In this document: piece by piece, positions 1 to 64,000 of the stretch
Position numbering within the stretch: the first letter of the stretch is position 1
How the letters are laid out: every line of letters starts with the position of its first letter
Source: Olsenella sp. Marseille-P4559
GTDB taxonomy: Bacteria > Actinomycetota > Coriobacteriia > Coriobacteriales > Atopobiaceae
NCBI RefSeq assembly: GCF_900605015.1
Contig: NZ_LR027573.1
Span: forward strand, 375,995-439,994
Length of the DNA: 64,000 nt
Direction: 5' to 3'
Notes under the pieces: model-generated
What the model saw: only the letters and a program-made list of their open reading frames with translations
The model's database searches: none
What the model was told of the DNA's origin: nothing
Translations under genes and position numbers: made by a program

Positions 1-599
1 GCCGTGCCGCCGCGGGTCCACAGGGTGGCACCCTTCATGCTACGGATCTGCCCGACGAGAAACACCCACACAGGCTTTCGGCCGGGCTGCGTGCCAAAGA
101 TGTAGGGCAACTCGAGCACTGCGACGTCAAAGCCGGGTCCGGCAACGTCCATAGCGGCGTTCTCCTGGTCGATGCGGCTCCTGATGTAGGGGTGCCACTT
201 CGTGAGCTGCATCTGCGGCCACTTCTTGGCAGCGTAGGCGAAGTAGCTGCCGCAGATGGCAACGTGCTTGACGCCGCACTCCTTGGCGAGCGGCAAGAGG
301 CGCCTGATGGGATCGATGTTGAACTTCCTATAGAGGTCATAGATGGGGGCCGGCCCCTCCACGCGCTCGTCGACGCCGGCGGCAAAGACAAAGGCGTCGC
401 AGCCGCGCAGGTGGGAGCGCATCTCGTCGTCGCTCATCTCGAGGTAGTTTCCAAACTCGACCTTCATCTCAGGCGGAAGCGTGGCTCCCTTGGGCACGGG
501 TGGAAGCGCCAGTGCCGTAACCTCGTGACCACGTGCGATAAGCTCGCGCGCTGCCTCGCTTCCCAGAAGTCCCGTTCCGCCAATCATGAAAACCTTCAT
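1..599 (-). CDS. NAD-dependent epimerase/dehydratase family protein (3' end cut by window edge)
   Basis: The protein starts at 599 behind an AGGAGA-type ribosome-binding site and runs off the left edge. The N-terminus MKVFMIGGTGLLGSEAA is a Rossmann dinucleotide-binding loop of the GxxGxxG type at about residues 7-13. Further in, CGSYFAYA followed by an Arg-rich HPYIRSRIDQEN stretch fits the extended SDR fold, although the canonical YxxxK is not clearly visible. It probably acts on a nucleotide sugar or similar carbonyl substrate in the cytoplasm, but the substrate cannot be told. It is transcribed divergently from the AraC-type regulator at 745, which may control it. The family call is good, the specific reaction is unknown. 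Confidence 0.8.
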   Translation of the reverse strand, partial: MKVFMIGGTGLLGSEAARELIARGHEVTALALPPVPKGATLPPEMKVEFGNYLEMSDDEMRSHLRGCDAFVFAAGVDERVEGPAPIYDLYRKFNIDPIRRLLPLAKECGVKHVAICGSYFAYAAKKWPQMQLTKWHPYIRSRIDQENAAMDVAGPGFDVAVLELPYIFGTQPGRKPVWVFLVGQIRSMKGATLWTRGGT

Positions 600-744
600 G
601 AAGCACCTTCTCCTTACTTTGCCGAGCATCATCGAACTTCATCCAGAGTAGTCATGCCCGTACAGTAGGGATATCTTTTGTGTCATCGTTTTTGTAGACT
701 TGTCCTCATCCAGAGGCCGCGACCACGATTGGCGGAGAAGCCCT

Positions 745-1932
745 ATGGACCTCGAGGGGATCGACTACCTGGCAACGCTCATGGCGAGCATCGCCGTTGT
801 GCCCGCGCACGTCTACCAGCGAAACTCCCTGGCCTCGGCACACATCCCCGTGAGGCTTCCCGCAGACCCGCTTGCCCTGTGGGAAAAGCAGGCGCTCGAC
901 GTCGACGGCCCTGTTGGCTACGTTCCCGTCGACGACAACCTCTACCTTGGCGTTGTCGTTGCCGGAGACGCACGGCTTGTGCTTGGGCCCATACCCGAGG
1001 CTCCCCTCCAGAGCACCCAGGTCACCGCCATGGCAGCCCAGCTCGGCGTCTCCCCCGCCGACCTGCCGCAGTTCACGGCCGGCATGCGCTCGCTCACCAC
1101 GCTGCCGACACTCACCACCGTGCAGGTGCTCTGCGCCATCGCGTTTGCCACCAGCGGCGAGAGGGTCGACATCGACCAGGTGATGGTCCACGACGACGTG
1201 CAGCGCGTGCTCGACTCGAACCTCGCCAAGGAGGAGTTCCGAGCAAACGAGTTCTCCACACACGAGGGACCGAAAAACTCCTCGCTCAAGATCGAGGAGG
1301 TCGTATGCGCCCTCGTGCGGCAGGGTCGCCCGGACGAGCTGCGCGCATACTTCTCGCGGCTCCCGTCGTTCAGGGCAGGCGTGCTCTCCTCGAACCCCCT
1401 GCGCAACGCCAAGGACACCTTCATTGCCGCCACAACGGTCATCTCTCGAGCGGCAATCTCAGGAGGAATGGGTTCGTGCAAGGCGCTTGCGCTCAGCGAC
1501 TCCTACATCAACCGTTGCGAGCTTGCCGGAGACACCCAACGGGTGGGCGAGCTTGGCTACCACATGGCCGTCGAGTACGCCGAGCGCGTGGGTCGCCTGC
1601 GCCTGGGCGAGAACCCCTCCGAGCTCGTGCTCAGTGCCACAAACTACGTTCGTGCGCACATCTTCGAGCCCATCCGCACCGAGGACGTGGCCAAGGCGCT
1701 CTTTGTGAGCCGTGGGTTTCTCTCCACGCGCTTTAAGCAGGAGACGGGCATGGGACTTGCAGACTACATACGGCACGAGAAGATCGAAGAGGCAAAGTCG
1801 CTGCTCGCAAACACCGACCAATCGCTACTCGACATCAGCACCTACTTGGGATTCTGCTCCCAGAGCCACTTCAGCGAGGTGTTTCGCCGCGAGACCGGCA
1901 TGACCCCTCGGGCGTGGCGGTTGCACGGATAG
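745..1932 (+). CDS. AraC-family transcriptional regulator
   Basis: A protein of 395 residues. The start at 745 is chosen because GGAGAAG lies six bases upstream; a longer frame opens at 700. The last ~100 residues form the AraC/XylS double helix-turn-helix domain: VAKALFVSRGFLSTRFKQET is the first recognition unit and DISTYLGFCSQSHFSEVFRR the second, with the signature ending GMTPRAWR. The N-terminal ~270 residues show no cupin motif that I can recognise and presumably sense a ligand. The gene is divergent from the epimerase at 599, so the 145-bp gap likely holds both promoters and its operators. Confidence 0.88.
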   Translation: MDLEGIDYLATLMASIAVVPAHVYQRNSLASAHIPVRLPADPLALWEKQALDVDGPVGYVPVDDNLYLGVVVAGDARLVLGPIPEAPLQSTQVTAMAAQLGVSPADLPQFTAGMRSLTTLPTLTTVQVLCAIAFATSGERVDIDQVMVHDDVQRVLDSNLAKEEFRANEFSTHEGPKNSSLKIEEVVCALVRQGRPDELRAYFSRLPSFRAGVLSSNPLRNAKDTFIAATTVISRAAISGGMGSCKALALSDSYINRCELAGDTQRVGELGYHMAVEYAERVGRLRLGENPSELVLSATNYVRAHIFEPIRTEDVAKALFVSRGFLSTRFKQETGMGLADYIRHEKIEEAKSLLANTDQSLLDISTYLGFCSQSHFSEVFRRETGMTPRAWRLHG

Positions 1933-2005
1933 GCAACTGACGCGCAACACTCTTCTCGTATAATGGCTGGGCATGCACGCAGCGGCCACCAGCGAAGGAC
2001 ACCAT

Positions 2006-3370
2006 ATGGAGATCACCCCGCAGGAAGTCTCAGAGACGCTCGCCATGGTCACGGAGCAGAACCTTGACCTTAGGACCATCACCATGGGCATCTCGCTTGC
2101 CGGCTGCGCCGACGAGGACATGGGCCGCATGTGCGACAAGATCTACGACCGCATCACGCACCAGGCAGAACGCCTCGTCCCGGTTGCCGACGACCTGGCA
2201 GCAGAGTACGGGATTCCCATCGCCAACAAGCGCGTCTCAGTGACGCCGGTGGCGCAGGTGGCGGCCGGCTGTGCAGACGAGGACCTCTCCCCCATCGCAC
2301 ATGCCATGGACCGTGCCGCACGGACGCTGGGCATCGACTTTATGGGCGGCTTCTCGGCGCTGGTACAGAAGGGTATCGGCAGCGCTGACAGGCGGCTCAT
2401 CACCTCCGTTCCCGAGGCACTGGCAACGACGGAGCGGGTGTGCTCCTCGCTTAACATTGCGTCGACGAGGGCGGGCATCAATATGGATGCCGTGCTTCTC
2501 TCGGCCGAGACCATCCTCGAGTGCGCGCGGCGAACCACAGACATCGACTGCTACGGTGCGGCGAAGTTCGTGGTTTTTGCCAACATGGTGGAGGACTCCC
2601 CATTCATGGCTGGCGCCGTGCATGGGTCTGGCGAGGCAGATGCCGTCATCAACGTAGGCGTCTCGGGCCCAGGCGTAATGGCTGCGGCGTTGGAGCAGCT
2701 GCCCGATGGCGCAAACCTCATGGAGGTCGCCGAGGCCATCAAGCGGACGGCGTTCAAAATCACGCGCGCCGGCGAGCTCATGAGCCGCGAGGCGTCGCGG
2801 CGCCTGGGCGTGGAGAAGGGCATTGTCGACCTGTCGCTTGCACCGACGCCTGCCGCCGGGGACTCCGTGGCGAAGATCCTGGAGATCATTGGCGTGGGCG
2901 AGTGCGGAGGCCCTGGTACCACCTGTGCTCTGGCGCTTCTTAACGACTGCGTCAAGAAGGGCGGCGTCATGGCCAGCTCCAGCGTGGGCGGTCTCTCAGG
3001 TGCGTTCATTCCCGTCTCGGAGGACGCCGGGATGATTCGCGCGGCCGAGGACGGGTCGCTCTCGATTGAGAAGCTCGAGGCCATGACCAGCGTGTGCTCC
3101 GTGGGTCTGGACATGATTGCCATCCCTGGGGACACGCCGGTCGAGGCCATTGCCGGCATCATCGCTGACGAGATGGCTATCGGCGTGATCAACACCAAGA
3201 CCACGGCCGTACGTTTGATTCCCGCCATCGGGCACGCTGAGGGCGACACGCTCGAGTTTGGTGGCCTTTTTGGCAGCGCGCCAGTCATGAGCGTGAACCG
3301 ATTCGCTGGAAACGTGCTTGCGCACCGCGGCGGGCGATTCCCCGCGCCACTGAACAGCCTCAAGAACTAG
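2006..3370 (+). CDS. PFL family (DUF711/UPF0210) protein
   Basis: The 454-residue protein matches the length of the UPF0210/DUF711 family, which has a pyruvate formate-lyase-like barrel fold and no assigned reaction. ATG at 2006 follows GAAGGA at ideal spacing and is preferred over an ATG at 1973. Typical family features are the N-terminal [20 protein letters not shown] segment, the [10 protein letters not shown] and [10 protein letters not shown] repeats, and the Gly/Ser-rich [20 protein letters not shown] stretch near residue 335. In many genomes the gene sits beside a ~90-residue ACT-domain partner; none is seen here, so it stands alone between AraC and a non-coding gap. Confidence 0.9.
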
Positions 3371-3814
3371 GGGCAGGTTCGCCACAGAGCGCGCCCGCGC
3401 CCCGCTTGCAGCATTCTGTTCCGGCGTCTCTCTCGCGGCGCTTCGCCAGCATTCCCCACGGCGAGACCCAGGCCACATACTGCGCATTCATGCATTGGCA
3501 TGCACGCCACATTGGCCGCAAGATTGCCAAGCGCAACGTTGCCGCCGTCTCCTCTGCAGGCCACGAGCCCTACCGCATTGCCGACGACGAAGCCGAGGCG
3601 GTCGGGCTTGCCTGCAGAGGTATTGCGGGCACCTGATGGCGCGTTCTTACGTTTGGTGGCAGTTTTACGGGGAGCCCCCGAGTAGCAAACGGTTCGACTT
3701 CTGATGGAGCGCAGGTCAGCGAATTGCGACTCCGACGGCTTCACATAAGGAATTTGCCCAAAACTGCCACCAACCGTCAAAGCGCGCCATCCGGACGGAT
3801 ACGCACACACGGCC
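3371..3814. other. Intergenic stretch without a convincing gene
   Basis: The 444 bases between the PFL gene and murB hold only short open frames. The longest on the plus strand (3406-3636, 76 codons) has no Shine-Dalgarno sequence and no recognisable motif. The right part is occupied by a long inverted repeat, listed separately. Confidence 0.6.
3637..3789. repeat. Palindromic element with ~30-bp imperfect inverted termini
   Basis: The left arm 3637-3666 (TGGCGCG...GGTGGCAGTTTT) and right arm 3760-3789 (AAAACTGCCACC...CGCGCCA) match as inverted repeats at 26 of 30 positions. They enclose 93 bp with no gene. This could be a small non-autonomous mobile element or a long stem that ends or stabilises transcripts of the convergent PFL and murB genes. 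No target-site duplication is evident. Confidence 0.6.
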
Positions 3815-4750
3815 CTACCCCAAAAAGCGCACTTCGGGCTGGAGCCGCACACCAAACTGGCGCTCAACCTCGTCCTGCACGTGCAGAATCACGGCACGCA
3901 CATCCGCGGCCGTGGCACCGCCCAGGTTCACCACGAAGCCAGCGTGCTTCTTCGAGACAGCAGCCCCACCGACCTGATAGCCGCGAAGGCCGGCGTCGGT
4001 GACAAGCTTGCCCACAAAGTAGCCCTCGGGACGCTTGAATGTCGAGCCGGCACTGGGAAGCTCGAGCGGCTGCTTCTCCTCGCGCCTGTGCGTGAGGTCG
4101 TCCATGGTCGCGCGAATCTGCTCGGGGTCACCACGATTGAGGTCAAAGGTTGCCGAGAGAACCACCATGCCTTCGTCGGCAATACGACTGTGGCGATACC
4201 CCAGGTCAAGCTGGTCGGCCGGGATGGTCTCCTCGTGGCCGTCCTGGTGCAGGACGTGCACGCTCTTGAGGACGTCGGCGATGCAGCCGCCATAGGCACC
4301 CGCGTTCATGAAGCACGCGCCGCCGATGGAGCCCGGAATGCCGCATGCAAACTCGAGGCCAGATAGCCCAAGCTCGCAGGCCATCTCGGAGGCCTCGCGC
4401 AGCGTTACTCCCGCCTGGCACCACATCTCGTCGTCATTGACGCTCACGCCCACGAGCCCGTCGCCCACCGCAACGATCACGCCACGGTACCCCTCGTCTG
4501 AAACCAGAAGGTCCGAGCCACGGCCCAGCACAAAGTAGGGCACCTCTGCCTGTTTGCAGGCATCGATGACATCGTGGAGATCGTCAAAGTCTTCGGGAAT
4601 CACGAAGAGGTCGGCCGGACCGCCGATCTTGAAGGTAGTGTGCTCACTCATCGGTTCGTCTGCCAGGACGTTGTCCTCGCCGACTATCGAACGGAGTTTC
4701 CAGGCGAGCGGTTGCAAGTGGTCGTCGCCAGTAGTGCCACTTTCGGACAT
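3815..4750 (-). CDS. murB: UDP-N-acetylenolpyruvoylglucosamine reductase MurB
   Basis: This enzyme reduces UDP-GlcNAc-enolpyruvate to UDP-N-acetylmuramate with NADPH and FAD in peptidoglycan precursor synthesis in the cytoplasm. The start at 4750 is set by GAGGAG eight bases upstream and gives 311 residues. FAD-binding motifs are HTTFKIGGPADL (about 37-48), GRGSDLLVSDEG (about 77-88) and IPGSIGGACFMNAGAYGG (about 138-155). The catalytic Ser lies in PSAGSTFKRP (about 232-241) and the C-terminal Glu region in QPEVRFLG. The short SAGSTFKRP loop and length fit the type II MurB found in Gram-positive bacteria. It stands alone, divergent from the riboflavin transporter operon. Confidence 0.96.
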   Translation of the reverse strand: MSESGTTGDDHLQPLAWKLRSIVGEDNVLADEPMSEHTTFKIGGPADLFVIPEDFDDLHDVIDACKQAEVPYFVLGRGSDLLVSDEGYRGVIVAVGDGLVGVSVNDDEMWCQAGVTLREASEMACELGLSGLEFACGIPGSIGGACFMNAGAYGGCIADVLKSVHVLHQDGHEETIPADQLDLGYRHSRIADEGMVVLSATFDLNRGDPEQIRATMDDLTHRREEKQPLELPSAGSTFKRPEGYFVGKLVTDAGLRGYQVGGAAVSKKHAGFVVNLGGATAADVRAVILHVQDEVERQFGVRLQPEVRFLG

Positions 4751-4972
4751 CTTGCTCCTCAGTTTGGGTTTTGCACGCTGTGTGCACGTGCTCGGCACTT
4801 GAGTATAGCAAGACGGACTAGATGTTGAATGCTGCGCACAGACCTTCATCCTGCTCTTGCACTCCCAACACCACAGGCACGGAAGATCGGCTCGCTGGCC
4901 CGTTGCCCCACCGTCCCGTTGGTATCCGTCTCAGGCCCGCATCACTTCACGCTCGCGCATGGCGAGAAGTGC

Positions 4973-4978
4973 TATAGT
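4973..4978 (+). promoter_or_regulatory. Extended -10 box of the ribU operon promoter
   Basis: TATAGT preceded by TG one base upstream (TGCTATAGT) sits about 10 bases before the FMN riboswitch, the expected position for the riboswitch transcript start. No good -35 box is visible, which is normal for an extended -10 promoter. Confidence 0.6.
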
Positions 4979-4988
4979 TCCCATGACG

Positions 4989-5119
4989 GTTTCAGGGCGG
5001 GGTGAAAATCCCCACTGGTGGTGACGCGCTCGGCGCGAAGTCCGCGACCCGCTAAAAAGGCGGCTGACCTGGTGAGACTCCAGGACCAACGGTTACAGTC
5101 CGGACGGAAGAAACGGAGA
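4989..5119 (+). promoter_or_regulatory. FMN riboswitch (RFN element)
   Basis: The six-helix FMN aptamer is readable by its conserved blocks: GGGCGGGGTGAAAATCCCC, then AGTCCGCGACCC, GACCTGGTGA with TCCAGGACCAACGG, and AGTCCGGACGGAAGAAACGG at the end. In bacteria FMN binding shuts down downstream riboflavin genes by terminating transcription or hiding the ribosome site. No U-tract terminator is seen after it, and the ribU ribosome site GGAG (5115-5118) lies at the very 3' edge of the element, so control of translation initiation is likely. It precedes ribU directly. Confidence 0.96.
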
Positions 5120-5125
5120 TGCCAC

Positions 5126-5743
5126 ATGGCAACCACTTCCCCGCGCACATCTATGCACTCCACGCACAAAACCTCTGCCAATGCCTCGGGCTGGAGCACG
5201 AGGCGCATCGCGGTGACGGCGCTCTTCTGCGCCGTTGCCGCCATATGCACGCTGCTGCTTGAGTTCCCCATCCTCCCCGGAGTCACGTGGCTTAAGTACG
5301 ACCCCTCGGGCATCGTGGCGCTCATCGCCGGCTTCGCGTTTGGCCCCGCAACCGGAGCCGTGGTCTCGATAATCCCCTACCTTGTGCACCTTGCCACGGC
5401 AAGCGGCATCTACGGCGTGGTCATGGCGGTCCTCGCCACGATCTCCCTCGTGCTTCCCGCCGCGCTCGTGTACAAGCACCACAAGAGCACTCGCGGCATG
5501 GTGACAGGCCTCGTCCTTGGCGGTGTCGTGTGTCTCGCCGCCTGCATTGTGGGCAACCTCATCGTGACGCCGTTCTACACCGGTATGGCCCTCAATGACG
5601 TGCTTGCCCGTGTGGTACCGGCGCTCCTGCCGTTCAACCTCATCAAGATTGTGCTTAACTGTGTCGTGTTTGCCCTCGTCTTCAAGCCGGCCTGCAAGGC
5701 CATGGGCGTTGACGCGCTCGCTCGGGGCGCCAACGAAGCGTAA
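5126..5743 (+). CDS. ribU: Riboflavin ECF transporter substrate-binding subunit RibU
   Basis: An integral membrane S component of 205 residues that binds riboflavin (or FMN) and docks with the EcfAA'T module encoded next. ATG at 5126 is chosen because it follows GGAG just past the riboswitch; the longer frame from 5018 overlaps the aptamer. About six hydrophobic segments follow a 30-residue Ser/Thr-rich tail, including RRIAVTALFCAVAAICTLLL and a motif-rich YDPSGIVALIAGFAFGP loop typical of RibU. The riboswitch upstream makes the substrate assignment strong. Eleven bases separate it from the ATPase gene. Confidence 0.94.
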   Translation: MATTSPRTSMHSTHKTSANASGWSTRRIAVTALFCAVAAICTLLLEFPILPGVTWLKYDPSGIVALIAGFAFGPATGAVVSIIPYLVHLATASGIYGVVMAVLATISLVLPAALVYKHHKSTRGMVTGLVLGGVVCLAACIVGNLIVTPFYTGMALNDVLARVVPALLPFNLIKIVLNCVVFALVFKPACKAMGVDALARGANEA

Positions 5744-5754
5744 CGGTCACGGCG

Positions 5755-7617
5755 GTGAAGACGGCAACAGTTGATAACGTCGCTGGCCCAGGCGAGAGCG
5801 AGGCGATTGTCTCGCTCTCGCACGTTACGCTCTCGTACGGCAACGTCTGCGCGCTCGACGATCTCTCGCTTGAGGTAAGGCCTGGCGAGAGGGTCTGCGT
5901 CCTTGGCGCCAACGGCTCCGGCAAGTCGACGCTTGCCTCTGTGGCGTGCGGGCTTCTCGCCCCTGACGCCGGTACGGTCACGCTTGTGGGAGAGCGCGTC
6001 TTCACCGAGGGCGGCCCCGACTTTGATGCCTATGCGCGCGCGCGGAGAAGCCTGGGACTGGTCTTCCAGAACCCCGAAGACCAGATTGTGACCAGCGTGG
6101 TCGAGGAGGACGTGGCCTTTGGCCCCGAGAACCTTGGCCTTCCACCCGAGCGGATCGATCACCTCGTCCGCCGTGAGCTCAGGCGCGTTGCCATGGAGCG
6201 CTACGCCAAGGCAGACCCTGCACGACTCTCCAGCGGTCAGCGCCAGCGCGTGACGATCGCCGGCGCGCTTGCCATGGAGCCGCGCGTGCTGGTGCTCGAC
6301 GAGCCGTCGTCTGCCCTGGACGTGCGTGGCCGACGCTCCATCATGCATGTGGTCGATAGGCTGCGCGGCTACGGCTGCACCGTCATCCACGTCACGCACT
6401 TCATGAGCGAGGCGTTGGGTGCCAATCGCGTGGTGGTGCTCGACCATGGCCGCATCGCGCTCGAGGGTACGCCCGAGCAGGTCTTCTCGCACGTTGACAT
6501 GATGTGCGAGCTGGGGCTGGAGGAGCCCCTCGCAGGAAGGCTCTCCTCTCGCCTGCGCGACCTGGGACTGGGCGTTGCATGGACCTGCAACGAGGAGACG
6601 CTGCTCGAAGGCGTTGCAAACGCGCTTCTCCACCACCCTCGGGATGACCAGGCCGCAGCGGCATGCCATGCGGACGCGGCGACCGTGACGTGCCCCATGC
6701 CAGGCGCTGCCTCGGCGTTGCCGCACGCTGCAGACGCGGGGCCGGCCGTGGACGTAGACGCGGTCTCGTTCTCGTATGCCCGGACTCACTGCCTGCGCAA
6801 GCAAGGCCTCACGGCTCAGGCACTCGACAACGTAACGCTTCGCGTGGGACGCGGCGAGTGGGTTGCGCTTGTGGGCCAGACGGGCTCGGGGAAGTCAACG
6901 CTCCTGCGACTCATCGCCGCGCTCGAGGTTCCCGACGAGGGCAAGGTCACAGTGGACGGCATCACCACAGCCGATCGTCGCCTCCGCCGGAGGCTCCACG
7001 GGCACGTTGGCTACGTGATGCAACGCCCCGAACGGCAGCTCTTTGCCGAGACCGTTGCGGCAGACGTCGCCTTTGGCCCAAGGAACCTGGACCTTCCCTC
7101 AGACGAAGCCGAGCGCCGCGTGCGCGAGGCGCTCGAGCTTGTGGGGCTCGTGGGGAAAGACAATGCGTCGCCGTTTGAGCTCTCTGGCGGCCAGCAGCGG
7201 CTATGCGCCATTGCGGGCATTCTCGCCATGGAGCCACAGGTACTCGTGCTCGACGAGCCCACGGCGGGACTCGACCCACGCGGCAGGCACAAGCTCCGCT
7301 ACGTGCTCGAGGACGTGCGCCGCGCCGGGACAACGCTCGTGGAGGTCACCCACTCCATGGAGGACGCAGCTCGGGCAGACCGGGTCGTTGTTCTCGACGA
7401 GGGCAGGGTTGTTCTCGATGGCGCGCCCTCGGGCGTGTTCTCTCCAGCACACGTCGAGAGCCTCCACGACATGGGGCTGGGCATCCCCAAGCCGCTCGCG
7501 TTTGCCCGCGCGCTCGAGGGGCTGGGGACCCCGCCTCTTGGCGACCCCCTCACGGACGAAACCCTGGCGCGTGCCATTGCCTGCGCGGCCGGCGTCGCAG
7601 AGGGGCGTGAGGAGTAA
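5755..7617 (+). CDS. Fused energy-coupling factor ATPase EcfA-EcfA'
   Basis: One 620-residue protein carries two complete ABC ATPase domains that power the ECF importer. The first has Walker A GANGSGKST (about 51-59), signature LSSGQRQR (about 158) and Walker B VLVLDEPSSALD. The second has Walker A GQTGSGKST (about 374), signature LSGGQQR (about 476) and VLVLDEPTAGLD. An Ala/His-rich linker (about 295-335) joins them. In most bacteria these are two genes, ecfA1 and ecfA2. The start is GTG at 5755 with a weak ribosome site, suggesting coupling to ribU, which ends 11 bases earlier. The stop TAA overlaps the ATG of ecfT. Confidence 0.94.
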   Translation: MKTATVDNVAGPGESEAIVSLSHVTLSYGNVCALDDLSLEVRPGERVCVLGANGSGKSTLASVACGLLAPDAGTVTLVGERVFTEGGPDFDAYARARRSLGLVFQNPEDQIVTSVVEEDVAFGPENLGLPPERIDHLVRRELRRVAMERYAKADPARLSSGQRQRVTIAGALAMEPRVLVLDEPSSALDVRGRRSIMHVVDRLRGYGCTVIHVTHFMSEALGANRVVVLDHGRIALEGTPEQVFSHVDMMCELGLEEPLAGRLSSRLRDLGLGVAWTCNEETLLEGVANALLHHPRDDQAAAACHADAATVTCPMPGAASALPHAADAGPAVDVDAVSFSYARTHCLRKQGLTAQALDNVTLRVGRGEWVALVGQTGSGKSTLLRLIAALEVPDEGKVTVDGITTADRRLRRRLHGHVGYVMQRPERQLFAETVAADVAFGPRNLDLPSDEAERRVREALELVGLVGKDNASPFELSGGQQRLCAIAGILAMEPQVLVLDEPTAGLDPRGRHKLRYVLEDVRRAGTTLVEVTHSMEDAARADRVVVLDEGRVVLDGAPSGVFSPAHVESLHDMGLGIPKPLAFARALEGLGTPPLGDPLTDETLARAIACAAGVAEGREE

Positions 7618-8408
7618 TGGCGCTTCGCATCTCGGTTGGTCAGTACTATGCCGCAGACTCCCCCATCCACCGGCTTGACCCCCGCACGAAGGCGGCATGT
7701 GCCGTGGCACTCATGGTTGCGACCTTCTTCGTGCATGGGCCACTCTCCCTTGTCGCCCTGGTAGCGTGTGTGCTGGCGCTTCTCGCCATCTCGCGTGTTC
7801 CGGCCGGAGAGGTGCTGGACTCCGTGCGCGGCGTGTTCTGGGTCCTGCTGCTCCTCGCGCTGTTCAACCTTTTCCTGGTACGCGAGGGAGACGTGCTGCT
7901 CTCGGCGGGGACCCTCACCATCACCCGGGGAGGCGCGTGGGCAGCCGTGCTCTACCCCGTCCGCGTGCTGGCGGCAATCCTGGCAGGGGCGCTGCTCCTG
8001 CTTACCACAACGTCCACCGAGCTGGGCGACGCGTTCGACGCATTCTGCTCGCCGCTCACGAGGATTGGCCTTCCGGGGCACGAGCTTGCCATGGTCTTCT
8101 CGCTTATGCTGCGCTTCATTCCTACGCTGGCAGACGATGCCGCCGCCATCACGGACGCGCAGACCGCGCGCGGCGGCGAGGTGTCAAGCGGAAGCCCCGT
8201 GCAGCGTCTGCGCGCGCTGGGCTCTGTCCTTGTCGCGCTCATGGCGAGCTCCATGCACCACGCAGACGACCTTGCACGGGCCCTTGACGCCCGCTGTTAC
8301 GTGGGCGGTGCCACGCGCAGCCACTGGCATCCGCTGAAGTTTGCCGCGCGAGACGCCATTGCCGTCGCCATTGTCGCCGCGATGACCGCCCTTCTCGTAG
8401 CGCTATGA
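7617..8408 (+). CDS. ecfT: Energy-coupling factor transmembrane protein EcfT
   Basis: The scaffold T component (263 residues) of the ECF transporter connects the ATPases to RibU and possibly other S components. It starts inside the stop codon of the ATPase gene (TAATG), so the two are translationally coupled. There are about five hydrophobic segments. The coupling-helix motifs near the C-terminus read TARGGE (the usual Ala-Arg-Gly) and DARCYVGG, where the second motif has Cys in place of Gly. The operon ends here, in a perfect palindrome. Confidence 0.93.
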   Translation: MALRISVGQYYAADSPIHRLDPRTKAACAVALMVATFFVHGPLSLVALVACVLALLAISRVPAGEVLDSVRGVFWVLLLLALFNLFLVREGDVLLSAGTLTITRGGAWAAVLYPVRVLAAILAGALLLLTTTSTELGDAFDAFCSPLTRIGLPGHELAMVFSLMLRFIPTLADDAAAITDAQTARGGEVSSGSPVQRLRALGSVLVALMASSMHHADDLARALDARCYVGGATRSHWHPLKFAARDAIAVAIVAAMTALLVAL

Positions 8409-8434
8409 GACAAGGGGGCAGCCCCCTTGTCTCA
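8406..8434. repeat. 29-bp perfect palindrome, variant of a dispersed TGAGACAAgGGG repeat
   Basis: The sequence from the ecfT stop codon onwards is a perfect hairpin with arm TGAGACAAGGGGGC and a one-base loop. A partial second arm (CCCTTGTCTCAT) follows at 8435-8446. It belongs with the palindromes at 9093 and 43098. It could end transcription of ecfT and of the convergent flavoprotein gene. Confidence 0.75.
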
Positions 8435-8442
8435 CCCTTGTC

Positions 8443-9066
8443 TCATCGGATGAAGTTCATCCAGCCGCCGCCCTCGGCCTCGGGCGCGGGAACACCCGCG
8501 GCGCGTCCGACCTCGATGCTCTTGAGCAGCCATGCCATGTTGCGCCCCAGGTTGCGCATGGTCTTCATTCCCTCGGTGTCCAGGGCGGCCTCGCCGCTCT
8601 TGGCGCCGTAGACGATGTTCCAGTACGAGGACCCCACCGTAATCATGTTCGAGATGCCCAGGTACTTGTTCATCACGTCGAACGAAGATGTGCTGCCGCC
8701 GCGACGTGCCACGGCCACGCAAGCACCCGGCTTGAAGGCAAACTGGCCATGCTCGCTATAGAACACTCGGTCGAGAAAAGCCAGGACGCGACCGGCAGGG
8801 TGCGCATAGTAGACAGGCGTGCCAAAGACAAAGCCGTCCGCCGCCGAGGCCTTCTCGACAAACTCGTTCACCCCATCATCATCAAAGACGCAACGACCAA
8901 TCTCGAAGCACTTGCCGCAGCTCACGCAGTCGCGCACGGGAGCCAGGGGAAGATGGCAGACCTCGGAGTCTATGCCCTGCCCGGCGAGCACGCGGCCCAC
9001 CTCTGCCAGCGCGATGCCGGTGTTTCCCTTAGGGCTAATGCCCCCGTTAAGCATAAGAACCTTCAT
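8443..9066 (-). CDS. Flavodoxin-fold NAD(P)H-dependent FMN reductase / iron-sulfur flavoprotein-like
   Basis: The frame beginning MKVLMLNGGISPKGNTG (207 residues, start at 9066 behind GGGGG) is the phosphate-binding loop of the flavodoxin-like FMN reductases. A CVSCGKCFEIGRC cluster at about residues 47-59 resembles the Cys motif of iron-sulfur flavoproteins and could hold a 4Fe-4S cluster. PVYYAHPAGRVLAFLDR is the conserved second flavin loop. It is likely a cytosolic electron-transfer flavoprotein of anaerobic metabolism with an unknown partner. It is convergent with ecfT and flanked by two copies of a palindromic repeat. Confidence 0.85.
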   Translation of the reverse strand: MKVLMLNGGISPKGNTGIALAEVGRVLAGQGIDSEVCHLPLAPVRDCVSCGKCFEIGRCVFDDDGVNEFVEKASAADGFVFGTPVYYAHPAGRVLAFLDRVFYSEHGQFAFKPGACVAVARRGGSTSSFDVMNKYLGISNMITVGSSYWNIVYGAKSGEAALDTEGMKTMRNLGRNMAWLLKSIEVGRAAGVPAPEAEGGGWMNFIR

Positions 9067-9092
9067 GTGTGCCCCCGCCAAACGCCTTCTGG

Positions 9093-9123
9093 ATGAGACA
9101 AAGGGACTGTCCCTCCGTCTCAT
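9093..9123. repeat. 31-bp palindrome, TGAGACAAAGGGAC repeat family
   Basis: Arms ATGAGACAAAGGGAC and GTCCCTCCGTCTCAT around one T, with two mismatches. It lies in the divergent gap between the flavoprotein and the HD-domain gene. The copy at 43098-43128 has the same centre with perfect arms. Confidence 0.8.
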
Positions 9124-9169
9124 TCGAGCGTACCATTAAGTGATGCAAACCCATCAGGAAGGCCGCGGC

Positions 9170-9772
9170 ATGACGGAGCAATCGACATTTCTCGCCATTG
9201 TCTCGAGGATGAAGTACATAGAGCGCTGGGCCCTCATGCGCAGCGCGCGGCCCGAGAACCTCTCCGAGCACTCCCTGGAGGTCGCGGCGATTGCCCACTG
9301 CCTGGCCACGCTTGGCAACGTGCGCCACGGTCGTCATCTCGACGCCGAGAAGGCCGCGCTCATCGGCCTCTTCCACGACACGACCGAGATCGTGACCGGC
9401 GACATGCCCACGCCGGTGAAGTACGCCAACCGCGGCATCCGCAACGCCTACAAGGACGTGGAGAGAAGCGCTGAGGATACGCTGCTCGAGACGCTACCAG
9501 AAGACCTGCGGCCCACGTACGAGCAGATCTTCCGTGACGATCCTGCAGACGAGAACGACCAGTACCTGCGTTGCCTGGTGAAGGCTGCCGACAAGATATC
9601 GGCCCTCATCAAGTGCATCGACGAGGGCCAATCGGGAAACGCAGAGTTCAAGACCGCCGAAGAGGGCATCCGCGCCAAGGTGGACAAGATGGCCTCGCGG
9701 ATGCCCGAGGTCGCGGACTTCGTGCGAGAGTTTCTCCCCAGCTACGGAAAGACGCTGGACGAGCTGCTGTGA
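9170..9772 (+). CDS. YfbR-like 5'-deoxynucleotidase (HD domain)
   Basis: A protein of 200 residues, the usual size of YfbR, which removes phosphate from deoxyribonucleoside 5'-monophosphates. ATG at 9170 follows AGGAAGG at seven bases and is preferred over the ATG at 9140. HD-domain metal ligands are visible: His in LSEHSLEVAAIAH (about 30), HD in GLFHDTTEIVTGDMPTP (about 68-69) and a distal Asp in KAADKISAL (about 135). The RWALMRSARPENLSEH opening is characteristic of YfbR. It is a stand-alone cytosolic enzyme of nucleotide pool control. Confidence 0.9.
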   Translation: MTEQSTFLAIVSRMKYIERWALMRSARPENLSEHSLEVAAIAHCLATLGNVRHGRHLDAEKAALIGLFHDTTEIVTGDMPTPVKYANRGIRNAYKDVERSAEDTLLETLPEDLRPTYEQIFRDDPADENDQYLRCLVKAADKISALIKCIDEGQSGNAEFKTAEEGIRAKVDKMASRMPEVADFVREFLPSYGKTLDELL

Positions 9773-9821
9773 CAGCGGGACCGGCGAGCGGCTACGGGCC
9801 GTGCGCCGGCCGCCATCGCTT

Positions 9822-11648
9822 CTACTCCACCATCACCGGCACAAACTGATACCCGTGGCAGTCCACGTAGCCTCGGTTGGTGAGCCTGAGGTCGGGGATG
9901 CAGGCAAGCGAGAGCAGCGCCATCGTCATGAACGGCGAGGGCATCGTGCAGCCCATCTTCGCCCAGGCGGCCTCGGCTCCGCGGACCTCCTCGGCCACCT
10001 CCTCAACGCTCTTGGGACTCATGAGGCCCAAGACTGGCAACTTCACCTGGCCGAGCACCTCTCCGTTGGCAACGGCCACCTCGCCTCCGCCGCAGTCGAT
10101 AAGCAGGTTTGCCGCAAGGGCCATGTCCTCGTCGTTATCGCCAATGACCAGCAGGTTGTGGGCATCGTGGGCCACGGTCTGCGCAAGGGCACCGTGGATG
10201 CCAAAGCCTTTGGCAAAGCCATAGGCATACGTCCCCGTGTTGTGGTGGCGCTCGAAGACGAATGCCTTCAGGATGTCCCTCTCGGGCACGCACGCAAGGC
10301 AGCCGCTAACCACGGGCACCTCGAGGTGCTCTTCCTCGGTGACCGTTGAGCCTGCGCTCGAGGTCATCACGCGTACGAGGGCACTCTCGCCCTTCACCGG
10401 CGAGCCGTCGGTGTGAGCTGCGGGAATGCGGAAGGTCTCGGGCCTGATGTCTGTCGCAACGTGCATGGAGTTAAACATGAAGCCGGGCCAAGGGTATGGT
10501 TCTGGCGAGAAGAGCGCCACGCCGTCTTGCGCCACCAGCTCGCCGTCGATGAAGGCGTGCGTCACTCGGAAGCCCTTGAGGTCCTCGAGGATCACAAGGT
10601 CAGCGCATTTGCCCGGCGTGACGGAGCCGAGGTCGCGCGCCATGCCGAAACACTCGGCCACGTTGATCGTGACCATCTGGATTGCCGAGACGGGATCGAT
10701 GCCGTAGCCCACGGCCTTGCGCAAGATGCGGTCGATATGCCCCTCGGAGACCAGGGTCTCGGGGTGGTTGTCATCCGAGACGAGATTCACATGGCGCGCG
10801 TCAATGTTGTTCTCGGTGATAACGTGCGCCAGCTCTTCGAGGTTTTGCCAGGCAGAGCCCTCGCGCAGCTGCGCGTACTGACCGAGGCGCAGCTTGGTGA
10901 GCGCCTCCTCGCGGGTGATGGACTCGTGGCAGCACGAAATGCCAGAAGCGATGTAGGCGTTGAGCTGGCGGTCGGTGCCTGGCACGGTGAAATGCCCGGT
11001 CAAGGTCTTGTCGGCCCTGAGCGTCTCGTCCATCTCGGAAAGCGGGCCCTCGTCGCAGGCAAGAACGCCCGGGTCGTTCATCATCTCGCCGAGACCCACC
11101 ACAGAGTCCCAGCCCATGGTCTCGCGGATGTCCTTGGCATCGATCTTCGAACCGGTGTCCTCAAAGCCCGGCACGGCAGGCACGCAGGAGCCGGGAGTGA
11201 CCATGCACTTGAGCGGAACGCGCTCGGAGTCGCGGACAAGCTCTTTGAGCGCGGGGAGGCCAGCGACGTTCATGGCCTCGTGCGGGTCCCAGTAGATGCC
11301 AGTCGTGCCATGCGGCACTACGGCACGGGCATATTCGGAAGGTCCAACCATGGCAGACTCCACGTGGATGTGGCCATCCATGAAACCCGGGACCACGTAG
11401 CGGCCCGCGGCATCGATAACGGTGGTCTTCTTGCCAATGCAGTGCTCGGCCGTGTGGCCACCGATGCCCAGGTAGGCGATGCGCCCAGCCGCAATGGCGA
11501 TGTCCGTGTCATCAAGGATTTCGTGCGTTGCGACGCTTACCAACCGAGCGTGGCGAATGACGAGGTCAGCCGGCTCCTGGCCTTGAGCCACGCGGATGAG
11601 CGTGCGGTTGCACTCCCACAGTGGACACTTGCAAAAATGATTGAGCAT
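9822..11648 (-). CDS. ade: Adenine deaminase
   Basis: A 608-residue amidohydrolase of the adenine deaminase family, which converts adenine to hypoxanthine and ammonia in purine salvage. The metal-binding GFMDGHIHVES motif at about residue 86 and the HCxGH-like segment VNLVSDDNHPETL define the active site. The C-terminal half with GDNDEDMALAANLL and the ending KMGCTMPSPFMTMALLSLACIP is specific to this family. The start at 11648 follows GAGAGGAG. It is monocistronic, convergent with the YfbR-like gene, with a long AT-richer gap upstream. I see no purine riboswitch there. Confidence 0.93.
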   Translation of the reverse strand: MLNHFCKCPLWECNRTLIRVAQGQEPADLVIRHARLVSVATHEILDDTDIAIAAGRIAYLGIGGHTAEHCIGKKTTVIDAAGRYVVPGFMDGHIHVESAMVGPSEYARAVVPHGTTGIYWDPHEAMNVAGLPALKELVRDSERVPLKCMVTPGSCVPAVPGFEDTGSKIDAKDIRETMGWDSVVGLGEMMNDPGVLACDEGPLSEMDETLRADKTLTGHFTVPGTDRQLNAYIASGISCCHESITREEALTKLRLGQYAQLREGSAWQNLEELAHVITENNIDARHVNLVSDDNHPETLVSEGHIDRILRKAVGYGIDPVSAIQMVTINVAECFGMARDLGSVTPGKCADLVILEDLKGFRVTHAFIDGELVAQDGVALFSPEPYPWPGFMFNSMHVATDIRPETFRIPAAHTDGSPVKGESALVRVMTSSAGSTVTEEEHLEVPVVSGCLACVPERDILKAFVFERHHNTGTYAYGFAKGFGIHGALAQTVAHDAHNLLVIGDNDEDMALAANLLIDCGGGEVAVANGEVLGQVKLPVLGLMSPKSVEEVAEEVRGAEAAWAKMGCTMPSPFMTMALLSLACIPDLRLTNRGYVDCHGYQFVPVMVE

Positions 11649-12243
11649 AACAAGCTCCTCTCGACGCCCAGCTCTTTAATTGCCAAAACGCTACCTGCTC
11701 CGCGTCACGGTGGAGAAAGAATTCTGCGAGCGGTATGCAACGATTCTGCAGGTGCGCGCGCCGCTACTGTGGCGCAGGGTTTCGCTAGTTAGACGACCGT
11801 AACCGTACGGAAGTTACGGAGAAGTCCCAGCGCCGCGGAAGGCCACTCGAAGGAAGGAGGGTCGCCCAAGAGGAACGGCCTGCCAAGAGACCGAGCCGCG
11901 AAGGTATAACCCTGCATAAAAGTGGCCTATCGTACGACTTTTTGGCTTCCTCTGCATGAAAACGGTCTATCGTTCGGTCGATTTCGGGATTCCACATCAA
12001 GAATGTAACTATAGTTCCAAATAACTGAGTATTTTCCAATAAATATGCATTATCTTGGAACATTAGTTTCAAAATTGATGAAATACTGTCACAGGCACCC
12101 TTCGATAGGGCGTTTTTATGCAGCGACTCAGGAAAAACCGTTCGATAGGGCAATTTTGTGCACAGGAATCTACCGTAATCTGCCGCAGAGGAAAAACGCC
12201 TCTCAAGAGCTCCCTGCTGGGGTCGCCATGGCCAATTTGCGAA
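11649..12243. other. 595-bp gap upstream of ade with repeats, no gene
   Basis: The near part (11649-11911) contains a hairpin CCGTAAC...GTTACGG at 11797-11819 but no recognised riboswitch. The middle and right part is markedly more AT-rich than its neighbours and is filled by the inverted 40-bp repeat array at 11912-12163. Open frames across it have no ribosome site and simply traverse the repeats. Confidence 0.6.
11912..12163. repeat. Four 40-bp-spaced repeats arranged as two inverted tandem pairs
   Basis: Units with the core CTGCATAAAAnnGCCTATCG lie at 11912-11932 and 11952-11972 on the plus strand and, inverted, at 12103-12123 and 12143-12163. The spacing inside each pair is exactly 40 bp. 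Similarity extends past the core (CGaACGG then a T-run). About 130 bp of AT-rich sequence separates the pairs and contains a further AGTTCCAA / TTGGAAC inverted repeat. The symmetry suggests repeated protein-binding sites or the ends of a small mobile element. Confidence 0.7.
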
Positions 12244-12780
12244 CTATCGGCCGGCTGCGTCGGGAAGACCCTGCACCTGAGAAGGAAGCTCGGACATCAG
12301 GTCCTGCGCCACGCTGCCCATACCCTCGGCAACGTCGCCCAAGGTTGTGGCGGCATCGCCCAGCGCCTCTCCGAGGCCATCAAGTTCGAAGCCGGTGTCG
12401 GTACTGGTGGTGCTGGAGTTCGTGCTGCTCGTACCGCTCGAGGCCACCCCGCTCGCAACCCCCGATGCCACGCTCGACACGGCATCGCTCACGCAGCTCG
12501 AGACCACGGCAAAAACAACAAGCGCGACAAGCGCCCCTACCAGCACAAACGTTATGCGCTTGAGGTTGGGACCTCGCCCGTGCCGAGGGCCGCCATCGCC
12601 GCCGCTCGCGCCACCATAGCCGTAGTAGCTCGTCTGCGACGGCGACGGCACCGCATTGCGAACTGGCTCCGCACCGCGCCGTGGCGACGGAGCGGTGTCT
12701 GAGCTGGCAGGCGGGACATGCACTGTGACGTCAAGGTCGCCATCGGCGCCCATCACGCGCGTCTCGCCATTCTCGTCCAT
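12244..12780 (-). CDS. Hypothetical membrane-anchored protein
   Basis: Not recognised. The protein (about 178 residues from ATG 12780, or 190 from an alternative ATG at 12816) has a charged N-terminus, a Tyr/Gly/Ser/Pro-rich stretch (SQTSYYGYGGASGGDGG), a basic stop and one hydrophobic helix (ITFVLVGALVALVVFAVV). A Ser/Thr/Gly-rich extracellular tail follows, ending in a DGLGEALGDAATTLGDVAEG amphipathic segment. The layout is of a single-pass protein with its tail outside. The start at 12780 sits behind a G-rich site. It lies ~10-45 bases after the CobW gene on the same strand, so probably co-transcribed. Confidence 0.6.
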   Translation of the reverse strand: MDENGETRVMGADGDLDVTVHVPPASSDTAPSPRRGAEPVRNAVPSPSQTSYYGYGGASGGDGGPRHGRGPNLKRITFVLVGALVALVVFAVVSSCVSDAVSSVASGVASGVASSGTSSTNSSTTSTDTGFELDGLGEALGDAATTLGDVAEGMGSVAQDLMSELPSQVQGLPDAAGR

Positions 12781-12825
12781 GGCCCCCCCAACGTCACCAA
12801 GAGCCCGGCCGTGCACCGCACGGTC

Positions 12826-13995
12826 CTACTCCAACCCCCCGATAGCGGGCGTCTCGCCCTCCCACGTGGTGAGGCAAGCGTCAAGCCCACGCTCTACGGC
12901 ATCGCGATCCATGTGACGGCCGATCACGCAGAGGCGCACCATGCGGTCGCCCACCTTGGGGTCCCAATCGCGGCGCAGCTCAGGCACCTCGGCCATGGTG
13001 TTCTTGAGCACGTCGGCAGGCATCAGCGACGCCCACTGGCCGTTCTCGGTAAGCGTGAACTGCTGCCCTGCCTGCTCGAAGACATAGCACATGTCCGGAT
13101 CGCTATTGACCCACACGAGACCCTTGACGCGAATCACGGACTCGGGCCAGCTGTTCACAACAAACTCGGAGAGCGCATGGTAGTCGAAGGGCTTGCGGCG
13201 CTGGTAGACAAAGGTAGAGACGTCGTACTCCAGGGCCTCGGGGTTCTCGTGCTCCTCGGGATGCTCCATGGCGTCAACCCAGGCAGCCGAGCCGTATGCC
13301 TCGTCAAAGCTAAAGCGTCCGGTGTTGAGCAGCTCGTCCATAGGGACGTTGCCGTTCACGGCCTCCACGATGCGCGCGTCGTGCTGCAGGCCGCGCACGA
13401 TAGCCCTGAGCTCGGCCACCTGCTCGTGCGTCACGCGGTCGCACTTGTTGAGCACGAGCGTGGTGCAGAACTCAATCTGCTGGATGAGCAGGCCCTCGAC
13501 GTCATCCTCCTCGATGTCGTCGGCAAGAAGGGCGTGGCCGCCGTTGAACTCGTCATACATGCGAGCGCAGTCCACCACGGCAACAATGTTGTCCAGGTCA
13601 AGCGGCGCGGTGCCACCCTTGGTCTGGTCGCAGATAGACGAAATGGTGTACGCAATGGGGACGGGCTCGCAGATACCCGAGGCCTCGATGATGATGTAAT
13701 CGAAGTTGCCAGTGCGCGCGATGGAGTCAAGCTGCTGCGCCAGGTCGGATGAGAGCGTGCAGCAGATGCAGCCGTTGCTCATGGGGATGAGGCTGTCAGT
13801 TGCGGAGAGGCCACCGTTCTTGATGAGGCTTGCGTCGACGTTGATCTCGCCGATGTCGTTCACGATGACGGCAGCGTGGATGCCCTCGTCATTGGCGAGG
13901 ATGTGGTTGAGCAGCGTGGTCTTGCCCGCCCCCAGATAGCCAGTGAGCATGACGATCTTGACTGGAGTCGTGATGTCCTTGGTTGACGTGGGCAT
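12826..13995 (-). CDS. CobW/G3E-family GTP-binding metallochaperone
   Basis: A 389-residue GTPase of the COG0523 group, which inserts or traffics metals such as zinc or cobalt. Walker A is GYLGAGKTTLLN (about 19-30), the metal-binding NGCICC (about 73-78) carries the family CxCC signature, and the guanine-specificity NKCD lies near residue 182. The C-terminal third has the CobW_C domain with the YQRRKPFDYHALSEFV pattern. The start follows AAGGGGG. No cobalamin or urease genes are near, so the client is unknown. A role in zinc homeostasis is the commoner option in this group. Confidence 0.9.
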   Translation of the reverse strand: MPTSTKDITTPVKIVMLTGYLGAGKTTLLNHILANDEGIHAAVIVNDIGEINVDASLIKNGGLSATDSLIPMSNGCICCTLSSDLAQQLDSIARTGNFDYIIIEASGICEPVPIAYTISSICDQTKGGTAPLDLDNIVAVVDCARMYDEFNGGHALLADDIEEDDVEGLLIQQIEFCTTLVLNKCDRVTHEQVAELRAIVRGLQHDARIVEAVNGNVPMDELLNTGRFSFDEAYGSAAWVDAMEHPEEHENPEALEYDVSTFVYQRRKPFDYHALSEFVVNSWPESVIRVKGLVWVNSDPDMCYVFEQAGQQFTLTENGQWASLMPADVLKNTMAEVPELRRDWDPKVGDRMVRLCVIGRHMDRDAVERGLDACLTTWEGETPAIGGLE

Positions 13996-14133
13996 GCGTG
14001 CCCCCTTCTGCCGACGCGAGCGGCGCAGGCGACGTGTCTGGTGGACTTGGCAAGTCTAGGGCATGCGTGTGGTGAGATTGAGGGGCCGAGAGGAGCCGCC
14101 GCCATGGCAGGCCGCCATGGCCGTCAAGCGTCC

Positions 14134-14919
14134 CTACAGCGCGTAGCAGTCAAACCGTATGGCCTTGCCACCCACGGTATAGCTGGGCTTCTCGCCCGCA
14201 AGCCACGGCCCCTTGGCCGGCCGCTTCACCACGATACGGCAAGGCCCGGCGGCGCGAGCGGCGGCCATAAGGCCTCGCTCGTCGTCGCATGGTTGCTCAA
14301 GACGCTGGATGAGCTGCAGTTTCTTCTTGACGGCCGCACTCTTGCGGCGCTCGGGAAACATCGGGTCGAGAAGGACTACGCCGGGTGAGAACCCCAGCGC
14401 GGGGAGCGCCGTCACGGAGTCTTCGCCCCGAAGCTCCATGCGAGAAACCGCCTCCGCCAGGGCAGAGTCGTCCGCCGCACGCGCAAGGGCGTCTGCCAGA
14501 AGCGCACACATCACCGGGTCGCGCTCAAAGAGCGTCACCGAGAAGCCCGCAGCGGCCAGAAGCAGCGAGTCCTCCCCCATCCCGGCGGTCGCGTCCACGG
14601 CCGTGAGCGTCCCCTTTGCCCCATGGAGGCGCGCCGCGCGAACCACCAGCTCGCGGCTAAGGTTGCCCGTGCGCAGGCGAGGCACCATACGCGAGAAGTC
14701 CGCGGCAAGGGACATCCCGTCACCTTCAAGCGAGAGACCCTCCTCGGCTACACGCAGGCAAAGCGCACCCGTAGCCTGCGCGGTACCCAAAGGTGCCACA
14801 GGGACCCCCAGGCGCTCCGCAAGCGCTTGGGCCCGCGCGACGTCTCCATTGGGAGCAACCTCTACAACCAGGCCTTCCACCAATGCTACACCCCGTACGA
14901 TCCGCGCATCGAGTACCAC
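14134..14919 (-). CDS. rsmJ: Class I SAM-dependent methyltransferase, RsmJ family
   Basis: RsmJ methylates a guanosine in 16S rRNA helix 44 (G1516 in E. coli). The SAM loop DATAGMGEDSLLLAAAG (about 108-124) and the characteristic LLDPMFPERRKSAAVKKK (about 180-197) identify the family. The start is uncertain. The frame is open to GTG 14919, which overlaps the ABC gene by 34 bases, while a GTG at 14880 just past that gene's stop is equally plausible. It is transcribed directly after the ABC ATPase, probably coupled to it. Confidence 0.82.
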   Translation of the reverse strand: MVLDARIVRGVALVEGLVVEVAPNGDVARAQALAERLGVPVAPLGTAQATGALCLRVAEEGLSLEGDGMSLAADFSRMVPRLRTGNLSRELVVRAARLHGAKGTLTAVDATAGMGEDSLLLAAAGFSVTLFERDPVMCALLADALARAADDSALAEAVSRMELRGEDSVTALPALGFSPGVVLLDPMFPERRKSAAVKKKLQLIQRLEQPCDDERGLMAAARAAGPCRIVVKRPAKGPWLAGEKPSYTVGGKAIRFDCYAL

Positions 14920-15704
14920 CCGTCATGCTCGTCCACCAGAAGCGGCACGTCGAAGAGGTCCGAGAGGACCTTGTCGGTGAGGATCCCCACCTTGGGTCCA
15001 TCGGCGAAGATGGCTGCGTTCTTGATAAGCATCACGCGTCCGATGGCCGGGATGATGTCCTCGGGATAGTGCGTGACAAGGATGATCGAGCGCCCCTCGG
15101 CGGCCAGGGTGCCCATGGTCTCGCGCACGTGATACATGCCCTCGGGGTCAAGGCCGGTGCACGGCTCGTCAAAGACCAGCACCTGTGGGTCGCGGATAAG
15201 CTCGCGCGCAACCAGGACGCGGCGGGCCTGGCCGGTCGAGAGGGTCATGACGTCGCGCTCGGCGACCTCGGGGATGCCCAGGCGCCCCAGCGCGTCGAGT
15301 CCCAGCTGCCGGTCCCTCTCGGTAACCTCAACCTGCTTTGGCAGGCCGAGCGTGCCAAAGAGCCCGCCCGTCACGATGTCGATGGACGGCAGGTGCACGC
15401 GGATCTGGTCGTGCATGGTGGAGCTCACCACGCCCAGCGTGCGGCGCACGTCGGTGAGCTGCGGACGCGGGTTGCCACGAAAGCGCACCGGTGGCTCGTC
15501 TCGGTACAGCGGGAAAACTTCCCTGGTGAGGAGCTGTATGAAGGTCGACTTGCCCGCACCGTTTGGGCCGAGAAGGGCCACGTGCTCTCCTTCGTGCAGC
15601 GTGAAGTCGTCCACGTGGAGGATGGTCTTGCTCGCCCTCACTACGCTTGCGTCGTGGATGGCAAAGAGTGGCGTATCGCCGCCAGCGTTGTTCTCGCCCT
15701 GCAT
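14886..15704 (-). CDS. ABC transporter ATP-binding protein (YlmA-like)
   Basis: A 272-residue ATPase from ATG 15704, set by AAGGGAGA. It has Walker A GPNGAGKSTF (about 46-55), signature LSTGQARR (about 158-165), Walker B VLVFDEPCTGLD and the H-loop ILVTHYPEDI. The LSTGQ signature and tail resemble stand-alone ATPases such as B. subtilis YlmA and ModF, which lack an adjacent permease. None is encoded next to it here, so the partner and substrate are unknown. It overlaps or abuts the rsmJ frame and is divergent from ilvA. Confidence 0.85.
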   Translation of the reverse strand: MQGENNAGGDTPLFAIHDASVVRASKTILHVDDFTLHEGEHVALLGPNGAGKSTFIQLLTREVFPLYRDEPPVRFRGNPRPQLTDVRRTLGVVSSTMHDQIRVHLPSIDIVTGGLFGTLGLPKQVEVTERDRQLGLDALGRLGIPEVAERDVMTLSTGQARRVLVARELIRDPQVLVFDEPCTGLDPEGMYHVRETMGTLAAEGRSIILVTHYPEDIIPAIGRVMLIKNAAIFADGPKVGILTDKVLSDLFDVPLLVDEHDGWYSMRGSYGV

Positions 15705-15851
15705 GCGGTCTCCCTTACATGAAACTTCACACAAACGCACCACCATCTGGCGGGCCGTGAAGACCTACTATAAGCAATGCGTGCGCGCCTGTGGAATGTT
15801 GGCGACGCGCCGTAACATCTCACACGCCATTCGCGCAGATAGGGGTTCCAC

Positions 15852-17072
15852 ATGCCAGAGATGCTCACGCTTGAGGCGTTCGAGGAGGCATCCGAGAAGG
15901 TCAAGGAGGTCACGCTCGAGACCAAGCTCGTGGGGAGCCCGTACCTCTCGGCGGCAACCGGCAACCGCATGTGGCTCAAGCCCGAGAACATGCAGCGCAC
16001 CGGTGCCTACAAGCTGCGCGGCGCCTATTACAAGATCTCGAAGCTCAGCCAGGAGGAGCTCGACCGCGGCGTGATCACCGCAAGCGCCGGCAACCACGCC
16101 CAGGGCGTTGCCTATGCCGCCACGCACGCAGGGGCGCACTCGATCGTGGTGATGCCCACCACGACGCCACTCATCAAGGTTGAGCGTACCAAGGGCTATG
16201 GTGCCGAGGTCGTCCTCTATGGCGACGTGTTTGACGATGCCAAGCAGCGCGCGGTCGAGCTGGCCGAGGAGCGGGGCCTCACCTACATTCCGCCGTTCAA
16301 CGACACCACGGTCGCAACCGGACAGGGCACCATTGCCATGGAGATCATCCAGGAGCTGCCGCTGGTGGACACCATTCTCGTGCCCGTGGGTGGCGGCGGC
16401 CTTGCCTGCGGCGTCTCGACCTTCGCCAAGCTCTACAACCCCAAGATCCGCGTCGTTGGCGTTGAGCCCACGGGAGCGGCAAGCCTCACGGCGGCGCTCG
16501 AAGCTGGGCACGTGACGAAGCTCCCCGGCGCCAACACCATCGCCGACGGCACAGCCGTTCTCGAGGTGGGCGACAAGGTCTTCCCCTACCTGCAGCAGAA
16601 CCTCGATGATGTTATCTGCGTGGACGATGACGAGCTGGTCGTCTCGTTCCTCGACATGGTCGAGAACCACAAGATGATCGTCGAGAACTCCGGCCTGCTC
16701 ACCGTGGCAGCCGCCAAGCACCTGCCCGCCGAGGGCAAGCGCGTGGCGTGCATCCTTTCGGGTGGCAACATGGACGTCATCACGATGTCGAGCGTGGTAC
16801 AGCACGGGCTCATCCAGCGCGGGCGCATCTTTACCGTGAGCGTGCTGCTCCCCGACCGCCCCGGCATGCTGGTGCGCGTGGCCAGCGTCATCGCAGAGCA
16901 GAACGGCAACGTGATCAAGCTCGAGCACAACCAGTTCGTCTCGACCAACAGGAACGCCGCGGTGGAGCTGCGCGTGACGATTGAGGCGTACGGTGAGGAG
17001 CACAAGGCGCAGATCGTGGATGCCATCCGCGAGGCCGGCTTCAATCCCACGCTGGTACAGACGTCACTGTAG
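15852..17072 (+). CDS. ilvA: Threonine ammonia-lyase (threonine dehydratase) with C-terminal ACT domain
   Basis: A PLP enzyme of 406 residues converting L-threonine to 2-oxobutyrate and ammonia. The PLP lysine lies in MQRTGAYKLRGA (about K54; Ala-Tyr replaces the commoner Ser-Phe). The phosphate loop is PVGGGGLACG (about 178-187) and SGGNMD lies near residue 304. The final ~75 residues (FTVSVLLPDRPGMLVRVASV onwards) form a single ACT domain. The short single-ACT form is shared by catabolic TdcB-like and some biosynthetic enzymes, and no ilv genes are near to decide. A good AGGGG site precedes ATG 15852. Confidence 0.92.
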   Translation: MPEMLTLEAFEEASEKVKEVTLETKLVGSPYLSAATGNRMWLKPENMQRTGAYKLRGAYYKISKLSQEELDRGVITASAGNHAQGVAYAATHAGAHSIVVMPTTTPLIKVERTKGYGAEVVLYGDVFDDAKQRAVELAEERGLTYIPPFNDTTVATGQGTIAMEIIQELPLVDTILVPVGGGGLACGVSTFAKLYNPKIRVVGVEPTGAASLTAALEAGHVTKLPGANTIADGTAVLEVGDKVFPYLQQNLDDVICVDDDELVVSFLDMVENHKMIVENSGLLTVAAAKHLPAEGKRVACILSGGNMDVITMSSVVQHGLIQRGRIFTVSVLLPDRPGMLVRVASVIAEQNGNVIKLEHNQFVSTNRNAAVELRVTIEAYGEEHKAQIVDAIREAGFNPTLVQTSL

Positions 17073-17100
17073 CGTACTGCGCACACGCTGCGCTGCATTC

Positions 17101-17164
17101 GAGTTGCAAGAAAGCGCCCTCCGGCGACGGGAAATCGCCGGAGGGCCCCAAATATTGCAACTCT
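17101..17164 (+). terminator. Two-level inverted repeat downstream of ilvA
   Basis: The inner stem GCCCTCCGGCGA / TCGCCGGAGGGC (17116-17127 with 17135-17146) is perfect. An outer pair GAGTTGCAA (17101-17109) and TTGCAACTC (17156-17164) encloses it. There is no T-run, so it may act as a Rho-dependent or bidirectional end between the convergent ilvA and the restriction-modification genes. Confidence 0.7.
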
Positions 17165-17299
17165 CGCCAAATACGCGCTTCCGGCGACCGGACACGCCCC
17201 CGTCGCCAGCGGCACGTCGCCCCTACAGGTACTCAACCACCTTGTCGCCCATGGCGGCGGTGCCCAGGACGTGGTCCGCCGGCGTGGCGTCGTCGGCGA
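17164..17299 (-). repeat. Displaced copy of the leuB 3' end (left direct repeat)
   Basis: These 136 bases match 29768-29904 in the same orientation with eight substitutions and one single-base gap (about 93%). The repeat covers the last ~24 codons of leuB (minus strand, ending VVEYL and stop at 17223) and ~60 bases of its downstream flank. The intact leuB lies 12.6 kb away, so this is an orphan tail. The arrangement resembles the left attachment site of an island that inserted at the leuB 3' end. Confidence 0.88.
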
Positions 17300-17546
17300 G
17301 GAACCTCGTGTTGGCGTCATCCCGTAGCGCACACCTGAGCTTGGACAACGTCCTCGCGCCGGCGATGGTCGACCCTTCGACGCTGAACGAGAGGATGTAC
17401 AGCTCGCCACCCTCCGCCTCGTAGGTGCCGACGGCGCCACGCGTCACCCCGTCGGGCAGCTCCTCGCTGAGGAACCTGTCTTTGACCTCGCGCTTCTGAT
17501 GAGGTACGTGAGCTGTATCAGTACGACCCCATGAACTTCCCGCCAT
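17223..17546 (-). pseudogene. Chimeric ORF: unknown protein fragment fused to the leuB C-terminus
   Basis: The 107-residue frame has two parts. Residues 1-84 (for example VTRGAVGTYEAEGGELYILS and STIAGARTLSKLRCALR) look like real coding sequence but I do not recognise the family. Residues 85-107 (ADHVLGTAAMGDKVVEYL at the end) are the LeuB C-terminus. The join falls at the edge of the direct repeat (17299), so the original gene lost its own 3' end when the leuB tail was placed there. It begins inside the end of the restriction endonuclease gene. Probably non-functional. Confidence 0.6.
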
Positions 17547-18465
17547 CGAGGTGGATCATGTGGTCGGGCGTGTCGGCGCACCATGCCTCGGTCTCCCACG
17601 CGAGGTCGCCGAGGTAGTCCTGCATGACCTTCCTGCTCGGGAAGCACGAGACGTAGGCGATCGGGTGTCCGCAGTCGCCGAACAGCTCGATGAGCTCGTT
17701 CTTCCTCGTGACGTCCACCGGGCCGTGCGTCGAGCACGCCTCCATGAGGTAGAGCCAGCCCTTGTCCTCGCGCCAAACGATGAGATCAGGCTCTTTGCCG
17801 CGCTCGAGCAGCTTGACCCCGATGCGTTCCAGCGTCTCGGCATCGACCGTCTCGTCGACCTTGCTCGTGTCGCCGACGTAGAGCACCTTCCCGCCCGGTG
17901 CGAAGCGCGGGCAAAACTCCTCGACCATCGCCTTGATGAGCATGTTCTGACCGCCCGCCGAGAGCTTGACCTCGGTGCCGTCCGGGAGCGTGACCGGCAC
18001 CTTCGCCATCTCGCGACGCTCGGAGCTGTACTCGACCCACGTGGTTATCCCCTCAAGGCAGATCTCGAGCTGGTCGGGATACCACGATGTCCCGCACCAT
18101 GTCACGAGGTCGAGCGTGTCGAACGTGAGCCGATAGTTCCACTTCGGGGAGTTGATCGGGCGCGTCGGGTCGTCCGCGTTCTCCTCGATGATGCCGACCT
18201 GCACGAACTGGTGCAGCGTGAACCGCCTGATCTTCTCACGCGTGTTCGGTTTGTACTCGACACCGAACGCCTCAGCGATCCGGTCCATGATCGTGCGTAT
18301 GCCGTACATCCCGTTCGTCGCGCTGCGCCAGTCGTCGCCGGGCTTGAGATGCGCGAGCGCGAGCAGCACCATCGCAGAGCGCTCGTTGCTGCGCTCGTCG
18401 TCCATACCGAGGTCGCGCAGCAGCTCGCGCGTGCCCTCGACGCTTACGGAAGGACCGATCGACAC
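17518..18465 (-). CDS. Type II restriction endonuclease, BsuBI/PstI family
   Basis: The 315-residue protein matches the size of BsuBI and PstI, isoschizomers that cut CTGCAG. The GTG start at 18465 is chosen because it gives that length and follows GGAGG; the longest frame (from 18603) only reads through the methylase. Family features are EPDLIVWREDKGWLYLMEA with the following THGPVDVTRK, forming the PD-(D/E)xK-like catalytic core, and the C-terminal FPSRKVMQDYL and HLDGGKFMGSY. It overlaps the methylase end by 22 bases, so the two are made together. The recognition sequence is inferred from the family only. Confidence 0.88.
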   Translation of the reverse strand: MSIGPSVSVEGTRELLRDLGMDDERSNERSAMVLLALAHLKPGDDWRSATNGMYGIRTIMDRIAEAFGVEYKPNTREKIRRFTLHQFVQVGIIEENADDPTRPINSPKWNYRLTFDTLDLVTWCGTSWYPDQLEICLEGITTWVEYSSERREMAKVPVTLPDGTEVKLSAGGQNMLIKAMVEEFCPRFAPGGKVLYVGDTSKVDETVDAETLERIGVKLLERGKEPDLIVWREDKGWLYLMEACSTHGPVDVTRKNELIELFGDCGHPIAYVSCFPSRKVMQDYLGDLAWETEAWCADTPDHMIHLDGGKFMGSY

Positions 18466-19841
18466 AGCCCGTCCACCTCCTCCTGCGTGAGGCCGAGCAA
18501 CCAGCGACCGCCCAGCTCGATCAATTGCCTCGCGCTCGGCACGGGCATCGCGTTCAGGTCGCTCGCGTTGACCTGCGTGCTGCCCGAGCGCGCCCGAAAC
18601 CACGCGTCAACCTCACTCGACGAGAGCCACAGCTCGAGGCCGCGCGCGAGCGCCGGGTCGAGCGGCACCGTCTTCCTCGGCGTGCCCGCGTGGACGTAGT
18701 TCAGATGGTTCTCGAGCGTTTGCGGCTCGCCGAGGTCGAGGACGTGCGCCTTCACGCGGCGTGACTCCTCCTTCGACGAGAACCGCTTCACGACAACGTA
18801 GCTGCCAGCGGGTATGAGCTGCTTGGCGAACCTCTCGCTCGAGCAGTCGATCCACTGGGGTTTGTAGCTGTCGACGGGGTGTGTGTAGCCCTCCGACGTG
18901 AAGTTCCACGCGTAGATGAGCCGGTTCAGCCCCGGCTCGTAGTCGCGTCGCAGCACGTCGCGCGAGCGGAAGTCCACGACCTTGCCCGTGCTCGCGCAGA
19001 GCCCGGACGCCTTGAGCGTCGCCATGCCGTCGAGCGGACCGCGTCCGGCGGGCGTCACGCGCACCGCGAGGTCGCCTCCTGTGTCCACGAGCTCGTCGAA
19101 CGGGTACTCGCGGACGACGGGCTCGCCGTCCTTCACCTGCGACTCCGACACGCGGACGGTCGGCGCCTGCGGCCGCTTCGAGAACCGTACGAGCATCGTC
19201 TCCTGCAGCACGTTCGTATCGGAGAAGATTTCGGTCCGCGAGCCGTAGACGTGCATCGCGTCGAACGAGCACGTGGACAGCGCCCATGCCCGGAACTGCT
19301 GGAAGTACTGCCCGTTCGTCCACGAGCGCGGCACGATTGCCACACACTCGCCGCCAGGCGCGAGGGCACACAGCGCGACCATCATGAACGCCGAGTACAG
19401 GTTTGGCGAGCGCGCCGGGAGACCTGCCTGCCGCACGTCTCCGGCGGCCATCTTCCTGTACGGCGGATTCAGGATAACCCGGTCGTAACCGGGCCCGATC
19501 GGTACTATGAGGGCGTCGCCGACCGCCACGCGATGGGGAATCTCGAGCTGCGACAGCTCGCCGTCGCAGATGCGGGCGAGCTCGGGGTCAAGCTCCACGC
19601 AGTCGACGTCGACCCGGCCGCCGTAGCGCTCGGCGAGTGCAACCGAGAGGATACCGGTCCCCGCACCGAGGTCGAGGCAGCGCAGCCTGCCGCCGTCCGC
19701 GTCGGAGAGCATCGAAGCGGCGAGGTGCGCTGTCTGGTACGGCGTGAGGTACTGCGAGTAATCTGAGCGCGCGGTGTCGCCGGTCGTCGCGACCACGTGC
19801 GACCTCGTCTCCTCCGCCATCAGCAACGCGCTCGCGACCAT
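18444..19841 (-). CDS. N6-adenine DNA methyltransferase of a BsuBI/PstI-type restriction-modification system
   Basis: A 465-residue methylase that would protect host sites from the adjacent nuclease. SAM motif I reads DLGAGTGILSVAL (about 57-69) and catalytic motif IV is NPPYRKM (about 126-132), in the I-then-IV order of gamma-class adenine methylases. The C-terminal half holds the target-recognition region and an Eco57I-like tail. The start at 19841 follows GAGGTGAT. Methylase first and nuclease second in one transcript is the usual safe order. The pair sits next to the displaced leuB tail, consistent with arrival on an island. Confidence 0.9.
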   Translation of the reverse strand: MVASALLMAEETRSHVVATTGDTARSDYSQYLTPYQTAHLAASMLSDADGGRLRCLDLGAGTGILSVALAERYGGRVDVDCVELDPELARICDGELSQLEIPHRVAVGDALIVPIGPGYDRVILNPPYRKMAAGDVRQAGLPARSPNLYSAFMMVALCALAPGGECVAIVPRSWTNGQYFQQFRAWALSTCSFDAMHVYGSRTEIFSDTNVLQETMLVRFSKRPQAPTVRVSESQVKDGEPVVREYPFDELVDTGGDLAVRVTPAGRGPLDGMATLKASGLCASTGKVVDFRSRDVLRRDYEPGLNRLIYAWNFTSEGYTHPVDSYKPQWIDCSSERFAKQLIPAGSYVVVKRFSSKEESRRVKAHVLDLGEPQTLENHLNYVHAGTPRKTVPLDPALARGLELWLSSSEVDAWFRARSGSTQVNASDLNAMPVPSARQLIELGGRWLLGLTQEEVDGLCRSVLP

Positions 19842-19980
19842 GCGATCACCTCGGTTTCGAAAATCATCGGTTTCCCTGCTCGGCGAACAGTCTACCGGAC
19901 CGTCCGGACATAAATTGAATCAAGCGTAAGAGTCCAGCGTAACAGCGGATTCCAGATTTACGTGGTCTGCGAACACACAG

Positions 19981-20027
19981 AAGCCCCGCCGCTCCTCGGC
20001 GCAAATCCGAGTGGACGACGGGGCTTT
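19981..20027. terminator. Stem-loop terminator-like structure
   Basis: Outer stem AAGCCCCG / CGGGGCTT with an inner CTCGG / CCGAG stem, followed on the plus strand by TTTG. On the minus strand it lies between the remnant gene at 20153 and the methylase, and may mark the end of the former. Confidence 0.6.
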
Positions 20028-20152
20028 GAAACACCGTCAGCGTCGCAGAAGGCTGCCTGAACCGCCCAATCCGGCTATATCCAATTGAGACGCGAAGCTT
20101 GCCTCAGCCCGCCTGAGTCTTCTGAAGACACGACGCCGGGCGTGAGCCCCTG

Positions 20153-20359
20153 TCACAACACGTTGTGATATTCCCAGCGATACAGCTTCGCGTCACGTTG
20201 CACGAACAGCTTACCGTACGTCGAACCCATCACATATGCCGTGCGCAACGTCCTCCGCGTGGGAGTTGAGGTTGGCGACACAACCATAGCAGCCGTCTCG
20301 AGGCAGTCTATCTCGTCACCAGCAACAAGGCACTTCTCGCCAAGGCAACGGTAGCCGTT
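20153..20359 (-). pseudogene. Remnant of an unrecognised gene
   Basis: A 68-codon open frame with coding-like composition ends ...YGKLFVQRDAKLYRWEYHNVL. The part from ATG 20287 is 44 residues. There is no ribosome site at any start and an in-frame stop lies just upstream, so it looks like the 3' part of a truncated gene. The family is not recognised. Confidence 0.35.
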
Positions 20360-20421
20360 TCAGCCCGCAGAGCCTCAGGCTGTCCTTAGGGCCTAGTGGC
20401 ACAACACGCATCATGTGCATT

Positions 20422-20450
20422 TTGAGGGACCCCAAGCCATACGCTATAGT
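20422..20450 (+). promoter_or_regulatory. Promoter of a putative small RNA
   Basis: TTGAGG (20422-20427), a 17-base spacer and TATAGT (20445-20450) make a good sigma-70-type promoter pointing away from any plus-strand gene. It is followed within 80 bases by a strong hairpin. Confidence 0.6.
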
Positions 20451-20456
20451 TCAGCC

Positions 20457-20533
20457 GATGTGCCCGATAAGCCATTGGGCGCATCCCTTCTTTTCCGTCG
20501 GTCGCCCACCCCCAATGGGCGGCCGACGGTTTA
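20457..20533 (+). ncRNA. Putative small RNA antisense in sequence to the yhfT translation start
   Basis: A transcript starting near 20457 would run ~77 nt to a 14-bp stem (CCGTCGGTCGCCCA with TGGGCGGCCGACGG, 20495-20529) followed by TTTA. Bases 20472-20498 equal the plus strand at 27546-27572 at 25 of 27 positions. The RNA could therefore pair with the yhfT mRNA from upstream of its Shine-Dalgarno through the ATG. Both differences would be G-U pairs. The region is also convergent with the end of the amidase gene. The alternative is a relic of a duplicated yhfT start: on the minus strand an ATG at 20475 opens a 29-codon frame. Confidence 0.5.
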
Positions 20534-20545
20534 CGTGACGCTGCC

Positions 20546-21613
20546 CTAGAACAGGTCTAGCGCCCGTGGCGGTTTCTGCCGGTCGTGAAAATAGCTTACA
20601 AGCATCTCTGGTAGCTGGATATGGGCCGCAAGCTCGTGCGCAAGGCGCACCGCCCCTCGCGCGGCCTCGACACCCGGACCGCAGGAAACGAGAAGCCCGC
20701 AGGCCAACTCGCCAGTCGGCACGCAGACCGCCGAGCCGCCCGCCATGTTCACGGACTTGCAGACCGCCTTGGAACGCACGTGTGCCACCATGTCAGGAGC
20801 CACGCCGCCAAAGCCGCGAGGGATGGTCTCGTCCGCCGAAAGCACGTCGATAGGCCCCTCAAACGTCACCACACAGGCTAGGGGTTCACGTTCCCACAGA
20901 GCACCCAGCTCGGGCACAGTGCGCTTTCGATCATAGACGTCGGAGAAGGCGTAATCGGAAGCAGCAGGCAGGCCAGCCTCAGTGAGAAACCCATCTACCT
21001 TCTTGCGCATGTCTTCTCCGCCGGGGAGCAGCGTCGAACCAGCGACGGGTGCCACCACCCGCGGCAACGCACCACCCGCAAGCGACTCCCCACAGGCAAG
21101 CTCTGCGGCTGAAATTACCAGTCCCAAGCCCCTCCTGATGAATCCCACACCGCCTCGAAACACAAGCCCGTCCGTCGAACGCCCCTCGCCCGTTGTCAGA
21201 AGCCCCAGCCCCTTTCCCATGACGGCAAAAAGGTTTGTTGCCAGCGCCGGGGCAAGCACGCTCCCGCCGCCGTCGGTCCCTATGCAAACGTCGTTTACCC
21301 CCTTCAACACGTTTATCGGGCCACCACTGGTAGACCCCGTCATCGCCCTGTAGGTCAGCGGGTTCACGAGCTCCGTATCCACACTTCGTCCAAGGTCGGC
21401 CTTGTGGTCAACGGTGAGCACGAGCCAATCGGGCGACAGGAGAAAACGGTCGAGAAGCTCTTGGGGCAGCCCAGCATCATCTTTTACGCCAAGGCACGAG
21501 AAGCCCTCGCACTTGTGCGATGCCTCTTCACGCGCATGCGGGTTTATCGCCACGACGGAGCGACCGAGGGCGCGGCCCGCCACCACGAGCCGGTCCTCGA
21601 GGGAAAGCGTCAT
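20546..21613 (-). CDS. Amidase-signature-like protein, last gene of the yhf operon
   Basis: A 355-residue protein. ATG 21613 lies two bases after the yhfW stop, favoured over an upstream start inside yhfW. It resembles amidase-signature enzymes: GVKDDAGLP could supply the catalytic Lys, and GSTSGGPINVLKGVNDV and GTDGGGSVLAPA match the Gly/Ser-rich signature with the cis-Ser and nucleophilic Ser. It is shorter than typical amidases (450-500), so a divergent or minimal form. The genes around it suggest it hydrolyses an amide intermediate of the unknown yhf pathway. The E. coli yhf operon lacks this member. Confidence 0.7.
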   Translation of the reverse strand: MTLSLEDRLVVAGRALGRSVVAINPHAREEASHKCEGFSCLGVKDDAGLPQELLDRFLLSPDWLVLTVDHKADLGRSVDTELVNPLTYRAMTGSTSGGPINVLKGVNDVCIGTDGGGSVLAPALATNLFAVMGKGLGLLTTGEGRSTDGLVFRGGVGFIRRGLGLVISAAELACGESLAGGALPRVVAPVAGSTLLPGGEDMRKKVDGFLTEAGLPAASDYAFSDVYDRKRTVPELGALWEREPLACVVTFEGPIDVLSADETIPRGFGGVAPDMVAHVRSKAVCKSVNMAGGSAVCVPTGELACGLLVSCGPGVEAARGAVRLAHELAAHIQLPEMLVSYFHDRQKPPRALDLF

Positions 21614-21615
21614 CC

Positions 21616-22842
21616 CTAACCCCTGATCTGCGGCCAGAAGCTCGTGCCGTTCTCCGGCGAAGGACACCCAAAGTAGTCCGCAACCGTGGCGCCCACATCA
21701 GAGAGCGTGGCGCGCGTCCCGATGCAGCCCACCGGTGCCCCTTCGTGCGAGATAAGGAGAGGCACGTACTCGCGGGTGTGGTGCGGGTGCCCAATGGTGG
21801 GGTCGTTTCCGTGGTCTGCTTGGACCACAAGGACGTCCTCAGGTGCCAGCGATGCGCGAATCTGCCCGATGATGCCGTCAGCAATCGTGAGCTTCTCGGC
21901 GTAACCAGCAACGTTCTCACGATGTCCCATGAGGTCGGTCTCCTGCACGTTGGTGCAGATGAAGCCGCTGCCCGGCTGCCTGACCAGCTCCAGAGTTCGC
22001 GTCAGCACCTCAGCGGTATCAACAATGGACTCCGATTCGCCAAAGCGATTGGCGCAGACGTCTGCCACCTTGCCCAGAAGGCGCACGTCAACGCCATGCT
22101 CCCCCAAGATGTAGGGCACCTGGACCTTCTCGTCGACGCCATAGCCCATATGGATGCAGTGATAGTCATCGTTATAGACGCCAGAAGCAGGCGCGTTCAC
22201 GCCAATGAAGTCATCGTGCTCCTCGACGGCGGCAAGCAGATTGTCGAGGTGGACGCTGCGCCCGCCAAAGGTGATGACGCGCGGGGTCTTTGCGATGCCG
22301 CGAACAATGCGACCAATCCTGAGTTCTGTATCAAAATCCAGGTCGTCGATTGCGGCGGTCACATTGAAGGCCTGGCCAGGGTCACACTCGACATTGTCCG
22401 CCACGGTACAGGCATCATTGACAATGATGAAACGCATCCCGGATTTCTCGGACGTGTAAAAGCGCACCGAGAAGCCCTTCCCGGTCAACGCCTCGGCAAT
22501 TTCGTCAACTGCGACCTGAATAGGCTCGGTCAACGGCACCGGCGGCTTGGTTCCCATGATTTCCTGGTGCCCATAGAAGGTGTCTGCACCCTGATGCGTA
22601 AGGGTGCCGCGTCCCCAAGTGGCACCAGGCGAGAAGGGTAGGCCGGCAAACTCCTTGCCCGCCGCATTCGCCAAGCCAAGTTCGGCCAGGTTTGGCAACG
22701 CCAAGCCCGGCGTTCGCTCGAATATGTGGACGCAGGTATTGGCCCCAATGTCAGCCGGCCGGACCTCCGGAACATCGGGCATCTGCCCCACGCCAAAACC
22801 GTCCAGGACAATGACGACGAACTTTCCGCGCTTCTCCTGCAT
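21616..22842 (-). CDS. yhfW: YhfW-like phosphopentomutase/alkaline phosphatase-superfamily metalloenzyme
   Basis: A 408-residue protein related to phosphopentomutase DeoB. The N-terminal VVIVLDGFGVGQMPD gives the first metal Asp, NVQETDLMGHRENV and VQADHGNDPTIGHPHHTRE supply the distal Asp/His ligands of the two-metal site, and HQGADTFYGHQEIMG lies in the cap. It may move or remove a phosphate on a pentose-like or related substrate. It lies between the alanine-racemase-like yhfX and the amidase-like gene, separated from yhfX by 58 bases. ATG 22842 follows AAGGGGGA. Confidence 0.85.
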   Translation of the reverse strand: MQEKRGKFVVIVLDGFGVGQMPDVPEVRPADIGANTCVHIFERTPGLALPNLAELGLANAAGKEFAGLPFSPGATWGRGTLTHQGADTFYGHQEIMGTKPPVPLTEPIQVAVDEIAEALTGKGFSVRFYTSEKSGMRFIIVNDACTVADNVECDPGQAFNVTAAIDDLDFDTELRIGRIVRGIAKTPRVITFGGRSVHLDNLLAAVEEHDDFIGVNAPASGVYNDDYHCIHMGYGVDEKVQVPYILGEHGVDVRLLGKVADVCANRFGESESIVDTAEVLTRTLELVRQPGSGFICTNVQETDLMGHRENVAGYAEKLTIADGIIGQIRASLAPEDVLVVQADHGNDPTIGHPHHTREYVPLLISHEGAPVGCIGTRATLSDVGATVADYFGCPSPENGTSFWPQIRG

Positions 22843-22900
22843 GAGAGTCCCCCTTCAATGAAATGGCTCCCCCGCTGATAACAAGGGAGCTCATGGCGAA

Positions 22901-24061
22901 CTATCTGACACGACGCCCCTGGGTGTCGAAGATGCCCTCCAGGCACGGCTTTCCCTCCGAGATGCCCGAGACCACCGCAACCTCGCTTCTGGTAACAAAG
23001 AGCTGCGTCCTGAAGCACATGAGGACCGGTTCTCCAACAGGCAGACAGCGCGAAAGCTCGAAGTGGTAGTCGATGCTCTCGTCAGTGGGCGGGGTGACCT
23101 CTACACGGCATGCGGAGTCAATCGAGCTTCCAACTAAGGCGCTTCGCAGGTGCCCACGGCGATAGTGCCCGCCGCCGTAGCAGTAGGAGACGTTAGCTAG
23201 GCCATGGCTGATTTCGCTCACATACACGTAAGCGACCCCCTCGGGCTCGCCGGGATGTGCGACGTGATATGGCGTAGTGCCAGAAAGTCCGTGTCCAGGC
23301 TCCATGTGGGTGCCGCCCAAAGCGGCCACGATAGGCACAGCGTGAGCGCAGCTTGCGGACGGCATGTTGAGCTGGAGCCCATCGTAGCCGCGTGCCTTCA
23401 GCAGCTCCGCTGCCTCGCGAACGGTTTGCGCGTTGGGCTGAGGCTCAAGCTCGCCGCTCTCTTCAGAGAACAGCAGGCACGGGAAGGAGCAGACGCCAGC
23501 AATTCGAACGCCGGCAACCTTCTCCAGGGCATCAACCACCCTTCCAAGCCCGTCGAGGGCAAAACCACCATACTGCCCCGAATAGAGGGTGTCGTCTTTG
23601 CCAAGGACGCGCAGCATGATGGGCTGCACGAAACCCTGCCGCTCGGCCTCGGCTCCGACTTCCGCAGCCTTCTCAACGGAATAGACGGTCATGATCTCGG
23701 GGCGTGCGGCCAGAATGCGCCCGAGCGCCGCATGCGGCGTCTGGACGAGATGGCCGACATTTCCCAGGGGAACCCCCGCCTCGGCCATCACCAAGGCCTC
23801 GCGGAAGTCCACGCACACGGCACCCGAGAGCCCCAGCTCCGCAAGACGCTGCCCAAGGAGCGGGTTTCTCCCCAGCTGCTTGAGCATGAAGTAGAGCGAG
23901 ATGCCCGCCCCATCTGCGGCAGCCTTCATGATGGCCGCATTCCTGCAAACCATGTCAAGATCAATGAGGTAGGTGTCGGGAAGAATCTTGCCATCCGCCT
24001 CCCAAGCGAGTGCGAGCTCAGCTAAGGGACGATTTGTCTCAACCAGCCTGTCAAGAAACAT
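22901..24061 (-). CDS. yhfX: YhfX-like PLP-dependent alanine racemase-fold protein
   Basis: A 386-residue protein with an alanine racemase N-terminal barrel. DTYLIDLDMVCRNA (about 29-42) is followed by the presumed PLP lysine in YFMLKQLGRNP (about K61). It ends with a beta-rich domain (ELSRCLPVGEPVLMCFRTQLF). The fold suggests racemisation or decarboxylation of an amino acid, but the reaction of YhfX is not known. It follows yhfS by eight bases on the same strand. ATG 24061 is preceded by AGGGGCG. Confidence 0.85.
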   Translation of the reverse strand: MFLDRLVETNRPLAELALAWEADGKILPDTYLIDLDMVCRNAAIMKAAADGAGISLYFMLKQLGRNPLLGQRLAELGLSGAVCVDFREALVMAEAGVPLGNVGHLVQTPHAALGRILAARPEIMTVYSVEKAAEVGAEAERQGFVQPIMLRVLGKDDTLYSGQYGGFALDGLGRVVDALEKVAGVRIAGVCSFPCLLFSEESGELEPQPNAQTVREAAELLKARGYDGLQLNMPSASCAHAVPIVAALGGTHMEPGHGLSGTTPYHVAHPGEPEGVAYVYVSEISHGLANVSYCYGGGHYRRGHLRSALVGSSIDSACRVEVTPPTDESIDYHFELSRCLPVGEPVLMCFRTQLFVTRSEVAVVSGISEGKPCLEGIFDTQGRRVR

Positions 24062-24069
24062 GGACGCCC

Positions 24070-25176
24070 CTAACCTGCATAGACCGCGGCAAGAAGCTCG
24101 CGGAGAATGCGGATGACGGTATCCGGACCAGAACGCATGACGTTAATGCGAATCATTCGCCGCTGCCAAGCGGGGTCCTTGGCGCGAAACGTCGCGCTGA
24201 TTCGATAGAACATGGGTACGAACTCATAGCGACTCTCGCAGCCCACAGGATGGGGTGCCGCACCATGGGAGGGCGCCAACGCCAGAACTTCATCAGCCAC
24301 GTCCTCGTCAAACTCCACGAGCACCGCCTTGCTCTCGGCATTCGCCACATACGCAGCGCGCACATGCTCGAGCTCGCCATCGTTCAAGCGTCGGGCCACC
24401 TCATGACATGTGGCGCCAGTAATGGAGAGCGCCACCGGAGCATAGACCAGGCCGCGCAACGCCTCCACGGCCTCATGGCCCTGAACCTGCGATCCGCCGG
24501 AGTACTGCATGCTGCGGATTTTCTCGACGAGCTCCTTCTTACCAAGAACCACGCCGACGCCTTCAGGACCCAAGACCTTGAAGCACGAGAAGGTGGCAAG
24601 GTCAGCCCCAAGCTGATTGCCAATAGCCATGACCTTTGTGGCGGCGTAGTTGTCATCCGTCACGATGGGCGCGTCCCCCAACGCAGCACGAACTTGCCCG
24701 ATGACATGACCGAGCTCATAGGAGTCATCTGGCTTCTGACGCGAATGCTGAATCAAAACACCAGCGATCTGCTGCCTGTGGCCGGCGCAAACGGCAGCTA
24801 TCGAGGAGTCATCATTGAAATCAGCCATTACGGTCTTGCAGCCCATGGTGTCCAGAGTCACCTGCGTGGTCGGATACACGGGAGCGTCATGGACCAGAAC
24901 CGTAGCTCCCGGCTCAACGCAGGCTACAATAGCCCAACGAAGCGCCCCAGTACCGGCACCGCGCACGAGCACGGCATCCTCGGCATCAAAGACCTCGGCG
25001 AAGACACGCTCGACCCGAATGGTCTGGAGCGGTCGGTTGGTGCCCTTGTGGACTCCCAGGTCCCCAAGGTCCAGCAGCTCCTCGCCCGTAAACGCGCGCG
25101 ACGTCGCATCCACAACCTTGAACTGCAAATCCCGTGCCTCCTCAAAGGTGCGGGAGTAGAGCGGATAGGTCTTCAT
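24070..25176 (-). CDS. yhfS: YhfS-like PLP-dependent aminotransferase/lyase
   Basis: A fold-type I PLP enzyme of 368 residues. The Schiff-base lysine lies in ATFSCFKVLGPEGVG (about 203-217) and the PLP-binding Asp-Asp in IVTDDNYAATKV (about 174-185), with RGAGTGALRWA as the phosphate cup. It is related to SelA/threonine-aldolase-like proteins of the YhfS family, whose substrate is unknown. Its ATG overlaps the stop codon of php (ATGA), so the two are translationally coupled. Confidence 0.86.
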   Translation of the reverse strand: MKTYPLYSRTFEEARDLQFKVVDATSRAFTGEELLDLGDLGVHKGTNRPLQTIRVERVFAEVFDAEDAVLVRGAGTGALRWAIVACVEPGATVLVHDAPVYPTTQVTLDTMGCKTVMADFNDDSSIAAVCAGHRQQIAGVLIQHSRQKPDDSYELGHVIGQVRAALGDAPIVTDDNYAATKVMAIGNQLGADLATFSCFKVLGPEGVGVVLGKKELVEKIRSMQYSGGSQVQGHEAVEALRGLVYAPVALSITGATCHEVARRLNDGELEHVRAAYVANAESKAVLVEFDEDVADEVLALAPSHGAAPHPVGCESRYEFVPMFYRISATFRAKDPAWQRRMIRINVMRSGPDTVIRILRELLAAVYAG

Positions 25177-26093
25177 CGCAGACCACCCTCGATGTCGAAG
25201 ATGCGAGCAGGGTTGCTCACCATCATTGTGTCAATGTCATCTTCGGGAAGGCCCGCCTCGCGCGCCATGGGGAGCACGCGGTCGATGACGGCGGTATAGC
25301 CAAACCCGCCCTTTCCGTGCATGTAGGACTGACGCGAGATGTCCGTTGACAGTACGATCTGCCCAGCAAAGCCCTCTGCGGCGAGCACGGCAAGATTCTG
25401 GGCACGCCTCTCGTCGGCAAGGTAGGCAACCTTGCCGCAGGTGTCAAACCCAATGTTCACGCCGCGCGCCAAGACGCGACGGTAGTAGTCAAGATCGTCG
25501 GCAAGGTCAAGGTGGCCGAGAATGACTTTCTCGGGCTTCATACCTGCCCCAAGCAACAAATCGGCCTGCTCGGGAGCCATGCACCCAAGCTGGCAATGAG
25601 TGGTCACGGCGCAGCCGACCTCGGAGGCAACGTGAGCTGCGGCAACCATGACTTTGGTCTCCGACTCCGTTATCTCGGTCTTCTCGCCTGCGACTTCGCC
25701 AATGACGCCCGGATTGACGTCAGTGCCGTCGATTCCTTCGGCGAATTCACGGCGAAAGGTATCCTCGATTTTTGAGACCGGAGCTTCCTTGAGCCATGCA
25801 GGATGGTATTTCTCCAGGTAAAAGCCAGTAGAGCAGATAATATTGAGTCCGCTTGCACGTGAAATCTCAACAAGCGCACTCGCATTGCGGCCCATATCTA
25901 TGCAGCTGACCTCAACCACACTGTCCACGCCGGCGGCATGCAGGCGCCCCATCTCGGAGCGGACAAGCGGGGAGTCGGTGAAGATGGAGTCCTCGTCGCC
26001 ACGAACGCTGCCGAGATCCACGGAGAGATGTTCGTGAGCCATCGTAACGCCGAGCTTTGAGGCCTCAATGGGGCCGAGTACGGTCTGAATCAT
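25173..26093 (-). CDS. php: Phosphotriesterase homology protein (Php)
   Basis: A 306-residue amidohydrolase-superfamily enzyme. ATG 26093 follows GGAGGGGGAAGG; the longer frame from 26234 has no support. Binuclear metal ligands are HEH in TMAHEHLSVD (about 20-25), the Glu in GEVAGEKTE, His in TTHCQLG, His in ILGHLDLADD and Asp in LSTDISRQ. E. coli Php has the phosphotriesterase fold, but its natural substrate is not established and lactones or phosphorylated sugars are candidates. It lies after yhfT with two stem-loops between them. Confidence 0.9.
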   Translation of the reverse strand: MIQTVLGPIEASKLGVTMAHEHLSVDLGSVRGDEDSIFTDSPLVRSEMGRLHAAGVDSVVEVSCIDMGRNASALVEISRASGLNIICSTGFYLEKYHPAWLKEAPVSKIEDTFRREFAEGIDGTDVNPGVIGEVAGEKTEITESETKVMVAAAHVASEVGCAVTTHCQLGCMAPEQADLLLGAGMKPEKVILGHLDLADDLDYYRRVLARGVNIGFDTCGKVAYLADERRAQNLAVLAAEGFAGQIVLSTDISRQSYMHGKGGFGYTAVIDRVLPMAREAGLPEDDIDTMMVSNPARIFDIEGGLR

Positions 26094-26117
26094 GCTTATG
26101 CCTTCCCCCTCCGACCT

Positions 26118-26194
26118 ACAAATAGCAGGCGAGAAGGACGTTGAGGGGGCTTCTCGCCCCGCAGAATCGGCCCACCGCCGAGAGAGGCGGCGGG
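26118..26194. other. Two consecutive stem-loops between yhfT and php
   Basis: A GCGAGAAG / CTTCTCGC pair encloses ~13 bases (from about 26133), and GGCCCaCCGCC / GGCGGcGGGCC (about 26167-26194) forms the second stem. Neither is followed by a T-run on the minus strand. They may protect or trim the yhfT 3' end and set different levels for membrane protein and enzymes within one transcript. Confidence 0.5.
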
Positions 26195-26214
26195 CCTCAG
26201 GACAAAAGGTGCGA

Positions 26215-27549
26215 TTACGCAGCAGCGAGGGCAACGAGACCGACGGCGTAGAGCAGGTTCAGGATGATGCCAGTGCCCAGGGCGAAGACGGGGCCGATGG
26301 CCATGCGCATAATCTTGCGACCGGTGGCCTCGTTCACGTAGAAAATGGCGGCGGCGATGGCAAACGCCAGAGCGGCGTTACCCACGGAGGTGCCCATCAC
26401 GATGACGGCATTCAGAGAGCCAAAGAGAACGGCAAACTCAACGGTAGTACCCATAGCAGAGCGGATGTTGTCCGCGGCGTCACGAAGGCTGGGGAAGCGG
26501 CCGAGCTGCCTGCCGATGACAGACAGAAGCATAACCTCGCAGAAAATAATGGCGGCGCCAAGGGCGGCGGCGACAATCGGGTTCGGAGAGAGGTAGCCAG
26601 CAACGTAGACGAAGGTGAAACCCGCAACACCGTAGACGCCGGTGGTAATGGCCGTGACGGCAATCAGCGGGATGAAGCTAATGCCGCGGAAGAGCTCGTT
26701 GACGGCAGCGGTCTGAATCAAGCCGGCGGTGTCAGCGCCCGCAGTGTAGTAGGCGTCATGCAGGTTGAACATAGAGACAGTAGAGCCGGCAAACAGGTGC
26801 AGGTTGCAGACCACGGCAATGAGGGCACCGCAAATCATCAGGAACGGCACGTTCTTGCGGATGCGCGCGACACGCTCGGTGAACACGTTGTCCTCGAACT
26901 CGCCAGGACCGTCCTTCTTCTCCTTGCTGTCCTTAATGATGCAGAAGATCACGAGCGCAAGCACGCCAACAAGCAGGCACCAGGCATCGGCGCTAATGGA
27001 GGTCTGGGTGGGGCCGAACTTCCACATGGGGCCGACAACGCGGGCGAGAAGCGCAATGACGGCAGTGATGATTCCACGCTTCCAACCAAACTGCATGATG
27101 ATGGCAACAACGGGGAACAGGGCAAAGCCGGTCACGATGTAGGTGCCAAGCTGGCCAAGGGCCCCAAGGACGTCAACAGGCAGGAAGGTCAGAACGGTAT
27201 TGATGCCGCCGAGGCCCACAAGGCACAGGACGCCCCATGCGGCTCCGGCAACAGCAGCCGACACCTTATTGGGGCAGAAGGCACCGATGATGTCGGTTGC
27301 AAGGAAAAGCAACCAAGGGTTGAGCAGGTTCGTGGCAAGGGCGTTACCGATGCCGACCGACGCGATGAAGCCGATGCAGAGACCAAAGACCGCCACACCG
27401 TACTCGGGGCGCGGCATGCGACCCTCAAGCATCTCTGGCACGAACGGACGAACGCCGTCGTTGAACACGGCAACTCCAAGATGAGAGCAGAGAGCCGTCA
27501 TGGCGCAAAGTGCGCCAACGAGCAAAATGCTAAAAGCGTTGACTTCCAT
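26215..27549 (-). CDS. yhfT: YhfT-like integral membrane protein, putative transporter
   Basis: A very hydrophobic protein of 444 residues with about 11-12 membrane segments. It belongs to the YhfT family, assumed to import the substrate processed by the operon. Segments include ILLVGALCAMTALCSHLG at the N-terminus and GVAGFTFVYVAGYLSPNPIV near residue 325. A charged cytoplasmic loop (KDSKEKKDGPGEFEDN) lies in the middle. ATG 27549 has AAGAAGGG nine bases upstream; an ATG at 27558 touches that site and is unlikely. The start region is complementary to the putative small RNA at 20457, suggesting post-transcriptional control. Confidence 0.85.
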   Translation of the reverse strand: MEVNAFSILLVGALCAMTALCSHLGVAVFNDGVRPFVPEMLEGRMPRPEYGVAVFGLCIGFIASVGIGNALATNLLNPWLLFLATDIIGAFCPNKVSAAVAGAAWGVLCLVGLGGINTVLTFLPVDVLGALGQLGTYIVTGFALFPVVAIIMQFGWKRGIITAVIALLARVVGPMWKFGPTQTSISADAWCLLVGVLALVIFCIIKDSKEKKDGPGEFEDNVFTERVARIRKNVPFLMICGALIAVVCNLHLFAGSTVSMFNLHDAYYTAGADTAGLIQTAAVNELFRGISFIPLIAVTAITTGVYGVAGFTFVYVAGYLSPNPIVAAALGAAIIFCEVMLLSVIGRQLGRFPSLRDAADNIRSAMGTTVEFAVLFGSLNAVIVMGTSVGNAALAFAIAAAIFYVNEATGRKIMRMAIGPVFALGTGIILNLLYAVGLVALAAA

Positions 27550-27662
27550 TGAGCACATCCCTTCTTTTCCGTTTCCTTCCGAGCGGCCTTATCCGCCCGG
27601 CGAAGCCTACGTGCATATGCGACACGGCCCCCACGACCTCGCCGCGCACGTCAGAGCGCGAG

Positions 27663-28016
27663 TTACTTTGCGCTAAGCGCTTCAATGAGCAGTGGCACCG
27701 TCTGGTCGATGGTGTCCACCGTCATACCGAAAACAACCTTGCCCTCACCGACGAACTTCTTGATCTCGTCCAGCTTGGGGGTGCAGCCGTTCTTGCAGAC
27801 CGTGCAGCATTTGGGATATCCCACCAGGCCAATCAGAATCGAGATGGCGGCGCCACCACCCGAGTTGCACGCACCGAAGTAGTAATCGACCTTCCCCTGC
27901 TTGATGAGCTGGGCACCCGTCATGTCGTTGGTGACGGTAACCTCCACATCGGGAGCCGCCTTCTTGATGGCGGCCTCCATCTCATTTTTGTTGAGCCCAC
28001 CGACCGCAATTCTCAT
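27663..28016 (-). CDS. yhfU: YhfU-like DUF2620 protein
   Basis: A 117-residue protein of the DUF2620 family (YhfU), always found with YhfT. It begins MRIAVGGLNKNEME and carries DYYFGACNSGGGAAISILIG and a KCCTVCKNGC cluster with three Cys, unusual for a small soluble protein. The pattern resembles phosphotransferase IIB-like folds (glycine-rich loop after a small beta strand), so it may be a soluble subunit of the YhfT transporter. That is inference. It starts 13 bases after yhfY. Confidence 0.85.
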   Translation of the reverse strand: MRIAVGGLNKNEMEAAIKKAAPDVEVTVTNDMTGAQLIKQGKVDYYFGACNSGGGAAISILIGLVGYPKCCTVCKNGCTPKLDEIKKFVGEGKVVFGMTVDTIDQTVPLLIEALSAK

Positions 28017-28029
28017 TGCCCTCTCCTTT

Positions 28030-28398
28030 CTACCTGGAAGCCCGCGACATGAGCAGGCCCCCTATATGCACAAGCACGAAGTCCCTCTCATCAGCCGAAA
28101 GGTCGTTCTCCATGGAGCCCAGGAGCTCATGCTGGATGCGCAGGGCCTCTGGATAGACTTCGCTGTCCACGACGTCAGAGATGACATCGGCAGCGAGCGG
28201 ATTGATCTTCTCGCCATCACGAGCACGTTTAAGCGCCGCCGCAACGTGAGCGATGAGCGTGCCCAGGACTTCGTCATTACGAGAGACCCCGCATTCGGAA
28301 ACGAGAACCTCCGCAATCCTGTTGAGGTCGCGCATGCCAGAGTCATCTACAAAGCCGCAGCTTCGGAGCACCTCGATCCTCTCGCTCAGCTCATCCAT
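28030..28398 (-). CDS. yhfY: YhfY-like PRD-domain protein
   Basis: A protein of 122 residues, as in E. coli YhfY (~120). It consists of one PTS-regulation-like domain: helical, with a conserved His near ALRIQHELLGSM and another in VLVHIGGLLMS. PRDs sense phosphorylation state in sugar-responsive regulators. Here the domain stands alone beside the yhfZ regulator, so it could tune that protein. It follows yhfZ by 39 bases. Confidence 0.8.
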   Translation of the reverse strand: MDELSERIEVLRSCGFVDDSGMRDLNRIAEVLVSECGVSRNDEVLGTLIAHVAAALKRARDGEKINPLAADVISDVVDSEVYPEALRIQHELLGSMENDLSADERDFVLVHIGGLLMSRASR

Positions 28399-28437
28399 CT
28401 CTTCTCCCTACTCTTGTCCCCTGGGTTTAATCCCCGG

Positions 28438-29352
28438 TCAGTACCGCGCGGCCAACCGTCCTTCCATGACCTGCCGTTGGATGTCCTCAATCTTCTCGGC
28501 GCTCGCAAGCGAACGAATGAGCTGGCGCGAAAAGGGATCGTCCGCGCGAACGACCACCACGGCACGGGTGTTTGAGTCCTGTGCTCCAAGGTCGCTCAGA
28601 GGACGTGTGGCAAGGCCGGAGGTCTTCATGTGAACATCGTCCTCGTTCCAGATGCCCACGTCGAGTTCGCCAGCCAACAGCATGTTCACGATATGCGTGT
28701 ACTGAACAGGTACGTAATCGACCTGCTCGTCGGCAAAGTAACGACGCGTGAGGCTGCTCTGGTCAACCGAAGACTCGTCGATTCCCACGCGAGCACCCGA
28801 CCAATCCGTCCTTGCGGCATCCGCGACAAGGAGCACGTGACGCCCAACGTAACTGAAGGAGCCGCACGTCAAGGCCACCTCAAGATCACAGCCAGCACGG
28901 ATATATTCCTCAAGTGCCATCTGACTCATAACGACGTAGTCGGTAGAGCCGTCAAACAGCATCTGAACGCGGGCCTCCGAACCACGCAGAAACGTGATGA
29001 ACGAGCGCATGCCGCCCTCATTGAACAACGTGTAGAGAGCCGTTGCCAATCCTTCGTAGCGCCGCGTATAGGGCAGGGGCATCGTACCCACAAGGTGCCG
29101 CCTACCACAGGCGTCAGCAAGCGAGAGATAATCGACAGCCGTAAGCAGAGTCCCGTTCTGGCCGTGCGCCTCCAAGGTTACGGCACCAGAGTCTTTCAGA
29201 GCGGCAAGGGCCTTCTGGACGTTGCCGCGAGAAGCCCCACAAGATTCCTGCAGCTCAGAGACCGTTGGAATCCTCGTCCCCAAGGGAATGCCGCAGAGCT
29301 TGACGGCAACGCGTTGTGTGGTGATTCCCGCTTTGTTGAGCACGTCAGCCAT
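28438..29352 (-). CDS. yhfZ: YhfZ-like transcriptional regulator of the yhf operon
   Basis: The first gene of the operon encodes a 304-residue protein with an N-terminal GntR-like winged helix (LGTRIPTVSELQESCGASRG, about 24-43). A ligand-binding domain with the periplasmic-binding fold of the YhfZ_C type follows (DYVVMSQMALEEYIRAG, VGIDESSVDQSS, LLAGELDVGIWNEDDV). Presumably it senses the substrate and controls its own operon. Palindromes in the promoter region (29379-29421) are candidate binding sites. ATG 29352 follows GGGGGAG. Confidence 0.86.
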   Translation of the reverse strand: MADVLNKAGITTQRVAVKLCGIPLGTRIPTVSELQESCGASRGNVQKALAALKDSGAVTLEAHGQNGTLLTAVDYLSLADACGRRHLVGTMPLPYTRRYEGLATALYTLFNEGGMRSFITFLRGSEARVQMLFDGSTDYVVMSQMALEEYIRAGCDLEVALTCGSFSYVGRHVLLVADAARTDWSGARVGIDESSVDQSSLTRRYFADEQVDYVPVQYTHIVNMLLAGELDVGIWNEDDVHMKTSGLATRPLSDLGAQDSNTRAVVVVRADDPFSRQLIRSLASAEKIEDIQRQVMEGRLAARY

Positions 29353-29378
29353 CAGCTCCCCCTTTGAGCGGATGAATA

Positions 29379-29421
29379 TACATTATTTTGTACTTTCATT
29401 TCATAAGACAATAATGATTGT
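29379..29421 (-). promoter_or_regulatory. Two palindromes upstream of yhfZ, candidate operators
   Basis: TACATTATTTTGTA (29379-29392) and ACAATAATGATTGT (29408-29421) are short inverted repeats in an AT-rich block just upstream of the operon's regulator gene. Their spacing (29 bases centre to centre, near three helical turns) would put bound dimers on about the same face. No convincing -35/-10 pair could be fixed. Confidence 0.45.
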
Positions 29422-29673
29422 TTTGCGGGCGTATTCAAGGACTCCAGCGTTTAAGAGGTTGTAAACGGTCGATTTCTTGGCGTCAGTGGTAAGAGGGCAG
29501 CCTGTCACCCGACTTTGCCGCCTCTCGATCTTATACGCCAAGCTGGCATGATATTTAGTTTGAATTTACATATTCGCAGGCAGTTGGCGAGACAGACTCG
29601 TTCGCCAAGCGTTTTGGCAATACAAGATAGAAAGGCGGATGCACAAGATCGTAGGGGACCGATACATGTACAG

Positions 29674-29711
29674 AAAAGCGGCCCGCACGGCGAGAAGACC
29701 GTGCGGGCCGC
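29674..29711 (-). terminator. Rho-independent terminator of the leu operon
   Basis: A perfect 13-bp stem (GCGGCCCGCACGG, 29678-29690, with 29699-29711) around an 8-base loop. On the minus strand it is followed by TTTT. It lies ~115 bases after leuB. Confidence 0.85.
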
Positions 29712-29767
29712 AGCCAGATGCTCTAAACCAGGTTCTAGGTGTCTAGGCCAGGCTGGCAACGACCTTG

Positions 29768-29904
29768 TCGCCAAATACGCACTTCAGTCGACCGGACACG
29801 CCCCCCGTCGCCAGCGGGACGCCGCCCCTACAGGTACTCCACGACCTTGTCGCCCATGGCGGCGGTGCCCAGGACGTGGTCCGCCGACGTGGCGTCGTCG
29901 GCGA
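29768..29904 (-). repeat. leuB 3' end and flank (right direct repeat)
   Basis: The right-hand copy of the ~136-bp direct repeat described at 17164-17299. It contains the functional leuB stop at 29828. The identity stops inside the codon run before the DDATSADHV segment. Confidence 0.88.
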
Positions 29905-30940
29905 TGTCGCGGGTGTGCCAGCCCTCGTCGAGCACGCGCCCCACAGCAGATTCGACCCAGCCGGCCTCCTCGGTCATGTCGAAGGCATAGGTGAGCATCA
30001 TGCCCACAGAGAGGATCTGCGCCAGCGGGTTGGCGATGCCCTTGCCGGCAATGTCGGGCGCGGAGCCGGCGGAGGGCTCAAAGAGCGAGACGCCGTCACC
30101 CAAGCTCGCGCTCGCAAGCATGCCAAGCGAGCCCGTGATCTGCGCCGCCTCGTCGGAGAGGATGTCGCCAAACATGTTCTCGGTCACGACGACGTCGAAG
30201 TCCGCAGGACGGTTGATGAGCTGCATGGCGGTGTTGTCCACCAGAAGGTCCTCAAGCTCCACCTCGGGGAACTCCTCATCATGGACTCGGTGCACCACCT
30301 CGCGCCACATGCGGGAGGTCTCCAGCACGTTGCGCTTGTCGACGCTCGTCACCTTGTTGCGGCGCTTGCGCGCGGCCTCGAAGGCCTTGCGCGCGATGCG
30401 CTCCACCTCGTACTCGCGATACTCCATGGTGTCGTAGGCGCGCTGACCGCGACCGCCGTTGGCACCAGCGCCCTCCTCGTCGTAGAAGCGCTCGCGGTGA
30501 CCAAAGTAGAGGCCGCCCGTGAGCTCGCGGACAATCACCAGGTCAACGCCCTTGATGACCTCCGGGCGCAGCGTGGACGCGCCCGCAAGGGCGTCGTAGA
30601 TCTTCACGGGACGCAGGTTGGTGTAGAGGCCCAGCCCCTTGCGGATGCCGAGAAGCCCCTGCTCCGGGCGAGGCGCCGTAGGGTCGGTGGAGTCCCACTT
30701 GGGTCCGCCCACGCTGGCGAGAAGCACGGCGTCCGCAGCGCGCGCGGCCTCGAGCGTCTCGTCGGGAAGCGGGCTTCCGCTTGCGTCGATTGCCGCGCCG
30801 CCAATGAGGTGGTCCTCGCAGACAAAGTCAACGCTGGCCTTCTCGGCCACCGCTGCCAGGACCTTCTTGCCCTCAGCCATGATCTCGGGACCAATGCCGT
30901 CGCCCGGCAGCGTGCACACATGGTAGGTCGCCTTGGCCAT
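29828..30940 (-). CDS. leuB: 3-isopropylmalate dehydrogenase
   Basis: LeuB oxidises and decarboxylates 3-isopropylmalate to 2-oxoisocaproate with NAD+, the last dedicated step before leucine transamination. The 370-residue protein has LPGDGIGPEI (about 11-20), the substrate region RELTGGLYFGHRE (about 136-148), the metal-binding NMFGDILSDEAA (about 241) and the adenine loop GSAPDIAGKGIANP (about 276-289). Its start is two bases after leuD. Its last ~24 codons are duplicated at 17223, at the far side of the R-M/yhf interval. Confidence 0.96.
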   Translation of the reverse strand: MAKATYHVCTLPGDGIGPEIMAEGKKVLAAVAEKASVDFVCEDHLIGGAAIDASGSPLPDETLEAARAADAVLLASVGGPKWDSTDPTAPRPEQGLLGIRKGLGLYTNLRPVKIYDALAGASTLRPEVIKGVDLVIVRELTGGLYFGHRERFYDEEGAGANGGRGQRAYDTMEYREYEVERIARKAFEAARKRRNKVTSVDKRNVLETSRMWREVVHRVHDEEFPEVELEDLLVDNTAMQLINRPADFDVVVTENMFGDILSDEAAQITGSLGMLASASLGDGVSLFEPSAGSAPDIAGKGIANPLAQILSVGMMLTYAFDMTEEAGWVESAVGRVLDEGWHTRDIADDATSADHVLGTAAMGDKVVEYL

Positions 30941-30942
30941 TG

Positions 30943-31449
30943 CTACTCGCCCCTCTTCTCGGCCAGCACGCGCTTGGTGCGCGCGACAAGCCCGCCCTCG
31001 TTGATGATCTCCTGGATGAACGGCGGGAACGGCTGGGCGTGGAAGACGGCGCCCGTGGTCTCGTCAGTGATGGTGCCGGTATCGGCGTCAACGCTCACCA
31101 CGTCGCCGTCGGAGATTGCGTCTACGGCTTCGGGGCACTCAAGGATGGGGAGGCCCATGTTGATCGAGTTGCGGTAGAAGATGCGCGCGAAGCTCTTGGC
31201 GATGACGCACGAGACGCCCGCAGCCTTGATTGCCACGGGCGCGTGCTCACGCGACGAGCCGCAGCCAAAGTTCTCGTCGGCCACGATGATGTCACCCGGC
31301 TTCACGCGCGAGACGAAGGTCTTGTCGAGGTCCTCGAGGCAGTGCTTGGCAAGCTCTGCCGGGTCGGACGTGTTGAGGTAGCGAGCAGGGATGATGACGT
31401 CGGTGTCTATGTCTCTGCCGTAGCGAAAGACGGTTCCTCGGAACTGCAT
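30943..31449 (-). CDS. leuD: 3-isopropylmalate dehydratase small subunit
   Basis: A 168-residue swivel-domain subunit of isopropylmalate isomerase, working with LeuC to convert 2- to 3-isopropylmalate. ATG 31449 follows AAAGGA; the open frame extends upstream only by chance. Hallmarks are [15 protein letters not shown] (about 12-26) and the conserved [12 protein letters not shown] (about 57-68). This compact form pairs with the ~420-residue LeuC type encoded upstream. An unusual ~270-base structured spacer separates it from leuC. Confidence 0.95.
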
Positions 31450-31720
31450 GGGTTTCCTTTCTCCTACAAGAGGGCCGGCCGCCTTTGCCATCCCGCTCAG
31501 ACAGTCCTCGCCGCACAAAGCGCGGCTGCGGAACTCGCGGGCCGGCAAAGGCGACCGACCCGCCCGGGCAAACAAGAACCAACAGGTGGAGGAACCGTCT
31601 TTCGCGTCAGAGCCCTGACGGAACCTCCACCCCGGAAGAGCAAAAAGAGGAAAAGAGCGCGGCCGGTGGGGTGCCTGTGGCCGACGGCGCTCCCTTCCGT
31701 CACGCCCCGACCCCTCCCCG
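31450..31720. other. Structured 271-bp spacer between leuC and leuD
   Basis: No gene. Two long hairpins: CGCCTTTGCC (31480-31489) with GGCAAAGGCG (31544-31553), and GGTGGAGGaaCCGTC (31585-31599) with GACGGaaCCTCCACC (31617-31631). The second is followed on the minus strand by a T-rich stretch, so partial termination or RNA processing between the two subunit genes is possible. Confidence 0.55.
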
Positions 31721-32983
31721 CTAGAGGTCAGACGGAAGCGCAATGTGACCGGCCACGGCCGATGCGGCACACACGGCCGGGCTCGCCAGGTACACCTCGG
31801 ACGTGGGGTCTCCCATACGACCGACGAAGTTGCGGTTCGTGGAGCTCACGCACCTCTCGCCTGCCGCCAGGATGCCCATGTAGCCGCCCAGGCACGGGCC
31901 GCAGGTGGGCGTCGAGACCACGCAGTGCGCGTCGATGAAGACGTCCATGAGGCCCTCGTGCACGCACTTGAGCCACACGCCCTGCGTCGCGGGAATCACG
32001 ATGCAGCGCACGCCGTCGGCGACAGTCCGCCCGCACAGCACCTCTGCCGCGGCGCGCATGTCCTCGATGCGGCCGTTGGTGCAGGAGCCAATGACGGCCT
32101 GGTCGATGGCAATGTCGCGGCTCTCGGCAACGGGGTGTGTGTTGGAGGGCAGGTGCGGCCAGGAGACCTGCGGCACAATGTCTGCCGCGTCGATCTTGAT
32201 AACCTGTTTGTAGGTGGCGTCCGGGTCGGGGTGGTACTCGGTGTACGGACGCTCGGTGCGACCGGCCAGCCAGGCGCGCGCGGTGTCATCCACCTCGAAG
32301 AGGCCCGCCTTGCCGCCGGCCTCGATGGCCATGTTGGCAATGGTGAGGCGACCCTCCACGGAAAGATCGCGGATGGTCGAGCCGGCAAACTCCATGGCGC
32401 AATAGAGCGCGCCGTCCACGCCAATCTTGCCAATAACGTAGAGGATGATGTCCTTGGCGCTGGCACCCGCCGGGAGCTTCCCGTCAATCTCGAAGCGGAT
32501 GGTCTCGGGCACCTTGAACCAGGCGCGACCGGTGGCCATGCCCACGCCGGCGTCAGTGGAGCCAACGCCCGTGGAGAACGCGCCGATGCCGCCATACGTG
32601 CAGGTGTGCGAGTCCGCGCCAATCACGAGGTCGCCCGGGCCCACGATGCCCAGCTCGGGGAGAAGAGCGTGCTCGATGCCCATGCACCCCTGCTCGTAGT
32701 AGTGGGTGATGCCCATCTCGTGGGCAAAGTCACGCGTGACCTTGGTCTGCTCGGCGCTCTTGATGTCCTTGTTGGGACTGTAGTGGTCCGGGACGAGGAA
32801 GATCCTCGTGGGGTCCCACACCCCAGCGCCAATCTCGCGCACCGTCTTGATGGCGATGGGTGCTGTGATGTCATTGGCAAGCACGCCGTCCAGGTCGCAC
32901 TCGATAAGCTGGCCGGGCACCACCTCGTCGAGACCCGCGTGGGCGGCGAGGATCTTCTCGGCCATGGTCATGGGACGTGCCAT
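31721..32983 (-). CDS. leuC: 3-isopropylmalate dehydratase large subunit
   Basis: A 420-residue aconitase-family subunit with a 4Fe-4S cluster. Cluster ligands are Cys in [12 protein letters not shown] (about 300) and the pair in [12 protein letters not shown] (about 360-363). [17 protein letters not shown] near residue 122 is the substrate region. The short length fits the type II LeuC of archaea, clostridia and coriobacteria rather than the 466-residue E. coli form. Its ATG directly follows the leuA stop (TAAATG). Confidence 0.95.
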
Positions 32984-34519
32984 TTACTTGCCCTCCTTGG
33001 AACGCGCAGTCTGAATCATGCGGTTTATGGCGTTGACATAGGCCTTGGCGCTGGAGACCACGATGTCGTTGTCGGCGCCGCGACCAGTGCAGACCTTGCC
33101 ATCCTCGGCCGTGATGCGCACCGTGACCTCGCCGATGGCATCGATGCCGCGGGTAATGGCCTTGACCGAGAACTCCACAAGGTCGCCCTGGACGGCAACG
33201 ACCTGGTCAACAGCCTTGTACGCAGCGTCGACGGGGCCGGTGCCGGTGGCGCACACCACGTGCTTCACGCCCAGCTCGTCCGTGATGGTCGCCGTGGCAG
33301 TGGGCACCAGCGGGTCTCCGCAGGAGACCTGCAGGGCGTCCAGCACGTAGACGGCCGCTACCTCGCGCTGGCGCTCCTGCACCATGGACTCGAGGTCCTC
33401 GTCGTAGACTTCCTTCTTCTGGTCTGCGATCTCGAGGAAGCGGTTGTAAATCTCGTCGAACTCGTCGTCCTTGAAGGAGTAGCCCAGCTCGGCCAGGCGG
33501 TGACGCAGCGCGGCGTGGCCAGAGCGCGCGGAGAGGATGATCTCCGAACCGGCGGCACCCACGTCTGCCGGGTCGATGATCTCGTAGGTGTCGCGGGCCT
33601 TGAGCACGCCGTCCTGGTGGATGCCAGAGGAGTGCGCAAAGGCGTTGGCACCCACAATGGCCTTGTTGGCCTGCACGCTCATGCCCGTGATGCGGCTCAC
33701 CAGATGGCTTGCGCGCGTGAGCTCGCGGGTGTTGACGTCGGTGTGGGCGTCCAGCTCGTCGCCGTGCATCTTGATGGCCATGACGACTTCCTCGAGCGCG
33801 GTGTTGCCGGCGCGCTCGCCCAGGCCGTTGATGGTGCATTCGATCTGCGTGGCGCCGTTCTTGACGCCAGCCAGCGCCAGCGCGGTGGCCATGCCAAGGT
33901 CGTTGTGGGTGTGGACGCTAATGGTGACGTTCTCGATACCGCGCACGTTGTCGGCAAGGCCCCTGATGCGCGCGCCAAAATCGTCCGGCATCTGGTAGCC
34001 CGTGGTGTCCGGAATGTTCACGACGGTCGCGCCGGCGTCGACGGCGGCCTGGATCACGCGCTCCAGGAACTTCTGGTCTGCGCGGCCTGCGTCCTCGGCG
34101 TAGAACTCGACGTCCTCAACGTACTGCTTGGCATACTTCACGCAGTGAATGGCGCGCTCAACGCACTCGTCCTCGGAGATGCGCAGCTTGTCGCGCAGGT
34201 GCTGCGGTGAGACGCCCAGGCCCGTGTGGATGCGCGGGCGCTTGGCACACTTCAGCGCCTCGGCCGCGCGGTCGATGTCCTTGTCAACGGCGCGCGTGAG
34301 GCCAACCACCACAGCGTCGTCACCTGCGAGGCGGCCAACCTCCTGCACCGAGCGGAAGTCGCCCGGGGACGAGATGGGAAAGCCCGCCTCGATAACGTCT
34401 ACGTGCAGGCGAAGCAGCTGCTGGGCAATGACGAGCTTCTCCTCGGTGTTCATGGAAGCGCCGGGCGACTGCTCGCCATCGCGCAGGGTTGTGTCGAAGA
34501 TTGCGATCTTGCGGGTCAT
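32984..34519 (-). CDS. leuA: 2-isopropylmalate synthase
   Basis: LeuA condenses acetyl-CoA with 2-oxoisovalerate, the committed step of leucine synthesis, and is normally feedback-inhibited by leucine. The 511-residue protein starts at 34519 behind GGAGGT. The catalytic barrel begins [16 protein letters not shown], with the metal-binding [11 protein letters not shown] near residue 205 and [14 protein letters not shown] near 235. From about residue 390 the C-terminal LeuA dimer (regulatory) domain follows. It is the first gene of leuACDB. Confidence 0.96.
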
Positions 34520-34563
34520 TGCTACCTCCATTGGACATGGGACCTGGCACTGGTACCGGTTTG

Positions 34564-34641
34564 CCTTGGGATGGTGGCATGACACACGACAAGACCCAGC
34601 TGCCGCTGTCCCAAGGCGGGACGCGAACGCAAGCTGGGTCT
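34564..34641 (-). promoter_or_regulatory. Interlocked-stem leader upstream of leuA (candidate leucine attenuator or pseudoknot)
   Basis: Two 9-bp helices are interleaved. GCTGGGTCT (34633-34641) pairs with AGACCCAGC (34593-34601), and GCCTTGGGA (34564-34572) pairs with TCCCAAGGC (34610-34618). Because they cross, they either exclude each other or form a pseudoknot. The last arm ends ~45 bases before the leuA start. Such crossing stems fit a translational or attenuation switch. I found no leader peptide with a leucine run. Confidence 0.5.
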
Positions 34642-34658
34642 AATGATACCTGCTTGAC

Positions 34659-34701
34659 CTCGGACCTAGCGTGCGCTCGCGCACGTAAGCTCTAGGCCGA
34701 G
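34659..34701. other. Long imperfect palindrome upstream of the leuA leader
   Basis: CTCGG-CCTAG on the left is mirrored by CTAGG-CCGAG on the right around a GTGCGC / GCGCAC core (34671-34684). It lies just upstream of a TATCAT hexamer that could be the leu promoter -10 box, so it may be an operator or an insulating hairpin. Confidence 0.4.
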
Positions 34702-35377
34702 TAGATCGAGGGCGAGAAGATGCACATACCGTGTGGTGCCGTGCATGCGCATGTGCTCTCCCCTCGTCGTTGGGACCACCGGACGTGGCCGATGGGACTA
34801 CTATGGCACACACGGAGCCGCGGTGGCGACGTCGTCTGCAATCCGGTAGCGCAACGGAAACATTGGGGGCGCGGGGGTGGCGGCGGCCCTGGCAGCGAGA
34901 GGCCTCTCTCCAAACCGCCAGCACAAGGTCGAGGGACGTTCTCGATGGCGAGAAATGCCCGACGTGAGTACGCATGAACGGAGAAATCTGCCACAAACGA
35001 CCTTCTGGGAGCACCCACTGGCGAGAAACCCGGGTCGTGCGTACGCATAACCCCCACCCGCTGCCAAGCTCCTCTCGCCCAACTGGGCAAACGTGGGGCC
35101 TCGTCAAAAATGCAGGGTCATGCGTACGCACCACCCCTAACTTTTGACAGATCGGGTGCCCCGGGGCCGCCCACTGGCGAGAAACCCGGGTCGTGCGTAC
35201 GCATAACCCCCATCTTTTGCCAGATGGGTTCTCCGGAAGGCCGAAATCGTCAGGGGTTCCCAATCGCCCAGCAACCGGACAGTCCTTCCCCAACTGACAA
35301 CAGATATGACAAACGCCCAGGCCGCGTTCTCGTATCATCCCGCGCGGATAACGAAGCGCGGAGACGGGAGGCAGTGC
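34702..35377. other. Gap between leuA and the SDR gene, mostly repeats
   Basis: No supported gene. Long open frames on the minus strand traverse direct repeats and have no ribosome site. The right half is the repeat field listed separately. Confidence 0.6.
34951..35212. repeat. Diverged direct repeats with a TGCGTACGCA palindromic core
   Basis: A 43-bp segment (CCCACTGGCGAGAAACCCGG...) is identical at 35014-35056 and 35170-35212. Two more diverged units lie at about 34951-34980 and 35105-35135. All share a GTGCGTACGCA-like core, itself a 10-bp palindrome, and units are ~75 bp apart. The field lies upstream of the SDR gene. Confidence 0.75.
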
Positions 35378-36244
35378 GTGGGCAGAGTTCACGTAGTCAC
35401 AGGCGGTGGTTCGGGCATTGGACGCGCGGTTGCAGAGGCGCTGCCTCGCGAGGATACCGTGGTCATCACGGGCCGAACCCTGGCCAAGCTGGAAAGGACG
35501 GCAGGGACCCTCAACGAGAGGGGCCACCACATCGTTGCCGCCACCTGCGACGTCTCAAGCAGGGAAGAGGTGCGTGCCCTTGCCGAGAAGGCCGCTGGTC
35601 TCGGCAGCGTTGCGACGGTCGTTCATGCGGCGGGCATCTCGGGCTCGATGGGGACGCCCGAGAGAATCGTACGCATAAACGCACTGGGCACGGTCTACGT
35701 GAACCAGGAGTTCTTCAAGGCGATGAACGGCGGCGTGATTGTGGATGTGGCCTCGAACTCGGGCTACATGCTACCCCGTGCGATGATTCCCCGCCGCTCC
35801 TACCCCCTTGCGCTCTCCGACGAGGACGCCTTTGTCAGGCGCCTGGTGCGTCGCGCAAGCGTCATGCACAACAAGGCCGTCGACCCGCAGATGGCATACA
35901 TGATCTCGAAGAACTTCGCACGCTGGTACTCCGCCGGCTGCGCGCTCAAGTACATGCGCCAGCGCGGCATCCGCGTCTTCTCCGTGAGCCCGGGCTATGT
36001 GGAGACCCCCATGACCGAGAAGGAGAAGGGCAAGGCGACCGACATCCTGCTCTCCTACACCGGCCCCAAGCGAGGTGCCAGGCCCGAGGAGCTAGCCCAC
36101 CTCATCGTGAGCCTTGCCGACGAGCGCTGCGGCTACCTCATGGGCACCGACGTCCTGTGCGACGGAGGCAGCATCGCAGCTGGATACAAGCTCACCGTGG
36201 CAACCAGCGAGAAGAGACGGCCCCCGGAGGGTGGCCGCTGGTAG
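35378..36244 (+). CDS. SDR-family NAD(P)-dependent oxidoreductase
   Basis: A classical short-chain dehydrogenase of 288 residues. GTG 35378 is chosen because GGGAGG lies seven bases upstream and it places the Rossmann loop VTGGGSGIG (about 6-14) at the N-terminus as usual. HAAGISGS (about 83) replaces the common NNAG, VASNSGYM holds the catalytic Ser region and YMISKNF (about 170) the YxxxK pair. The insert between Ser and Tyr is long. The C-terminal CDGGSIAAGY is typical. The substrate is probably a steroid, sugar alcohol or similar and cannot be resolved. Monocistronic. Confidence 0.88.
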   Translation: MGRVHVVTGGGSGIGRAVAEALPREDTVVITGRTLAKLERTAGTLNERGHHIVAATCDVSSREEVRALAEKAAGLGSVATVVHAAGISGSMGTPERIVRINALGTVYVNQEFFKAMNGGVIVDVASNSGYMLPRAMIPRRSYPLALSDEDAFVRRLVRRASVMHNKAVDPQMAYMISKNFARWYSAGCALKYMRQRGIRVFSVSPGYVETPMTEKEKGKATDILLSYTGPKRGARPEELAHLIVSLADERCGYLMGTDVLCDGGSIAAGYKLTVATSEKRRPPEGGRW

Positions 36245-36295
36245 CGCTCTCGGTGCGGGAGCGCAGGACGAGCGAGAGCCGCAATCCGCGCCGCC

Positions 36296-36937
36296 CTACT
36301 CCGCATGGACCCGGATCATCTTCCTCACGGGCGCACGCGAGATGAGCAGCGTGAAGTCCGTGTCGGTCACCTCGGTGAAGTAGGCCTTCTCGACGCTGTT
36401 GAAGACGTACGGAATGTGGGCGACGTACTCGGTTCCCGGACGAATGTGCACCTGCATGCCAACGCCACGCTGGGTCTGCGGCCACAGGGCAGAGTCGTTC
36501 ATGATGTCGGCGATCAGGTACTCGTTGCCCCGCGCCGGCACCAGGACCATCTGGAACGCGTCCAGCACGCCATCGCTGTTCCCCTCGTTGCGTATGTGAA
36601 GCTCGACGTCCACCACGCAGTGGGCGTCACCGTGGGTTCCCGCAGGCTGGGCCGGCGCATCGGCGTCCTCCGTGCGATACGTCTCGACGAACTCGTCATA
36701 TGTCATCAGCTTGGCGCCCTGGACCATGAGGGAGTAGCCGTTGGTGTTCTCCTGCGAGTCGATCTGGAACGCCCCATCGAGGCTCGCCCATTCTCCCTGG
36801 TCGTAGTACTCGTTTGGGATCTGCGGGAGGTTGGTGTTCACCCAGTATATGCGGGCGGCGAGGGCCGCCACCGCAACCGCCGCCACAACGGCTACGGCCA
36901 CCCTGCGCATGCGGCCCGCGCCGCGTTCTCCACTCAC
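36296..36937 (-). CDS. Membrane-anchored extracellular protein, last gene of an ABC export/immunity operon
   Basis: A 213-residue protein with a single N-terminal membrane anchor (VAVAVVAAVAVAALAARIYWV) and an outside domain. The VVDVELHIRNEGNSDG stretch suggests a beta-sandwich, as in DUF5028-type proteins seen beside bacteriocin ABC exporters; that family name is a tentative reading. It has the same architecture as the protein at 40554. Its ATG overlaps the stop of the ATPase gene (ATGA), so it belongs to that operon. Likely an accessory or immunity factor on the cell surface. Confidence 0.7.
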   Translation of the reverse strand: MSGERGAGRMRRVAVAVVAAVAVAALAARIYWVNTNLPQIPNEYYDQGEWASLDGAFQIDSQENTNGYSLMVQGAKLMTYDEFVETYRTEDADAPAQPAGTHGDAHCVVDVELHIRNEGNSDGVLDAFQMVLVPARGNEYLIADIMNDSALWPQTQRGVGMQVHIRPGTEYVAHIPYVFNSVEKAYFTEVTDTDFTLLISRAPVRKMIRVHAE

Positions 36938-37587
36938 GCCTGCCCCCTCTCCTCGGCACCGCGCACCTTGCCGAACGCCATGTGGTACACGCGGGTGGCA
37001 ACGGCATCGATGAAGTTCGCGTCATGGCTCGACACGAGGAGCGCCGCACCCCTCTCCCGTTCCTCGCCAATGATGCGCTCCAAAAGTGCAACGCCATCCT
37101 CGTCCAGCGCGTTCGTGGGCTCATCCAGGACGAGAAGCTCCGGCGCCTCCATGATTGCCATGGCGATGCCCAGCCTCTGCCGCATGCCCAGCGAGAACTT
37201 GCGCACCGGCTTCCTGCTTGCGGGGTCCAGCCCCACGCGCTCGATCGTGCGGCGCAGGTCGTCCCTGGAGGCAACGCCGCGTATGGAGGCCAGAAGGCTC
37301 AGGTTGTCCAGCGCGTTGTACCCGTCGAGCAGGGCCGGCGTCTCGATGAGCAGGCCCACGCTCGGTGGGAACGAGACCTCGCCCCAGAGCCTCTTGCCCG
37401 ACACTTCCACGGTCCCGGAGTCCGGCCGCACGAGGCCGCACACGACGCGCATGGCCATGGTCTTGCCCGACCCGTTCTCCCCCTCAAGGCATGCGACCTC
37501 CCCGGAGTCAACGGAGAAGCTCACGGAATCCAGCACCTGCTCCGGCCCTATCCTCTTGCAGACGTCACGCACCTCTACGTAGCTCAT
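36934..37587 (-). CDS. ABC transporter ATP-binding protein (bacteriocin export/immunity type)
   Basis: A 217-residue ATPase. Walker A is GENGSGKTMAM (about 36-46), the signature reads FSLGMRQRLG (about 130-139), Walker B is LLVLDEPTNALD (about 152-163) and the H-loop is LLVSSHDANF. The signature SLGMRQR is typical of the LanF/NatA-like and antibiotic-resistance ATPases. It would energise the three permeases encoded before it, with which it is coupled by short overlaps at both ends. Confidence 0.88.
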   Translation of the reverse strand: MSYVEVRDVCKRIGPEQVLDSVSFSVDSGEVACLEGENGSGKTMAMRVVCGLVRPDSGTVEVSGKRLWGEVSFPPSVGLLIETPALLDGYNALDNLSLLASIRGVASRDDLRRTIERVGLDPASRKPVRKFSLGMRQRLGIAMAIMEAPELLVLDEPTNALDEDGVALLERIIGEERERGAALLVSSHDANFIDAVATRVYHMAFGKVRGAEERGQA

Positions 37588-38480
37588 GAACGGCTCCCTC
37601 CCAGGTAATCGCGGCGCAAGACCACGACGAGCGGCAACAACGAGAACAACAGGCAGCTTGCGGCTGCCGGCAGGAGCACCCGCGCCGCCTCAATGCCCGG
37701 CAAGAGCATCCCATCCCTCATCTCCACGGGGTAGGCAACGGTGAACACCGTGCTTCTCGCCGCCATCATGAGGTTGCCGGGAAGCACGGGCGACATCACG
37801 AACAGCGACCCCGTTACCAGTGCGACTGCAACGAGAAATGCGACGCGCACGCCCGTGACCTGCGAGAGCGCAAGCTGCCCCAGGCAAATAGCGAGCGAGG
37901 TGACCACGGCGAGGGCAACGCCCGCCCCCATGTCGTAGGGGGCCTCGGCAAGCGTGGCCCGTTCCATCGGCAACAGGTCGGGGAGCCAAGGGGAGGCCAG
38001 AAGGGTCAGGCCCCCGTTGGCCACTACCGTTGCCACGGCGCAGCACGCCATGACGGCACCCCAATAGAGCAGGCACTCGACCACCATTGCCACGACATGC
38101 CCAAGCCAGAAGGACCACCTGCTGCCAACCGCCACAAGGCAGGCATCGAGGTAGCCATCCTCCCTCGCAACGGTCACGGAGAGCACGCACGGCAGGAGCA
38201 CGACCGTGAGCCACCCAAAGGGAATGTTCAACGGGCGCATCTCCGTGGGCTGCGATCCATGGGGATAGGGCTGAGAGATGCCGGCCATCACGCTCACCCA
38301 GAAGTCACCCATGCTGGGGGGCGTGGCAACACCCGCCATCTGCACGCGAAGGGCGAGCGAGAGACACAGGACGCCAGAGATCACCAGGCCGCCCACACAG
38401 ACCGCGGCCAGCTCCCTGCGAGACGACCGCAGCACCGCCCTCGCGGTTCGCAGGACCGGCCAGGCAAGACGCCCACTCAT
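37584..38480 (-). CDS. ABC transporter permease-like membrane protein (third of three)
   Basis: A 298-residue protein with about six membrane helices and a large loop after helix 1 (VATPPSMGDFWVSVMAGISQ), as in ABC-2-type permeases. There is no signature to name the substrate. Four-base ATGA overlaps join it to the permease before it and the ATPase after it. The three permeases differ in sequence but share length and topology. Confidence 0.78.
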   Translation of the reverse strand: MSGRLAWPVLRTARAVLRSSRRELAAVCVGGLVISGVLCLSLALRVQMAGVATPPSMGDFWVSVMAGISQPYPHGSQPTEMRPLNIPFGWLTVVLLPCVLSVTVAREDGYLDACLVAVGSRWSFWLGHVVAMVVECLLYWGAVMACCAVATVVANGGLTLLASPWLPDLLPMERATLAEAPYDMGAGVALAVVTSLAICLGQLALSQVTGVRVAFLVAVALVTGSLFVMSPVLPGNLMMAARSTVFTVAYPVEMRDGMLLPGIEAARVLLPAAASCLLFSLLPLVVVLRRDYLGGSRS

Positions 38481-39322
38481 CGCCTTGCCTCCTTGCCCTT
38501 GATGCCAAGGTCCATCCTCGAGAAGCGCAGTGCGCCAACGAGCACCATCACCACGGAGGGCACGATAAGCACGGCCAGCCCAAGCTCGGACGGAAACGCC
38601 GGGCCGCCGTCAGGCGAGAGCCCCGTGCCCAACGGGGCAACCCTGCATGCCATGAGGAACGAGCCCGGAAGCGGCACGGTCGGTGCAAGCGCAGAAACCG
38701 CGAGCATCGCAACGGCAAGCCCAAATGAAGCGGCACCACCCGCCCAGAGCCCAACCGCCAGCTCGAGCAGGCCAAGGAACGCCGCACCCAAAAGTCCCAG
38801 CCCGAGATAGGACAGCACGTTCCCCATCGTGCACCCCGGCGCGACAAGGCCAAGCGATATGTCCTGTATCGACTCTGGGGAAAGCGTGGGGGCAAGCCCC
38901 GCCAGTACAGACCACATAAGGCAAGCGACAATCATGAAGGTGTAGGTCAGGACGGCGAGCAGCGCAGCGCTACAAGCGTAGGCCACCCAAGCCCCGCATC
39001 GGCTGCCGGCGGCGACGATACCCTGATCAAATTCCCCTGTACCCTGGATATCTATAAGGGCCATCACGCTCACAGTGCACCATACGGACGCCCATCCCGC
39101 AGCGGGCAACGACTGGTGCCCCATGAGAAGCCACAAAACGGCGTCACCAACGCTTGTCGTACCGGCCCAATCGTATGCCTGCCGGATAAACTGCATCCGG
39201 CCAAGCATGGCAAGCATGAAGAGTCCCGCAACCAGGACGGATACCGCGAGTGCCAGGAGCGGCCTGGCGCGGCGGCGCCCCATGAGCGCATGCATAAGGC
39301 GGATGGGCCTCCGGGCCCTCAT
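38477..39322 (-). CDS. ABC transporter permease-like membrane protein (second of three)
   Basis: A 281-residue protein with about six hydrophobic segments after a strongly basic N-terminus (MRARRPIRLMHALMGRRRAR). A hydrophilic loop follows the first helix (FIRQAYDWAGTTSVGD). It is translationally coupled by ATGA overlaps on both sides. The role in peptide export or self-protection is inferred from the operon. Confidence 0.78.
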   Translation of the reverse strand: MRARRPIRLMHALMGRRRARPLLALAVSVLVAGLFMLAMLGRMQFIRQAYDWAGTTSVGDAVLWLLMGHQSLPAAGWASVWCTVSVMALIDIQGTGEFDQGIVAAGSRCGAWVAYACSAALLAVLTYTFMIVACLMWSVLAGLAPTLSPESIQDISLGLVAPGCTMGNVLSYLGLGLLGAAFLGLLELAVGLWAGGAASFGLAVAMLAVSALAPTVPLPGSFLMACRVAPLGTGLSPDGGPAFPSELGLAVLIVPSVVMVLVGALRFSRMDLGIKGKEARR

Positions 39323-40203
39323 AGCAGATCCCTCTTGCGGAGCGCGACCGGGGGGACAATAGAAAGCACGGCCAAAGCCAGTACGGTTGCAACCAGAGCC
39401 GGTCTGCTTCCGGTGCTGGCGCGCACGGACACCGTAGGGAGCACTTCTAGGGACAGCATCGCGGCGTACGAGTACTGAGCGTATGCTTGGGTATACATGG
39501 TGATTTGGTCACCGATGAACGCAAGAACGTGCAGGGACAGATAAGAGACAACCAGAGACGGCAGGTAGCTCCCCACCAACATCGATAGCGCCGCCACCAC
39601 TGTTGCCCAGAAGCCACCCAGCGCCCCCGCAACGAACGTCCAGAGGATGCAGAACGCAAGGGGATTGTTGTAGAAGAGGATCGAGAACGGCGTCTGCTCC
39701 CACACCCTCGCATACAACCCATCGCTTATCCAAGCGGGCATCGCTGGCTCGATGCAGAGGTTGCAGAGAAGATTCACTGCATACGGCACCGCAATGATTG
39801 CAAACCCGGTCAAAAACACCGCAATCCACTTCGAGACGACGGTCGCACGGCGACCCGCCCTCACACACTCCTGCTCGATGAGTCCCGACCTCATCTCCGC
39901 AGTCCACGTCCAAGCGTAGGGAACGGCGGCAAGAATCGGCCACACCATGGAAAAGATGCCGGAAGGCAGATCAATGTTGTAGAGAGGCATCCAGAGCGAA
40001 TAGGCACCAACCGTCGAATACCCTACCTCCTTTCGTTGCCAATCAACGTTGGCCATCTCAAGGGTCGAGAAGAAGAGCTCTGACCTCACGATGGCAGTCC
40101 AGACCGCAAGGAGCACGCCAAACGCCAAGGCTATCCAAAACCAAGGGTTTCTTCCGAAAGCCTTGCGTAGCTCCATGTGCGTGGACAATTTGAGACTGTT
40201 CAT
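39319..40203 (-). CDS. ABC transporter permease-like membrane protein (first of three)
   Basis: A 294-residue protein with a LRKAFGRNPWFWIALAFGVL first helix, an extracellular loop rich in aromatic residues (GAYSLWMPLYNIDLPSGIFS) and about five further helices, as in ABC-2 permeases of lantibiotic-immunity systems. The start at 40203 follows GGGAGGTGA. The ATG overlaps the stop of a 56-codon small ORF, suggesting that ORF is translated. Confidence 0.78.
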   Translation of the reverse strand: MNSLKLSTHMELRKAFGRNPWFWIALAFGVLLAVWTAIVRSELFFSTLEMANVDWQRKEVGYSTVGAYSLWMPLYNIDLPSGIFSMVWPILAAVPYAWTWTAEMRSGLIEQECVRAGRRATVVSKWIAVFLTGFAIIAVPYAVNLLCNLCIEPAMPAWISDGLYARVWEQTPFSILFYNNPLAFCILWTFVAGALGGFWATVVAALSMLVGSYLPSLVVSYLSLHVLAFIGDQITMYTQAYAQYSYAAMLSLEVLPTVSVRASTGSRPALVATVLALAVLSIVPPVALRKRDLL

Positions 40204-40370
40204 GACGCGTCACCTCCCGATAAATCTTTGGACTCTATGACCCCAGAGGGGCGAGAGGCAGGTTTCTTACATCCAGATTCGTGTAGATCCGTAGCCAACT
40301 GATGGTCGATTGTTGTATTGCTCAGGATGACCGCCCCTCCCCTAATCGAGGGGGCACGCTGCAAACTCAT
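40200..40370 (-). CDS. Small ORF coupled to the permease operon
   Basis: A 56-codon frame (beginning MSLQRAPSIRGGAVI, with a HESGCKKPASRPSG middle and a DLSGGDAS end) has GAAAGG directly before its ATG and another AAAGGAG 12 bases away. Its TGA overlaps the ATG of the first permease. The coupling makes translation likely. It could be a leader that sets permease levels or a small peptide such as a precursor. The product has one Cys and no membrane segment, and no family is recognised. Confidence 0.4.
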   Translation of the reverse strand: MSLQRAPSIRGGAVILSNTTIDHQLATDLHESGCKKPASRPSGVIESKDLSGGDAS

Positions 40371-40400
40371 CCTTTCACTGCGCTCCTTTCGCGTTGAGCG

Positions 40401-40493
40401 CTAGTTGAGTGACGTGTGCCACGGCTCGTTGGAATCAGGACTCCAGGTACCACAAACGCATGCTGCTCGGTGGAAGTGGATGGCGTTACTCGC
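40401..40493 (-). pseudogene. In-frame-deleted relic of the secreted-protein gene
   Basis: Read on the minus strand, the first ~11 codons (SNAIHFHRAAC) match the N-terminus and the last ~16 codons (WSPDSNEPWHTSLN and stop) match the C-terminus of the 153-residue protein at 41422. Everything between is missing. The start ATG is changed to GCG. So a second copy of the secreted gene once stood here and collapsed, leaving its two ends joined in frame. Confidence 0.8.
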
Positions 40494-40553
40494 GGCAATC
40501 TCCAAACTGTTCAAACGTGACCAATAGGGCCGGAGACTGGCCCGGTGCGGTGC

Positions 40554-41372
40554 CTACGAGGCATTCGCCTCCGTGGCGTCCTGGGCGGGGCCCAGCTCGA
40601 CGACGGGGAGCCCCGACGTGTCATAGGTCTTGCCCATTGGATCAACAACCAGGTAGTAGGACGCGTCCCTGTTGTGCGACTCATCCTTGTCGTCTCTGCC
40701 AAACACCTCGTAGCCCAGGCGGACGTCAGCCGACGCCCCCTGGGGGACCCACGTGTAGCCGCTCGCCTTGTCGCTCTGGTAGACGAGGCCCTCGACCCCC
40801 GGGGCGTCGTGCTCCAGCAGATCGGCAAGCGATTCCACCGCCAGGGACCCGCCGGTCGTCGGGGCCAGCTCGAACATGGTGAGGAGGAGGGAGTCCGCAC
40901 CATCGATGCTTCTCACCGACTCCCTGCACTGGGCGTCCACGTTCTCGATGTGGAGCGTCACCACGATGACGCCCCGCCCGCTGGACGGATCGGCGATGTA
41001 CGGGAACTGCGCGGCCTCCGCCGACGGGTACCACACGGGCTTGGAGGCGGTGACCCTCATGGTGCCGTACCACGGGAGGGAGTCCTCAAAGCTCCCCGTG
41101 TCCCCGCTATCCCAGCCCCGTGCGGTCTCGCGCTCCTCGTAATACCTTCCCGTCAGGTCGAAGGCCTCGCCGGCCTGGTACGACCAGCCGGGGTCGACCT
41201 CGTACGACCAGCCGTCGGACTCCCCCGCCTCGCCACCCTGGCCCCCCGGGGCCTGCGTGAGGGCCCGGTACGCCCCCGGGGCGTACGCGACGGCCAGCGC
41301 CGCGACGAGCACGGCGGCCACGGCGATGGCGGCCACCGTCCCTCGATTGACTCGCTTTGCCCTCCGGGCCAT
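40554..41372 (-). CDS. Membrane-anchored extracellular protein, second gene of the export operon
   Basis: A 272-residue protein with one N-terminal helix (GTVAAIAVAAVLVAALAVAY) followed by a Gly/Glu-rich linker and a beta-rich outer domain (GVIVVTLHIENVDAQ). It resembles the protein at 36296 in architecture and in the conserved VTLHIEN / VELHIRN strand, so the two are probably paralogues flanking the transporter genes. The start 41372 follows GGAGGAGGA. Likely a surface accessory or immunity protein. Confidence 0.7.
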   Translation of the reverse strand: MARRAKRVNRGTVAAIAVAAVLVAALAVAYAPGAYRALTQAPGGQGGEAGESDGWSYEVDPGWSYQAGEAFDLTGRYYEERETARGWDSGDTGSFEDSLPWYGTMRVTASKPVWYPSAEAAQFPYIADPSSGRGVIVVTLHIENVDAQCRESVRSIDGADSLLLTMFELAPTTGGSLAVESLADLLEHDAPGVEGLVYQSDKASGYTWVPQGASADVRLGYEVFGRDDKDESHNRDASYYLVVDPMGKTYDTSGLPVVELGPAQDATEANAS

Positions 41373-41386
41373 GGCTCCTCCTCCGG

Positions 41387-41412
41387 CGCGGCGGCGCGCG
41401 TGCGCCGCCGCG
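41387..41412. other. 11-bp GC hairpin after the secreted-protein gene
   Basis: CGCGGCGGCGC / GCGCCGCCGCG around GCGT, directly after the stop of the secreted-protein gene and before the next gene of the same operon. With no T-run it is more likely an mRNA-stabilising or partial-termination hairpin that favours the first gene. Confidence 0.6.
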
Positions 41413-41421
41413 GCAGCTTCG

Positions 41422-41883
41422 TTAGTTGAGGGACGTGTGCCACGGCTCGTTGGAGTCCGGGCTCCATGCGCCGTAGACGTATCCGGAGCCGTCCGGGGAC
41501 ATGGCGGTGAGGCGCGCCCAGCTCTCGCCGTTCTCGTGGACGTAGTTGTGGATCACGAAGTAGCCCTTATAGTACGCGGTGGCAACCCCGCCACGCGTAC
41601 GGTTGGTGGCGTGCCCGTCGTACGAGGTGCTGCCGTCGATGTAGAAGTTGACCCGGTTCATGTCGAGGTCGTCAATCCTGAGGAAGCAGACCGAATCGGT
41701 ATACTTGCGCCGCCATTTCTCTCCCTGAGTGGCATATGTGCCGGAGAAGTAGAAGTCATAGGGAGAGTTATCGGTGTTGCCCGCCGCAAGGGCGGGGGTC
41801 GCGGTGAGCAGGACGGACGCGAGCGCTATCTGGAGGCCCAGCAGGACGCTTGCTGCTCGGTGGAAGTGGGTGGCGTTACTCAT
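41422..41883 (-). CDS. Secreted ~120-residue protein, candidate bacteriocin-like or surface peptide
   Basis: A 153-residue precursor with a clear Sec signal peptide (VLLGLQIALASVLLTATPALA, cut after ALA at about residue 33). The mature domain is Tyr-rich with one Cys and ends SGYVYGAWSPDSNEPWHTSLN. The GxWSPDS tail recalls DUF2712/lactococcin-972-type secreted proteins that travel with ABC transporters of this kind; I cannot confirm the family by eye. It is the first gene of the operon, with AGGAGAG before ATG 41883. A decayed second copy lies at 40401. Confidence 0.65.
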   Translation of the reverse strand: MSNATHFHRAASVLLGLQIALASVLLTATPALAAGNTDNSPYDFYFSGTYATQGEKWRRKYTDSVCFLRIDDLDMNRVNFYIDGSTSYDGHATNRTRGGVATAYYKGYFVIHNYVHENGESWARLTAMSPDGSGYVYGAWSPDSNEPWHTSLN

Positions 41884-42203
41884 GGTCTCTCCTAACTCTG
41901 TCCGATTGGCTGAAATGGCTAATGGCTAGCCTAGGAACAACCTATCACCAGCCCCAAGGCACGCGCCCTCATATAGGCGAACGCTCGATTCTCTCCCGTA
42001 AGCGGATGCTCTATACCAAATACCGTATTTTGAGAGCAGCTTTTGAATCAAGACAATGTGCCGCAGATATCGATTCTATAATTATATCGAATAAATTGAT
42101 TGTTTACAGAAAGAATTATGTTTTCATTTTCTAGGCATGATGTATGTTTTTTAGGATACATTCAGATTTCCAAACACGCGTGTCACAGGCGACGGATGCT
42201 GCG
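41884..42203. promoter_or_regulatory. AT-rich promoter region of the secreted-protein operon
   Basis: The 320-bp gap is strikingly AT-rich from 42000 to 42180, unlike its neighbours. It contains a TATAAT on the minus strand near 42080 and a palindrome AAATACCGTATTT (42018-42030) that could be an operator. It also serves as the region downstream of nudC. No gene was found. Confidence 0.5.
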
Positions 42204-43082
42204 CTACAGCCCCAACCCCACCGCGCCCTTCGTGCGGAACAGCTCGATCATCTCGCCCGTGAGGCTGGCGTGGTCGTTCGTCCGCTCCAGCGGAATCTCG
42301 TCCGGGGCAAACCAACGCGCCTCGGCAAGCTCCTGGTGGTCGGTCTGTATGCGGCGGCTTCCGTCAACGCGACACCAAAAGCCCATGAGCAGCGTGTCCG
42401 AGAAGGGCCAGGGTTGGCTCTTGTAGAAGCGCAGGTCGCGCACGCGCAGCCCCACCTCCTCCATGACCTCGCGGCGCACGGTGTCCTCCACGGACTCGCC
42501 AATCTCGGTGAACCCGGCCACAAGCGCCCACAGCTTGAGCGCGCGTCCCTGGTAGCGCGTGAGCACGATCCTCTCACCATCCGTCACGGCGGCAATCACG
42601 CCCGGCTGAATCTTGGGATACACGATCCTTGCGCAGTTGGGGCACACAATCTCGCGGCTGCGAGGGGCAAGCTCCATCTCGTGGCCACAGCGCGAGCAGA
42701 ACCTGTTGTCCCGGTACCACGAGGCAAGCTGCGATCCCACGGCCGCCGCAAACGCGAGGTCGGCAGGCCCAACGCCGCGCAGCCAGCCAACGCATTCGTA
42801 GGTAAAACCTGCCGGCGCCGCAACGTCCTCGTCCAGCGCAAGGAAGAAGTCCTCCTCGCCCACGTGAAACGCAAAGACGGTGCACTCAGGTGCTGCGGGG
42901 TAGTCCGCCAGCCGCGGCAGCTCGATCGTCTCGCCCGAGGAGAACTCGTCCGCGCCGCGCTCCCCGGCGGCCACCACGCGCACGAGGGCCGACCGGTCAC
43001 GATAGTGCAGCACGTAGCTCTGGGGCTCCGGCTCCTTGGACTCGAAGTGGTTATCGTACGCCTTGCTCGTCTCCTGGATCAC
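42204..43082 (-). CDS. nudC: NAD+ diphosphatase NudC-type Nudix hydrolase
   Basis: A 292-residue protein. NudC hydrolyses NAD(H) to NMN and AMP and can remove NAD caps from RNA. The zinc ribbon has CSRCG (about 129-133) and CPNC (about 148-151). The Nudix box GFTEIGESVEDTVRREVMEE follows and SQPWPF, the NADH-pyrophosphatase signature, lies at about residue 218. GTG 43082 follows GGGGAGGAG; the longer frame would start in the palindromic repeat. Stand-alone. Confidence 0.93.
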   Translation of the reverse strand: MIQETSKAYDNHFESKEPEPQSYVLHYRDRSALVRVVAAGERGADEFSSGETIELPRLADYPAAPECTVFAFHVGEEDFFLALDEDVAAPAGFTYECVGWLRGVGPADLAFAAAVGSQLASWYRDNRFCSRCGHEMELAPRSREIVCPNCARIVYPKIQPGVIAAVTDGERIVLTRYQGRALKLWALVAGFTEIGESVEDTVRREVMEEVGLRVRDLRFYKSQPWPFSDTLLMGFWCRVDGSRRIQTDHQELAEARWFAPDEIPLERTNDHASLTGEMIELFRTKGAVGLGL

Positions 43083-43097
43083 GTTCGCTCCTCCCCG

Positions 43098-43128
43098 ATG
43101 AGACAAAGGGACTGTCCCTTTGTCTCAT
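43098..43128. repeat. 31-bp perfect palindrome, TGAGACAAAGGGAC repeat family
   Basis: Arms ATGAGACAAAGGGAC and its exact complement around a single T, in the divergent gap between nudC and degV. It is the perfect version of the copy at 9093-9123 and a relative of 8406-8434. All three lie in intergenic gaps touching a gene end. Confidence 0.85.
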
Positions 43129-43183
43129 CTACAATAGCTACAAGATGCGTTGAACTATCACCACACGGGCTGCGGAGGCAACC

Positions 43184-44044
43184 ATGGCAGACTACATCCT
43201 CGTCACCGAAACCGGCTCCGACATCCATGAGGAGACCGCGCGCCGCCACGGCATTGTAGTTGTTCCCATGCACGTGAACTTTGGCGAACTCTCCCGCGAC
43301 GACGACTCCTTCCCACCCGAGGAGCTCTACGAGTACTACAAGACCACGGGCAAACTGCCCCAGACCTCGGGATGCACACCTGCGGACTTCTCCGCGGCCT
43401 TTGACCGCATACACGAGGCGTACCCCACGGCCAAGATCCTCTACCTGGCATACTCCGCCGCGACCACGGTCTCCTACCGCAGCGCGCACCTCGCCGCGGA
43501 GGGCCGCGACTACGTGACCATGATGGACACCAAGTCCGTCTCGTGCGCGCTGCGCCTGGTGGTCACCAACGTGGCCCGCATGATGGAGGTCAACCCCGAT
43601 GCCACGGAAGACGAGGTCAAGGCCTTCGTCGAGAGCCAGGTGCGCCGCATCCGCTTTGCCTTCATCCCCGGCGACCTGGAGTACCTGCGTGCGGGTGGCC
43701 GCCTCTCCAACGTGGCGTTTCTCGGCGCGACGCTTCTGCGCATCAAGCCCACGGTCGAGGTGCTCGACGGCAAGCTCGTTGCCACAAAGAAGCGTCGCGG
43801 GGCCATGGTCAAGTGCGTGGGCCAGCTCGTCGAGGACTTCGTGACCCGCGAGCCCATGGACCTCTCGCGCGTGAACCTCACCTACACGGTGGGCAACGCC
43901 CCCGACCCGCTGATAAGGGCGCTGGTCGAGAAGATCCTGCGCGACCACGGGGCGCAGGAGATCGAGTGGGTCAAGTCCGGCTGCGTGATTGCAAGCCACT
44001 CCGGCCCGGGCGCCTTTGGCATCGCGGCCGTGGCCGCGGAGTAG
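43184..44044 (+). CDS. DegV family fatty-acid-binding protein
   Basis: A 286-residue DegV/FakB-type protein. The N-terminal ILVTETGSDI and PMHVNFGE, the PQTSGCTPADFSAAF loop (about 59-73) and YLRAGGRLSNVAFLG (about 166-180) are family hallmarks, as is the final SHSGPGAFGIAAVA. Such proteins bind a fatty acid and present it to the FakA kinase for phosphorylation. No fakA is nearby. A second member lies at 47584. Ends in a strong terminator. Confidence 0.92.
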   Translation: MADYILVTETGSDIHEETARRHGIVVVPMHVNFGELSRDDDSFPPEELYEYYKTTGKLPQTSGCTPADFSAAFDRIHEAYPTAKILYLAYSAATTVSYRSAHLAAEGRDYVTMMDTKSVSCALRLVVTNVARMMEVNPDATEDEVKAFVESQVRRIRFAFIPGDLEYLRAGGRLSNVAFLGATLLRIKPTVEVLDGKLVATKKRRGAMVKCVGQLVEDFVTREPMDLSRVNLTYTVGNAPDPLIRALVEKILRDHGAQEIEWVKSGCVIASHSGPGAFGIAAVAAE

Positions 44045-44064
44045 GACGCAGCTGGTCGCTTGCA

Positions 44065-44095
44065 GCCCCCGGCACCTCGGTGCCGGGGGCCTTTG
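44065..44095 (+). terminator. Rho-independent terminator after degV
   Basis: A 12-bp stem GCCCCCGGCACC / GGTGCCGGGGGC with a 2-base turn, followed by CTTTG. Confidence 0.8.
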
Positions 44096-44133
44096 TGCGG
44101 CTGGCATCGGCTGCGGGCCCGGCAGATTGCCCC

Positions 44134-44190
44134 TCTCGGCAGTCCGGTTTTCTCGGCTGTCCGCTTTTCTCGGCAGTCCGCTTTTCTCGG
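44134..44190. repeat. 17-bp tandem repeat, 3.4 copies
   Basis: TCTCGGCAGTCCGCTTT is repeated at 44134, 44151 and 44168 with one or two changes per unit, then a partial TCTCGG. It has no coding function. Confidence 0.85.
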
Positions 44191-44196
44191 GATGAA

Positions 44197-44275
44197 ATTA
44201 TTGCGCGCTCGTTTGCAATCGCCGGCCCGTCAACTGGGTAAACTCTGTGAGCACCCGGACCAGCGCGCAATAATC
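44197..44275. repeat. 79-bp palindromic element, copy 1
   Basis: Terminal inverted repeats ATTATTGCGCG and CGCGCAATAAT bound a core that includes AACTGGGTAAACTCTGTGAGCA. A sister copy with the same ends and core lies 46 bases downstream. The size and ends suggest a miniature mobile element or a repeated RNA hairpin. Confidence 0.75.
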
Positions 44276-44321
44276 GAGCAACTTACCAGAGAAGCTTGGC
44301 TCCAGCGGTTCCCGGACGGCA

Positions 44322-44398
44322 ATTATTGCGCGCTCGTCCACATCTACCAAGTGGCCAACTGGGAAAATACTGTGAGCATTCAAAAAACGCGCAATAAT
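44322..44398. repeat. 77-bp palindromic element, copy 2
   Basis: Same terminal inverted repeats as copy 1 and a matching core (AACTGGGAAAATACTGTGAGCA), with the rest diverged. The two are direct repeats of each other in a non-coding field between degV and the DMT gene. Confidence 0.75.
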
Positions 44399-44521
44399 TT
44401 TGGGCAGACCGCCAAAAACCTGTGCAGCAACCACTAAGGAGGCCGATGAGGCAACCGCCGAGAAGGCCAGGCGACAGGTCACCGGCAAGGTCGATGTCAA
44501 GCCCGCTGTACCCGCCCCGAA

Positions 44522-45436
44522 TCAACCGCGACTGCGGCCAGCCATACGCGGCCCGAGCTCGCTTGCAAGCACGCCGAGAAACACCAGCGAGAACCCCAGG
44601 ACCAGCTGGGGCGTGAGCAGCTCGTGGTAGAAGACCACGCTCGCGATGACCGCAAACACGCTCTCAAGCGAGAGGAGCAGCGCAGACTGCGCCGGCGGCA
44701 CGACGGCCTGCCCAACGTTCTGGATAAGCGTTGTCACGCAGGACGAGAGAACCACCAGGTAGGCAAGGGAAAGCCAGAACGAGGTGCCAAGCCCAGACAG
44801 CGCAGGCGCCTGCTCGCCCAGAACCACCGAGAACACGGCGCAGGTCAGAGACATGAAGCCCAGCTGCACAACAGAGATGGTGGTCATGTCGTGCGAGCCA
44901 GTGAGCCTGTCGACAAACACGATCTGGAGGGCAAAGAACACCGCCGAGAGAAGCGTGAGCCACTCGCCGGATCCCAGCGACGGGCGCATGTCATCCCCCA
45001 GCGAGATGAGCGCGATACCCACGATGCTCAGGAGCGCCGCCACCAGGCTCGACGCGCCGGGGTGCCTGCGGACGACCACCCAGTTGATAAACGGCACCAG
45101 CACGCAATAGGTCGCGGTGAGAAAGGCGCTTCTCCCCGGCGTGGTGTAGGCGAGGCCGAGGTTCTGGACGGCAAACCCCGCGCCATACAGCACGCCCAGG
45201 ATTCCCCCCGCAAGAACATGGCTCCAGTCAAAGTTGTCGCGCAGCCGCTTCCGGAAGATGACCGCCATGAGCACGGTGGCGGTCAGGAAGCGGATGGCCA
45301 TGAGCCAGCATGCGGGGGCAACGTCCAGTGTGTCTTTGATGACGACGAACGATGCGCCCCAGATGACGGCGCAGGACAGCATCCCTATCTTCCATGCCCA
45401 CAGGGGGGCGGCCCGTATGTCTCGCGCGTTTGGCAT
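44522..45436 (-). CDS. EamA/DMT-family transporter
   Basis: A 304-residue integral membrane protein with ten helices in two EamA repeats (IWGASFVVIKDTLDVAPACW near the N-terminus; VVFYHELLTPQLVLGFSLVF near the end). This family exports metabolites such as amino acids or purines; the substrate is unknown. ATG 45436 has no Shine-Dalgarno sequence, and TATAAT lies seven bases upstream, so the mRNA is probably leaderless. Stand-alone. Confidence 0.88.
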   Translation of the reverse strand: MPNARDIRAAPLWAWKIGMLSCAVIWGASFVVIKDTLDVAPACWLMAIRFLTATVLMAVIFRKRLRDNFDWSHVLAGGILGVLYGAGFAVQNLGLAYTTPGRSAFLTATYCVLVPFINWVVVRRHPGASSLVAALLSIVGIALISLGDDMRPSLGSGEWLTLLSAVFFALQIVFVDRLTGSHDMTTISVVQLGFMSLTCAVFSVVLGEQAPALSGLGTSFWLSLAYLVVLSSCVTTLIQNVGQAVVPPAQSALLLSLESVFAVIASVVFYHELLTPQLVLGFSLVFLGVLASELGPRMAGRSRG

Positions 45437-45443
45437 GCGGGCG

Positions 45444-45449
45444 ATTATA
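45444..45449 (-). promoter_or_regulatory. -10 box of the DMT gene
   Basis: A consensus TATAAT on the minus strand, seven bases before the ATG, so transcription would start at or next to the start codon. The -35 region is weak. Confidence 0.55.
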
Positions 45450-45529
45450 CGACCCGAGAACGGTCTCACACGGTAGGCGCAGGGATTTTTCTCACGCTCG
45501 TCTCCGTAGCCCCGTGCATGCCTTAAACT

Positions 45530-45620
45530 TGGAGGTGCTGGAGGAATTCCGGCACCAGGGCTCTAACCGGCATGGCCGGTAACGATCGCGTCGGTGCAAG
45601 GGGCACCGGCGAGGGAGTTC
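45530..45620 (+). promoter_or_regulatory. 5' leader with three consecutive hairpins before the NifU-like gene
   Basis: GGTGC...GCACC, ACCGGcatgGCCGGT and CGGTGCaaggGGCACCG follow one another before the ribosome site at ~45625. I could not match the set to a known riboswitch. It may be an RNA switch or simply a stabilising leader of a highly expressed pair. Confidence 0.4.
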
Positions 45621-45634
45621 GGAGAGGAGAACAC

Positions 45635-46369
45635 ATGCAGTATTCGGCAGAAGTGGAGCGCATGTGCCCGATTGCCAAGGGCGCATACCACGGACCGGCG
45701 CCCATCCCCGAGGAGGGCAAGTGGGTCCAGGCCAAGGAGGTCACTGATATCTCCGGCTACACCCACGGTGTTGGCTGGTGCGCCCCGCAGCAGGGTGCCT
45801 GCAAGCTCAGCCTCAACATCAAGAACGGTGTCATCGAGGAGTGCCTCGTCGAGACCATCGGCTGCTCGGGCATGACCCACTCCGCCGCCATGGCCGCCGA
45901 GATCCTCCCCAAGAAGACCATCCTTGAGGCCCTGAACACCGACCTTGTCTGCGATGCCATCAATGTCGCCATGCGCGAGCTCTTCCTGCAGATTGTCTAC
46001 GGCCGCAGCCAGACCGCTTTCTCCGAGGATGGCCTGCCCGTTGGCACCGGCCTCGATGACCTTGGCAAGGGCCTTCGCTCCATGGTGGGCACCATGTATG
46101 GCACTGCCGCCAAGGGCGCCCGTTACCTCGAGCTCACCCAGGGCTACGTCACCCGCATGGCCATCAACAAGAACGACGAGATCGTGGGCTTTGAGTTCCT
46201 CAACCTCGGCAAGTTCACCGACGCAGTCAAGTCCGGCGTCGACCCCGCAGAGGCTGTCCAAGAGGCCATGGGCCACTACGGCCAGTGGGATCAGGCCGTG
46301 AAGTTCATCGACCCTCGCACCGATGAGGAGACCCACAGCACCGAGTCCACGTTCCCCGTCCATGAGTAA
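45635..46369 (+). CDS. NifU-like iron-sulfur cluster assembly scaffold protein
   Basis: A 244-residue protein. The start at 45635 follows GAGGAGA. The NifU_N/IscU-like core carries Cys in GVGWCAPQQGACKLSL and ETIGCSGMTHSAAMAAE, which are probable cluster ligands. The C-terminal part (LELTQGYVTRMAINKNDE) is specific to this subgroup. It is always seen upstream of the GGGtGRT gene, as here (29 bases apart), suggesting a joint but uncharacterised role in iron-sulfur biology. The strongly biased codons point to high expression. Confidence 0.85.
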   Translation: MQYSAEVERMCPIAKGAYHGPAPIPEEGKWVQAKEVTDISGYTHGVGWCAPQQGACKLSLNIKNGVIEECLVETIGCSGMTHSAAMAAEILPKKTILEALNTDLVCDAINVAMRELFLQIVYGRSQTAFSEDGLPVGTGLDDLGKGLRSMVGTMYGTAAKGARYLELTQGYVTRMAINKNDEIVGFEFLNLGKFTDAVKSGVDPAEAVQEAMGHYGQWDQAVKFIDPRTDEETHSTESTFPVHE

Positions 46370-46398
46370 CCCCGAGTAGAGAGAAGGAGGTACAGCAC

Positions 46399-47415
46399 AT
46401 GGCCATCACGTTCGAAGGCTACGAGCGCCGCATCGACCAGATCAACAAGGCGTGCGAGCAGTACGGCATCAAGGACCTCGAGGAGGCCCTCAAGCTCTGC
46501 TGCGACCGTGGCTTCAACCCCTATGACATCACCACCGGCATCCAGTCCATCGCGTTCGAGAACGCCAAGTGGGCCTACACCCTGGGCTGCGCCATTGCGC
46601 TGAAGAAGGCCGAGAAGGGCGAGGCCACCACGGCCTCCGAGGCTGCCGCCGCCATCGGCGAGGGTCTGCAGGCCTTCTGCGTCCCCGGCTCCGTTGCCGA
46701 CGACCGCAAGGTCGGTCTTGGCCACGGCAACCTGGGCGCCATGCTCCTCGGTGAGGACACCGAGTGCTTCGCGTTCCTGGCCGGCCACGAGTCCTTCGCT
46801 GCCGCCGAGGGCGCCATCGGCATTGCCAACAACGCCAACAAGGCCCGCAAGAAGCCGCTTCGCGTCATCCTGAACGGCCTTGGCAAGGACGCCGCCCAGA
46901 TCATCGCCCGCATCAACGGCTTCACCTACGTGAAGACGCAGTTCGACTACTACACGAGCGAGCTCAAGGTCGTCGAGACCATCCCCTACTCCGACGGCCC
47001 GCGCGCCAAGGTCAACTGCTATGGTGCCGACGACGTCCGTGAGGGCGTTGCCATCATGTGGCACGAGAACGTCGACATCTCGATCACCGGCAACTCCACC
47101 AACCCCACGCGCTTCCAGCACCCCGTTGCGGGCACCTACTTCAAGGAGCGCGTGCTTGCTGGCAAGAAGTACTTCTCCGTGGCGTCGGGCGGCGGCACCG
47201 GCCGTACCCTGCACCCGGACAACATGGCTGCCGGCCCCGCCTCCTACGGCATGACCGACACCATGGGCCGCATGCACTCCAGCGCCCAGTTCGCCGGCTC
47301 CAGCTCCGTGCCCGCACACGTTGACATGATGGGTCTTATCGGCATGGGCAACAACCCCATGGTCGGTTGCACCGTTGCGTGCGCCGTTGCCGTCGAGGAG
47401 TCCCTCAAGAAGTAG
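46399..47415 (+). CDS. GGGtGRT protein
   Basis: A 338-residue protein named for its invariant glycine-rich motif, seen here as SGGGTGRTLHPD (about 262-273). The function is unknown. It is conserved in anaerobes and neighbours a NifU-like scaffold. The second half also contains HENVDISITGNSTNPTRFQHP and MGNNPMVGCTVACAV. AGAAGGAGG precedes the ATG, a near-ideal ribosome site, and codon use is highly biased as in abundant proteins. Followed by a terminator. Confidence 0.9.
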   Translation: MAITFEGYERRIDQINKACEQYGIKDLEEALKLCCDRGFNPYDITTGIQSIAFENAKWAYTLGCAIALKKAEKGEATTASEAAAAIGEGLQAFCVPGSVADDRKVGLGHGNLGAMLLGEDTECFAFLAGHESFAAAEGAIGIANNANKARKKPLRVILNGLGKDAAQIIARINGFTYVKTQFDYYTSELKVVETIPYSDGPRAKVNCYGADDVREGVAIMWHENVDISITGNSTNPTRFQHPVAGTYFKERVLAGKKYFSVASGGGTGRTLHPDNMAAGPASYGMTDTMGRMHSSAQFAGSSSVPAHVDMMGLIGMGNNPMVGCTVACAVAVEESLKK

Positions 47416-47440
47416 GGCTTCTCACCATGCAAGGCATTTG

Positions 47441-47473
47441 GCCCGCTGCCCCATCTGGGCGGCGGGCTTTTTT
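47441..47473 (+). terminator. Rho-independent terminator of the NifU-like/GGGtGRT operon
   Basis: Stem GCCCGCTGCCC / GGGCGGCGGGC with loop CATCT, then TTTTTT. Confidence 0.92.
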
Positions 47474-47583
47474 GAGCCCTGGGCCCTTGCCGGGCACGCC
47501 GACGCGCTGGCTGCGCTGCGGTGGCTCCCTCGCACCGTGGGATGGTATGCTCTTCACACGCCCAAGACGATTCGGAGGCCCAG

Positions 47584-48468
47584 GTGCCTAGCTACATCCT
47601 AAGCTGCTGCTCGACCGCAGACGTGACCGAGAGCTTCCTCAGGGAGCGCGACATCCGCTACGTCTTCTTCAACTACGAGCTGGACGGCGAGCAGTGCAAG
47701 GACGACTTCGGGCAGACCCACTCTCCCGCCGACCTGTTCGCGCGCATGGAGGCAGGCGCCAAGACCCAAACCTCCCAGGTGTCCGTTGGCGACTACATGG
47801 CCTTCTGGCGCCCGTTCCTCGCAGGCGGCCAGGACGTACTCCACGTCACGCTCTCCTCGGGCATCTCGGGCACCCACAACTCGGCCTGCATCGCGCGCGA
47901 CAGGATTGCCCGCGAGTTCCCGGGCCGACGCGTGGTCGTGGTGGACTCGCTGGCCGCCTCGTCCGGCTACGGCCTGCTCATGGACAGGCTTGCCGAGCTG
48001 AGGGAGTCTGGCATGGGCCTGGGCGAGCTGGCCGCCTGGGCGGAGAGGCACAAGCGCGAGGTCCAGCACTGGTTCTTCTCGTCTGACCTCTCGTTCTTCA
48101 TCCGCGGTGGCCGGATCTCCAAGACCGCGGGCTTCTTTGGCCACGTGCTCAGGATATGCCCCGTCATGAACGTGGCGCCGGACGGCTCGCTGGCCGTGTG
48201 CGAGAAGATCCGCACCAAGCGCAAGGCCGAGCGCCGCGTGCTGGAGCACATGACCGAGCTTGCCCAAGGCGGCAGCGACTACCGGGGCAAGGTGTTCATA
48301 AGCAACTCCGCCTGCCTGGAGGACGCCCGCGACGTCGCCAAGCTAATCGAGGGGCAATTCCGGCGTATGGACGGGAGGGTCCGGCACTTCGACATAGGCG
48401 CGACCATAGGCTGCCACACCGGCCCTGGCACGGTTGCCACGTTCTTCTGGGGCAAGAGGCGTGCATAG
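47584..48468 (+). CDS. DegV family protein (second)
   Basis: A 294-residue protein. GTG 47584 is preferred because GGAGG lies six bases upstream. DegV hallmarks are the N-terminal SYILSCCSTADVTESFL, the loop AKTQTSQVSVGDYMAF, TLSSGISGTHNSACIA, the FFIRGGRISKTAGFFG glycine-rich segment and TIGCHTGPGTVATFF near the end. It presumably binds a different fatty acid from the protein at 43184. Stand-alone. Confidence 0.9.
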   Translation: MPSYILSCCSTADVTESFLRERDIRYVFFNYELDGEQCKDDFGQTHSPADLFARMEAGAKTQTSQVSVGDYMAFWRPFLAGGQDVLHVTLSSGISGTHNSACIARDRIAREFPGRRVVVVDSLAASSGYGLLMDRLAELRESGMGLGELAAWAERHKREVQHWFFSSDLSFFIRGGRISKTAGFFGHVLRICPVMNVAPDGSLAVCEKIRTKRKAERRVLEHMTELAQGGSDYRGKVFISNSACLEDARDVAKLIEGQFRRMDGRVRHFDIGATIGCHTGPGTVATFFWGKRRA

Positions 48469-48613
48469 CGAGAGGACAGCGCCACCACGGCGGACCAGCC
48501 CGAAGGCACCTGGGACGCGAACGGGCGCAATCCCTCGGTATCGCCGTCTGTATCCCATCACCGCTAATTTATGCGTTTCTCTCGCAGAAATGAGAAAATA
48601 TCCTCATTCTGTT

Positions 48614-48629
48614 CCGTTAACGGTATGAT
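48614..48629 (+). promoter_or_regulatory. Palindrome abutting a -10 box before the MIP channel gene
   Basis: The perfect palindrome CCGTTAACGG (48614-48623) is followed directly by TATGAT (48624-48629). A repressor bound there would cover the -10 region of the channel gene. Confidence 0.45.
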
Positions 48630-48696
48630 TCTTGCAGCGAACGGCAGATTTCACCCGCACACCCACCCACACGCAACACGTCGAGAAGGAGCCCCC

Positions 48697-49422
48697 ATGC
48701 CCTACAACATCCTTGCCGAGTTCGGGAGTACGGCCCTCATGATCATCTTTGGCGTCGGCGTCCACTGCGACACCGTACTCAAGGGGACCAAATACCAGGG
48801 CTCCGGCCACATGTTTGCCATTACGACGTGGTCGTTTGGCATCTCGGTGTGCCTCTTCATCTTTGGCGGCTCCATCTGCATGAACCCCGCCATGGCGCTT
48901 GCCCAGTGCATCCTCGGCCTTGTCCCTTGGTCGATGTTCGTCCCGTACGTGATTGCCGAGATGCTCGGCGGCTTTGCGGGTGCCGCCATCGCTTGGTTCA
49001 TGTACAAGGACGAGTTCGAGGCGTCCGAGGGCGTTGTGGACCCCATCGCACAGCGCAACATCTTCTCGACCAACCCCACCAGGAACAACCTCCCGCACGA
49101 CTTCTTCTGCGAGGCGCTCTGCACCTTCTTCTTCATCACCGGCATTCTCGCCATTGCGCACTACGCGGGTGATAACCTGCTTCTCTGCGCCATCTGCGTT
49201 GGCCTTCTGGTGTGGGCCATTGGCATGGGCATGGGTGGCATCACGGGCTTTGCCATGAACCAGGCCCGCGACCTTGGCCCTCGCATGGCTTACCAGCTGC
49301 TTCCCATCAAGAGCAAGTGCGACAACAACTGGAAGTACGGTCTCACCGTCCCCGGCATCGCGCCGTTTGTGGGCGCGGCGGTAGCAGCCCTCTTCGTGCA
49401 CGGGTTCCTCGGGCTGTTCTAG
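48697..49422 (+). CDS. MIP-family channel (aquaglyceroporin-like)
   Basis: A 241-residue membrane protein. ATG 48697 follows AAGGAG. Six helices and two half-helices are recognisable: the first signature reads CMNPAMALAQ (NPA intact) and the second AMNQARDLGPRMAY, where Gln replaces Pro in the usual NPARDLGPR. It probably conducts glycerol or a small neutral solute. The altered second motif may change selectivity. No glycerol kinase is nearby. Its stop overlaps the stop of the convergent DUF364 gene. Confidence 0.88.
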   Translation: MPYNILAEFGSTALMIIFGVGVHCDTVLKGTKYQGSGHMFAITTWSFGISVCLFIFGGSICMNPAMALAQCILGLVPWSMFVPYVIAEMLGGFAGAAIAWFMYKDEFEASEGVVDPIAQRNIFSTNPTRNNLPHDFFCEALCTFFFITGILAIAHYAGDNLLLCAICVGLLVWAIGMGMGGITGFAMNQARDLGPRMAYQLLPIKSKCDNNWKYGLTVPGIAPFVGAAVAALFVHGFLGLF

Positions 49423-50198
49423 GGGTTTGGGCCTTGCCGTGCGAGAAGGGCCGGCACAAGGCCCCCAGCAGCAAGCGGGGAGCCACCAACGGCAATGGCT
49501 GCGCGCACGGCCTCGGGGTCCGCAACCACACTGCCCGCAACCGCGCTTGCCCCAGCATCGAGAAGCGCCGAGGAGAGCGTGGCTGACGGCCCCACGACGG
49601 TCACCCTCGCTCCCCTCGCAAGCTCCAGCAGCCTCGGCATGGTCCGGTTCGTCTCGGCCATGCCGGTGATGAGGGCAAAGTCCGTCTCGGGAAGAACGTA
49701 CTCGCAGGCGGTGTCCGGAAGGTCGCGCCTGTCTCGCCGCTCGCGCTCAAGCACCAGCACGTCCGCCGCCGCCTCAAGCCCTTCCATATGGGGGAAGCGC
49801 CCCACCACCACGAGCTGGGCGCGACGTCCGTGCTCCCGCTCGAAGGCAGAGAGCTCTCCCGGCAGCTCGCGAAAAGGGTCGCCACCAGTTGGGCCCCCAA
49901 CGCGACCCGAGGCGTCACGGACCAAGTCCTCCCTGTTGTACCAGGCATTTATTGCAGCCACACCGAGCGTGGCCACCTCGAGGTCCCATGAGCGCACAAG
50001 CGCTCCCACCTCGGCCAGGGACTGCCCGCGTACCCCGCTCAAGCGCTCGCGCCTGCCACCCCGACAGGTGGCCGCCACGCCCATGCCGCACTCCGCCTCG
50101 ACGTAGCTCCAGTGCGTCCCCAGGCAGGCGTCCCTCACGCAGATGCCAGGCGGAATGGGGGCGAGAAGCCCGTCGTAGAGTGTCCACGCATTTGTCAT
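49419..50198 (-). CDS. DUF4213/DUF364 domain protein
   Basis: A 259-residue protein. The N-terminal half (DUF4213-like) has GTHWSYVEAECGMGVA and ATLGVAAINAWYNRE. The C-terminal half is a Rossmann-like DUF364 domain with VVVGRFPHMEG and TDFALITGMAETNRTMPRLLEL and VTVVGPSATLS. Such proteins occur with metal-uptake or molybdenum genes and are thought to bind metals or chelates. It lies beside an NTPase and a metal-type ABC importer. The start is set by GGGAGCAGG. Confidence 0.85.
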   Translation of the reverse strand: MTNAWTLYDGLLAPIPPGICVRDACLGTHWSYVEAECGMGVAATCRGGRRERLSGVRGQSLAEVGALVRSWDLEVATLGVAAINAWYNREDLVRDASGRVGGPTGGDPFRELPGELSAFEREHGRRAQLVVVGRFPHMEGLEAAADVLVLERERRDRRDLPDTACEYVLPETDFALITGMAETNRTMPRLLELARGARVTVVGPSATLSSALLDAGASAVAGSVVADPEAVRAAIAVGGSPLAAGGLVPALLARQGPNP

Positions 50199-50322
50199 GT
50201 CGTACCTGCTCCCATGCACCGGATCACCCACACGGGTGACCCACCGTCAACCAGACCCACGCCTACAATGGGAAAGCGATCTGCTCCCCCATCTTTGCTC
50301 CCCGTCCCTCGTTGGAGGCCAC

Positions 50323-50877
50323 ATGCTTGCCATTCTCAGCTCACAGCGTCAGACGGGCAAGACCCGCTGGTTGGAATCCGCCGTGGCAAGGGCGAGCAGG
50401 GCGGGCATCCCCACCTATGGCGTCCTTGCGCCCGGACGCTGGCGGCGCCTTCCCACGGGAGCCTTGGAGAAGACGGGCATCGACAACGTCCTGCTTCCGG
50501 GCACCATCCGCATCGTCTTTGCCACGGCCGCCGCGAGTGGCTGCGGCTGGGACTTCTCGGATGGGGCCATCGCCCGCGTGAACGAGCACCTCACAGGGCT
50601 TCGGTCATGCGCCGCCGCTGCACGCCCAGGGCTTCTTGCAATAGACGAGCTGGGCCCGCTCGAGCTTGTGCGTGGAAAGGGCCTCACTGAGGCGCTGACC
50701 CTTCTCGACCTAGGCCCCCAGCCTGCCTGGCCCCATGCCATCGTGGTGGTGAGACCGGAGCTCTGCGACCAGGCCACGCAGCGCTTCTCGGCAGCATGGG
50801 GTACGCCTGCGGTTTTTGGGCCCATGCCCAAGGACGCGGATCCTGTGCTTTGCGCCCTCGGGCTGGGTGAGGCCTAG
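50323..50877 (+). CDS. THEP1-like nucleoside-triphosphatase
   Basis: A 184-residue P-loop protein. The opening LSSQRQTGKTRWLESAV is a variant Walker A and LLAIDELGPLELVRGKG is the IDExGPxE Walker B of the THEP1 family. ATG 50323 follows GGAGG at seven bases. Activity is expected to be slow NTP hydrolysis; the cellular role is unknown. It is divergent from the DUF364 gene and convergent with the ABC importer, a recurring neighbourhood in anaerobes. Confidence 0.8.
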   Translation: MLAILSSQRQTGKTRWLESAVARASRAGIPTYGVLAPGRWRRLPTGALEKTGIDNVLLPGTIRIVFATAAASGCGWDFSDGAIARVNEHLTGLRSCAAAARPGLLAIDELGPLELVRGKGLTEALTLLDLGPQPAWPHAIVVVRPELCDQATQRFSAAWGTPAVFGPMPKDADPVLCALGLGEA

Positions 50878-50892
50878 GGAAAACGCCTTGCC

Positions 50893-52038
50893 CTACTCTC
50901 CCTTGGGAAGGGCGCCTGCCAGGATGATCGTGCACTCCTCGTCGGAGAGGTCGTATCCGTAGAGCGTCTTGAAGTACGAGACGGCCACGTCCTTGACGCC
51001 CGTCTGGAAGCGGTCGGGGTAGCACAGGCGAGCAAACCACTGCATACCCAGCACCTGGTTGACCGACGGAGGGCTGGAAAGCCAGTTGTAGGGCACACTT
51101 GGAACCTGGAAGTAGTTCTGGTCGCGAATCGCGGCAATGCCTGCCCAGGCAGAATCCGACCCCACCGTGTCGTAGATGCTGTCCGGCCCAAAGACGATCA
51201 TCTCGGGGTCCACGGTAGCGATCTGCTCCAGACTCACCTCCTGGCCCATACCCGAGCCAGATGCCTTTTCGACCTCAATCGCGTTCTCCGCGACAAAATC
51301 GATGACGTTGTCCTGGTAGCTACCCTTGGCAATGGCGTTCAGGCCCGAGTCGCCCAGGAGGTAAGCCACCTTGGGCCTATCGGTGTCGGCAAGCGTCGAG
51401 ACAACCGCGTTTACCTCGTCGTAGGCGTTTCTGCAGTACGCAGAGAGGTCCGAGCACCGCGACTCCTCGCCAAGGAGCCCTCCCAGCTGCTCGTAGACGG
51501 AATCGTAGGTGTCAAGCGTTGCCTCCACGTGCACGCAGGCAATGCCGAGCTGCTCCTGGAGGTTGTCCATGTCCTCCACGATGGTGTCCTTCGCCTCACC
51601 CACGTCGATGATGAGGTCGGGTGCGGCATCGGCCACGGACTCCTTGTTGAAGTCACCCTTGCCGCCATAGATCTGGCCAAAGACCGGAAGCTCGACCGCG
51701 GCGTCGCCAAACAGCCTCTTCTGGTCGTCGCTGAGCTTGGTGGCCATGCCGCAGAGCTTCGAGGTGTCAACCGTGAGGAGGATCTGCTGGGCCAGGGGAC
51801 CCGAAGGCGCAACCTTGGCGACCTCAGCCGGAAGCTCGACCGTGCGGCCGCAGGAATCCGTGAAGGTCCGTGTTGACGAGGCCTCTGCGGCAGACCCCAC
51901 AGAGGAGGACGAGGCGTCATTGGCGCCTGTGGACGCCTGGTTGCCACAGGCGGCAAGCCCCCCGGTGATGCCCAGGCCCAACGCGCATGCAAGCGCTGAG
52001 GCAAAGCCCCTTCTCGTCATCTGATGCTGTCGTGTCAT
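50893..52038 (-). CDS. Metal-chelate ABC transporter substrate-binding lipoprotein
   Basis: A 381-residue type III (FecB/BtuF-like) binding protein. ATG 52038 overlaps the ATPase stop. The leader has a twin-arginine-like TRRGFASALA followed by a lipobox ending LAAC (about residue 34), so it is lipid-anchored outside. FTDSCGRTVELPAEVAKVAP is the usual start of the mature fold. The ligand could be a siderophore, haem, cobalamin or molybdate. The last gene of the permease-ATPase-binding protein operon. Confidence 0.9.
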   Translation of the reverse strand: MTRQHQMTRRGFASALACALGLGITGGLAACGNQASTGANDASSSSVGSAAEASSTRTFTDSCGRTVELPAEVAKVAPSGPLAQQILLTVDTSKLCGMATKLSDDQKRLFGDAAVELPVFGQIYGGKGDFNKESVADAAPDLIIDVGEAKDTIVEDMDNLQEQLGIACVHVEATLDTYDSVYEQLGGLLGEESRCSDLSAYCRNAYDEVNAVVSTLADTDRPKVAYLLGDSGLNAIAKGSYQDNVIDFVAENAIEVEKASGSGMGQEVSLEQIATVDPEMIVFGPDSIYDTVGSDSAWAGIAAIRDQNYFQVPSVPYNWLSSPPSVNQVLGMQWFARLCYPDRFQTGVKDVAVSYFKTLYGYDLSDEECTIILAGALPKGE

Positions 52039-52880
52039 GTCAATCGATCTCCCTTCAGCCGTGACGGCTCGCGGCCCTCCCGCGAAGGCGCCGCCGCGGA
52101 CGAACGCAAACACGAGACGGGGACGCAGGCGCGCGCCCTGTCGCCAAAGAGGGGGCTCACCAGCACGCCCATGCCGTAGAGGCCGCTCACACCCTCCGAC
52201 GTAACCACCTCGGCAGGACTCCCCACCGCCGCCACCCTCCCGTCCGCAAGCGCGATCACGCTATCGGCGTAGAGGTAGGCCTGCTCGGGCTGGTGCGTGG
52301 AGAGAAGCACGGACCGGCCCTCGTCTGCCAGCGAGCGCACCAGCTCGAGCACGCGAGCGGTATTGCCGAAGTCGAGCGCACTCGTGGGCTCGTCCATCAC
52401 GATGGAGCGGGCGTCCTGCGCTACCGCACGCGCCACGAGCACCAGCTGCTGCTGGCCTCCGGAAAGCCTCGTCACCACGCGATGGGCGAGGTCGGCGATG
52501 CCCACGCGCTCGAGGGCGTCCATGGCGCGTTCCTCGTGCTCGCGCCGGGGCGCCCGGAGCATGCCCATGTCTGTCCCGCAGGCCATGAGCACCACGTCGA
52601 TGGCCTCGTAGTCAAAGGGCGCTGCATGGGCCTGCGGTATGTAGGCCATCTCGCGTGCTCGCTTGCGCACTGAGAGACGCGCGACGTCGTGGCCGTTGGC
52701 CTCGATGCTTCCCCGGTAGTCGTCGCGCAGCCCCAAGACGCAACGGAAGAGCGTGGTCTTGCCTGCTCCATTGGGGCCAAGGACCGCGCCCAGGCAGCCA
52801 TCGCCAAGGCTGAACGAGACGTCGTGGAGCACCTCTCGCTCGCCGTAGGAAAACGAGAGGTTCGAGACGTTGAAGCTCAC
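52035..52880 (-). CDS. Metal-chelate ABC transporter ATP-binding protein (FecE-like)
   Basis: A 281-residue ATPase. GTG 52880 is the likely start (GAGGGGG upstream); the longer frame reads through the permease. Walker A is GPNGAGKTTLF, the signature LSGGQQQLVLVARA, Walker B SIVMDEPTSALD, and the H-loop STHQPEQA. The sequence is typical of FecE/BtuD. It overlaps the permease end region by none but follows within 14 bases, and overlaps the binding-protein start by four. Confidence 0.92.
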   Translation of the reverse strand: MSFNVSNLSFSYGEREVLHDVSFSLGDGCLGAVLGPNGAGKTTLFRCVLGLRDDYRGSIEANGHDVARLSVRKRAREMAYIPQAHAAPFDYEAIDVVLMACGTDMGMLRAPRREHEERAMDALERVGIADLAHRVVTRLSGGQQQLVLVARAVAQDARSIVMDEPTSALDFGNTARVLELVRSLADEGRSVLLSTHQPEQAYLYADSVIALADGRVAAVGSPAEVVTSEGVSGLYGMGVLVSPLFGDRARACVPVSCLRSSAAAPSREGREPSRLKGDRLT

Positions 52881-52893
52881 GCCAGACGCCCCC

Positions 52894-53913
52894 TCACTTC
52901 TGCCTCCCCTTCGTGATGAGCCACAGGAAAAACGGGGCGCCCACGAATGCCGTGAGGATGCCGATGGGGATCTCCGCCGAGGTGGCAAGACGCGCGACGT
53001 CATCCACAACCAGGAGAAACGTGGCACCGAGCAGCATGGATGCGGGAAGGAGGTGTCGGTAGTCCGCCCCAACCAGCCCCCGGGCAAGATGCGGCACGAC
53101 AAGTCCCACCCAGCCGATGATTCCCGTCACCGAGACGCCTGCTGCCGTCACAAGGGTGGCACAGACGATGGCCAGTGCCCGCACGCGCGGTGCATCCACG
53201 CCCATGGAGCGTGCCTCGTCGTCGCCCATGGTGAGGGCGTTGATGCGCCAGCGCAGCGCAAGGAGTCCGGCGTTGCCCGCGAGCATCGGGATGGCGACAA
53301 GGATGAGGTCTTGCGTGCGCGCGCTGGTGAGCGACCCCATGAGCCAAAACGTGATGGCCTGCAGCTGGGCGGACGGGTCTGCGACCAGCTTGGTGTAGGA
53401 GACGCTCGCCTGGAAAAGCGAGCTCACCATGACACCGGCAAGCACCGTGACCAGCACGCGGTTGCCCTTTGCCACGTGGCTGATGAAAAGCACGACCACG
53501 ACGGAGAGCATGGAGAACACAAACGCGGAAATCGACGTTGCCAAAGAGCCCGCAGAGAGGAGAATGGCGAGGCAGGCGCCAAAGGCCGCGCCCTGAGATG
53601 CGCCCAGGAAGTCGGGGGACACGAGGGGGTTCTGGAAGATTCCCTGGAAGGAGGCGCCGGCAGCCGCAAGCGAGCAGCCCACGGCAAGCGCAAGCACCAC
53701 ACGAGGAAGCCGCACGTTAAAGAAGAGCGTCTCCTGCTGCGTGGTCCATTCCCTTGTCAGGGGAAGCACGCGCCCCGCAATCATGCGAAAGACGTCCCCA
53801 ACGGGTATTTCGAACCTTCCCAAGGCGAGGGAAAGCACCGTAGCCACCAGCATGGCTGCGGCAAGACACCACAGCACGCCGGCAGGATGCGAGCGCACCT
53901 CCGACCATCGCAT
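52894..53913 (-). CDS. Metal-chelate ABC transporter permease (FecCD family)
   Basis: A 339-residue permease with about ten helices. ATG 53913 follows AGGAAGG at nine bases and is preferred over ATGs at 53973-53979. Family motifs include VRLPRVVLALAVGCSLAAAG, FQNPLVSPDFLGASQGAA and GIIGWVGLVVPHLARGLVG (near residue 270). One permease gene serves as a homodimer with the ATPase. The first gene of the importer operon. Confidence 0.93.
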   Translation of the reverse strand: MRWSEVRSHPAGVLWCLAAAMLVATVLSLALGRFEIPVGDVFRMIAGRVLPLTREWTTQQETLFFNVRLPRVVLALAVGCSLAAAGASFQGIFQNPLVSPDFLGASQGAAFGACLAILLSAGSLATSISAFVFSMLSVVVVLFISHVAKGNRVLVTVLAGVMVSSLFQASVSYTKLVADPSAQLQAITFWLMGSLTSARTQDLILVAIPMLAGNAGLLALRWRINALTMGDDEARSMGVDAPRVRALAIVCATLVTAAGVSVTGIIGWVGLVVPHLARGLVGADYRHLLPASMLLGATFLLVVDDVARLATSAEIPIGILTAFVGAPFFLWLITKGRQK

Positions 53914-54117
53914 GAAGCTGTACCTTCCTATCCTCGCACGCCCAAGGGCGCATCCTGCGTTATCCATTGGCATGGGCAACGACTGCCATGGTAGCGCTCC
54001 GAGTCACCGAGGATGCAAACTATTCGTACTTGGGCAAGACCATTTGTGTGTTCGGAGGGTTACGCCCGATGAGCGGCCGGCATCGTTGGCGTCAGGGGGG
54101 GCGCGGTTGCACAGCGA

Positions 54118-54131
54118 CTTTCATATGAAAG
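54118..54131. promoter_or_regulatory. Perfect palindrome between murI and the importer operon
   Basis: CTTTCATATGAAAG is a 14-bp perfect palindrome just past murI and upstream (on the minus strand) of the metal-chelate importer. It could be an operator, although it lies over 200 bases from the permease start. Confidence 0.35.
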
Positions 54132-54136
54132 GGTCC

Positions 54137-54925
54137 CTACGGCTCCGACCCCCGCGCAAGGTCGAAGAGCCTCCGGTACAGCGCCAGTTCCCCCGGCGTG
54201 TCGATACTTGAGCGAAGCTCGACGCTCCCCGCCTGGGAATCCGGGGCGAGAAGCCCTGCCGCCCCGAGGCGGCGGCGGGTCTCTCGAGCCGTGCCCTCTC
54301 CCCCGTCGAAGAGTGCGACATCACCCATGACCTCGAGAATCTGGTCGCGAACCAGCGGATAATGCGTGCAGCCCAGCACCACCGAGTCAACCTTGCCACG
54401 CCACGGGCCAAGGTAGCGCTCGAGAAGCCCGCGAATCTGCGGTGACCCAGGGTCGCCCTTCTCGATGAGGTCTGCCAGCCCCACGCACGGCACCTCAATG
54501 ACCTCGGAGTCTGTGCCCCAACGGTCCTCGAGGCGCTGGAACTTGCCCAGGCGAAGCGTTGCCGCCGTGGCCATGACCAAGATGCGCCTGTGCCGCGGCG
54601 CAAGCGTCGCCGGCTTGAGCGCCGGCTCCACGCCGATGATGGGGATCCCCGGGTACACCTCGCGAAGGGTCGGTGCCGCAACCGAAGTCGCGGTGTTACA
54701 GGCAATGACCAGTGCTTTTGCGCCTTCGTCCACCAATGAGGCAGCGGTGCGCCGCGAGAGCGCGAGGATCTCTTCGGGAGGCTTGTCACCGTAGGGGGCA
54801 TGTGCGGAGTCGCCAAAGAAGACGAAGCGCTCGTGCGGCAGCTCGGCCACCAGGCGGCTCAGGATGGTAAGGCCGCCCACCCCTGAGTCAAACGCCCCTA
54901 TGAAGCCGTCCCTCTCTGCGCCCAT
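54137..54925 (-). CDS. murI: Glutamate racemase
   Basis: A 262-residue cofactor-independent racemase that makes D-glutamate for peptidoglycan. Its two catalytic Cys are in VIACNTATSVAAPT (about 75) and VVLGCTHYPLVRD (about 187). FDSGVGGLTI (about 11-20) and GDSAHAPYGDK are also diagnostic. ATG 54925 follows GGGGAGG at five bases. Divergent from the FKBP gene. Confidence 0.95.
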   Translation of the reverse strand: MGAERDGFIGAFDSGVGGLTILSRLVAELPHERFVFFGDSAHAPYGDKPPEEILALSRRTAASLVDEGAKALVIACNTATSVAAPTLREVYPGIPIIGVEPALKPATLAPRHRRILVMATAATLRLGKFQRLEDRWGTDSEVIEVPCVGLADLIEKGDPGSPQIRGLLERYLGPWRGKVDSVVLGCTHYPLVRDQILEVMGDVALFDGGEGTARETRRRLGAAGLLAPDSQAGSVELRSSIDTPGELALYRRLFDLARGSEP

Positions 54926-55047
54926 GCGTGCCTCCCCACGATACCTGCATGGAACCAGTATGCCACTCGCGGCGGGTGACGTTGTGGCGTAGAGTTTTTG
55001 GCACTGCGGCCACGAGCGGCCGCGCACGGCCATCCCAAGGAGGATCC

Positions 55048-55476
55048 ATGGGCAACGCAGGCAAGAAGGTCAAGGTGCACTATGTTGGCACCCTCGACGA
55101 CGGCACCAAGTTCGACTCGTCACGCGACCGCAACGAGCCGCTGGCATTCACGTGCATGGCAGGCCAGATGATCAAGGGCTTTGACGATGCCGTCAACGAG
55201 ATGTCCGTAGGCGAGACAAGACGCGTCTACATCCCTGCTGCCGAGGCCTATGGCGAGAGGCGCGAGGGCCTCGTGCAGACGCTTCCCGTCGCCATGATGC
55301 CCGGCGCCGAGCAGCTCTCCGTTGGCCAGCACGTGACGCTGTCCTCCCCCACCGGCCACCCCTTCCCTGCCGTGGTCGCAGCCAAGGATGATGCCAACAT
55401 CACCTTCGACCTCAATCACGAGATGGCTGGCAAGGACCTCAACTTCGAAATCGAGCTGCTCGAGGTCGAGGGGTAG
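55048..55476 (+). CDS. FKBP-type peptidyl-prolyl isomerase (SlyD-like)
   Basis: A 142-residue FKBP domain. ATG 55048 follows GGAGGATCC. KVKVHYVGTLDDGTKFDSS opens the fold, FTCMAGQMIKGFDDAV (about 31-46) follows, and the inserted flap EAYGERREGLVQTLPVAMMP is of the SlyD type. It lacks the His-rich metal tail of E. coli SlyD. It assists protein folding in the cytoplasm. Stand-alone, divergent from murI. Confidence 0.93.
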   Translation: MGNAGKKVKVHYVGTLDDGTKFDSSRDRNEPLAFTCMAGQMIKGFDDAVNEMSVGETRRVYIPAAEAYGERREGLVQTLPVAMMPGAEQLSVGQHVTLSSPTGHPFPAVVAAKDDANITFDLNHEMAGKDLNFEIELLEVEG

Positions 55477-55560
55477 GCCTTCGGCACGACGTCAGGGCCC
55501 TCGCCGTGGCACGACACACGATGGCGCCGAAAGGCCCTTTTCCTATGAGAAGCCCACGAC

Positions 55561-55603
55561 AATCGACCCTCCGGCACCAAGCCGATGCCGGAGGGTCGAT
55601 TTC
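55561..55603. terminator. Bidirectional terminator between the FKBP gene and trpB2
   Basis: A perfect 16-bp stem AATCGACCCTCCGGCA / TGCCGGAGGGTCGATT around 9 bases, followed by TTCC on the plus strand. It serves the two convergent genes. Confidence 0.8.
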
Positions 55604-55662
55604 CGTCAGGGACCGTGCGCCGGGGAGACACCCCTGGTGCACTCGCCCCCGCGTCTGCGTCC

Positions 55663-57063
55663 CTACTGCAGCCCGGGAACGTGCGGGATGGTATCGAAGC
55701 CCGCTTGGAGCTCCTCGTCGGTAGGGACGTGGTCCTCGAGCTCGCCCTTGTTGTACTTGTCGTAGGCCACCATGTCAAAGTAGCCGGTACCCGTGAGGCC
55801 AAAGAGGATGGTCTTCTCCTCGCCCGTCTCGCGGCACCTCTCGGCCTCGCGAATCGCCTGGAGAATGGCGTGCGAGCTCTCGGGGGCGGGCAGGATGGTC
55901 TCAAGCTTGGCAAACTGTTCGGCGGCGCCAAACACGTCCGTCTGCTTCACGGCGACGGCCTCCATGTAGCCGTCATGCTTGAGCTTGGAGACGATGGGGC
56001 TCATGCCGTGGTAGCGTAGGCCACCGGCGTGGTCGGGGCTGGGGATAAAGCCGTTGCCCAGCGTGTACATCTTGCAGAGCGGGCAGGTCTGGCCCGTATC
56101 GGCAAAGTCGTACGCATAGACGCCACGGGTGAGCGTGGGGCAGCTCGTGGGCTCGACGCCAACGAAGCGTGTGTCAGGATGCCTGCCGGTGAGCTTGTCG
56201 CGCATGAATGGGGCGATGAGGCCGCCGAAGTTCGAGCCACCGCCACAGCAGCCAATCACGATGTCCGGGTACTCGCCCAGCTCGCGAAGCGCCTCGTAGG
56301 ACTCGAGCCCGATGATCGACTGGTGCAGGAGCACCTGGTTGAGGACGCTTCCCAGCTGGTAGCGGCCCTTGTTCTGGGGCACGTTGAGCGCACGCTCCAC
56401 GGCCTCGGAGATGGCAGTGCCGAGAGAACCGGTGCACTCGGGGTCTGCGGCCAAGATCTTCTTGCCAGCCTCCGTAGTGGGTGAGGGCGACGGCGTGATG
56501 GTTGCGCCAAAGGTCTGCATCACGCTGCGACGGAAGGGCTTCTGCTCGTAGGAGCACTTGACCATGAAGACGTCGAGGTCAAGGCCAAAGTGTGCGGCCG
56601 CCTCGGAGAGCGCGGTGCCCCACTGGCCAGCGCCCGTCTCGGTGGTGATGTTGGTGATGCCTTCGGCGTAGGCATAGTACGCCTGCGCCAGCGCAGAGTT
56701 CAGCTTGTGCGAGCCCGAGGTGTTGTTGCCCTCAAACTTGTAGTAGATCTTCGCAGGCGTGTCGAGCGCGCGCTCCAGGTTGTACGCACGGCAGAGCGGG
56801 CTGGGGCGATACACGCGATACATCTCCATGACCGGCTCGGGAATCTGGAAGTACGGGGTATCGTCGTCGAGCTCCTGCTCGCAGAGGGCGCGAGCAAAGA
56901 CGGGCGCAATGTCGTCCACTGTGGCAACCTTGCCGTTGGGAAGCCTCATGGGCTCGGGCTTCTCGGGCATGTCGGCACGCAGGTTGTACCACGCGGCGGG
57001 AATCTGGTCCTCACGCAGGTAGATGCGGTAGGGATCCTTGGTTGCAGTGTCTTTTGGACTCAT
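55663..57063 (-). CDS. trpB: TrpB2-type tryptophan synthase beta chain
   Basis: A 466-residue PLP enzyme of the TrpB-like (TrpB2) group, longer than TrpB1 (~400). ATG 57063 follows AGGAAGG. RPSPLCRAYNLERAL opens the substrate region, the PLP lysine is in NNTSGSHKLNSALAQAYYA (about K123), ETGAGQWGTALSEAA follows and the phosphate loop is GCCGGGSNFGG (about 254-264). TrpB2 makes tryptophan from indole and serine without needing TrpA. No other trp gene is near, suggesting indole salvage. A trp attenuator upstream confirms tryptophan as the regulatory signal. Confidence 0.94.
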   Translation of the reverse strand: MSPKDTATKDPYRIYLREDQIPAAWYNLRADMPEKPEPMRLPNGKVATVDDIAPVFARALCEQELDDDTPYFQIPEPVMEMYRVYRPSPLCRAYNLERALDTPAKIYYKFEGNNTSGSHKLNSALAQAYYAYAEGITNITTETGAGQWGTALSEAAAHFGLDLDVFMVKCSYEQKPFRRSVMQTFGATITPSPSPTTEAGKKILAADPECTGSLGTAISEAVERALNVPQNKGRYQLGSVLNQVLLHQSIIGLESYEALRELGEYPDIVIGCCGGGSNFGGLIAPFMRDKLTGRHPDTRFVGVEPTSCPTLTRGVYAYDFADTGQTCPLCKMYTLGNGFIPSPDHAGGLRYHGMSPIVSKLKHDGYMEAVAVKQTDVFGAAEQFAKLETILPAPESSHAILQAIREAERCRETGEEKTILFGLTGTGYFDMVAYDKYNKGELEDHVPTDEELQAGFDTIPHVPGLQ

Positions 57064-57128
57064 GGTGCGCCTTCCTTTCATATGCTTCCTGACAAAGTCG
57101 AGCTTGCGTGCCATGGCCTGCGCCGCGC

Positions 57129-57166
57129 AAAAGAAAAGGACCCCCGGAACATGTCCGAGGGCCCTT
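57129..57166 (-). terminator. Attenuator terminator upstream of trpB
   Basis: On the minus strand, GGGCCCtCGGA and TTCCGGGGGTCC form a stem followed by TTTTCTTTT. It lies between the leader peptide and trpB. The 5' segment GACCCTCCCGGA next to the leader stop can pair with the terminator's 3' arm instead, giving an antiterminator. Confidence 0.9.
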
Positions 57167-57194
57167 GTGCGTGCGTGTGCGCGGATGGCCATCG

Positions 57195-57284
57195 TCAGTC
57201 CGGGAGGGTCTCGGTCCTTGTCCACCACCACGCACCAGCGCACACGCGTGCGCCGAGAAGAGCGATGCCAGCGGAGAGGGACAT
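57195..57284 (-). CDS. trp leader peptide (three consecutive Trp codons)
   Basis: A 29-residue leader, MSLSAGIALLGARVCAGA then WWW then TRTETLPD, with AGGAAGG eight bases upstream of its ATG. Ribosome stalling at the TGG-TGG-TGG run when Trp-tRNA is scarce would favour the antiterminator and expression of trpB. The reading frame is too short for ordinary gene callers. A self-complementary GCGCAC...GTGCGC overlaps the codons just before the Trp run. Confidence 0.92.
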   Translation of the reverse strand: MSLSAGIALLGARVCAGAWWWTRTETLPD

Positions 57285-57325
57285 GGGGGGATTCCTTCCT
57301 TGGGGTGACGATGCCAGAGACTCTA

Positions 57326-59089
57326 TCAGATGTTTGTTGCGGCGATGTTACGCCCTTGCGCCTCGCCGGGCATCTTCCACGCATGCTGGTCGGTATGCAG
57401 CAGCCTCTCCGCGCGCTCGGAGAGAGGCGCGCCCAGGTAGTCTCGGTAGACAGCCTGGATGGAGGGGTTCTCGTGGCTGCGCCGCAGCTTGGCCGTGCGG
57501 TCAAGCTCCCACAGCACGTCGCCACGGACACCCGCAAGCTCCTCGCCGTCGTGGATGGGAAGCCCGCCGCCACCGGAGCAGCCGCCCGGACACGCCATGA
57601 CCTCGACGAAGTCGTAGGAGACCTCGCCGGCCTCGAGTGCGTTGAGCAGGCGGTTTGCGTTGCCCAGGCCATTCGCCACGGCAACGCGCAGCGTGGTGCC
57701 CGCAATGTCGAAGCTGGCCTCCTTCCAGCCGTCGAGCCCGCGCACGCCCCTGAAGGCCTCGGCGTCGCAATTCTCGCCGCATACCAGATAGTACGCCGTT
57801 CGCAGGGCCGCCTCCATAACGCCGCCGGTTGCGCCAAAGATCACGCCGGCGCCCGTGGCCGTGCCAAGCGGCTGGTCAAAGTCGGTCTCGGCAAGCGAGA
57901 AGACATCGATGTGCTCGGCGCGAATCATGCGGTCAACCTCACGCACCGTAAGCGAGACGTCCACGTCGGGGTCCCCGCAGGCATCGTTCATCACGGGTAT
58001 ATCGACCTCGGATTTCTTGGCCAGGCAGGGCATGATCTCCACGCAGAAGATGCGGCGCGGGTCTACGCCCAGAAGCTCTGCGTAGTAGCTCTTGGCTATG
58101 GCGCCAAACATCTGGCCGGGCGACTTTGAGGTAGAGAGTTGGCCGGTGAAGCGGGGGTGGCGTGCCTTGCAGTAGCGCACCCAGCCGGGGCAGCAGCTCG
58201 TGAACATGGGAAACCTCACGCCCTCGGGGTGCCTGAGGTGCTCAACTAGCTCGGAGCCCTCCTCCATGATGGTGAGGTCGGCCGAGAAGTCCGTGTCAAA
58301 GACGTAGTCAAAGCCCATGCCCTTGAGCGCGGTCACCAAGCGCTGGGCCGTGGCCTTCTCGCGCGGCAGGCCAAACGGCTCGCCCCAGGCCGTACGCACG
58401 GCAGGCGCAACCTGCACCACGACAATCTTGTCGGGGTCTGCCAAGGCATCGAAGGCGCGGTCGGTGTCATCGCGCTCGCGCAGGGCGCCCGTGGGGCAGT
58501 GGGTGATGCACTGTCCGCAGAGGGCACAGTCCGAGTCCTCGATGAGGCCGCCCCCACGCACGCCCACACAGGTGTGGCTCGAGCGGTTGGTGAGGTCCCA
58601 GATGCCCTCGGCCTGGACCTTCTCGCACACCTGAATGCAGCGCAGGCAGTTGATGCACTTGTCATTGTTGCGAATGAGCGGGAAGTCCTGGTTCCACGGC
58701 TGGTGAGGCAGGTGCTTGGCGTAGGGCAAGCTCGTGATGCCGAGGTCGTTGGCAACCGTCTGCAGCGCGCAGTTGCCAGAGCGCACGCAGCTCGTGCACT
58801 CGGAGTCGTGCTGCGAGAGGAGGAACTCTACGTTGGTCTTGCGAGCCACGCGCACCTTGGGACTGTTGGTGCGCACCACCATGCCGTCAAGCACAGTGTT
58901 GTTGCAGGCGGCAACCAGCTGGTCGATGCCCTCGATCTCGACCACGCACGCCCTGCACGCACCTATCTCGTTGATGTCGCGCAGGAAGCACAGGGTTGGA
59001 ATGTTGATGTCGACAGACTTGGCCGCATCCAAGATGGAGGTGCGCTCCGGAACCGTGGCCTGCTTGCCGTCGATGGTAAGGGTTACCAC
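57326..59089 (-). CDS. [FeFe]-hydrogenase catalytic subunit, group A
   Basis: A 587-residue hydrogenase that reversibly makes H2. GTG 59089 follows GGAGG and overlaps the stop of the partner gene. Domains in order: a 2Fe-2S ferredoxin domain (CFLRDINEIGACRACVVE, about 34-51), a His-ligated 4Fe-4S site (HDSECTSCVRSGNC, about 94-107), two 4Fe-4S sites (CINCLRCIQVC and CALCGQCITHC), and the H-cluster domain with TSCCPGW, MPCLAKKSE and EVMACPGGCSGGGG. No maturation genes (hydEFG) are in the window. It acts with the fused flavoprotein at 59083. Confidence 0.95.
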   Translation of the reverse strand: MVTLTIDGKQATVPERTSILDAAKSVDINIPTLCFLRDINEIGACRACVVEIEGIDQLVAACNNTVLDGMVVRTNSPKVRVARKTNVEFLLSQHDSECTSCVRSGNCALQTVANDLGITSLPYAKHLPHQPWNQDFPLIRNNDKCINCLRCIQVCEKVQAEGIWDLTNRSSHTCVGVRGGGLIEDSDCALCGQCITHCPTGALRERDDTDRAFDALADPDKIVVVQVAPAVRTAWGEPFGLPREKATAQRLVTALKGMGFDYVFDTDFSADLTIMEEGSELVEHLRHPEGVRFPMFTSCCPGWVRYCKARHPRFTGQLSTSKSPGQMFGAIAKSYYAELLGVDPRRIFCVEIMPCLAKKSEVDIPVMNDACGDPDVDVSLTVREVDRMIRAEHIDVFSLAETDFDQPLGTATGAGVIFGATGGVMEAALRTAYYLVCGENCDAEAFRGVRGLDGWKEASFDIAGTTLRVAVANGLGNANRLLNALEAGEVSYDFVEVMACPGGCSGGGGLPIHDGEELAGVRGDVLWELDRTAKLRRSHENPSIQAVYRDYLGAPLSERAERLLHTDQHAWKMPGEAQGRNIAATNI

Positions 59090-60903
59090 TGCTCGATCCT
59101 CCCTCCACGGAACGCGCCAAAGCCAAAGTGGTCGCACCTCAGGCACCTCGATGCCTCCTGGTGGGCCTCTTCCTCGGTGAGACCGTCCTCGATGAGGTCA
59201 AAGTCACGCTTGCGGTCCTCGGCCTCACGCAAGGTCATTTCGCACCTGGCGCAGCTCGTCTTGCCCTTGAACTGCACGGGCGGCAGATCCACGTCGAGTG
59301 TGACCTGGTGATTGAAGCCCAGGTAGTTGTCGATGTTGCCTGCGGCCACCTTACCGGCGTTAACGGCACGGATGACCGTGGCGGGACCGCTCTGGCAGTC
59401 GCCGCCCGAGAAGACGCCGTCCATGCCGGGCACGACGGAATCCGCCCCCACGTCAATGCGGCCGCGCCTGCATGGCACGCCCTGCTCCTCAAAGGGGCCA
59501 GACTCGATGGCCTGGCCAATGGCCACCACCACACGCTCGCAGGGAATGACCTCCTCGGGAGCATCTGCCTCGCGCGGAGCGAAGCGCCCGCGAGAGAGCC
59601 CACCGATGATCTGCCGCTGCACGCGCAGGCCGGTCACGTAGCCGCCCTCCGACTCGATGGCGATGGGTGCATGGAGTTCGAGAAGCTCGCAGCCCTCGGC
59701 CTTGGCACCTGCGATCTCCTCGTCCTGAGCGGTCATGTCGGCAACGCGGCGGCGATAGACGATCGTGACCTTCTTGGCACCCAGGCGAATTGCCGAGCGC
59801 GCAACGTCCATGGCCACATTGCCGCCGCCAATCACGCAGACGCGTTCCTGGCTAAAGTCCGGGCGGGCCTCATCACCCAAGGCGCGCAGCATCTCAACCG
59901 CGGAGAGCACGCCCACGGAATCTTCGCCAGGAAGCCCCAGCTTGCGGTCGAGGTGCGCGCCAATGGCAAGGTAGACGGCATCGTAGTCTGCACGAAGCGC
60001 CGCAAGGTCATCGACCTTGGAGTCACGGTTGACCTTAATCCCGCAGTCCAAGATCCACTTGATCTCGGCGTCAAGGCGCTCGTGCGGCAGGCGGTAATTG
60101 GGGATGCCGTAGCGCAGCATGCCGCCCAGCTTGTGACGGGCCTCGTAGATGGTGACATCGTGGCCCATGACCGAGAGGTAGTACGCACACGAGAGGCCCG
60201 CAGGTCCGCCACCCACAACGGCCACGCGCTTGCCGGTCTTCTCGGCCATGCCAGGGCGGTAGTCCGACTCCATGTGGTCGACGGCATAGCGCTTGAGGCC
60301 GCGGATGTTCATAGGGTCGTCCACCATGCCGCGACGGCAGTTCATCTCGCAGGGATGCTCGCACACATAGCCGCAGACCAGGGGCAGTGGGTTGTCCTTG
60401 CGGATGAGCCGCACGGCGTCTGCGTAGCGGCGCGCCTCCACCAGGCTGATGTAGCCGGGGATGTCCACACCCGCCGGGCAGCCGGAAACACAGGGCACAA
60501 GCTGGCTCTGCGTAAAGCCACAGGCGCGCTTCTGAACGTGGTGCTCGAAGTCGTCGCGGAAGCCGCGGATGGCCGTAAGCGCCATGTCACCGGCCTCGTA
60601 GCCAATGGCGCAGTCGGCCGAGAGGTAGATCGTGCGAGCCGTACGCTCGATAAGGTCAAGCGTGTGCTCGTCGGCACGGTTCTCCAGGACGTCGTTCAAG
60701 AGGTCCGAGAGCGCTCGCAGCCCAACGCGACAGGGGGTGCACTTACCGCAGCTCTGCGTAGCGCACATGTTGACATATGCCGCGGTGAACTCCACCGGGC
60801 AGGGAGCGAGCGAGCTTACCGCAAGGCGCCTTCCCAGTGCCTCGTGCAGGCCGTCCATCACGGCCTGGGCCTCGCTCCGCTCCATCACGTGAAGCCTAGC
60901 CAT
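59083..60903 (-). CDS. NuoF-like/GltD-like fused NAD(P)H-flavoprotein subunit
   Basis: A 606-residue protein. ATG 60903 follows AGGAGAGG. Residues ~45-115 match the C-terminal 4Fe-4S domain of NuoF (CGKCTPCRVG). Residues ~130-560 are a GltD-type FAD/NAD(P) oxidoreductase with the 4Fe-4S segments CVSGCPAGVDIPGY and CGYVCEHPCEMNCRR, the FAD loop VVGGGPAGLSCAYYLS and the NAD(P) loop VIGGGNVAMDVARS. A further CARCEM...CLRCDH cluster lies at the end. It likely passes electrons between NAD(P)H and the hydrogenase with which it overlaps. This pairing resembles the glutamate-synthase-linked [FeFe] group A2, whose role is unsettled. Confidence 0.88.
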   Translation of the reverse strand: MARLHVMERSEAQAVMDGLHEALGRRLAVSSLAPCPVEFTAAYVNMCATQSCGKCTPCRVGLRALSDLLNDVLENRADEHTLDLIERTARTIYLSADCAIGYEAGDMALTAIRGFRDDFEHHVQKRACGFTQSQLVPCVSGCPAGVDIPGYISLVEARRYADAVRLIRKDNPLPLVCGYVCEHPCEMNCRRGMVDDPMNIRGLKRYAVDHMESDYRPGMAEKTGKRVAVVGGGPAGLSCAYYLSVMGHDVTIYEARHKLGGMLRYGIPNYRLPHERLDAEIKWILDCGIKVNRDSKVDDLAALRADYDAVYLAIGAHLDRKLGLPGEDSVGVLSAVEMLRALGDEARPDFSQERVCVIGGGNVAMDVARSAIRLGAKKVTIVYRRRVADMTAQDEEIAGAKAEGCELLELHAPIAIESEGGYVTGLRVQRQIIGGLSRGRFAPREADAPEEVIPCERVVVAIGQAIESGPFEEQGVPCRRGRIDVGADSVVPGMDGVFSGGDCQSGPATVIRAVNAGKVAAGNIDNYLGFNHQVTLDVDLPPVQFKGKTSCARCEMTLREAEDRKRDFDLIEDGLTEEEAHQEASRCLRCDHFGFGAFRGGRIEQW

Positions 60904-61012
60904 ATGTTCCTCTCCTTGTCGTGGACGCCCACCGGGTCCCCACCCGGCAGGGCACATAACATTTCTAGTCTCACGGTTGACGGGACTCTTTGATTCGCCA
61001 ATCCGCAAGCGG

Positions 61013-61047
61013 TACAAAGAAAGGGGTGGACGCGTTGCCCACCCCCT
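61013..61047 (-). terminator. Rho-independent terminator after metY
   Basis: Minus strand GGGGTGG / CCACCCC stem (61023-61029 with 61039-61045) followed by TTTCTTTG. It separates metY from the hydrogenase operon on the same strand. Confidence 0.8.
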
Positions 61048-61117
61048 CTACATGGTGTTTTCTTGTCGGTACGCGCACGTGCAGAAGAAGCCAGTGCACG
61101 CCAAAATGCGAGAAGAC

Positions 61118-62401
61118 CTATGCGTGCGCGAGTGCCTGCTCAACGTCTGTGACGAGGTCATCGGTACCCTCGATGCCACAGCTCATGCGAACCGTCGCGG
61201 GAGAGATGCCGGCTGCAACCAGCTCGTCGTTGGTCATCTGGCGGTGCGTCGAGGACGCTGGATGCAGACAGCAGCTGCGAGCATCGGCCACATGGGTCTC
61301 AATCGCAAAGACGCGCAGCCCGGCCATGAAGCGCTCTGCCGCCTCGCGACCGCCTGCGACCTCAAAGCTCACCACGCCACAGCTGCCGTTGGGCAGGTAC
61401 TTCTCGGCAAGATCGTGGTACGGGTCTCCCGGAAGATCCGGATAGCGCACGGATGCCACCTTGTCGCTCTTGGAGAGGAACTCCGCGACCGCGCGGGCGT
61501 TCTTGCAGTGCTGCGGCACGCGCACGTGCAGGCTCTCGAGGCCGAGGTTGAGGTAGAAGGCGTTCTGGGGGCTCTGGATGGAGCCAAAGTCACGCATGAG
61601 CTGCGACGTTGCCTTGGTAATGTAGGCCCCCGCCTGGCCGAACTTCTCGGCATAGACAATGCCGTGGTAGGACTCGTCCGGCGTGGTAAGGCCCGGGAAG
61701 CGCTCGGCGTTGGCCATCCAGTCAAACTTGCCCGAGTCGACAATGGCACCGCCCACGCCTACGCCATGGCCGTCCATGTACTTGGTGGTGGAGTGGGTCA
61801 CGATGTCGGCACCCCATTCGATGGGACGGCAGTTGATCGGCGTGGGGAAGGTGTTATCCACGATGAGGGGCACGCCATGCGCATGTGCAGCGGCGGCGAA
61901 CCTCTCGATATCGAGGACAGCCAGTGCCGGGTTGGCCACGGTCTCGCCAAAGACGCACGTGGTGTTGGGGCGAAAGGCCGCATCGAGCTCCTCGGGGGTG
62001 CAGGTGGGCTCGACGAAGGTGCACTCTATGCCCATCTTGGCCATGGTGTGGGCAAAGAGGTTGAAGGTGCCCCCGTAGATGGTGGAGCTTGCCACCACGT
62101 GCCCACCCGCCTCGCAGATGTTGAAGACGGCAAAGAAGTTGGCTGCCTGGCCGGAGCTGGTGAGCATGGCCGCGGCGCCACCCTCGAGCGCAGCGATCTT
62201 TGCCGCAACATGGTCGTTCGTGGGGTTCTGGAGGCGGGTGTAGAAGTAGCCCGAATCCTCCAGGTCAAAGAGGCGGCCCATCGCGTCGGAGGTGTCGTAC
62301 TTGAAGGTGGTGGACTGGATGATGGGCACCTGGCGCGGATCGCCGTTGCCCGGTGTGTAGCCCGCTTGCACGCAGCGGGTTTCGATGCTCATATCGCTCA
62401 T
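61118..62401 (-). CDS. metY: O-acetylhomoserine aminocarboxypropyltransferase (O-acetylhomoserine sulfhydrylase)
   Basis: A 427-residue PLP enzyme of the Cys/Met-metabolism family that makes homocysteine from O-acetylhomoserine and sulfide. YTRLQNPTNDHVAAKIAALE (about 54-73), SSGQAANFFAVFNI (about 82) and the PLP lysine in VTHSTTKYMDGHG (about 200-212) match MetY more than MetB/MetC, as does the ~430 length. ATG 62401 has GGGAG at spacing six. It follows fumC by 46 bases and may be co-transcribed. Confidence 0.93.
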   Translation of the reverse strand: MSDMSIETRCVQAGYTPGNGDPRQVPIIQSTTFKYDTSDAMGRLFDLEDSGYFYTRLQNPTNDHVAAKIAALEGGAAAMLTSSGQAANFFAVFNICEAGGHVVASSTIYGGTFNLFAHTMAKMGIECTFVEPTCTPEELDAAFRPNTTCVFGETVANPALAVLDIERFAAAAHAHGVPLIVDNTFPTPINCRPIEWGADIVTHSTTKYMDGHGVGVGGAIVDSGKFDWMANAERFPGLTTPDESYHGIVYAEKFGQAGAYITKATSQLMRDFGSIQSPQNAFYLNLGLESLHVRVPQHCKNARAVAEFLSKSDKVASVRYPDLPGDPYHDLAEKYLPNGSCGVVSFEVAGGREAAERFMAGLRVFAIETHVADARSCCLHPASSTHRQMTNDELVAAGISPATVRMSCGIEGTDDLVTDVEQALAHA

Positions 62402-62447
62402 TGGGTCTCCCGTCTTCCGTTGCCCATGGCACGCCGTGGTGACGCGC

Positions 62448-63812
62448 CTAGACCATCTCTTCTGGGTGGAACACCTCGTCGAAGCGCTCGGGACTGAGAA
62501 AGCCCAGCGCCACGCAGGCGTCGCGCAGACTCATGCCCTCATCGAAGGCCTTGTGAGCCACCTTCGCTGCGTTCTCGTACCCAATGTAGGGGTTGAGGCA
62601 GGTAACCAGCATGAGGGAACGGTGCAGGTTCTCGTCCATGCGTTCCCGAATCGCAACAATGCCTGAGGCGCAGCGCGCATCGAAGGAGCGAATAGCATCC
62701 GAGAGGAGCCTCGTGGACTGCAGGAAGTCGTGCGCAATGACCGGCATGAAGACGTTGAGCTCGAAGTTGCCCTGGCTCGCCGCAAAGCCAATGGTGGCGT
62801 CGTTGCCCATGACCTGCACGGCAACCATGGTCACCGCCTCGCACTGCGTGGGGTTGACCTTGCCGGGCATGATGGAGCTTCCCGGCTCGTTAGCGGGGAT
62901 GCGTATCTCTCCCAGGCCACAGCGCGGGCCCGATGCCAGCCAGCGTACGTCGTTGGCGATCTTCATCATGCCGGCGGCCAGCGTGCGCACCGCCCCATGC
63001 GCAAACGAGACAGCATCCTTGCCAGAAAGTGCCGCGAACTTGTTTGGCGCCGAGACAAACGGCATGTCCGTGAGGCGAGCCACCTCGGCGGCGACAGCCG
63101 TGCCGAATCCCACGGGCGCGTTGAGGCCAGTGCCCACCGCAGTCCCGCCAAGGGCCAGCCGATACAGCCCCGGCAGCGCAGCCAAGAGTTGCTCGCGGGA
63201 ATCCTCGAGGAGGCCACGCCAGCCAGAGACCTCCTGGGAGAAGGCGATGGGCACAGCGTCCTGCAGGTGGGTGCGGCCGCACTTCACGATGCCCGCGCTT
63301 CTCTCCTCTAGGTCGCGCAGTGTAGCGATGAGCCGGTCAATCGCGGGGACGAGGTCCTGCGTGATGGCCATGGCCGCAGCGATGTGGAGCGCTGTGGGGA
63401 AGGTGTCGTTGGAGCTCTGGCTCATGTTCACGGTGTCGTTGGGGTGCAGGCGCCGCTCGCCGGCAAGGGCGTTGCCGCGATTGGCAATGACCTCGTTCAC
63501 GTTCATGTTGGACTGCGTGCCCGACCCCGTCTGCCAGGCCACCAGCGGGAACTGGTCGTCGAACTTGCCGGCGAGAATCTCGTCAGCCGCCTGGGCAATA
63601 AGGTTGGCGTCCTTCTCGTCCAGGCGGCCCAGCGACGCATTTGCCAGGGCGGCCGCCTTCTTGAGCACTGCGAACGCATGGATTATCTCGCACGGCATGC
63701 GCTCGGTGCCTATGGGGAAGTTCTCGTGGCTTCGCTGGGTCTGGGCGCCCCACAGGGCATCCGCGGGGACCAGCACCTCCCCCATCGAGTCATGCTCGCA
63801 GCGATACTCCAT
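62448..63812 (-). CDS. fumC: Fumarate hydratase class II
   Basis: An oxygen-stable fumarase of 454 residues interconverting fumarate and malate. ATG 63812 follows AGGAGG at ten bases. [20 protein letters not shown] (about 95-114), the region around [16 protein letters not shown] (about 180) and the signature [13 protein letters not shown] (about 311-323) define the fumarase/aspartase family. Class II enzymes are of this length. The partial gene to the right ends 13 bases upstream, so the two probably form one transcript. Confidence 0.95.
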
Positions 63813-63825
63813 GCGCTGATGCCTC

Positions 63826-64000
63826 CTATTCTGCGGGCCCCTCGGAAGAGGCGTCATCGGGCATGTCGGCCGGCACGCTATCGGCAACCTCGGTTTTGGA
63901 CCCGACGTCAGCCGTCGCGGACTCGGACTCGGCATCGGCCTCGGGCTCCTCGGCGGCCTCGCGGCGCCTCATGCCCGACACGATGGCCGAGACGACCTCG
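63826..64000 (-). CDS. Acidic C-terminal tail of an unknown protein (5' part cut by window edge)
   Basis: Only the last ~58 codons are present: a short [12 protein letters not shown] helix and then a very acidic, Ala/Asp/Glu-rich tail ([16 protein letters not shown]) ending SSEGPAE. The family cannot be told from this tail. It lies directly upstream of fumC on the same strand. Confidence 0.7.

Follow-up and report, generated by a model that had tools for sequence, protein, structure and literature searches.

The window (the whole stretch of 64,000 nucleotides of Olsenella sp. Marseille-P4559 DNA analysed here) carries a yhf operon on its minus strand. Among the products of this poorly understood metabolic operon of a gut bacterium are a GntR-type regulator, a PRD protein and YhfT, a membrane protein that is likely to be a transporter. 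Adjoining the last gene of the operon, on the opposite strand, is an element with the layout of a small RNA gene. The features are as follows, in window coordinates:

17518–18603: frame resembling a restriction endonuclease (by eye), adjoining the methylase gene
18444–19841: methylase gene, Eco57I-like, between the leuB repeats described below
20422–20450, plus strand: sigma-70-like promoter, TTGAGG, 17 nt, TATAGT (9/12 consensus)
20457–20533, plus strand: small RNA gene, predicted to be ~73–77 nt (fold energy and covariance model)
20457–20485, plus strand: stem 1, 12 pairs (arms 20457–20468 and 20474–20485), loop AAGCC, in the same register in L021 and L022
20472–20498, plus strand: yhfT-pairing block, 27 nt
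20486–20494, plus strand: unpaired linker CCTTCTTTT, whose sequence complements the yhfT ribosome site
20495–20529, plus strand: stem 2, 14 pairs (arms 20495–20508 and 20516–20529), loop CCCCCAA
20546–29352, minus strand: yhf operon (yhfZ, PRD protein, yhfU, yhfT, php, yhfS, yhfX, yhfW and an amidase-like last gene)
20546–21667, minus strand: amidase-like last operon gene (no Pfam family matched; amidase resemblance marginal)
26215–27558, minus strand: yhfT, the target gene (PF10797, Pfam E 8e-137)
27546–27572, minus strand: predicted target, the yhfT ribosome site through the start codon (AUG at 27549)
27619–27645, minus strand: yhfT leader hairpin with a G-rich loop, GUGGG (predicted fold; proposed second contact)

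The promoter motif and the ~77-nt region ending in a 14-bp hairpin, both noted in an earlier sequence-only reading, are present, with an RNA start predicted at ~20457. Stem 1 was absent from that description and is added here; the yhfT-pairing block includes its 3′ arm. Both stems are perfect in the window, where the RNA has a minimum free energy of −48 kcal/mol (z −8.1) and the linker an unpaired probability above 0.7 by fold computation; in L021 and in L022 the equivalent linker is likewise open. As stem 2 has no clear U-run behind it, the 3′ end of the RNA is uncertain. The element has no match at gathering score to any Rfam family.

The pairing block is identical to 27546–27572 at 25 of its 27 positions, and because both differences give G-U pairs the predicted RNA duplex is unbroken (−50.3 kcal/mol), as the sequence-only reading had claimed. 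Across the 3.09-Mb genome the block has a single significant second match, the yhfT start (E = 2e-4); a degenerate 20-nt core of the block finds two matches in the window versus 0.01 expected by chance. When duplex energies were scanned along both strands of the window, only the RNA's own complement ranked above the yhfT start; the next site reached −35.3 kcal/mol (mean −16.5, sd 4.1). The pairing covers both the ribosome site and an ATG, as had been stated, although the start codon probably lies 9 nt deeper in the gene than had been assumed. The first ATG of the frame (27558) touches the ribosome site with zero spacing; the second (27549) aligns with the ATGGAA of the relatives, 9 nt from the GAAGGG ribosome site, and the YhfT proteins of those relatives begin MEI or MEV. 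Judged by this alignment the second ATG is the likely start codon, and the pairing block would therefore span the ribosome site to exactly AUGG. The location of the RNA at the 3′ end of yhfT's own operon was also confirmed; the candidate is thus a small RNA predicted to pair with a gene start in its own operon, through a 27-bp duplex over the ribosome site and AUG.

Among the 140 genomes searched in the family the yhf operon is patchily distributed, with a same-type YhfT in five (the window's own included); the other four proteins show 80–81% identity. Searches at the level of order and class added one further operon of this type, in the order (G047, locus L040). Gene order within the operon is conserved among these relatives. 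The element was found directly after the last yhf gene at L021 (Candidatus Olsenella pullistercoris, Atopobiaceae) and L022 (Atopobiaceae), in the latter case following an operon without the amidase-like gene. A covariance model run on the 140 family genomes strongly recovered only the three operon-associated copies; the carriers are three species, two of them from one genus. L023 keeps a pairing-competent yhfT leader and has no RNA gene after the operon, and none was found in the rest of its 92%-complete genome. L020, L024 and L025 have another type of yhfT start and leader and no element after the operon, and no second copy was found in the L020 genome; at L040 the contig stops before the expected position of the element. 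Weak covariance-model matches in other genera (E 3e-4 and higher; e.g. L054, L055 and L057) were rejected as GC-rich hairpin pairs without a yhfT-like linker context, as were three-mismatch pattern matches in G130 (L033 and L036), which lie outside yhf operons.

Two neighbourhoods deserve mention in their own right. L023 (G130) and L021 seem to share the gene beyond the operon, L023 being without the ~400 bp that contain the RNA gene, and they appear to be a natural gain or loss pair for it. The yhf operon at L025 (G142) seemingly has the same downstream neighbour as that at L022, yet its YhfT is divergent (34%) and the RNA gene is missing, as if the RNA and the yhfT type went together.

The two stems occupy identical alignment columns in the three species, with 93% of cells paired and compensatory change at six pairs; none of 500 shuffles was as good, and slid controls were 30–48% paired. 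Stem 1 has changes on both sides in four of its 12 pairs, and stem 2 is paired in 97% of cells with two compensatory pairs. The single-stranded C/U linker and the C-rich loop are likewise kept in all three species. The alignment holds 12 G-U pairs on the plus strand versus two A-C pairs (which would be G-U on the other strand), and the fold z-scores for the window, L021 and L022 are −8.1, −6.5 and −5.3 on the plus strand versus −3.8, −2.7 and −2.5 on the minus strand; wobbles and z-scores together mark the plus strand as the predicted RNA strand. A −10 hexamer matching the consensus at five of six positions lies upstream of stem 1 by 6, 1 and 6 nt respectively (TATAGT, TACAAT and TATTAT), against a background of 0.4–0.6% per position in each source; the −35 boxes are weaker, that of L021 weakest. 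The search of relatives for covariation that the sequence-only reading had suggested thus finds a structured plus-strand RNA in the same place in three species. The decay it had named as counter-evidence, a persisting yhfT-like block with hairpin and promoter lost, is not what is seen, as L021 and L022 keep the stems and the −10 hexamer. The element has the make-up of a small RNA repressor: a conserved structured RNA, an accessible stretch complementary to a ribosome site, and a promoter of its own (recognized by consensus and position only). The possibility of a small protein common to the copies and encoded on the operon strand was rejected; the short frames of the window and L021 are unrelated and the L022 copy has no ATG.

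These comparisons bear on whether the element is a decayed, functionless duplicate of the yhfT leader and start at the operon end, as had been offered as an alternative. On the operon strand the sequence is indeed a direct copy of the yhfT ribosome site and start, and in L021 and L022 the similarity extends a few bases further upstream. However, the intergenic DNA outside the element is not alignable among the three species, and amid such flanks the stems, linker, loop and promoter hexamer form an island of conservation in which pairing is maintained; stem compensation and the plus-strand wobble bias require selection on an RNA, and the copies have no common reading frame. We regard a relic as improbable. 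A slightly smaller chance attaches to a function of that copy on the operon strand itself, as a 3′ untranslated decoy or sponge that titrates whatever binds the first yhfT ribosome site. The minus-strand hairpin has no U-run and the next strong hairpin is at ~19981–20027, so that operon transcripts may read through the small RNA gene and carry the second site; folding, wobble bias and promoter nevertheless all favour the plus strand, and a decoy may coexist with an antisense RNA without necessarily replacing it.

Each copy resembles the yhfT start of its own species (23, 21 and 20 matches of ~25) more than it resembles the other copies (only 16–18), and the local alignment of each copy with its cognate start was equalled by none of 2000 shuffles. 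The predicted gain on co-folding with the cognate target is −21.3, −12.2 and −17.7 kcal/mol for the three species. By these predictions the preference for the cognate start is incomplete: the L021 RNA forms a stronger duplex with the yhfT start of L023 (−46.5) than with that of L021 (−36.7), and yhfT is outranked in the duplex scan for L022. Gene conversion between copies could explain part of the cognate similarity.

A further point of complementarity lies in the yhfT leader. The C-rich loop of stem 2 complements the G-rich loop of the window's leader (−12.6 kcal/mol), and against the G-rich stretches of the window, L021, L022 and L023 leaders the energies range from −8.9 to −12.6 kcal/mol. 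Weaker values were obtained for the short leaders of L040 (−2.3 to −3.9 kcal/mol) and L020 (−4.7 to −7.1 kcal/mol), which are without a G-rich-loop hairpin; such hairpins are seen by inspection in L021, L022 and L023, that of L021 lying outside the minimum free energy fold. This complementarity suggests two-site pairing between the RNA and yhfT, which is offered only as a proposal since the window's leader loop exposes only ~5 of the complementary bases.

Tracking of the yhfT start, together with conservation of the loop, is left unexplained if the element is a pair of terminators between convergent transcripts, with stem 1 and CCTTCTTTTCC ending rightward transcription and stem 2 ending the operon. 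The U-rich tract after stem 1 is terminator-like, and by inspection a convergent gene is apparent beyond the element in L021 and L022. The left neighbour in the window, however, is on the minus strand, so there is no upstream need for a rightward terminator, and stem 2 has no U-run on either strand; we consider this explanation very unlikely. Least credible is a binding site, in DNA or RNA, for an operon regulator (YhfZ or the PRD protein), occurring both at yhfT and at the operon end. A GntR-type regulator and a PRD protein are indeed encoded in the operon, and a short sequence is common to both places, but stems that depend on G-U pairs are a signature of RNA and not of DNA, and the stem pair is not common to the two places.

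We therefore favour a putative antisense RNA gene of ~75 nt that would block yhfT translation, and put the probability of this reading at roughly 0.8. On the comparative evidence a real, conserved small RNA gene is well supported, as is yhfT as its predicted target. The RNA would be transcribed from its own promoter on the plus strand, from 20457 to ~20530, convergent to the yhf operon. Its open C/U-rich linker (CCUUCUUUU) would nucleate on the yhfT ribosome site as the likely first contact, and pairing would then extend along the 3′ arm of stem 1, forming the 27-bp duplex over ribosome site and start codon; the C-rich loop of stem 2 could meanwhile kiss the G-rich hairpin loop of the leader. 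Ribosome entry would be blocked and yhfT output lowered relative to the rest of the operon; downstream genes might perhaps also be lowered, by coupling or decay. The origin was probably a copy of the yhfT leader and start placed at the operon end and read from the opposite strand. No match to an Hfq gene was found in the 98.7%-complete genome, where control searches were positive; the candidate does not therefore fall among Hfq-dependent trans-acting small RNAs, and the lack of a detectable Hfq gene is in keeping with an RNA dependent on long pairing.

The earlier proposal of feedback control is not supported as stated. Negative feedback does not follow, because the RNA has a promoter of its own, on the strand opposite the operon, and does not derive from the operon mRNA; and given the possible read-through of the RNA gene by operon transcripts, mutual antagonism between operon and RNA is as plausible as feedback. 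A bolder and distinctly tentative version is a self-derived antisense switch, in which the operon copied its own yhfT leader and start to its end, the copy read backwards represses yhfT, and read-through acts on the RNA as perfect antisense and by promoter interference, the mutual inhibition making a toggle inside one operon.

Cis-encoded antisense RNAs of the plasmid CopA/RNAI type have extended complementarity, stem-loops, a possible kissing start and no need for Hfq, and the candidate RNA shares these properties by prediction. It differs in that the target start is 7 kb away and the complementarity comes from repeated sequence, not overlap; the only overlap of the RNA is with sequence beyond the last operon gene, and so it is not cis-encoded with respect to yhfT. 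In Vibrio cholerae, OppZ and CarZ are sense-strand RNAs that RNase E releases from the operon mRNA, with feedback built in (PMC7398697). Like them, the candidate lies at an operon 3′ end and is predicted to pair with transcripts of its own operon and inhibit translation, the effect of OppZ being suboperonic (PMC7398697); unlike them it is assigned to the opposite strand by its stems, wobble bias and promoter, in a genome where no Hfq gene was found. RNAIII of Staphylococcus aureus, a long multi-target RNA, makes a loop-loop contact within the coding region of coa mRNA (PMC2837412). The likeness is in the two distant contacts, a ribosome-site duplex and a loop-loop interaction (PMC2837412), both predicted here; RNAIII, however, is encoded elsewhere, whereas here the proposed loop contact is in the leader and the duplex is nearly perfect. 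The literature searched on yhfT and small RNAs described no such RNA and no small-RNA control of yhf. If expressed, the element would represent a conserved small RNA of Atopobiaceae directed at a specific target, in a genome without detectable Hfq; it would exemplify gene-specific control inside an operon gained by placing a copy of the target start, read backwards, at the operon end, and would provide a first regulatory handle on the yhf operon and YhfT.

Some observations concern the surroundings of the element. The amidase-like last gene is missing from the L022 and L025 operons and is seemingly broken in L021 (three matching pieces). A 103-bp direct repeat (17197–17299 and 29802–29904, 95% identical) contains the 3′ end of leuB and brackets 12.6 kb comprising the methylase gene, the restriction-endonuclease-like frame and the entire yhf operon with the RNA; this region looks like an island inserted at the leuB end. 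Elsewhere in the window, an FMN riboswitch is present at 4984–5119 on the plus strand (RF00050, 101 bits).
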